Origin: a virus
Length of the DNA stretch: 29,081 nt
IMG/VR virus record: IMGVR_UViG_3300030012_003534
Location: 9,516-38,596 of that record
Strand: one strand, 5' to 3'
The notes below the pieces were generated by a model, which did no database searches, had not been told where the DNA came from, and saw only the letters and a program-made list of their open reading frames with translations. The position numbers and the translations under genes are program-made. Numbering within the stretch: the stretch's first letter is position 1; each line of letters begins with the position of its first letter. This document shows, piece by piece, positions 1-29,081 of the stretch.

Positions 1-39
1 CTTATTTTGTCTTTCTGCTTCTTTACTATATCCTGCCAT
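1..39 (-). CDS. Start of an unidentified gene, cut by the left edge
   Basis: Only the first 13 codons are present (MAGYSKEAERQNK). An ATG at 39-37 is preceded by GGAG five bases upstream, and it starts 8 bases after the stop of the 1701-residue protein gene, which fits the tight spacing of this block. The peptide is polar and has no recognisable motif. Function cannot be assigned; by position it should belong to the same late, virion-associated transcription unit. Confidence 0.55.
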   Translation of the reverse strand, partial: MAGYSKEAERQNK

Positions 40-47
40 TATAACTC

Positions 48-3000
48 CTATCCAAATTTTATACTACCGAGTATTTGATTGATTGGTGCGAATGCTCCTG
101 TAAATTTATATACTTTACCTTTGTATTTAAATACTATACCTTCACTTGGTACTATTGCATCTAAACCACCAATCTTCTGTAGTTTTTCAATTTGTAGTTT
201 TAGTTTTTTTAATTTTTCTATTTTATCTGGTTTTTGTAAATCTTTCATTGCACTGATAATTTCTTTTCTCATTTTTTGAATAGTCTTATCAGGATTAACT
301 GCCATATATCCACTTATATTTTTAAGTATTTCTGCACCTACTTGGAAGAATAATACCTCAAATGGTTTTATATTTTGTTTAAATATTTTGTTATGGTCAA
401 ACTTATCTGTCTTTAATATCCAATCTAAAAACTTTTGATTTTTACCAAAGTCTTTTTTGATTTGTGGTATCTTATATGACTTATCAAAGTATGCCCATCT
501 CTTTACCAACTTGGCAAATTGTGCAGGTTTTAATTTTACTTTAAATTGTTTTGATGCATTATAAACATATTCTCTCCAATATGATTCATGATACATACCT
601 AAAGTATCTTTATCACTCAATGCATATTGTGATTGTAGTTTTTTTAATTTTCCTAAATACATATTTTTCTTCTTACCAAAATTTTGTACCTTTGGTACGG
701 TCAAGAAGTTTGGTTTACCAATCTTAAACATTTTTTGTATATGGTTGTTTGTTTGTTTAATCATACCTGCCAACATTCTCGCAGAATCTTTTGGTTGTCC
801 TATTGGTCTACCACTTTCATCATACTCTAATGTACCATGAAATACTATTTCTGCCACATCATAATCTACTACATTTGAAGTTGCTGGATACATAACCTCT
901 AAGTTCATCCATCGTTTTCCATTACCAAATATCTTCTCTTGTTGTTTATCTGATAATGAACCGATTGATTTTTCTAAATCTTTCATTGCACCTACAAAAG
1001 CCTTTTCTATATTTCCTCTACCACTAAACATAGATTTTATTCCACTTGTTGTTGGTGATGTTTTACCAAAATTCTTTAGGTGTCCTTTGTTACGAGCTGC
1101 TCTTAACTTACCATCAATCCAACTTACCATTAGATTTTGTCCATCAAGTTTCTCTGTAACACCATCTTCTCTATCTAACTTTCCTCCCAATCCATTAATA
1201 ACTATCATCTTCAAATCTGAAAAGGTCAAATTATTATCATCAAATGGATGAGACATATGTCCATATGCTCCACCCTCTATTAATAAGTTGACTTCTTTCA
1301 TAAATCCTTCTTGAATATCATCAATTGCATCACCCATAGATTCATCACCTGGTGCTAAGTCAAGTTCAACTGCTCTTTGTGTATTTTGGTCTTGTGTTTG
1401 AACACCTGGTAATGCAGGAGCTTCAACAGGTACACCTGTCACATCTCTTTCATTATCTGTCAATCCAAACCACTTTACCACTTCAAAGTCAAGTCCACTA
1501 ACTACCTTTTCTAACCATTTCTTATATGCCTTAACTGGGTCTTCACTTGGGAATCTTTCACCATATGGCCCTGCACCTCTTCTACCATATGCAACCGTAG
1601 GTACTTTATCCATTCTTGTAGTAAAATCTAATCCTGGGTCATTTGCATTTTTACCTAATATATAATGAACTAACTCCCAACCAATACCTTCATCTGAACT
1701 TGAGTACATTGACTCTATCCATTCTTTAGAATGTTTTTTGTAATCACTAAATCCATCATAAAATGTAGGTGGGCCATCGTCAATTGGAAATAAATTTGTA
1801 TTAGAACCCTCTTTTAATATTTCTGATAAGTCATTTCGTATCAAGAAACTATCAAACATCTCAAATAATTTCTTAAACTTATTAGTCATCATATTGTAAA
1901 CACCTTTATCATAATATCCAAAGGCTTGTTTAAATAATTTAGGTCTTTCTTCTTTCTTTACTTTTGGACTACCTAATAGATTTCTCATTACGGTTCCACT
2001 TACCTCTTGTCCACCCACTTTGATAGATTGGTGTGGTGCAGTAAGTATGTATCCATGTTGTTCATAACCCTCTAAATTCTTTTTGTTCTTTTTAAAATCT
2101 TGATAATAAGTTTTACCACCACTTTTCTTTTTACCACCAACTAATCTTCCTGCATCTTTTGCACCAAAGATATAAACAACTGCAGTTGTTTCTGGGTCAA
2201 ACTTTTTCAAAGCGTTGTTTGCAACATAAGGTGTTTTTTCTTTTACGATTTTATTTTTTGGAACACCCATTTTTGTCATATGACGAACTTTTTCTGAATA
2301 GTTCATTGGGTGTCTTGGTGGTTTTTTGATATCACTTGTAGTAATATAAACATCATCTACTTGTGACTTCAACCATTTATAAGTTTTAAAGTGATGAGGC
2401 CCAAATGGTTGGAATCTTCCACCATAAATACCAATCACTTTTTTAATTTTTTTATCTTGTTCATTCACTTTTTTATATCCACTACCATAAGGAACTGATG
2501 TGTTACCTTTTCGTTTCATCTTCTCAACACCTTTTCTACTTGGTGATGGAATGGTTCCTGCAGGTGCACCAAACTCTTCCTTTATATCTTTAACACCTGT
2601 TAATGTATATCCCAATACTTCTGCATTTTCTGTTCTTTCTTTTTCAAATTTTTTCTTATCACTCTTTGATAGTTCTCCACCGAATCCTTCATTAATGATA
2701 CCACCTCGTTGGTTATACCATTTTCTAAATTGTGCTGGTGAACCTATGGTAACCGTACCTTTTGCAATCTTTTCTACTTCCTTTTTTATACTATCATATT
2801 GACCCACTCTCGTCAATAAAAATACATCTTGAATATGAATTTGATTCACAACTATTTCATTCCACCCAAATTGTGAACCTTTATTTTTTTGACTTAATAT
2901 GTGTCGTTTGATTTGTGGTTTGTATTTTCTCAATACTTTATAACACATATCAATATATTTTTTAATCCATTTTCTTTTTAGTGGGCCCATTATTTTTTTC

Positions 3001-5153
3001 ATTGCAGCTTCTTTTTCTCTCCAATTGTAATCAGGATTTTTCTTTTCCCACTTATCTTCTTCTCTGTATTCTATCTTTCTCCAAGTATCTCTATCTATTT
3101 TTAGTTTTTTAATACCTGCATTTATCTGATTGTATATTTTATTACCTGCAACTTTACCTGCCAAAGTGTATGGTGGAACCCATCTACGACCTGTTTTATC
3201 TGGTGTTGATTGTATATCTCTTGTGCTTGCAACTAATAAAGTTCCTTCTATTTGATAAATAACACCACCTTTACTTTGTATCCCTTGTCCTTTTGCAAGT
3301 TTCTCACCTTTGTCTACTGCTGTAAATGTAGATAACGAACCTTTCTTACCAACGATTCTTCCAACTTGTTGTATATCTGATTTATATTCTCCTGCACCGA
3401 CATGAAATACACTTACTCGTGTATTACCTATCATCTTTTGCATAAATTTAGTAGATAGTGGAACATACTTACTATACCAACCACCGAATGTTTGTTCAAA
3501 AGATGATGTAGTGTGAACTGATTGAAACTTTGGTTCTGCTTCATTTATCACATTTTCACCCATATATAATTTCTTTTCCATGTCTTTTATCTTATCACCG
3601 ATTTGTTGACCTTTTAATCCTTTGAACTCTTCACCACCTGCCTTTACACTCAAGTTAAAGTTAACGAATTTCTTTAAATCTTTACCTATTAGTTTACCAT
3701 AAATAGTGATTTGGGATGGTGTTAATGTAGTTTTTTCTTGTGCCTTTTTAACATTATAGATATTTTGTGGTTTGAATTTATTCAAGTAAACCAAGAATGT
3801 TATATTCTTTGTCTCTTCTCCACTATATTTTAATTTATTTAGAATTTTTGGTAATTTACTTACATCATTGTTTCTAAAAATAGTTGCCAGGAATACGATA
3901 TAATCCTTGACATTTGGATAAGGTTTTTGTATATTTAGTTGTGGGAATACATCTGCAGTCATCTTAAACTTGTCTAACAATTCCATATACACTTTTTGAG
4001 ACTTTGCTTTCTTTAATGACTTCACCACTTCATCTCTAATTCTTTCAGAACTAATACCCTTCAAACTTGGATTCTTTAATAATGCCTTCTCAGTATCCTT
4101 ATCCATCTTACCACCAATAGTAACTTGGAATCTAAGTGCTCTAAGTTTTCTTAATGGGTCTTCATCAAATCTTTCTTTTGCTTTACCAACCGTTCTGATT
4201 ATCTTATCTTTTAAATCTTGTAGTCCACCTGTCAAATCTACAACCTCGTCCCTTCCTATATCAAAGAACAATGAGTTAATTGTTAAGTCTCTTCTCTTTA
4301 CATCACCTTGTATATCAGAGAAATCAACTGCTTTAGGTCTTCTACCTTTACCTATATCTTTTCTGAATGTTGCAATCTCATGTCCACCTACAACCACAAC
4401 ACCAAATTGTTTACCAACTTCATAGGTTTTCATTCCACCCTTTTTAGCAATCTTCAATACTTCATCTGGTTTTGCATCTGTCGCTAAGTCAAAGTCTTTA
4501 GGTCTTTTACCAAGAATGGCATCTCTTACTGCACCACCCACAACATATAATTGTTTACCATTCTTTTTGAATAATTTATAAATCTTTTTAATATCACTCG
4601 GAACATTCAATGTAATTTTATTCTCATTGATTTCTTTTTTCAATCTACTTTTTTCTCTACGACCTCTGTTTTTAGATTGGTCTTCATAACCTGCAATCTT
4701 ACCATTTTTATGTGATGCATCTTTTTTATCACCATTACCATAAGTACCCTTTTGTCTATTGTACTTATTTAGTTCGGCTCTGTATTTCTTTGCTTTTTTA
4801 GATGATTGAAATTTTTTGTATTCGTCTTTATAATCTCTTTTTGCCTTTTCTTCTAATTGGTCACTATCATCATTTTCAAACTTCTTCACACCTTTCATGT
4901 CACCATCAGGTGAAGTTGAATCTTTATCTGTAGTTTTCTGTGGTAGTAACTTTTTACCTTGTTTTTGTATTCTGAATTTAAGTGCAGGTCTACCATTGAT
5001 AAGTAAGTCACCTTTATCATTATAATCTATTGACTTTACTTTTACGCGTTTGTTTTTGAACCTACCCATTAAGATAGTATCACCTACCTCTACATCTAAA
5101 TCTATTCCTTCAAGAAGTGGTTTTACGAGCCATTCTGTAAGTGTCTTACTCAT
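48..5153 (-). CDS. Multi-domain nucleotidyltransferase polyprotein, probably packaged in the head
   Basis: 1701 residues. The first 15 resemble a T4-type capsid-targeting peptide ending in LLE before Gly16. Next come a small beta-rich segment (about 18-62), a Lys-rich linker (63-185) and a poly(A)-polymerase/CCA-adding nucleotidyltransferase head and neck: VVGGAVRD near 204, DFDL 220-223, RRDLTINSL 287-295, DPLRKLRALRF 332-342. Residues about 545-800 hold FHVG (583-586) and LSTFT (607-611), a possible ADP-ribosyltransferase-like fold (weak). Residues 905-1060 are a cytidylyltransferase/NMN-adenylyltransferase-type domain (GIYGGRFQPFGPHH 908-921, SGTVMR 1052-1057). Residues 1116-1282 are unrecognised. 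Residues 1294-1701 are ligase-type: EKLDG with Lys1335, NLEVMYP 1417-1423, EGIVFKYKG 1671-1679. L/I-x-E sites followed by G or A end at Glu15, 538, 822, 1115, 1282 and 1293, each between modules. Cleavage by a T4 gp21-like prohead protease and packaging are inferred. A role in tRNA repair or NAD metabolism is possible but unproven. Confidence 0.85.
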   Translation of the reverse strand: MSKTLTEWLVKPLLEGIDLDVEVGDTILMGRFKNKRVKVKSIDYNDKGDLLINGRPALKFRIQKQGKKLLPQKTTDKDSTSPDGDMKGVKKFENDDSDQLEEKAKRDYKDEYKKFQSSKKAKKYRAELNKYNRQKGTYGNGDKKDASHKNGKIAGYEDQSKNRGRREKSRLKKEINENKITLNVPSDIKKIYKLFKKNGKQLYVVGGAVRDAILGKRPKDFDLATDAKPDEVLKIAKKGGMKTYEVGKQFGVVVVGGHEIATFRKDIGKGRRPKAVDFSDIQGDVKRRDLTINSLFFDIGRDEVVDLTGGLQDLKDKIIRTVGKAKERFDEDPLRKLRALRFQVTIGGKMDKDTEKALLKNPSLKGISSERIRDEVVKSLKKAKSQKVYMELLDKFKMTADVFPQLNIQKPYPNVKDYIVFLATIFRNNDVSKLPKILNKLKYSGEETKNITFLVYLNKFKPQNIYNVKKAQEKTTLTPSQITIYGKLIGKDLKKFVNFNLSVKAGGEEFKGLKGQQIGDKIKDMEKKLYMGENVINEAEPKFQSVHTTSSFEQTFGGWYSKYVPLSTKFMQKMIGNTRVSVFHVGAGEYKSDIQQVGRIVGKKGSLSTFTAVDKGEKLAKGQGIQSKGGVIYQIEGTLLVASTRDIQSTPDKTGRRWVPPYTLAGKVAGNKIYNQINAGIKKLKIDRDTWRKIEYREEDKWEKKNPDYNWREKEAAMKKIMGPLKRKWIKKYIDMCYKVLRKYKPQIKRHILSQKNKGSQFGWNEIVVNQIHIQDVFLLTRVGQYDSIKKEVEKIAKGTVTIGSPAQFRKWYNQRGGIINEGFGGELSKSDKKKFEKERTENAEVLGYTLTGVKDIKEEFGAPAGTIPSPSRKGVEKMKRKGNTSVPYGSGYKKVNEQDKKIKKVIGIYGGRFQPFGPHHFKTYKWLKSQVDDVYITTSDIKKPPRHPMNYSEKVRHMTKMGVPKNKIVKEKTPYVANNALKKFDPETTAVVYIFGAKDAGRLVGGKKKSGGKTYYQDFKKNKKNLEGYEQHGYILTAPHQSIKVGGQEVSGTVMRNLLGSPKVKKEERPKLFKQAFGYYDKGVYNMMTNKFKKLFEMFDSFLIRNDLSEILKEGSNTNLFPIDDGPPTFYDGFSDYKKHSKEWIESMYSSSDEGIGWELVHYILGKNANDPGLDFTTRMDKVPTVAYGRRGAGPYGERFPSEDPVKAYKKWLEKVVSGLDFEVVKWFGLTDNERDVTGVPVEAPALPGVQTQDQNTQRAVELDLAPGDESMGDAIDDIQEGFMKEVNLLIEGGAYGHMSHPFDDNNLTFSDLKMIVINGLGGKLDREDGVTEKLDGQNLMVSWIDGKLRAARNKGHLKNFGKTSPTTSGIKSMFSGRGNIEKAFVGAMKDLEKSIGSLSDKQQEKIFGNGKRWMNLEVMYPATSNVVDYDVAEIVFHGTLEYDESGRPIGQPKDSARMLAGMIKQTNNHIQKMFKIGKPNFLTVPKVQNFGKKKNMYLGKLKKLQSQYALSDKDTLGMYHESYWREYVYNASKQFKVKLKPAQFAKLVKRWAYFDKSYKIPQIKKDFGKNQKFLDWILKTDKFDHNKIFKQNIKPFEVLFFQVGAEILKNISGYMAVNPDKTIQKMRKEIISAMKDLQKPDKIEKLKKLKLQIEKLQKIGGLDAIVPSEGIVFKYKGKVYKFTGAFAPINQILGSIKFG

Positions 5154-5159
5154 GGTCTC

Positions 5160-5531
5160 TTACCACTTACGACATGACCAATAACGAGCTTTATGTCTTG
5201 GGCCTGGATTATCACAATTGTGTCTTGCTCTGAATGACTTACGAGCCTGTGGATTAGATTTTCTAATTTTCATTGTTCCACCCTTTGCCTTTCCACCTTG
5301 ACCGAAGTTGACTTTAACTACATTTCCTTTTGGATTTTTAACATATACTTTGAACTTCTTTGCATCACCTTGCATAATTTTACCAAGTTTAACTTTACGA
5401 CCTTGATATTCTGCTTCGTTTAAATCATTAACAAATTCAAAGGTATATCCATATGGTTTACCTTCTGATTCATAATAGATGTTTGTTGTAGTTAATTTAC
5501 CATTAGATTCTGATTCATAAAATATATCCAT
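5160..5531 (-). CDS. Small virion-associated protein with a Cys/His/Trp-rich C-terminus
   Basis: 123 residues from the ATG at 5531, which lies 2 bases after the stop of the preceding gene and has a GGAG upstream. An open extension to 5585 would overlap that gene by 51 bases and is not favoured. Residues 1-39 are acidic and end in LNE before Ala40, matching the T4 prohead protease consensus. The remainder (40-123) is basic: a VYVKNPKGNVVKVNFG strand-turn-strand segment (62-77), then a tail with RHNCDNPGPRHKARYWSCRKW spacing, in which two Cys and two His could bind a metal. I recognise this C-terminal pattern from marine T4-like phage structural proteins, but it has no assigned function. The N-terminal part looks like a propeptide and the conserved part begins exactly at the predicted cut. 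Confidence 0.75.
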   Translation of the reverse strand: MDIFYESESNGKLTTTNIYYESEGKPYGYTFEFVNDLNEAEYQGRKVKLGKIMQGDAKKFKVYVKNPKGNVVKVNFGQGGKAKGGTMKIRKSNPQARKSFRARHNCDNPGPRHKARYWSCRKW

Positions 5532-5533
5532 AA

Positions 5534-5869
5534 CTATCCTTTTCTCCAACCACCACCAGCGGCTTTGTATTGTTTTGCTGCCCATGCGTTTGCATATGCA
5601 CTTGGATAAACATCAAACTTTTTCTTGGCCTGTGATTTATAATAAGACCACTTACTTGGGTTTGTTGGAACATTCTTCTCAACAAACAAGTTTAATTTAT
5701 CTTCTGCAATGACTTCTTGGACTGCCTGTTTAACGAATTTACTTAACTTCATTATAGTCTCCTTTTGGTCTTTACCCTTTTTAAACCTATGTTCTCCATC
5801 AGGATTGTTCTGTGGAACATTCCCAACATTTCTTAAATAATTTGGTGGATTCAACATCTCACTTTTCAT
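5534..5869 (-). CDS. Small basic phage protein, two possible starts
   Basis: 111 residues if it begins at the ATG at 5869, which overlaps the preceding stop as ATGA. A second in-frame ATG at 5752 has a much better ribosome binding site (AAGGAG, 6 bases upstream) and would give 72 residues starting MKLSKFVKQAVQEVIAE, typical of a short amphipathic capsid-targeting peptide ending in the protease-like site IAE before Asp. The 39-residue upstream segment is Asn/Pro/Gly-rich and looks coding rather than random. The C-terminal 45 residues (WSYYKSQAKKKFDVYPSAYANAWA, then an AAGGGW end) match a short domain common in marine phage structural regions, function unknown. Both forms may be made. Confidence 0.65.
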   Translation of the reverse strand: MKSEMLNPPNYLRNVGNVPQNNPDGEHRFKKGKDQKETIMKLSKFVKQAVQEVIAEDKLNLFVEKNVPTNPSKWSYYKSQAKKKFDVYPSAYANAWAAKQYKAAGGGWRKG

Positions 5870-6546
5870 GAACTTTTACCTGTTCCACTCTTCCTACCTT
5901 TGGTGTGTGTAGAAACATTAATTGGTTTCTTACCTTGTGAACCTGCACCTGCTTTTCCTCTTCCACCTCTACCTTTTTTATTCTGTGCTGCTCTCTTTCT
6001 ACGAGTTGCACTTTCCTTTTCTTTCTTACTCATAGATGCGGCCTTACTTGCAGGAACACATTTTGCATATCCTCTTTTCTCACCACTTGTTCCACAAGGT
6101 GGATGTTTACCATCTTTACCTTTCTTACCGATGTTAACCCATTTCTTTTTAAACCAATTTCTTAAGTCTTCATTAACTGGATTACCACATTCAATACAAA
6201 GATTACCTTTGATGGTTTCAATTACTTGTTGTGTTCGTTCATTAACTTTATTCTCAATATACATATCTTTAACATCTTTCCAATTAATATCTCCTAACAA
6301 GTGTTCTGGTTTGTGTCTCATCATACCTCTGACTTTACCTGGTTTGAAGTCTCTACTATGTGGAACAACATCAATTCCTCTATCATCTACCTGATTAGCG
6401 TGGAAACGATTGTATCCATCTTTTTTTGATTTTGTAATCACTACAAAACCATCACCTCTTGTTACCAAGTTATCTAATTTTTTAGAGATTTTCTTATCCA
6501 TCTTACCACCCTTTACTTTAGATAGTAATTGTTTTAAACTTTTCAT
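5866..6546 (-). CDS. Basic phage protein of the DUF5872-like type
   Basis: 226 residues. The N-terminal 115 residues are mixed and Lys-rich, without a recognised fold. Cys117 and Cys120 (CIEC) with Cys151 and Cys163 could form a small zinc site. The segment LRNWFKKKWVNIGKKG to about residue 192, with CGTSGEKRGYAKCVP in the middle, resembles the domain I know as DUF5872 in marine phages and large viruses (from memory; moderate certainty). The last 35 residues are a disordered Gly/Lys/Ser tail, suggesting nucleic-acid contact. The start overlaps the ferredoxin stop by ATGA and the end overlaps the next ATG the same way, so translation is coupled. A virion or head-interior role is inferred from the neighbours. 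Confidence 0.75.
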   Translation of the reverse strand: MKSLKQLLSKVKGGKMDKKISKKLDNLVTRGDGFVVITKSKKDGYNRFHANQVDDRGIDVVPHSRDFKPGKVRGMMRHKPEHLLGDINWKDVKDMYIENKVNERTQQVIETIKGNLCIECGNPVNEDLRNWFKKKWVNIGKKGKDGKHPPCGTSGEKRGYAKCVPASKAASMSKKEKESATRRKRAAQNKKGRGGRGKAGAGSQGKKPINVSTHTKGRKSGTGKSS

Positions 6547-6827
6547 TGAAAAAACTCCTTATTAATCTCAATATATTTTGTCCACTCTTCTGGTAGTTCA
6601 TCTTCATCATAAATAGCTTCTACAGGACACTCAGGTTCACATGCACCACAATCAATACATTCATCTGGGTCAATGTATAATTGTAATCCATCTATTGATT
6701 CTAATCCCTCTACCTCTGCACCTGCACCTGTTTTCTCTATTGGCCCATGGATACAATCCACAGGACAAACTGATACACATGCCGTATCACAAGTACTTAC
6801 ACAAGGTTCTGCTATTACAAATGCCAT
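6543..6827 (-). CDS. Bacterial-type 7Fe/8Fe ferredoxin
   Basis: 94 residues, an electron carrier with two iron-sulphur clusters. Cysteines are at 9, 13, 17, 21, 25 and at 57, 60, 63, 67. The second group is the classic CxxCxxCxxxCP (DECIDCGACEPECP). The first group (CVSTCDTACVSVCPVDC) aligns with Azotobacter ferredoxin I, where the equivalents of Cys9, 17 and 67 hold a 3Fe-4S cluster and those of 21, 57, 60 and 63 a 4Fe-4S cluster. An insertion (about 28-50) lies between the two groups. The C-terminal DELPEEWTKYIEINKEFF is also typical of the family. The ribosome binding site is weak. Ferredoxins known in cyanophages are plant-type 2Fe-2S proteins, so this type among late genes is unusual. 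The redox partner is unknown; the radical SAM enzymes in the window are candidates. Confidence 0.93.
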   Translation of the reverse strand: MAFVIAEPCVSTCDTACVSVCPVDCIHGPIEKTGAGAEVEGLESIDGLQLYIDPDECIDCGACEPECPVEAIYDEDELPEEWTKYIEINKEFFQ

Positions 6828-6833
6828 AATTTA

Positions 6834-7112
6834 TTAACTTAATAGTTTAACTACCGTACCACCACCTGTCACAACTTTCTTTAATGCCACATTGTAAACT
6901 TGACCTGTTACTAATCCTGCAGTTAAATCACCACCATCAACCGCAGTTAATGTGTATGAAGTTCCTGCTTCAATTAAAAATGCAGAATTAAGATTAGAAC
7001 CTGTTGGTTCGTATGTTGTTGACGCTGGTACTTCAATTGTTCTTTTAAAAGAATTAGAAGTATCTACTGATTTGGTTCTACTTACGAAAGAACCTTGAAC
7101 TGGTGTTGCCAT
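6834..7112 (-). CDS. Small beta-rich protein, probable virion component
   Basis: 92 residues with no recognised family. The composition is rich in Thr, Val, Gly and Ser, with few charged residues and alternating hydrophobic patterns (TSYTLTAVDGGDLTAG, then VYNVALKKVVTGGGTVVKLL), suggesting a compact beta sandwich. There is no signal peptide or membrane segment. A strong AGGAGAT ribosome binding site lies 5-7 bases before the ATG. It stands between the endolysin and the ferredoxin genes. A head-decoration or tail-fibre accessory role is a guess from composition and context. Confidence 0.7.
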   Translation of the reverse strand: MATPVQGSFVSRTKSVDTSNSFKRTIEVPASTTYEPTGSNLNSAFLIEAGTSYTLTAVDGGDLTAGLVTGQVYNVALKKVVTGGGTVVKLLS

Positions 7113-7122
7113 TTTTTATCTC

Positions 7123-7605
7123 CTATACTGATAATGCTCGTTTAAACCACCCAAACAAGAATCTTTCTTGTTCTGGTTTTTTATTCACTAAATCATAATA
7201 ATGTTTTAATCTATAACAACGAACTCTTTCCAATGATGGTTTGTATGTTTCAAGTGCTCCTTTTGTACCTGGCCCGAATCCACCATCAACTGCCAAGTCT
7301 GCACCTTTTGCATTACATGCTCGTTGTAAAATCTTTACTGCGGTTCCTCTACCTTGATTTACACACATATCAAAAAAGATATGTTTTAGTTGGTCATCAA
7401 GTTCATCCACTTTATTTTTATCCCAATAGTCTTTCTTATAAATATCTTTTGCACCCTCTTCTGTAAGATTTTTAATATCTACATCAGGATAAAATCTTTT
7501 TGCGATTCCAAAATTAGTTTCTCCACCCAAATCATTCGGGTCGTGTACATAACCACCCTCGTGGTGTAGTGTTACTTCTATAATCTCATCAAAAGTAATT
7601 AACAT
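7123..7605 (-). CDS. GH108 endolysin with peptidoglycan-binding C-terminus
   Basis: 160 residues from the ATG at 7605, which has an AGGAGA ribosome binding site; the longer open frame to 7740 would overlap the kinase gene and is not favoured. HHEGGYVHDPNDLGGETNFGI (14-34) is the signature of glycoside hydrolase family 108 (N-acetylmuramidases), with Glu16 the expected catalytic acid in EGGY. Residues about 95-155 (RACNAKGADLAVDGGFGPGT) match the PG_binding_3 domain usual in this family. Length is close to the family norm. It should cut host peptidoglycan at lysis. No signal sequence is visible, so it would need a holin, which is not in this window. The gene starts 2 bases after the kinase stop. 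Confidence 0.93.
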   Translation of the reverse strand: MLITFDEIIEVTLHHEGGYVHDPNDLGGETNFGIAKRFYPDVDIKNLTEEGAKDIYKKDYWDKNKVDELDDQLKHIFFDMCVNQGRGTAVKILQRACNAKGADLAVDGGFGPGTKGALETYKPSLERVRCYRLKHYYDLVNKKPEQERFLFGWFKRALSV

Positions 7606-7606
7606 T

Positions 7607-8473
7607 TTATTTTCTCCTATTAAGTAATTTTTGTTTTTTAACCCACATTTTTCCGATTTTGTTTTTGACGGGTTTTGCCACAAACTTTCTAATAACTTTA
7701 GTAACCAATGGAACAAACTTTGCCTCCGCTTCTTTATCATTCATATGTTTTGAATTATCCACAATTACAAAATTATTTTTAAATAATGCTTGGAATGAAC
7801 CAAGATTTTTCTGTACATCTTTCCAACTCTTTTCTAATAATTTTGGTGGTAATATTCTATCTCTTAACTGATTTCTATGTTGTGCTACCTCTAAAGAAGT
7901 ATTCACCATCACCATATAAGTATCATATCCATCATCTTCTAACATTTTTTTCATACTTTGTATCTTACCAAAGTCATGACCTGTACCATCAATAATCATT
8001 CCTAACTTACCTTCTTGATATAATTTCATTCTTTGTTTAGTAAGTTGTTTTGAGTATCCTCTTAATCCACTATAATCCTCATAATCTGGGTCTGTTAATT
8101 GTCTAAATAATTCATCTGGCATTTTGTCTAAATCTGTTCCAAACCCATATTTGTTTAGTAAAAACTTTAATTCTTTATCAGAGTTTACCATTTTCATACC
8201 ACTCATACTGATATTAAATCTTTCAGGTATACCAAATATCCACCTTGCTACTCTTGTTTTACCACTACCTGGCCCACCTGCTAAGAAGACTGCCTTAAAT
8301 ATTCCCTTATCTTTTACACCTTCTGCAAGAATCATCTTTAATTTTTGGACTAAATCTTTCTTATAGGCATCATAATCTTCAGGTTTAACAAACCCTTTAT
8401 ACCCACCAAGTGATTCAGAGTTCGCACTCTTACCTGTTTGGGATGATTCTAATAAGTCTTTTAATTTAATCAT
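7607..8473 (-). CDS. P-loop kinase (zeta-toxin or polynucleotide-kinase type), probably head-packaged
   Basis: 288 residues. The Walker A motif GGPGSGKT (66-73) follows a hydrophobic strand, with VNSD (96-99), IIDGTG (160-165) and arginines 200 and 204 of a possible lid. This order is that of zeta-toxin-like and polynucleotide-kinase-like ATP-dependent phosphotransferases; the sequence alone does not say whether the substrate is a nucleic acid, a nucleotide sugar or a protein. The first nine residues MIKLKDLLE, followed by Ser, resemble T4 capsid-targeting peptides cut after L-x-E; a second ILAE site precedes Gly52, just before the P-loop domain. The C-terminus is Lys/Arg-rich. GGAG lies about 7 bases before the ATG, and a T4-late-like TATAAATA is 83 bases upstream. 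Confidence 0.85.
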   Translation of the reverse strand: MIKLKDLLESSQTGKSANSESLGGYKGFVKPEDYDAYKKDLVQKLKMILAEGVKDKGIFKAVFLAGGPGSGKTRVARWIFGIPERFNISMSGMKMVNSDKELKFLLNKYGFGTDLDKMPDELFRQLTDPDYEDYSGLRGYSKQLTKQRMKLYQEGKLGMIIDGTGHDFGKIQSMKKMLEDDGYDTYMVMVNTSLEVAQHRNQLRDRILPPKLLEKSWKDVQKNLGSFQALFKNNFVIVDNSKHMNDKEAEAKFVPLVTKVIRKFVAKPVKNKIGKMWVKKQKLLNRRK

Positions 8474-8508
8474 TTAGAACTCCAAATATAGTTTATCAAC
8501 TATAAATA

Positions 8509-10431
8509 TTAAGTTATGGAAGTTTCGTATCTTCTGTTTCGTCTTCCCCACCACATATTTATAGTACACCATTTTTTTACATCAGAGTCCCAATTTTCTG
8601 AATTGAATTCGTATGTGTGGCCACCATTTTTGATAGGTTTATTATCGTAAATAACCTCTTTGATATTAAAATTAAATGGTACTTTTTTAGGATATTTTTC
8701 AAATGGACTTGTAGATATACTACTTTGAAATAAAATTAAGTCATCAACTAATGTTACATCTACATTTTTAAACTCACTTGTAATAAAACTTCTAAGATTT
8801 TTATCAAATTCTTCACGATTTGTTACAATTTTGATAGCAGTTGCCTCTTCATAATCCCAAAAATAATTACCTGTTATCTCTTCTACTTTTCTACCCCAAA
8901 GAGTTTCTTTCTTTAAAACTTTAGTTAGAGTATTTTTAGTAGTAGACATTTCTTTTCCTAAGAAAGTATCAGGATGATTTTTCATCCAATTATAAAACTT
9001 AGTATAAAATTCTTTGTAAGATATATCGTGTGTTGAACTTAACACTCTTGAAATGTGTTGAGTGAACCCTAAGAAGTGTGCAAACATAAACATCCATCTC
9101 CAAATAGAGGCCTCTACATATTCTTCTCTATTCATTGTGTCACTACCAACTACCATGAATTCCTTTTCGTCTTTTAACATTTCAGGATAATCGTGGTGGA
9201 AGAATGCAGGTGTTGTTTCAACAATATCAATACCATATTCCTTGACATAACTTGGTTCAAAGAATGGTGTGTTAGGTAATGCAGTCATTGGATATACTCC
9301 AACATAATCATGAAATTCCATGTCCATTATTTGAAATATACCATCTTTAAATGTATCAATAGTTTCTTTTGGTAATCCCAAAATTAATTCTACATAACTG
9401 ATGAGTTTTTTATCTTTATACAAATTGAAAAATTCTTGTAATTTTCCATTATCAACATTTTTTCTTCTCACTGCCTTCAATACATCAGGATTCATAGATT
9501 GTAGTGCAATAGTAATTCCTTTCATCATACCTGCCTCTGTAAGTAAGTATGCATACTCAACAACTTTATCTGCCTTTGCCTTTGCCCAATCAACTCTGAT
9601 GTTGTCAGGATATCCTGTTTTCTCTTTTAGTTTGGTCATATACTTTACTTGGTCAAGGTGTTCCTTAAATAAACCATAATTAGAATCTGCATTATAGAAA
9701 AATTCTACTTTGTTTTTAGATAACCAATCTAATTCTTGAAATATTTTTTCATTAGTTTGTTTTGCAATCTTCTGAAAGTATTTGTCACCAATCTCACAAA
9801 ATGTACATTGATAAGGACACCCACGAACACTTTCTATCGTACCTTCAAATGCATACTCATGGTCTTTGACTTTTACTAAATCATCAAACAATCCATCCAA
9901 ATAAGGACTTGGCATTGAGTCAATGTCTTTTAATCTTTCTCTTGGTGGTGTTGTAATTAGTTTACCTAATGGTGGATTAATAGTGATACCATTTACTTTT
10001 GTCCAATCTTTATCTATAAGATATCGTAACAATATGTCTTCAAATGTTAACTCACCTTCACCATGAACTAATATATCAATACCAGGATTGTCATCACAGA
10101 ATTGTTGACATCTATCTCCTTTAGGTGTTCCTTGTCCACCAAAAACAACTATACATTGTGGATTAATTTTTTTTATTTTTCTTATAATAGAAGTATTTTG
10201 TACTGAATTCCATACAAAATTAGAAACTCCAATAATATCAGAATCTTTTATTTGTTCAATTATTTTATCCTCATCTTGTCTATAGTACATCCAATCTTCC
10301 ATTTCTAATGAAAAATTTTCTTTGATAGTTGGATTTAAGCGACAATATCCCCATATCAAACCAGTAGAGTATGGTAACTTTACTTGGTTTGCTGTAATGT
10401 CTGATAATTCAAGGAAACTTATTTTGTACAT
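8509..10431 (-). CDS. B12-binding radical SAM enzyme (class B type)
   Basis: 640 residues. Residues 1-150 look like a cobalamin-binding Rossmann domain (DIIGVSNFVW 65-74, VVFGGQGTPKG 95-105, DILVHGEGE 119-127). The radical SAM core follows, with RGCPYQCTFC placing the cluster cysteines at 205, 209 and 212; YNADSNYG (246-253), IALQSMNPDVL (308-318) and ELILGLPKET (348-357) are usual core positions. About 240 residues beyond the core are unassigned. B12-dependent radical SAM proteins often methylate unactivated carbons or rearrange rings; in this cluster a sugar or glycan carbon is a reasonable but unproven target. The start overlaps the previous gene by 13 bases. The last gene of the glycan cluster, it is separated by 35 bases from the virion block. 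Confidence 0.9.
   Translation of the reverse strand: MYKISFLELSDITANQVKLPYSTGLIWGYCRLNPTIKENFSLEMEDWMYYRQDEDKIIEQIKDSDIIGVSNFVWNSVQNTSIIRKIKKINPQCIVVFGGQGTPKGDRCQQFCDDNPGIDILVHGEGELTFEDILLRYLIDKDWTKVNGITINPPLGKLITTPPRERLKDIDSMPSPYLDGLFDDLVKVKDHEYAFEGTIESVRGCPYQCTFCEIGDKYFQKIAKQTNEKIFQELDWLSKNKVEFFYNADSNYGLFKEHLDQVKYMTKLKEKTGYPDNIRVDWAKAKADKVVEYAYLLTEAGMMKGITIALQSMNPDVLKAVRRKNVDNGKLQEFFNLYKDKKLISYVELILGLPKETIDTFKDGIFQIMDMEFHDYVGVYPMTALPNTPFFEPSYVKEYGIDIVETTPAFFHHDYPEMLKDEKEFMVVGSDTMNREEYVEASIWRWMFMFAHFLGFTQHISRVLSSTHDISYKEFYTKFYNWMKNHPDTFLGKEMSTTKNTLTKVLKKETLWGRKVEEITGNYFWDYEEATAIKIVTNREEFDKNLRSFITSEFKNVDVTLVDDLILFQSSISTSPFEKYPKKVPFNFNIKEVIYDNKPIKNGGHTYEFNSENWDSDVKKWCTINMWWGRRNRRYETSIT
8556..8563 (-). 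promoter_or_regulatory. Possible T4-type late promoter
   Basis: The minus strand reads TATAAATA, the T4 late -10 consensus, inside the 3' end of the radical SAM gene and 83 bases upstream of the kinase start. The kinase is the first gene of the virion-associated block, so a late promoter here makes sense. Against it, the octamer also encodes Ile-Asn within TINMW and AT-rich DNA gives chance matches. Confidence 0.35.
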
Positions 10432-11822
10432 ACTTCTTCTATCTCGTCAAATAATTTTTTAAATTGTTCATTTCTCTCACTACCCAATTTCATAAAATGA
10501 TTGTAATTGTGAACTAATATATCTTTCATATCCGAATACCACTTTACCATTTCATCCTTTGGAATATCTTGTAATCTCTTTACTTCATCAAGAATCATGT
10601 TGTATCTTTTTTTATTATCTACTACTTTATCATAAGACTCATCTATAAATGGATGAAAAGTCTTAAAACCAAGATTTCTTAATTCTGTCATTGTGTTAGG
10701 TCTACCAAAAGTGATAAATGGATGGAAATTACCCACACATTTCCAAGTCTTTTCGGTTATATAATCACTTCTTCTAAAAAAATTAGATTCTGTAACTATA
10801 CTATAATAAGTATTTAACCATGGTTTTTTCATATCACCTCTGAATCCATGTATGTTTGATAAGTCTTCATGGTCAATCATTCTCTTTTTAAGTCTAACTG
10901 CCTTTTTAATATATCGTTCAAATTCTTTTCTATATGTTTCTTCATCATCATATATAATTTTATATTCTTCCATATAAGTGTCTGTTCTGTTAGGGAATTT
11001 AAAATCACCATCTAAGTTAAATTGAAAACTAACTAAGTTATCATCTAATATACCCATTTTAACTAACTCACCAATTAACATAACACGATGTGGATGCATT
11101 CTTCTATTAAAACATAAAAACTTGTGGTCTCTTTCCTTACCTAAACTATTTTGAAACTCCTTCAAAGAAACAGAACCAAGTTTACCCTTGAGTTCTTCAG
11201 ATTCAAAGTTTTCTATTCCCATATTATATTCATGTCCCTTTTCGTACAAAAAGTAGTGATAGTTCATAACATTAAATCTGTCTGTAGTTTGCATATTCTT
11301 TTGGTGCCAAGTGTGATGTTGTCTTTTTATACCATGGTTACCACTTGTTAATATAATTATCTTTTTCATTGGTAAATCATTTGATTCACAAATCTGTGCC
11401 AATCTTTCAAAAAATGAATCAACTACTAAACCCTCATGTACCATTGTTATTAAAATATAACCATTTGATTGTTTTAACTTTGTCATTGTTGCAGGTGGTA
11501 TGGCATGTGAAAAATTCCACCCATCATAAAAAGAATTGGGTTTTTGATTAATACCAAATGATTTTTGAAAGTCACCAAAAATTTCAACAGGATATACCCA
11601 AGTATCATTTGGTGTGACATCCTTTATATTGACTATTTGGTCTTCATAATAATTTCTAAAACTTGAATTATAAACATGCCATGGTTCACCAAAATGTTCT
11701 CTTACTGAACTTTCTGAAACATCGTAGTTACCACTAAAGTTTTGTAATACAAACTTTACAATGTCAGGATGACATGCATTAGGTGTTAAAAATGGTCTTT
11801 CCCTATCAAATACTATTTTCAT
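10419..11822 (-). CDS. Putative glycosyltransferase-like protein, paralogue 1 of 5
   Basis: 467 residues. It shares two landmarks with four other proteins here: an FNRRMHPHR segment (238-246) and a C-terminal block with TEKTWK (356-361), a HPFITFG strand (367-373), LGFKTF and DESYD (394-398), followed by an Arg/Lys-rich helix. The TEKT block, preceded by the acidic TES (344-346), resembles the donor-binding end of GT-B glycosyltransferases such as GT10 fucosyltransferases or exostosin-like enzymes; this is a fold-level resemblance only. The N-terminal 220 residues differ from the paralogues and may bind the acceptor. No membrane segment is visible, so it should act in the cytoplasm. The start overlaps the upstream gene by ATGA. 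A non-enzymatic role is not excluded. Confidence 0.75.
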   Translation of the reverse strand: MKIVFDRERPFLTPNACHPDIVKFVLQNFSGNYDVSESSVREHFGEPWHVYNSSFRNYYEDQIVNIKDVTPNDTWVYPVEIFGDFQKSFGINQKPNSFYDGWNFSHAIPPATMTKLKQSNGYILITMVHEGLVVDSFFERLAQICESNDLPMKKIIILTSGNHGIKRQHHTWHQKNMQTTDRFNVMNYHYFLYEKGHEYNMGIENFESEELKGKLGSVSLKEFQNSLGKERDHKFLCFNRRMHPHRVMLIGELVKMGILDDNLVSFQFNLDGDFKFPNRTDTYMEEYKIIYDDEETYRKEFERYIKKAVRLKKRMIDHEDLSNIHGFRGDMKKPWLNTYYSIVTESNFFRRSDYITEKTWKCVGNFHPFITFGRPNTMTELRNLGFKTFHPFIDESYDKVVDNKKRYNMILDEVKRLQDIPKDEMVKWYSDMKDILVHNYNHFMKLGSERNEQFKKLFDEIEEVCTK

Positions 11823-12646
11823 ATCATCTCCAAAATTCTTTTCTTAATAATATTGTTAAAATATATTTTGTGACCATCCCATTGTACATGTAGATTGTCA
11901 TCCCAAAAAGGTAATTTATTTTCAACTGCATACTCATACAGACCATCATAATCATTTACAAATTGAAAGTTTTCAAAGTCTATTTGTTCAAATAAATGTT
12001 CTGTCTCTTTATATTGTTTGTGTAAAAAATCACCATCCTTATTAGTAAATATATTCTTCATAGTGTGAAAAACATATTTTATTTTATTTAATTTACAAAA
12101 AGATTGTACTCTTAATATAGATTCAAAAGTGTTAATAATAGAATATTCATCGGTATAAAAATTTTCATAATATGTGTTCATCCACTCTGCATACTCTTTG
12201 TATGTATAACCATCCTTTGATGGAAAACCACCACTTCTCAAATAACCCCAATTACGATTTTCTTGGTTATAGGAAGTATCAAATCCCTCACCTAATCTTA
12301 ATGGTTCTGTATTACCTTTGTTCTTAGTTAGATGAGGCCATTTATATGTTTCATCATGTGATACAAATAAATCAGTTCGTATTGGGTCACTCCACATTAC
12401 CGATAGTATTATCTCATCCGATTTGATATTAGGTATCTTTAATACATTACTTAATGTGTAAATTACTCTTCTTGAAATCAAAGAATTACCTGATGCAGGT
12501 TCACCTGTATGATAATGAAATGGAAATTCAAATGATTCTTCAATTGCATTTGTCCAAGTTTTTTCTTGTTCAGTCATAATAGGTAGGTCTGCTCTTTTTG
12601 AAAAACTACAACCACCTGTAATTACTCTATAGGTTTTATCTGTCAT
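11819..12646 (-). CDS. SGNH-hydrolase-like protein
   Basis: 275 residues from the ATG at 12646, which has GGAG nine bases upstream; an ATG at 12661 would add five residues. GGCSFS (11-16) is a block I nucleophile motif with Ser14, ASGNSL (51-56) is a block III-like Gly/Asn turn, and LHVQWDGH (252-259) near the C-terminus supplies candidate Asp/His of block V. It is larger and more diverged than the two other SGNH proteins in the window. Such enzymes remove or transfer acyl groups, for instance acetyl groups on sugars; the glycan context favours that, but the substrate is unknown. The gene overlaps both neighbours by a few bases. Confidence 0.7.
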   Translation of the reverse strand: MTDKTYRVITGGCSFSKRADLPIMTEQEKTWTNAIEESFEFPFHYHTGEPASGNSLISRRVIYTLSNVLKIPNIKSDEIILSVMWSDPIRTDLFVSHDETYKWPHLTKNKGNTEPLRLGEGFDTSYNQENRNWGYLRSGGFPSKDGYTYKEYAEWMNTYYENFYTDEYSIINTFESILRVQSFCKLNKIKYVFHTMKNIFTNKDGDFLHKQYKETEHLFEQIDFENFQFVNDYDGLYEYAVENKLPFWDDNLHVQWDGHKIYFNNIIKKRILEMI

Positions 12647-13976
12647 TATAGTAATCTCCATACTCTACTAATATAGTTGAACCATCTCTACTATAAGCCT
12701 TTGTAAACTCATTGAATATGTTTTCTGTTTTATTAAGTTCAACTATTTTGACTTCAGTTAACATCTCTTTTAGTTGTTTGATATAATTCTGAGTGTGTTG
12801 TACTCCACCATTTAGTGGTTCACGAGAACCAACTGCAGTTCGTATTATAACTTTTGGTTTCATTTGACCATTACTCATATTTTGAATCTTATCTAAATGG
12901 TTTACTAAACTATCCATACATCTAAGTAAGAAGTCCATTCTTGGAAAACAACTAATTGGAACATGTCCATTTAGTGCCATCCCAACACTCATACCCATTT
13001 GTATTTCTTCAAATACAGGTAACTCTAATCTTTTATCGTCATCAATATCTTGTAATGTTCCATAAATAGAATTACCACTATACTTAACTGATTGTCCCAT
13101 AAAAATAGTATTGTCTTTTTTACTCAACCATTCCATAGAACGATTTAATTCATCTTTATACTTCATAATAATTGGTTCTCCATTATCATCTTCTACTATT
13201 TGAAATTTCATAGCCATATCATGAAATCCAAATGCAGTTTGTTTTCTGTGTGAAAGAATTGGTTTTGTATGATTACCTAAAGAAAACTCACTTGATAAAC
13301 TTGGTGATGCAAACTTTAAATCATACTTTTTTAATTCTTCGTAGTTCTCATGTATTAACAAATCTTCATTTTGTTTAAATACCATACCACTTGTTTCATC
13401 AAATCTATAAATGATTCCATTTTTACTTTTTGTTTTAGTAAAATAATCAGAAGTAGATTCACAAAACTTTTTTGACCTCAATGTTAATCCACCATTGAAA
13501 TGTCCAACATCTTCTATAAATTCAGAATTATCATCTTGACACCCATCAGATATCGTATATAATAAATCGTAATCAAGAAACTCATCTTTCCACTTATCAA
13601 TGTTGGTTATGAAACAATCCCATTGAATCAATAATACATGTTTTGCTTCAAAGTATTTATGTAGATACTTCAATATAAATTCACCATAGTCATGGTAATC
13701 CATTGTACCTGTTAAGTGTATCCAATTGTGGTCTTCACATGGATGTGGTGGTTTAATTGGTGAAACAATAGCAAAACTTCTAAAAGGTAGTTTGTCTTCA
13801 AATTCTTTTAACACTTCAACACTTTTTTCAAGTCGTGGTATTGAAACTGAGTCACCACACCCATCAATCAATCTAACATCAATATCATATTTATAATCTT
13901 TATTTTTATAAACATGATTTATATCAGGATTATAATTGTCTTGCCAATAATATCCTTGTGTAAGGTCTTTACTCAT
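12636..13976 (-). CDS. Fusion: DUF5672-like domain plus TPP-dependent E1-beta pyrimidine domain
   Basis: 446 residues in two parts. Residues about 45-250 resemble DUF5672, a putative glycosyltransferase domain: VLLIQWDCFI (114-123), EFLDYDLLYT (132-141), VGHFNGGLTLRS (157-168). Residues about 272-446 match the pyrimidine-binding half of E1-beta (pyruvate/acetoin dehydrogenase) subunits: FMGQSV (292-297), ELPVFEEIQMGMSVGMALNG (318-337) with the cofactor-activating Glu at 323 or 324, PRMDFLLRCMD (345-355), RTAVGSREPLNGGVQHTQ (379-396). The usual C-terminal transketolase domain of about 120 residues is missing; the protein stops soon after VKIVELN. The matching diphosphate-binding half is the gene at 22989. 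The two may form a TPP enzyme making or transferring a keto unit for a branched sugar (inference). The start overlaps the dioxygenase gene by 8 bases. Confidence 0.85.
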   Translation of the reverse strand: MSKDLTQGYYWQDNYNPDINHVYKNKDYKYDIDVRLIDGCGDSVSIPRLEKSVEVLKEFEDKLPFRSFAIVSPIKPPHPCEDHNWIHLTGTMDYHDYGEFILKYLHKYFEAKHVLLIQWDCFITNIDKWKDEFLDYDLLYTISDGCQDDNSEFIEDVGHFNGGLTLRSKKFCESTSDYFTKTKSKNGIIYRFDETSGMVFKQNEDLLIHENYEELKKYDLKFASPSLSSEFSLGNHTKPILSHRKQTAFGFHDMAMKFQIVEDDNGEPIIMKYKDELNRSMEWLSKKDNTIFMGQSVKYSGNSIYGTLQDIDDDKRLELPVFEEIQMGMSVGMALNGHVPISCFPRMDFLLRCMDSLVNHLDKIQNMSNGQMKPKVIIRTAVGSREPLNGGVQHTQNYIKQLKEMLTEVKIVELNKTENIFNEFTKAYSRDGSTILVEYGDYYNDR

Positions 13977-14709
13977 AAAGATTTATTCTTTCCCTTTTCA
14001 TCTGACCACCTGGATTAAAGTGTGCATCTTGTCTAAGATAACTACCGAGTGCAGCTCTTCTCCATTTAGTCTTTGATTTATTAGTCTCTGAACCATGGAT
14101 TACATGTGAGTGTAAAAATATAACATCACCTGAATTCATTGGTAGATATATTTTTTCATATCTATCTGTCCAAACACCATCAACCCATTCTCCTGGTATG
14201 TGACAAGGTTTACCTCGTTCATTTCTCCAATCGTCTGGATTTGTTAATAGTCTATCCTCATCAATATTGATTGGTAGACATGACTCCACTTGTGAACCAG
14301 GATAAACATATAGACATCCATTTTCTTCATCACTATCATCAACGGCACAAGATGCATTTATAATGTCACCTCGGTTTGCATGAGAGTAAAAAATGTTTTG
14401 GTGAACATCTCTACCCAACTCACCTGGTGGTTTAAAATACATCCAAGTTTGTAATCCATCAACTTTACCACCAATTAGTGTTTCAAGTATTTCTAAAGTT
14501 CGTGGGTGTCTCCACAACTTATCAAATAACTCTGAATCTCTATGTGTATATGCATATGGTCTTGTGTTATCATCTTCTTCTGAAGTTTTCCTCAATTCAA
14601 TCAACCTGTTACCTTCTTCTCTATACTCATCCATTACTTCTGTAGAGAAAATATTTTCTACATAGTAACCATTCTCTTTGTAAAAAGAAAGTATTTCATT
14701 ATTCGTCAT
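13969..14709 (-). CDS. Phytanoyl-CoA dioxygenase (PhyH) family protein
   Basis: 246 residues, close to the family length for Fe(II)/2-oxoglutarate oxygenases. HQN at 103-105 occupies the position of the usual HxD metal motif; VDDSDEENGCLYVYPGSQ (123-140) is the typical sequence after it; the distal His is probably 205 (VIFLHSHVIHGSE), and Arg217 or 218 would hold 2-oxoglutarate. The Asp-to-Asn change at the metal site is genuine at DNA level (AAC codon at 14397-14395), so activity may be altered or the protein may be halogenase-like or inactive. Hydroxylation of a sugar, lipid or nucleoside is possible. It overlaps the upstream epimerase gene by 11 bases. Confidence 0.88.
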   Translation of the reverse strand: MTNNEILSFYKENGYYVENIFSTEVMDEYREEGNRLIELRKTSEEDDNTRPYAYTHRDSELFDKLWRHPRTLEILETLIGGKVDGLQTWMYFKPPGELGRDVHQNIFYSHANRGDIINASCAVDDSDEENGCLYVYPGSQVESCLPINIDEDRLLTNPDDWRNERGKPCHIPGEWVDGVWTDRYEKIYLPMNSGDVIFLHSHVIHGSETNKSKTKWRRAALGSYLRQDAHFNPGGQMKRERINLYE

Positions 14710-15649
14710 TTCCGTACTCCTGTTTATACCAATCCATTGTCTTTCGTATTCCCTCGGACAATGAAGTCTGTGCTTCCCATTGGTATTTATTTTTCATTTT
14801 ATCAGAACTTATTTTTCTGATTGGTATCATAGATGGTTTTCCACTAATGTATTCTATTGGTGCTTTGTAATCTGCAACTTTCATACAAGTAGTTAGTATT
14901 TCATTAACATTATAACTCGTGTTAGAACCAATATTAACTACTTCGTGTTTCTCCTTACAATTTTCCATTACATTAACTAAACCATCTACAAAATCTTCTA
15001 TGTATATAACATCTCTTACATCTCCACCTGTTCCCCAAACTTGAATTGGATTGTGTTTATCAATTACTTTTCTAATTGTTGCAGGTGTAACATGACATTT
15101 ATCAAAGTCCCATTTATCATGAGGCCCATAACAATTACCTGGTCTCACTACTATACAATCCATACTTGGTGATAATTGGTTTGCATATAAATCACACAAT
15201 ACCTCACCATACCTTTTCATCCAACCAACCGCATGGTAAACTGGATAAGGTTCTTCAAATATGTTCCAAGTCTCATCAACCAATTTATCACCACTTGGTG
15301 GATATACGGTTGAACTACTAATGAAAACATATTGTGCAACACCACTAAAGTATGATGCCTCTATTAATTGTGTATTTACAATTACATTTGGTGTGACATG
15401 AACCAAAGGTGACTTTACGGTATCAACTGCATTTGAAGTATTTGCAGAACAATTAACTACCACATCCATACCTTCTGTGATTTCTTTACAAAACTCCATA
15501 TCTCGTAAATCACCATAAAAGTATTCCACACCCTTTACTCTTTTATTGTTTTTATGTATTGTTCCAAATACCTCGTGTCCATCTTTTAATAATCTTTCTA
15601 CAAGATTATATCCTATTAGTCCTGATGTTCCTGTTACTAAAATTTTCAT
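14699..15649 (-). CDS. NDP-sugar epimerase/dehydratase (extended SDR)
   Basis: 316 residues. GTSGLIG (7-13) is the NAD(P)-binding glycine motif, FISSSTVYP (109-117) the strand with the catalytic Ser/Thr, RPGNCYGPHD (169-178) and WGTGGDVRDVIYIEDF (205-220) are standard in nucleotide-sugar SDRs. The YxxxK motif is atypical: Lys145 is present (GWMKRYGE) but the residue four before it is Val141, with a Tyr at 138. This GWMKRY version occurs in GDP-fucose-synthase-like proteins as far as I recall. It should modify a nucleotide sugar in the cytoplasm. Its ATG directly follows the TAA of the upstream gene. Confidence 0.92.
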   Translation of the reverse strand: MKILVTGTSGLIGYNLVERLLKDGHEVFGTIHKNNKRVKGVEYFYGDLRDMEFCKEITEGMDVVVNCSANTSNAVDTVKSPLVHVTPNVIVNTQLIEASYFSGVAQYVFISSSTVYPPSGDKLVDETWNIFEEPYPVYHAVGWMKRYGEVLCDLYANQLSPSMDCIVVRPGNCYGPHDKWDFDKCHVTPATIRKVIDKHNPIQVWGTGGDVRDVIYIEDFVDGLVNVMENCKEKHEVVNIGSNTSYNVNEILTTCMKVADYKAPIEYISGKPSMIPIRKISSDKMKNKYQWEAQTSLSEGIRKTMDWYKQEYGNDE

Positions 15650-16999
15650 TTATATTTCCCTTACATTTAATATTTTTTGTAAATCTTGATATACTTTTGG
15701 TGTTTCATTTAAAACTATATCAAGTATTTTATTTCTATTATGTATGAATTTATCTTCCATACTCCAATAAATCTTATGTAGTTCTTCTTTGTCAAGTTTC
15801 ATTACTCTGTCTATTTCTGATAAAACCATTTTTAATCTTTTTTGTGGGTCAAACTCATTGTCATAACTCTCATCAAATAACTCAGAAAAAGTTTCAAATC
15901 CTAACTCTTTTAATTTTTGTAAACTACCTTTTGCATTTACTATTAGAAATGGATGATATGACCATAATGCATTTAAAGTTTTTTCAGTTAAAAATATAGG
16001 ATAATGAATACAATCACGAAACCCATTTGATTCTAAATTCATTTCATAGTTTGTCTCACAAACAACACTAAAATATGTACTATTATAAAAATCATAATTA
16101 GGACTATATCTACCTACAAAACTTTGTGTGGTATCAAACTCTTCCCAATCTAATCTAATTGGTAGTTGTTTTAAAAACTCTTCATTGTAATATTTGTATA
16201 ATTTAAAATTTTTCAACATCGTTGGATGAAGTACATTTTTATCAAAATCAGATAAGTCTGTATTAAAACTAACCAATCCTTCTTTATCATATCCATTTTG
16301 AAATAGATGAGTTTGAACAACAAGTCTGTGTGTCATTGGATTTGCAACAAGTGATAAGATTTTATGTTTTCTTAATTCACGATTTGGTTTTAAAAATAAA
16401 CCATCGGTGTCATATAATCTATTATAAGAACCACCCATTCTGTTAATTGTATTATCTCTATTTATAAATTTATTTACACCAAAATAAACAAATGATATAT
16501 AATCATTATCATAATAATTAAATGGTATAAAATTTTTAACTTTATCAACCATAAAATCTTTTGATGTTTCATCACGAAGTTGTTGTAAGTCCTCAGGTGA
16601 GTTAATCCAAGTAGTATAACATTTCTCAACATTCATTGCGGTTAAAAATAAATTAATTCTATTGGGATGAAGATTAAACAAATAACAAAACTTAAATAAA
16701 AAATACCACCTTGTTCCAATATCAGAACCTTCTCCTAAACCATCTATATATATTTTGAAATCATGGTCTGTATTTTCTAATAATTTTTTCATTCCTTCTA
16801 TATTTTTCTCACTATCGTCTTGTAAAAAATATTTATCTACATCAAACAAAGACATTACAAGTATTTCCCAATCTTTTTCTTCCCATATATTAGTCTCTGT
16901 TTCTTGTGGATGAAAAGTTTTTATATCCATTCGTGAATCACGAGTAAAAAAGATTCTAAATAAATTATCAGTATAGGCATCAAATTTTAAAACTTTCAT
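15650..16999 (-). CDS. Putative glycosyltransferase-like protein, paralogue 2 of 5
   Basis: 449 residues. The C-terminal half carries the family landmarks: ANPMTHR (219-225), CETN (314-317), LTEKTLN (337-343), HPFLIVN (349-355), LGFETF (366-371) and DESYD (376-380). In this copy the Asn-Arg before the His-Arg pair of the first motif is replaced by Ala-Asn, so substrate contacts there may differ. The N-terminal 200 residues include many aromatic residues and no recognised domain. It is the second of three tandem paralogues (16996, 18080), and its start overlaps its neighbour by ATGA. A role as a soluble sugar transferase is inferred from the family and cluster. Confidence 0.72.
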   Translation of the reverse strand: MKVLKFDAYTDNLFRIFFTRDSRMDIKTFHPQETETNIWEEKDWEILVMSLFDVDKYFLQDDSEKNIEGMKKLLENTDHDFKIYIDGLGEGSDIGTRWYFLFKFCYLFNLHPNRINLFLTAMNVEKCYTTWINSPEDLQQLRDETSKDFMVDKVKNFIPFNYYDNDYISFVYFGVNKFINRDNTINRMGGSYNRLYDTDGLFLKPNRELRKHKILSLVANPMTHRLVVQTHLFQNGYDKEGLVSFNTDLSDFDKNVLHPTMLKNFKLYKYYNEEFLKQLPIRLDWEEFDTTQSFVGRYSPNYDFYNSTYFSVVCETNYEMNLESNGFRDCIHYPIFLTEKTLNALWSYHPFLIVNAKGSLQKLKELGFETFSELFDESYDNEFDPQKRLKMVLSEIDRVMKLDKEELHKIYWSMEDKFIHNRNKILDIVLNETPKVYQDLQKILNVREI

Positions 17000-18087
17000 C
17001 TTATAATATCCTCTATTTGTTTTTGTATTCTTTTAATTTGAAAATCATTGTTAAAAAAGTGGTCTACATTATGTAGTATGTTATTTTTTGTTTTTTTAAT
17101 TTCATTAGAAAAATCAGAATCACTCATTTGACAAAATCTTCTTATTTCTTTTGTAGCATACTTAAGTCTTTTTCTCCAAGTAGGAAGAGTATCATATGAT
17201 TCATCAATTATATCATCATAAGTTGCATATCCAAATTCTTTCAATCTATTTAACATACCTTTATTACCAATCATAAAAAATGGTAATCCAAAATATATTG
17301 GTCTTAATGTTTTTTCTGTAAAAAATAATTTATCTTCATGGTTTGATTCACTCTCAGTTATAATATCCATATTGTAATTACTATACAATGGTAATAAGTT
17401 TTCTTTATGTGCGTACCACCATTTACTATCTGCATAAACATAGTTTATATGAAAATCTTTATGTTCATCTGATTTCATATTATGCCAACCAATTACATCC
17501 TCACCTTCTGTTATATTTTTAACATAATCCTCTACATTAGTTTTAAAATTATATTTATCTATTGGTAAATTATTTTCTAATAATGAATAATCTATATAGT
17601 CACCTAAATTATTTCTACCGATAAACTCAATTAGTGCATGACGATGTGGTTTTAATCTACCATTCATTGAAAGAAATCTTTTCTTTTTTATCTTATCTAC
17701 ATTTTCACTTATATGTTTAAGAACTTTATTTTTGTACTTAGGGTCAAAACTATTTCTAACACAAAGTTCCATAAAAAAACCACTCAAAGTGTTTATTTCT
17801 TTTTTGATATAATTTTTCTTTACAAAAAGTTTATAACTTTCAGTAAGACTACAATCTCCCATAACTAAGATAAACTTGTTTTCTGGTAAATTATTCTCTT
17901 TCAAATATTTATGTATGTCTTCAAACACAACATCATTTGATACTTCCATTTCATGATACATTATAATATAATCATATGAATCACTCGGAATATTATTAAC
18001 ATACAAATCTTCAAATCTCATATACTCAACTTTATGTTCAGGAATAAGTTCATTAAATATTTGTTGAAAAATATACCTATTAATCAT
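16996..18087 (-). CDS. Putative glycosyltransferase-like protein, paralogue 3 of 5
   Basis: 363 residues, one of the shorter family members. MNGRLKPHR (141-149), ITESESN (243-249), FFTEKTLRP (255-263), LPFFMIGN (268-275), FGYATY (285-290) and DESYD (295-299) are all present. The N-terminus includes DYIIMYHEMEVS (39-50), consistent with a Rossmann-like strand-turn. The E-x-x-x-TEKT arrangement is like that of GT-B enzymes where the Glu/Lys pair binds a nucleotide sugar; this is inference. It overlaps its upstream neighbour by 8 bases and its downstream one by 4. Confidence 0.72.
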   Translation of the reverse strand: MINRYIFQQIFNELIPEHKVEYMRFEDLYVNNIPSDSYDYIIMYHEMEVSNDVVFEDIHKYLKENNLPENKFILVMGDCSLTESYKLFVKKNYIKKEINTLSGFFMELCVRNSFDPKYKNKVLKHISENVDKIKKKRFLSMNGRLKPHRHALIEFIGRNNLGDYIDYSLLENNLPIDKYNFKTNVEDYVKNITEGEDVIGWHNMKSDEHKDFHINYVYADSKWWYAHKENLLPLYSNYNMDIITESESNHEDKLFFTEKTLRPIYFGLPFFMIGNKGMLNRLKEFGYATYDDIIDESYDTLPTWRKRLKYATKEIRRFCQMSDSDFSNEIKKTKNNILHNVDHFFNNDFQIKRIQKQIEDIIR

Positions 18088-19108
18088 CAGATAAGTCCTT
18101 TAATAAACTTGACAATCTATCTATTTGTGCCCAAGATAATTTTTTTGCATTCTGTACATTATGTCTTAACTTTGCTATAGTCTCTTCACTATAATACCAA
18201 GTGTGTAGTTCAGTTAAACTTTTTGATGAAAGTCTTTTTACTTCCATACATGCCTTAGACCATCTTGCCTTATCATCTTTTATATCGTCATAAGTTTCAT
18301 CAATCTTATCAAAAAAGGTTTGGAACCCAAATTCTTTTAAAACTTTTAAAAATCCTTTTGGGCCTAACACGATAAATGGTTGATGACTTAATATTGGTTT
18401 CCATATTTTTTCATCCAAAAAGTCATCATGACTTCCTGTAAAGTTTGGTAATGCAACTACACTAAAATATGAATCAAAAAACTTTGGATAGTTAATTTGG
18501 GTTGGGTCTAATATTGAAAATCTTCCCCAACTTGGGTCACCATCAAGATATATGGGTTCAGTAGTTTTAGTATAAGAATAATAAAACTTTGGAAACAAGT
18601 TGTTTGACTTTATAAATTTATATAAATAATCTCTATGTGGTTTCTTTTCTCTATTTAACGACATGAAATGTTTACTTCTTAAAAAACTTTTACCTTGTTC
18701 AAATAACTCAGTTGATACATCTATATCATTTCTTTCTACCATGTGTGATAGTAAATAATTAAAAACATTCTCATGTTGTTTTATTCCATATTGTGGTATA
18801 TCTGTTGATATGGATGGTGTAATTATATAGACTGGTCTATTGTTAACAAGTTCTGTATTTGTTGGGCCCCAACCTAATGCAGAATCATCAACTATAATCA
18901 CAATAGGACACAAGATATTTTTTAATTTTTCATGTAATTTACCTTTATGAAAATCTTGTGTTAATGGTTCTCCATTGAGAATTAAAACATCATCTTCTTC
19001 ATGTTCAAATTCTAAATCTACAATCTCTTTAGTTTTGACATCTATCCACTTCAATGTTGTTTTTAACAACTTAGGAAACATATCTCCATTATCTAATATG
19101 TAAATCAT
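18080..19108 (-). CDS. Putative glycosyltransferase-like protein, paralogue 4 of 5
   Basis: 342 residues. LNREKKPHR (151-159), LDEKIWKPI (231-239), HQPFIVLGPKG (242-252), FGFQTF (260-265) and DETYD (270-274) place it in the same family. Here TEKT is DEKI, and the acidic residue preceding the motif is in a different sequence (ALPNFTGSHDD). The N-terminal half has ILNGEP (43-48) and VIIVDDSALGWGP (70-82), looking like strands of an alpha/beta domain. The ATG overlaps the epimerase stop as ATGA, and the gene leads the tandem set of three paralogues. Confidence 0.72.
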   Translation of the reverse strand: MIYILDNGDMFPKLLKTTLKWIDVKTKEIVDLEFEHEEDDVLILNGEPLTQDFHKGKLHEKLKNILCPIVIIVDDSALGWGPTNTELVNNRPVYIITPSISTDIPQYGIKQHENVFNYLLSHMVERNDIDVSTELFEQGKSFLRSKHFMSLNREKKPHRDYLYKFIKSNNLFPKFYYSYTKTTEPIYLDGDPSWGRFSILDPTQINYPKFFDSYFSVVALPNFTGSHDDFLDEKIWKPILSHQPFIVLGPKGFLKVLKEFGFQTFFDKIDETYDDIKDDKARWSKACMEVKRLSSKSLTELHTWYYSEETIAKLRHNVQNAKKLSWAQIDRLSSLLKDLSDD

Positions 19109-20019
19109 TTTTGTAACTCCTCATAATATTCTATTGTTTCTGTTAAACCCATTTGTAATGTATATTCTCTTTCAAACCCATATGATTTCATTCTATCTGT
19201 ATTCATTTGTCTTCTCATATCACCATTTGGTTTTGTCAAATCATACTCTATCTCTGTTCCAAAGTATGTTCCAATCACACTGGCAATATCTGATATTCTA
19301 ACTTCTTCACCACTACCAAGATTCACAACATCATTCACTCTATTCTGAACCATATGAATCATTCCACGAGCTACATCTTTTGAATATATGAAATCTCGTA
19401 TTGGTGTTCCATCTCCCCAAACATTCAACACTTTATTATGATAACCTTTTTTAATCATTGATGCAATCACGGTAGATTCATCACCAAAATTATCAAAAGG
19501 GCCATAAATGTTTGATGGTCTAACAATGGATATATTTTTATAATCATTTGTAATACTAACAGCTTCACAACTTAACTCTCCCATTCGTTTTATGTATGCA
19601 GGGATTTTATCATTGTCACTTGGAACTTTATCCCATACATCGTCTTCATTATAAAATTCACTTGGTGGATAAACCCCAACTGAACTTGTGTAAAGAAACC
19701 AATCAGGTTTCCATCTACCAACTGCACGAATCACATTCGTATCAAATTGTAACATTGGTAGATAATCCTCTGGTCTTTCCTTTACTCTCAAAGGTGAACC
19801 CTTAATACCTGCCAAGTGATATATGTGGTCATAATCTGCAATGATACTCGTGTTACTACTATGAGTCATATCTAACCCATAATACTTTGCGTTACTTGGT
19901 AAATCTTGTGGTATGTTGTAATCTTTATCAACTACACCAACCTTTCTATAAATCTTTGAACACAACTCAACAAGTTGTCTTCCTACCATTCCTCTTCCAC
20001 CTATTATCAATGCTTTCAT
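19105..20019 (-). CDS. NDP-sugar epimerase/reductase, GDP-L-fucose-synthase-like
   Basis: 304 residues. GGRGMVG (7-13) binds NAD(P); YTSSVGVYPPSE (110-121) holds the catalytic Ser; RPSNIYGPFDNFGD (167-180) and WGDGTPIRDFIYSKDVARGM (201-220) are very like GDP-L-fucose synthases and 4-ketoreductases. Near the C-terminus MNTDRMKSYGF fits the same group. The expected YxxxK is atypical: Lys144 is in AYIKRMGE, Pro140 is four before it and Tyr142 only two before. Substrate is not determined by sequence. Both ends overlap neighbours by ATGA. Confidence 0.9.
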   Translation of the reverse strand: MKALIIGGRGMVGRQLVELCSKIYRKVGVVDKDYNIPQDLPSNAKYYGLDMTHSSNTSIIADYDHIYHLAGIKGSPLRVKERPEDYLPMLQFDTNVIRAVGRWKPDWFLYTSSVGVYPPSEFYNEDDVWDKVPSDNDKIPAYIKRMGELSCEAVSITNDYKNISIVRPSNIYGPFDNFGDESTVIASMIKKGYHNKVLNVWGDGTPIRDFIYSKDVARGMIHMVQNRVNDVVNLGSGEEVRISDIASVIGTYFGTEIEYDLTKPNGDMRRQMNTDRMKSYGFEREYTLQMGLTETIEYYEELQK

Positions 20020-20681
20020 TTTATCTCCTTTAGTAAATGTTTAAACCATTCTTCATTTCCTTTGTCATTTGGATGGCCATCATTCTGTGCATATAAACTT
20101 GTATCTTTTTTATTTTTTACTAATTCTGAATATCTACCACCACAAAATTCTTCCCATGATTTATCAAGAAAAATATTGTAAACATATTCAAATTCAGGTG
20201 AATGTTTTTTAGTTAAATTTTTTAAATCACCAATTGAATTAAAGAAAATAAATTTTGGTAATATTCTTGAAAGTGATAAAATATATCTATTTGTATTATC
20301 AAGTAATACTTTTTCGTTGAAGTAGTTTCTCCAATAAAATTCCCAATGTTTTAATTCTTCCTTTGTGTATTGGTCTTTATTTGTATTTTCAAAAGTTGCA
20401 ACATCTATTTTTTTATACTCGTTATTTAAATCATCCCAATATTCAAATCTCGTAGATTCAGTCCAACCGATTAAAAATAAAGTTTCATTTACTTTATCTT
20501 TATTATTATTTATCCATTCGGTTACTTTTCTAAATATCATTTGATTAGAACCACCACCTTCTGCAAGATTGATATCTTCTAAATTATATTTAGATGCCAT
20601 CAAAGTTGAAAGACGATTCTTTTTATCAGAAGTACCATATCCCTCAACCCAACTACATCCACAACTCACTAAATATTTCAT
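20016..20681 (-). CDS. SGNH hydrolase, paralogue of the one at 27535
   Basis: 221 residues. GCSWVEGYG (8-16) gives the nucleophile Ser10, EGGGSNQMIFR (41-51) the block III-like Gly/Asn turn, LFLIGWTE (68-75) a core strand, and NDGHPNDKGNEEWF (200-213) block V with Asp201 and His203. About two thirds of these landmark positions match the protein at 27535, so the two genes are duplicates or recent relatives. Block I reads GCSW rather than GDSW. Likely an esterase or acyltransferase acting on glycan substituents; no signal peptide, so it should be cytoplasmic. It overlaps both neighbours by ATGA. Confidence 0.85.
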   Translation of the reverse strand: MKYLVSCGCSWVEGYGTSDKKNRLSTLMASKYNLEDINLAEGGGSNQMIFRKVTEWINNNKDKVNETLFLIGWTESTRFEYWDDLNNEYKKIDVATFENTNKDQYTKEELKHWEFYWRNYFNEKVLLDNTNRYILSLSRILPKFIFFNSIGDLKNLTKKHSPEFEYVYNIFLDKSWEEFCGGRYSELVKNKKDTSLYAQNDGHPNDKGNEEWFKHLLKEIK

Positions 20682-21469
20682 TTTTTAAACTCACTTCCAA
20701 ATGCAGGTAATTCTCTTACACTACTTAAATCAACTTCTTCTAATAGTTCACCCTTTAATATTATACCATTGACATAGGCTCCCATATTATAACCTACTTC
20801 AGAGTTAGGTTTCTTCCAATGTAACCACTTTGCCTGTGGTAAATTAAACATTACATCACCTTTATCAAAATATTCATAGACTGCCTTAATAACACCTGCA
20901 TGTATGTTAGGATAAATGTTACCATTATGATGTTGATATCCAACACCATCTATAGTGTCTTGTTCTAAATGTTTATTATCCAATTCAAAAACCCTATTTA
21001 AATTATAATCACCAGAGTAATCATCACCACACATAAATCCATTGACTTTTAATTTAGGATAACCAAGTTCTATATCTTTTTTTACTATAGAATATTCGTG
21101 TGCACCATCAATATGAAATATATCAATTGAATCATCTTCAATATCTTTAATTAACTCATTAGAATTACCAACTCTTAAATCAATACATTTTCTATTATTA
21201 GGATGTATATTACTCCAAAATAATTTTTTATTTTCTTCAATATGTTCTTCGTCATACCTTATATCATTATCTTCAGTTACAGATACATTACCCTTGAACC
21301 AATCAATTACAATTAATTCACCACCCCAATTTGAGACCACCTCTGCAATTTGATTTGTTTCATGACCATTCCACGCACCAATCTGAACTACTCTGATATT
21401 TTCTTTACCAAAAACATTGATTAATGATGAAGTCCAATATGTTCTGGTAGAACCTATTATATTTTTCAT
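20678..21469 (-). CDS. SAM-dependent methyltransferase (Methyltransf_24-like)
   Basis: 263 residues from the ATG at 21469, which overlaps the previous stop as ATGA; a GTG at 21478 would add three residues. Counting from that GTG, VVQIGAWNGHET (30-41) is the SAM-binding glycine loop, VIDWFKG (57-63) the acidic end of the second strand, IDIFHIDGAHEYSIVKKDI (118-136) and GGFM-like VNGFMCGDDY (145-154) are typical of family 24 class I methyltransferases found in glycan and natural-product clusters. It probably methylates a sugar hydroxyl or amine. Confidence 0.88.
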   Translation of the reverse strand: MKNIIGSTRTYWTSSLINVFGKENIRVVQIGAWNGHETNQIAEVVSNWGGELIVIDWFKGNVSVTEDNDIRYDEEHIEENKKLFWSNIHPNNRKCIDLRVGNSNELIKDIEDDSIDIFHIDGAHEYSIVKKDIELGYPKLKVNGFMCGDDYSGDYNLNRVFELDNKHLEQDTIDGVGYQHHNGNIYPNIHAGVIKAVYEYFDKGDVMFNLPQAKWLHWKKPNSEVGYNMGAYVNGIILKGELLEEVDLSSVRELPAFGSEFKK

Positions 21470-22980
21470 CTTACCCACTCTGTTAAAAATTTTAGATGAT
21501 TTTCATATACATTATGATAAAAGTCATTGATAAAATATTCATGATTGTACACCATTTCTTTCTTATGACTATAAGTCAATTTATGTAATTCTTCTCTTGA
21601 CATATCAGTCAATCTTTTGATGTTATCATAAATCATTTTAATTCTCGTAGGGCCATGTTTTTCTTCATCAAAACTATAATCAAACATATTATCGTACATT
21701 TTGAACCCTTGTCTTCGTAATGCCTTAATACTTCCTGGTTCTGAAACAGGTAGAAATGGTGTTCCAAGTGCAAGTGGTCTGTAAACCTTTTCAGTAAATA
21801 CAGGACCAGGACATTTATCTTGGTGAAACCCACCTGAATATGTTTCTGCACATACATCAAAGTAAACATTTAAATAAGAAATAGGATTGTAGTATGGGCC
21901 ATATGTACTATCATAGTGAGTCAATGTTCTTTTACCTTCATCTTCTAATGCATGTTCATATGCATGTGCCAAGGTCATTGAATCTGAAATTCTTGCAGTG
22001 GTATAATCTAAATTGTCTAAAGTATCTTCTTGTTTTAATCCTATCATATCATGTGATAAAGGTAATACATCTCTAATTACATCAATATAGTTTCGTTTAA
22101 ACTCACTATGGTCTTTTAGATTATTATTCGCATGACATATTTCGTAAATATTAAAAGACCTATCTGCAAAAGACGCATCTCCCATTGATGGAAAAAATAT
22201 ATTACCATCCTCACCTATATCTTGAAACGAACAAAAACCCTTTTTATAAATTTTTGATTTTACTAATTCTGCCATCAGTATAACTCTTGCAACTCTTGGC
22301 ATAAAATTATTAAACATAAAATGTTTTGGTCTTAAAAAGTATTCTTGATTTACAATTAATCTTGACCATAAATTATCATTTGCTAATTTTTGAAAAGATT
22401 CCCATGCATTATTCATATGTAATGGTAATACTTTTACCTGTATATCTTTTGAATGTTTTTCAAATAGTTCATCAACAAGTTGGTCACCATCTGTATATAA
22501 GATTGAACTATGTGGTATCTTTATTTTATCAAGAAATTTAAATAGTTCATTCAATGGTTCACCTTGACCAATTCTTTCTTCAGGTGTACAATCAAACCAT
22601 ATTTTTGCAATACCTTTTCTTATATTCTCTATGTGTTTACTATCAAGACCTTCAGTAAATACATATTTCATTTGTCTTGTTGGGCCTGGTGTTGATGAGT
22701 CTGGTTGATATTCTACATAAATCAAGTAAGGTTCATTTGTATTTAAAGTGTCTTCACTATGATGTACTTTAAATTTTCCATTATCACTACTACCACCGAA
22801 ATAATAATACATTTGGGATAATGCATTACCATATTTTGATTCACAATCTACAGGATATAAAAAATCATGAGTGTCATAATCTATAGTAATCTCTTTACTT
22901 TTTTTTGGTCGTTTACCATCCATAAATTCATTGAAAGAAAGTTCTTGTGATGAGTATTTAAATGCTAATATATTAATCAT
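21466..22980 (-). CDS. Putative glycosyltransferase-like protein, paralogue 5 of 5
   Basis: 504 residues from the ATG at 22980, which has AGGAG five bases upstream; a TTG at 23004 would extend it into the preceding gene. It is the most diverged member: FNNFMPRVAR (223-232) replaces the NR-HR motif, CAETYSGG (377-384) the acidic segment, FTEKVYRPL (395-403) and FLPVSEPGSIKALRRQGF (409-426) follow, and FDYSFD (433-438) replaces DESYD. The N-terminal 200 residues are unique, with IWFDCTPEERIGQGEP (127-142). The family assignment rests on the ordered motifs. Soluble; function inferred only. Confidence 0.72.
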   Translation of the reverse strand: MINILAFKYSSQELSFNEFMDGKRPKKSKEITIDYDTHDFLYPVDCESKYGNALSQMYYYFGGSSDNGKFKVHHSEDTLNTNEPYLIYVEYQPDSSTPGPTRQMKYVFTEGLDSKHIENIRKGIAKIWFDCTPEERIGQGEPLNELFKFLDKIKIPHSSILYTDGDQLVDELFEKHSKDIQVKVLPLHMNNAWESFQKLANDNLWSRLIVNQEYFLRPKHFMFNNFMPRVARVILMAELVKSKIYKKGFCSFQDIGEDGNIFFPSMGDASFADRSFNIYEICHANNNLKDHSEFKRNYIDVIRDVLPLSHDMIGLKQEDTLDNLDYTTARISDSMTLAHAYEHALEDEGKRTLTHYDSTYGPYYNPISYLNVYFDVCAETYSGGFHQDKCPGPVFTEKVYRPLALGTPFLPVSEPGSIKALRRQGFKMYDNMFDYSFDEEKHGPTRIKMIYDNIKRLTDMSREELHKLTYSHKKEMVYNHEYFINDFYHNVYENHLKFLTEWVR

Positions 22981-22988
22981 AGTTTCTC

Positions 22989-23681
22989 CTAAAACATTAC
23001 CCAAGTACCTGTACCATGGTGTGGGTAATCACTTTTGTATTGGTAATAAATTACATCGTTTGGTACTTCTTGTTTTTTACCCCAAGTTTCATCTGTAGGT
23101 GTATTTGTAGAAAGATTATTATCCTCAACAACAAACTCAATAGGTAAGTCATTATTACGAGCATATTTATACACTTCGTGAAATATCCCACTTTCAAATG
23201 TCATATCTCCAACAAAACACCAAACCTTTGGTAATCTACCTTCTATTGTCTCTTCTTCATTTAAGTCTAATGATTTTGCAACACCTAACGCGATTGGTAG
23301 TCCACCACCTACAATAGAAGTTGAATAAAATTTTCTCTGATAATTAAGTGGTGGTTGTGTTTCATCTTCACTATAAAAATGATTTACACTCATACTCTTA
23401 CCACTAACGATTTCACGCATTAAAGTCTCTTTATCAATACCATGAAGTAATGCATGATAATGATTTCTCCAACTACTGAACACCCAATCTCTATCACTTA
23501 TATATTGAAATATTTCTATCAATTGTTCTTCATTATTAGAACTTAAATGTACAGGTGCAGTGATATCACCATTATTATACTTTTCCTTAACTTCTGTCTC
23601 AAAGTTTATTAAATCATTTTTAGTTAAAGTTATATCTCTAACCTTTCCACTATCAATAATATATTTAGGTATCTTTACCAT
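22989..23681 (-). CDS. TPP-dependent E1-alpha-like subunit (diphosphate-binding half), shortened
   Basis: 230 residues against about 320-370 for ordinary E1-alpha subunits. PVHLS (43-47) and DWVFSSWRNHYHALLHGI (65-82) match the conserved N-terminal part that binds the phosphates. GGGLPIALGVAKS (125-137) and VGDMTFESG (157-165), ending in EDNN (186-189), form the GD-x(26-30)-N magnesium/TPP motif. Sequence after residue 200 is short and unusual. The partner pyrimidine-binding half is the gene at 12636. A ribosome binding site AGGAGAG precedes the ATG; the start overlaps the RmlC-like gene by 17 bases. No E2 or E3 subunit is seen, so a free 2-ketol or acyl transfer, as in sugar biosynthesis, is more likely than a dehydrogenase complex. 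Confidence 0.88.
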   Translation of the reverse strand: MVKIPKYIIDSGKVRDITLTKNDLINFETEVKEKYNNGDITAPVHLSSNNEEQLIEIFQYISDRDWVFSSWRNHYHALLHGIDKETLMREIVSGKSMSVNHFYSEDETQPPLNYQRKFYSTSIVGGGLPIALGVAKSLDLNEEETIEGRLPKVWCFVGDMTFESGIFHEVYKYARNNDLPIEFVVEDNNLSTNTPTDETWGKKQEVPNDVIYYQYKSDYPHHGTGTWVMF

Positions 23682-24183
23682 TTTTATCTCTCCTACTTAA
23701 TATTGGATTGTCTATTGGCCAATTTATTTTTAACATTGGGTCATCCCATCTGACTGATATTTGTTCTTCCCAATCTACATACTCATCAGGATATGATTGA
23801 GTATAATGAAACACACATTCATCAGTTAAACATAAATGTCCATTTAGAAAACCTGGTGGAACCAATACACTTTTACAATTTTTATCGTCAAGTGTAAAAC
23901 TATCCCATTCCAAATATGTTGGACTATCCTCACGATAATCAACAACTACTAAATAAAATGCACCATACGCACATGTAATATGTTTCCAAGTTACATCGTC
24001 TCCATGTAAACCACGAAGTACATTTTTTCTTGAGTTTGTAAATTTAGATATTTTATGTTTGGGTGTGTCCCATGGCCATTCCCAATTTGTCCACATCGTC
24101 CCACGATAATCTGTTTGTGTTTCTGGTTGAAATATCTTAATATCATTTAAGATTTCACTTCTTCTTGATGAATAATTAAACAT
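23665..24183 (-). CDS. dTDP-4-dehydrorhamnose 3,5-epimerase-like (RmlC family)
   Basis: 172 residues, near the usual 180. TDYRG (24-28) corresponds to the FxDxRG start of the cupin, NVLRGLHGDD (54-63) to RGLHxQ with catalytic His60, and VPPGFLNGHLCLTDEC (108-123) to the VPxGFAHGF strand with His116; YTQSY (127-131) supplies the candidate catalytic Tyr. It likely inverts C3 and/or C5 of a 4-keto NDP-sugar produced by one of the SDR enzymes. The ATG overlaps the preceding TAA as TAATG. Confidence 0.9.
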   Translation of the reverse strand: MFNYSSRRSEILNDIKIFQPETQTDYRGTMWTNWEWPWDTPKHKISKFTNSRKNVLRGLHGDDVTWKHITCAYGAFYLVVVDYREDSPTYLEWDSFTLDDKNCKSVLVPPGFLNGHLCLTDECVFHYTQSYPDEYVDWEEQISVRWDDPMLKINWPIDNPILSRRDKNGKDT

Positions 24184-25148
24184 TATAATGATGCTCCATA
24201 ACTTAGTGGAAACGCATTTCTATAGTGTGAACTTTCGTGTGGGACAATCATTTGATATGCCTTTATCAATTCTTCTATCCCATTGTCTAAACTAAAGTTT
24301 GGTTTCCATCCTGTTGATTCTATTTTTTTATTACTTACTATGTAATCTCTTTTATCAGGGTCTACAAAATAATCTGAATAAGTTACCGAAGTATCAGGAA
24401 TATATTTTTGTATTCTTTCTACTAATTGTTTCTTATTTATATTTGTATCTGATAATCCTACATTGAATATCTCGTTTTGATATTCATTATACTTTAATGT
24501 CATATAACTAAATACTGATGCCACATCTTGAATGTGAACAAAATTACGAACAAATTCTTTTTCAAAAATAGTAATATATTTATCGGTTAATAATTTATAT
24601 ACGAATTCATTAACTAATAAATCCAATCTCATACGACTTGACACACCAAATACGGTCGCCAATCTAAAAGTTATTCCATTACTATTGTTCTTTATATAAT
24701 CTTCTGAATTACATTTCGTAATACCATAATGACTGATTGGTGTTAATGAATTTGTCTCATCTACTTCACCTTTATTTGTTCTACTACCATAACCACTATT
24801 AGTATTTGGATAGAGTATTTGTTGATTTGGTGATAAATTATCTACGATGTTTTTGATTTGATTAAAATTGACATCGGTTGCAAGTTGTTTGTCTTTTTCA
24901 CAACTTGGAAAACCGACAAGAGCGGCAAGTGGAATAATAACATCATGTGTTTTTACTTGTTCAAGTAATAAGTTTTTGTCACGAACATCACCATAGATAA
25001 AATTAAAACCTGGTTTACCAAATAAATCTAATAATGATGTTTGATTATACATCAAATTATCAATCACGGTAACCTCGTGATGTAACATTAGTTGTCTTGT
25101 GATAACTGAACCTAAATATCCAGCTCCACCTGTTATTAATATTCGCAT
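24183..25148 (-). CDS. NDP-sugar epimerase/dehydratase with canonical YxxxK
   Basis: 321 residues from the ATG at 25148. An in-frame ATG at 25175 lies inside the terminator-like hairpin and is not favoured, while GGAGG ends 7 bases before 25148. GGAGYLG (7-13) binds NAD(P), NSGYG (117-121) carries the catalytic Ser, Tyr141 and Lys145 form YGITK, and FVRNFVHIQDVA (199-210) is a typical extended-SDR segment. It is similar to WbpP/GalE and SDR enzymes of O-antigen clusters. Of the three SDRs here this is the only one with the standard catalytic Tyr spacing. Its expression is probably controlled by the structured leader just upstream. Confidence 0.92.
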   Translation of the reverse strand: MRILITGGAGYLGSVITRQLMLHHEVTVIDNLMYNQTSLLDLFGKPGFNFIYGDVRDKNLLLEQVKTHDVIIPLAALVGFPSCEKDKQLATDVNFNQIKNIVDNLSPNQQILYPNTNSGYGSRTNKGEVDETNSLTPISHYGITKCNSEDYIKNNSNGITFRLATVFGVSSRMRLDLLVNEFVYKLLTDKYITIFEKEFVRNFVHIQDVASVFSYMTLKYNEYQNEIFNVGLSDTNINKKQLVERIQKYIPDTSVTYSDYFVDPDKRDYIVSNKKIESTGWKPNFSLDNGIEELIKAYQMIVPHESSHYRNAFPLSYGASL

Positions 25149-25173
25149 AAAAAAGCCTCCAATAAATAGAGGC
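25149..25173 (-). terminator. Rho-independent-type hairpin overlapping the ribosome binding site
   Basis: The minus strand has GCCTCTA, loop TTTAT, then TGGAGGC (7 pairs including one G-T), followed directly by six T (25154-25149) and the ATG of the epimerase. This is the form of an intrinsic terminator, and the GGAGG Shine-Dalgarno sequence lies in its 3' arm, so folding could stop transcription or hide the ribosome site. Confidence 0.75.
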
Positions 25174-25281
25174 ATCTATAATAGTAAAACTATTTAAATG
25201 CCACCCTTGTTTTATAGTCTAAAGTAGTGGGTTAGGACTTTCTCCGAAGAGTGTTAGCACTACCTGACTTATATATAAATA
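25149..25281 (-). promoter_or_regulatory. Structured 5' leader, candidate wcaG-type riboswitch
   Basis: On the minus strand this 133-base gap folds in three parts. First, an upper domain: outer stem AGTC/GACT (25269-25266 with 25219-25216), inner stem GTAGTG/CACTAC (25263-25258 with 25229-25224), and a CTC-TTCG-GAG tetraloop hairpin (25251-25242) between internal-loop strands that each contain CTAAC. Second, GGCAT (25202-25198) can pair with ATGCC (25175-25171) around a perfect AATAGT-TTT-ACTATT hairpin. Third, the same GCC begins the terminator stem, so the second and third structures exclude each other. That is an aptamer plus expression-platform layout. The wcaG RNA motif was described upstream of exopolysaccharide/epimerase genes in cyanophages and marine DNA; context fits, but I could not compare to its consensus. 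Ligand unknown. Confidence 0.65.
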
Positions 25282-26073
25282 TTAGTAATCATCAAAATCT
25301 TCACTATAATTTAATATTTCAAAGTCTTTTTTGTATAAATTATAAACTATTTCTTTAGTATTGTCATTATAGTAGTCTTTCCAATTTGGTAAATATTTTT
25401 CTGATGGATTTTTTGAATCTTCTAATGTTCTTCCTTCATACCTGTAGTCATCAATTTTTTGATTTCCATCTTCATTAAAAATATCATTAAAAGTTTTTGA
25501 GTTATGAAGTTCTGTTAGTTTGACTTTTATAAATTCTTCATGTGGCATAATACCAAACTCATTCCACATTGGATGTGCATGACCATCTTCTATTTCACCT
25601 TCTTTAAATTTAATACAAAAATCTTCAAAACTTTCTTGCCAATCTTTTTGAGTCATATCTTCTAAAGTAGTTTTTAATTTTATAGGTCTGTATTCTTCGT
25701 AAGTTGGTTCAATTTCATAAAAATATTTTATATGTTTTGGATTTTTAGTTCTATGCATTTCACTAATTTTTTGACCAAATGTCCAACATGATAAAAATCT
25801 TGAGTATGGGTCTCTTGTTACACATAATTTATGTAAATTGTTCCAAACTTGTTTATCCATTGATTTATAAAACCATGCAGTTTGTAAATGATGACCATCT
25901 AATCCAAAGTGTCTAAGACCTTCTTGTGTATATGACCACTTTAAACAATCTCCAATATATGTTGAACCAGCCTTATTACCGACTATAATTACAGAGTTCA
26001 GAGTTGAATCAATTTGTTGTGGATTATTATGGTTATCTATACTATAATTTTCTTTTATTGTATAATATATCAT
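25282..26073 (-). CDS. PAPS-dependent sulfotransferase-like protein
   Basis: 263 residues. VGNKAGSTYIGDCL (31-44) matches the 5'-phosphosulfate loop of carbohydrate sulfotransferases (family 2), with Lys34, Ser37 and Thr38; CVTRDPYSRFLSCW (84-97) matches the 3'-phosphate-binding RDPxxRxxS segment with Arg87, Arg92 and Ser94. Length is typical for the catalytic domain, without a membrane anchor. It would move sulfate from PAPS to a glycan hydroxyl. PAPS would have to come from the host. The ATG overlaps the carbamoyltransferase stop as TAATG, and the structured leader follows immediately after its TAA. Confidence 0.85.
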   Translation of the reverse strand: MIYYTIKENYSIDNHNNPQQIDSTLNSVIIVGNKAGSTYIGDCLKWSYTQEGLRHFGLDGHHLQTAWFYKSMDKQVWNNLHKLCVTRDPYSRFLSCWTFGQKISEMHRTKNPKHIKYFYEIEPTYEEYRPIKLKTTLEDMTQKDWQESFEDFCIKFKEGEIEDGHAHPMWNEFGIMPHEEFIKVKLTELHNSKTFNDIFNEDGNQKIDDYRYEGRTLEDSKNPSEKYLPNWKDYYNDNTKEIVYNLYKKDFEILNYSEDFDDY

Positions 26074-27554
26074 TAAAATACCTTTACATTATATTTTTTC
26101 TCAAACAAGACACCATCTTGATAGGAATTTACTATTGGTTGTCCCTTAATATTTAGACTTGTGTTCAATACCATTGGACAACCTGTCTCTTCATAAAACT
26201 TCTTTATCAAATTATAATAACCAATGTTATCATCTTTACTTACGGTTTGAACTCGTGATGTTCCATCAATATGACATATCGCAGGATACTTATCAGGATA
26301 CTTACACTTTGCAACATACTGCATAAACTGAGATTTCTTTGTAGGCATTTCAAATATCTCATGTGCATGTTCCTCTAATACACTTGGTGCAAATGGTCTG
26401 AATTTCTGTCTGTTTTTAATCTCGTTCATTTGGTCTTTTATATTTGTCCCTCGTGGGTCTGCCAATAAACTACGATTACCCAATGCTCTTGGCCCAAACT
26501 CAGCTCTACCATTTGCAACACCAACTATGTTACCCTTTAGTAACTCATCCATTACCTCTTTTATTGGATACTCTCCCTTGATATCATATCCTAAAAAACA
26601 ATTATTAAAATTTATATGTTCACCTAAGATTGAAGATGCACACCCTAATGAACTACCACCATCACCAGGATTAGGTAATATCCAAAGATTAGGATACTTC
26701 TCAACAATCAAACTATTTGCAACACAATTCAATGCAACTCCACCACCATAACAATAGTTATCAGTTTCAGGAACTACTTCTTTTGCCTTTTCAAATATCT
26801 TTAAGATTTCCTCTTCACATATCGCCTGAACATTAGCTGCGATAGTGAACTTCCATTCATCTGAACCATCATCTGGATAATAAAGACTATCCCAACCTAA
26901 ACAACCTCTATGTAGATTTTCTTTTAATTTCAAGTCAAGTCCTTTAACAAAGAAATCGTCATACAACTCGTTCATTATGTTTCTATCTAACTTACCCCAT
27001 GCAGCCATTCCCATAAGAATGTATTCATCTTCTTGTGGTTTCAATCCTAATCGTTGAGTCATGGCACTATACCAAAGACCAAGTGAGTTTGGATAATTTA
27101 CAGAATATCTTTTCTCAAAGTGTGAACCCCATGCATACCAAATTGTTAAAGTTTCCCATTCACCAATGGCATCAATAGTAATAATACATGCCTCATCATA
27201 TGGACTTGAGTAGTAACTTGCAGCGGCATGACTTTCATGATGTCCAACATAATGGTCTATCTTATCAATGCCAAATTGTTTCAGATATTGTGATGGTAAG
27301 TTTCCACTTTGAAATACTTCACCATATTGACCTGCCCATAATTGTCTTGATTTTTTTAACCAAGGTTTTTCAAACCAAACAACTTTATCCCACCTACCAT
27401 ATCGTTTGGCATCAGAAATCATCTCTTGATTTAACAAATGGTCATTTTTTATACCACTATATCTTTCTGCATGACCTGCAAACAATATCTCCTTACCATC
27501 AAGTAAAGTGATACATGCATCATGGTTAAGTGCGTTAATTCCTAATATCTTCAT
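26073..27554 (-). CDS. Carbamoyltransferase, NodU/TobZ family
   Basis: 493 residues against about 560-600 for many family members. GINALNHDACITLLDG (5-20) and VGHHESHAAASYYSS (103-117) form the Kae1-like metal site (His11, His105, His109), DAIGEWETLT (128-137) the nucleotide-binding turn, YGGGVALNC (269-277) and GRAEFGPRALGNRSLLADPR (349-368) the signature segments, and LNTSLN near residue 463 the YrdC-like end. The protein ends about 20 residues after PIVNS, slightly short. It transfers a carbamoyl group from carbamoyl phosphate to a hydroxyl, here probably on a sugar. It overlaps the upstream SGNH gene by 20 bases. Confidence 0.93.
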   Translation of the reverse strand: MKILGINALNHDACITLLDGKEILFAGHAERYSGIKNDHLLNQEMISDAKRYGRWDKVVWFEKPWLKKSRQLWAGQYGEVFQSGNLPSQYLKQFGIDKIDHYVGHHESHAAASYYSSPYDEACIITIDAIGEWETLTIWYAWGSHFEKRYSVNYPNSLGLWYSAMTQRLGLKPQEDEYILMGMAAWGKLDRNIMNELYDDFFVKGLDLKLKENLHRGCLGWDSLYYPDDGSDEWKFTIAANVQAICEEEILKIFEKAKEVVPETDNYCYGGGVALNCVANSLIVEKYPNLWILPNPGDGGSSLGCASSILGEHINFNNCFLGYDIKGEYPIKEVMDELLKGNIVGVANGRAEFGPRALGNRSLLADPRGTNIKDQMNEIKNRQKFRPFAPSVLEEHAHEIFEMPTKKSQFMQYVAKCKYPDKYPAICHIDGTSRVQTVSKDDNIGYYNLIKKFYEETGCPMVLNTSLNIKGQPIVNSYQDGVLFEKKYNVKVF

Positions 27555-28185
27555 ATATATTTTTAATTTTATTTATTATTACATCTGAAATAAATTTATG
27601 TCCTTCTACATTTGGATGATAATCTTCTTCACTTATTATGTGTTTACTATCACTCCAACCAACCTGATGACTTATATCATTTGGTATAACATTATCAAAA
27701 TATTTATTTAAGTCTAATGTCACACTCCAAGGTGCAAAAGATATGTATTTAAGATTGTACTTATCTAATATACATTTTGTTGAAAAGTATATTTTTTCTG
27801 CTTCATTTACAAAATTTTTATTGTTTAAAAAATGAACAACAAATGATTCCCACCATTTTTTATCTGTATATTTTGGTTGTTCATCCCAATTAGGTATGTT
27901 ACCATCAGTTACTTTAATCCAAAAATTTTGGACTTTATCATAAAGTTCCCATCTATGTATTGTTGTCCAACCAAATAAAAAAAGAGTTTCATCTAATTTA
28001 TCAGGATTATTCTTAACCCATTTGTAAAAATTACGATATATGTAATTATTTGATGCACCACCCATTGATAAATTTATATCTTCAAGTGATAACTCCTCAC
28101 TAACAAATTTAGAGTAATTACTTTTCATTGTTTCTTCTGTGGTTCCTGCTGACCAACTATCACCTAATGTAACCAAATATTTCAT
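27535..28185 (-). CDS. SGNH hydrolase with GDSW motif
   Basis: 216 residues. GDSWSAG (8-14) gives nucleophile Ser10; INLSMGGASNNYIYR (37-51) covers block III; LFLFGWTT (68-75) a core strand; EEDYHPNVEGH (186-196) block V with Asp188 and His190. It aligns along most of its length with the protein at 20016, so they are paralogues. Probably an esterase or O-acyltransferase for glycan substituents, cytoplasmic. The ATG overlaps the stop of the mini-protein gene as ATGA. Confidence 0.88.
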   Translation of the reverse strand: MKYLVTLGDSWSAGTTEETMKSNYSKFVSEELSLEDINLSMGGASNNYIYRNFYKWVKNNPDKLDETLFLFGWTTIHRWELYDKVQNFWIKVTDGNIPNWDEQPKYTDKKWWESFVVHFLNNKNFVNEAEKIYFSTKCILDKYNLKYISFAPWSVTLDLNKYFDNVIPNDISHQVGWSDSKHIISEEDYHPNVEGHKFISDVIINKIKNIYEDIRN

Positions 28186-28286
28186 TTGTAAATAAATGGG
28201 TCTCTTTTTTTAATCTCACGAAGTCTCTTTTTAAAAAGATACCATCTTTTAATTTTATTATAATATTTTTTTATTAACTTTATCAT
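28182..28286 (-). CDS. 34-residue basic mini-protein
   Basis: The open frame begins with an ATG that overlaps the radical SAM stop as ATGA (28286-28283) and ends with a TGA that overlaps the next ATG the same way (28185-28182). That double coupling is strong evidence for translation. The peptide (MIKLIKKYYNKIKRWYLF, then KKRLREIKKRDPFIYK) has about 14 Lys/Arg among 34 residues with aromatic and aliphatic residues spaced as in an amphipathic helix. The KKRDPFIYK ending resembles short hypothetical proteins I associate with marine T4-like phages. Binding to membrane, nucleic acid or the SAM enzyme is possible; function unknown. Confidence 0.65.
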   Translation of the reverse strand: MIKLIKKYYNKIKRWYLFKKRLREIKKRDPFIYK

Positions 28287-29081
28287 ATAACATCACCTTT
28301 TTTAATCTTAGAAAATTCTTTCCAAAGTTGTTTTAATTCAGGAAACACTCCTAATATATTAGTGTTTCTTCTTTTGTCATGATTAGTAAAAAACTTATAA
28401 AAGTCATATCTGTTTCTATTTAATGTTTTTTCAGGTATATCTGATTTTGACCAATCATAGATTCTTTGTAACTTTTCCATTTCCATATGTGAAAATACAT
28501 CATCAGACTTATTTTCAAAACCCTTTTCTTGAATCTTTCTCATCAAGTCAACTTGTTTTTGTATTAATTCTTTAAACTCATCTGATAATATCTGTACACT
28601 TTGATGTGATGGATGTCTCAAATACGAAATATCCGCAACTACTGAATTGGGTGTATATCTATCAGTTGAGTTAAACTTGTCTTTTAATAAATAGAGTTGT
28701 TCAATAAATATATCAAAATTAAATACACTTAGTGCATTATAAGTTACCATAAATGTTAATGATGGTTTTTTTAACTCTGTTAGTGTTCTCTCACAATTTT
28801 TCCAAAACTTTCTATAATCTAATCCATGTCTAATATATTCTGCCTTCTTTCCCCAACCATCAATACTTGTGAATATCTGAAAATCTTTTACTAATCCCTT
28901 TTCTGTAATAATCTTTACTTTTTCAATAAACTTATTCATCAATTCGTCTGGTGCACCCATATTAGTATTTACTGATAATACAAGGTTCTTGTTAGGTTTA
29001 TCAGTTTCTATGATGTAGTCTAATACTTTAAATGTATCTCTTGATAATAATGGTTCCCCACCTGTAATTCTGAATGTGTGT
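28283..29081 (-). CDS. Radical SAM protein, 5' end beyond the window
   Basis: Reading through the right edge gives 265 codons. The frame continues upstream of the first in-window ATG (28960) without a stop: HTFRITGGEPLLSRDTF, then LVLSVNTN before Met. GGEP is the SAM-binding motif of radical SAM enzymes and VLSVNTN the next core strand, so the ATG at 28960 is internal. The CxxxCxxC cluster site must lie outside the window. The overall pattern, including FTSIDGWG and MVTYNALSVFNFD strands, resembles twitch-domain radical SAM proteins that are common in marine phages and cyanobacteria. The substrate is unknown. It is followed by the coupled mini-protein gene. Confidence 0.88.
   Translation of the reverse strand, partial: HTFRITGGEPLLSRDTFKVLDYIIETDKPNKNLVLSVNTNMGAPDELMNKFIEKVKIITEKGLVKDFQIFTSIDGWGKKAEYIRHGLDYRKFWKNCERTLTELKKPSLTFMVTYNALSVFNFDIFIEQLYLLKDKFNSTDRYTPNSVVADISYLRHPSHQSVQILSDEFKELIQKQVDLMRKIQEKGFENKSDDVFSHMEMEKLQRIYDWSKSDIPEKTLNRNRYDFYKFFTNHDKRRNTNILGVFPELKQLWKEFSKIKKGDVI

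Follow-up and report, generated by a model that had tools for sequence, protein, structure and literature searches.

Prohead-protease-type sites punctuate a predicted head-cargo polyprotein of a marine T4-like phage

Can a tailed phage make several enzymes as one precursor and free them with its capsid protease? Polyproteins processed by a protease of the virus are a typical feature of RNA viruses, and the question is raised here by a gene of a marine T4-like phage, which lies in a window (the whole stretch of DNA analysed, 29,081 nucleotides) that forms part of a 53,209-base virus contig. A sequence-only reading of the window had described a frame of 1701 residues in which sites of the T4 gp21 type separate enzyme modules, and had proposed a packaged cargo polyprotein whose enzymes are released at head maturation. 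The frame was borne out, on the minus strand, which had gone unstated (Table 1). The proposal itself gained support from conserved sites, a protease in the same gene block and genes consisting of a leader plus one module; on these grounds it is quite probable that the gene encodes a head-packaged cargo polyprotein, which the prohead protease, acting in trans, divides into separate enzymes.

Table 1. Predicted modules of the polyprotein and neighbouring candidate cargo genes in the window (a slash marks a predicted cut point)
Feature	Position	Strand	Basis
Polyprotein gene, 1701 aa, single ORF	48..5153	minus	361 relatives in IMG/VR
Residues 1-15, MSKTLTEWLVKPLLE, capsid-targeting-like leader ending LLE/G	5109..5153	minus	site and relatives
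Residues 16-92, small N-terminal module GDTILMGRFKNKK	4878..5108	minus	kept in most complete relatives
Residues 93-177, basic module (phrog_6437), ending INE/N	4623..4877	minus	profile match and stand-alone gene in L080
Residues 178-538, CCA-adding/poly(A)-polymerase-type nucleotidyltransferase, ending INE/A (3540-3548)	3540..4622	minus	
Residues 539-822, ART-like module of uncertain fold, ending INE/G (2688-2696)	2688..3539	minus	
Residues 823-898, linker module, ending VNE/Q, the insertion point in relatives	2460..2687	minus	
Residues 899-1115, NMN adenylyltransferase/cytidylyltransferase-like module plus tail, ending LKE/G (1809-1817)	1809..2459	minus	
Residues 1116-1293, module D, with sites IQE/G (1308-1316) and LIE/G (1275-1283)	1275..1808	minus	
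Residues 1294-1701, ligase-type covalent nucleotidyltransferase (EKLDGQN ... SEGIVFKYKGKVYKFTG)	51..1274	minus	
Small protein with FVNDLNE/AEYQGRKVKLGK; candidate cargo by motif only	5160..5585	minus	inspection
Small protein with MKLSKFVKQAVQEVIAE/D	5534..5869	minus	
DUF5872-like basic protein (match below cut-off) with GNPVNE/DLRNWFKKKW; candidate cargo by motif only	5866..6546	minus	
Stand-alone P-loop kinase/zeta-toxin-like gene (MIKLKDLLES...LKMILAE/GVKDKGIFKAVFLAGG)	7607..8473	minus	

The motif [LI]xE[GA] was found after residues 15 (LLE/G), 538 (INE/A), 822 (INE/G), 1115 (LKE/G), 1282 (IQE/G) and 1293 (LIE/G), all six exactly where they had been claimed. Composition-preserving shuffles of the polyprotein sequence gave an expectation of 1.7 such sites, and six or more occurred in 0.8% of shuffles (p ~0.008). 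The tripeptide [LI]xE occurred 12 times in the chain (7, 15, 102, 177, 538, 822, 859, 1098, 1111, 1115, 1282 and 1293). One module boundary had been overlooked, that at residue 898 (VNE/Q), where relatives add extra modules.

The domain labels given to the intervening modules held unevenly. Both the CCA-type and the NMNAT-like label stood, since their matches exceeded the Pfam cut-offs: a CCA/poly(A)-polymerase head domain with its RNA-binding part was identified at residues 202–406 (head domain PF01743, 103 bits against a cut-off of 23, E = 1.5e-29), and a HIGH-type cytidylyl/NMN-adenylyltransferase-like domain at residues 909–994 (PF01467, 24.9–27.9 bits against a cut-off of 21, E = 2.6e-5). 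The NMNAT-like module is assigned to the HIGH nucleotidyltransferase family, with NMN as a putative substrate only. The ligase-type label was upheld through its motif residues, E41 K42 D44 G45, L125 E126, E378 G379 and K390 being invariant in 24 aligned sequences, but the module scored only 15.3 bits against PF09414 (RNA_ligase), under the cut-off of 27. This module, the last 408 aa of the chain, contains the stretches EKLDGQN, LEVMYP, SEGIVFKY and VYKFTG, and ligase motifs I (KxDG), III, IV and V, as assigned by inspection, are conserved. The label ART found no fold support. The model of that module (pLDDT 74) had no match below E 0.001 in PDB or BFVD by Foldseek, and VIA-align listed 50 entries with Z no higher than 5.3, most of them matching through long helices; the sole ART-superfamily entry (7yw4, a tRNA 2'-phosphotransferase) stood at Z 3.8 among unrelated rows, and was rejected as too weak. 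Module D could not be read structurally, its model (pLDDT 55) being uninterpretable. Sequence searches of PDB with the ligase, NMNAT, kinase and ART-like modules produced no meaningful match, and Pfam identified no peptidase domain in the window polyprotein.

The claim that sites lie between domains was confirmed, as none of the 12 [LI]xE tripeptides fell inside the four enzyme domains. With domain boundaries drawn by hand from Pfam matches and homology breaks, the domains (1213 aa) contained 0 tripeptides where 7.8 were expected, and the linkers 11 against 4.5; other genes in the window did not avoid the motif (96 observed, 72 expected). Family-wide, [LI]xE was scarcer than expected in the ligase module (26 vs 70), the ART-like module (4 vs 13), the CCA module (9 vs 17) and the NMNAT module (17 vs 25), the p-values for these depletions, as for the breakpoints below, being nominal, as the sequences counted are related. 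Internal depletion was not observed in the kinase module (40 vs 35 expected), in stand-alone CCA enzymes of other phages (23 vs 25.7) or in ligase homologues of two megaphages (16 vs 11.4). The direction of the depletion is the one expected if a protein meets a protease of L/I-x-E specificity.

A scan of IMG/VR recovered 361 relatives of the polyprotein, from which 80 loci were taken for comparison. Among hundreds of marine relatives, enzymes had been exchanged, gained, lost or encoded alone, with cut points at L/I/V-x-E; the chains usually conserved their C-terminal part and a few dozen residues at the start, and everything between was exchanged. Half of the homology breakpoints taken as HSP starts lay within 8 aa of [ILV]xE (50% vs 18% for random positions), as did 37% of HSP ends (vs 18%). 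An alternative marker, [NQ]xQ, gave a marginally higher ratio (3.2 vs 3.0), but accounted for 11% of breakpoints against 42% for [ILV]xE, and was rejected.

Conservation of the junctions was assessed with the first conserved residues of every module as anchors, the sites not being chosen beforehand. Position -1 was Glu in all 26 kinase contexts, in 26 of 27 contexts of the basic module and in 85% of ligase contexts, while position -3 was mostly I, L or V. The check proposed with the original reading, whether sites are kept in homologues where linkers vary, came out in its favour: the site was present in 26/26 distinct kinase contexts, 22/27 for the basic module, 30/36 for module D and, in an enlarged set, 79/109 for the ligase. 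The ART-like module had [ILV]xE just upstream in 17/17 contexts and an INE end in 26/27, despite differing neighbours on both sides. At the junctions P3 and P1 were fixed, and P2 and the flanks variable, in chains down to 41% identity; the chain of Microcystis phage Mel-JY01, for example, retained IIAE/GG at 41% identity though module D is missing. An origin of the junction motif as DNA-level recombination scars was set aside, since P2 and P1' vary around a fixed P3 and P1.

Two sites behaved differently from the rest. Residue 1282 failed as a general cut point, its site being conserved in near relatives only. Site 1293 was maintained in part: the 79 ligase contexts with [ILV]xE speak for it, but in 29 of the 109 the sequence was LLLM/GG, with Glu replaced by Met, and therefore the cut at 1293, at least, is dispensable or replaced. 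Chains with LLLM/GGAYGH in place of LIE/GG included L074, L143, L146 and L148-L152, among others; here translation might begin internally at the Met, or a cut might have been lost, and another [ILVM]xE lay nearby in only about half of these chains. Several complete relatives had at most one or two strict [LI]xE[GA] sites, and showed the pattern only once V was admitted at P3 and D, S, N, E or M at P1'. In L069, a module similar to a core gene of the window phage itself (C1:1935-3005) was inserted exactly at site 1293, and both scaffold-like and head-gene modules were present within polyproteins of relatives.

The strongest single evidence for a cargo polyprotein, in so far as sequences can suggest one, came from separate genes for the same modules, which consist of a short leader plus the module with an identical junction. 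The ART-like module is encoded alone in L106 and L117 (MIKLKDLLNE/AEPKFQSVHT...GGIINE-stop), where the protein ends exactly at the INE-stop. Comparable leaders were seen in L049 (MIKLMDLIHE/GIQDKGIFKA), before the basic module in L080 (MMIKLKELLNE/KAERDYKDEYKK) and before a ligase relative in the megaphage L129 (MKFLKSYEEFLNENLILE/GGSYGHLNHPF). The beginning of the polyprotein's own leader is shared by most complete relatives, as in MNKLTEWLTKPFLEE before the cut. The window's kinase gene is a module of the polyprotein in 20 relatives, and homology begins at [LIV]-x-E in both settings. Parts of the small protein at 5534..5869 were fused beside the ART-like module or elsewhere in the polyproteins of L015, L004, L049 and L056.

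A protease of the required type is encoded nearby. A Peptidase_S77 (T4 gp21-type) gene lies about 7.6 kb past the 3' end of the polyprotein gene on the same contig (C1:1309-1935; PF03420, E = 4.3e-28; PHROG head maturation protease, E = 8.5e-52). The genes 3' of the polyprotein on the same strand are three small genes, the large terminase, the portal, three core-like genes and this protease, so that polyprotein, TerL, portal and protease form one block on one strand. A protease of the T4 gp21 family was present in the records of 14 of 16 relatives as well. The nearest terminases were those of Mel-JY01 (54%) and Flavobacterium phage immuto (53%); cultured immuto has the same order of multi-domain gene, TerL, portal, protease and MCP, and Mel-JY01 the same order from an NMNAT-ligase gene via TerL to the protease. 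The analogous multi-domain protein of immuto (immuto_182, QQO92338.1; L090 115-2838) has nucleotidyltransferase-like and NMNAT-like domains and two HExxH-type stretches, with L/I/V-x-E/G between its domains. An MCP gene was absent from the window's contig. The gp23-type MCPs of relatives carry LIDE/[AS]S or similar near residue 64, a T4-like position; T4 gp23 loses a propeptide of 65 residues (PMC9026906).

These observations suggest the following course of events. The N-terminal leader would take the entire chain into the prohead core, where, at head maturation, the gp21 homologue would cut after L/I-x-E in the linkers. The pieces freed would be the basic module, the CCA-type nucleotidyltransferase, the ART-like protein, the NMNAT-like enzyme with module D, and the ligase-type nucleotidyltransferase. 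Having no internal sites, the folded enzymes would survive the protease, remain in the head with the DNA and enter the host along with it. The sites, their placement between modules and avoidance within domains, their conservation, the traffic of modules, the protease in the same block and the leader-plus-module genes were computed directly; packaging, cleavage, injection and function are inferred from them.

Three other explanations were weighed against release by cutting. The internal sites might be fossils of fused cargo genes, only the leader being cut and an uncut multi-enzyme chain packaged. The existence of the modules as stand-alone leader-plus-module genes would suit such a history, as would the loss of site 1293 in about a quarter of contexts, and polyvalent proteins such as the N4 virion RNAP are packaged uncut (PMC5512222). 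Yet lingering sites do not account for P3 and P1 staying fixed, with P2 and flanks variable, down to 41% identity, and an uncut chain would have no need to avoid [LI]xE within its domains; this history is thus considered improbable. The same avoidance bears on the idea that the chain is prohead core material, chopped and cleared like T4 gp22 and gp67, its domains being relics or active only before maturation. Gp21 does cut the T4 core proteins into many fragments (PMC9026906), and one relative's polyprotein contains a shared scaffold-like module, but in a core protein that is chopped up sites would be expected throughout, rather than domains without them, and the catalytic motif residues are kept; core material is a very unlikely identity for this protein.

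Equally little probability attaches to an ordinary cytoplasmic multi-enzyme protein that never enters the head, whose motif and location would be due to chance or shared history. Packaging is here a prediction from sequence, and CCA, NMNAT and ligase genes are familiar as ordinary phage genes (PMC9503650). Against this stand the position in the head-gene block, the stand-alone leader genes, the co-occurrence with the protease and the avoidance of sites. A cargo polyprotein cut in the head remains the preferred reading.

The closest known systems are the internal proteins and Alt of T4, and the polyvalent proteins. In T4, gp21 cuts after L/I-X-E and leaders of 10 residues target cargo; the capsid-targeting sequences, of 10–19 residues (7 for Alt), are sufficient for head loading and are cut by gp21 (PMC9026906). 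In T4 IPIII, exchange of the P1 Glu for Asp prevents processing but leaves targeting intact (PMC9026906). T4 IPI-III and Alt share with the present system a gp21-family protease, L/I-x-E specificity and a short leader ending in the site; cargo enzymes are delivered with DNA in T4, and delivery is inferred here. However, T4 cargo is made singly and terminal propeptides are removed, whereas here several enzymes are seemingly freed from one precursor. Polyvalent proteins similarly combine many disparate enzyme domains per chain, lie near head genes and are predicted to be packaged and injected, but their processing is ascribed to peptidase domains within the chain (zincin-like, and C-terminal assemblin-like), which are common in part of the class and not obligatory (PMC5512222). 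The present chain differs in its predicted trans cuts by a separate prohead protease, and in modules of CCA, NMNAT and ligase type. In the giant phages SPN3US and phiKZ, a protease related to gp21 acts on many head and ejection proteins, cutting behind a short motif whose last residue is Glu, but N-terminal propeptides are removed at 13 of the 14 sites mapped in SPN3US, the other being the protease's own C-terminus, and multi-enzyme release is unreported (PMC10052503). DarB of phage P1, an anti-restriction protein of very large size, is packaged in the head and has a targeting signal at its N-terminus, although multi-site release is not described in the text consulted (PMC9024508). No described phage head polyprotein of such arrangement was found in the open-access papers searched.

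As to what the enzymes do, no tRNA genes were found in 16 stretches of phage DNA examined, and therefore a CCA enzyme serving the phage's own tRNAs is unsupported there. A survey of viral NAD+ systems treats phage RNA ligases, nucleotidyltransferases, KptA-type ARTs and NAD+ salvage as counter-defence (PMC9503650). Speculatively, the CCA-type enzyme and the ligase, together with an enzyme of NAD-making type and the P-loop kinase encoded nearby or fused, would most likely serve to repair tRNA/RNA and NAD+ early, in defiance of host defences. It is a tentative further suggestion that the locus is a platform for exchangeable cargo, in which marine T4-like phages shuffle cassettes bounded by L/I-x-E within a single precursor. 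Once freed, the CCA-type enzyme, ligase, kinase, NMNAT-like enzyme and possibly a 2'-phosphotransferase-like ART would then be injected as a kit for RNA and NAD+ repair that works ahead of all phage gene expression. If several enzymes are indeed freed from one precursor by the capsid protease of a tailed phage, this would be a new mode of cargo loading and delivery, and L/I-x-E punctuation would provide a reading rule by which unknown head-block proteins of these abundant ocean phages could be divided into cargo modules from sequence.

Several minor features were recorded besides. A contig of a Flavobacteriales MAG (L142, NZWA01000031.1) carries a ligase module 99% identical to that of the window, which is a weak hint of the host. 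Between the head/cargo genes and the lysis gene lies a small 4Fe-4S ferredoxin-like protein (6543-6827, minus strand; phrog_8732). At 8509-29081 on the minus strand, about 20 consecutive genes, named by eye, resemble a cell-surface sugar pathway, very large for a phage; these include NAD-dependent epimerases and radical SAM, glycosyltransferase-like, carbamoyltransferase-like, methyltransferase-like and sulfotransferase-like proteins, and a PhyH-type dioxygenase. In L083, two proteins (10035-11519 and 12738-13784) end in stretches that are Hint/intein-like by eye (CFLPGSKVSTPNGDKNIEDLDIGDEV...VNGILVHN and CLLIGTSITL...YMTHN), and three neighbouring glycosyltransferase-like proteins (758-5507) have an apparent LamG-type domain in mid-protein, also judged by eye.
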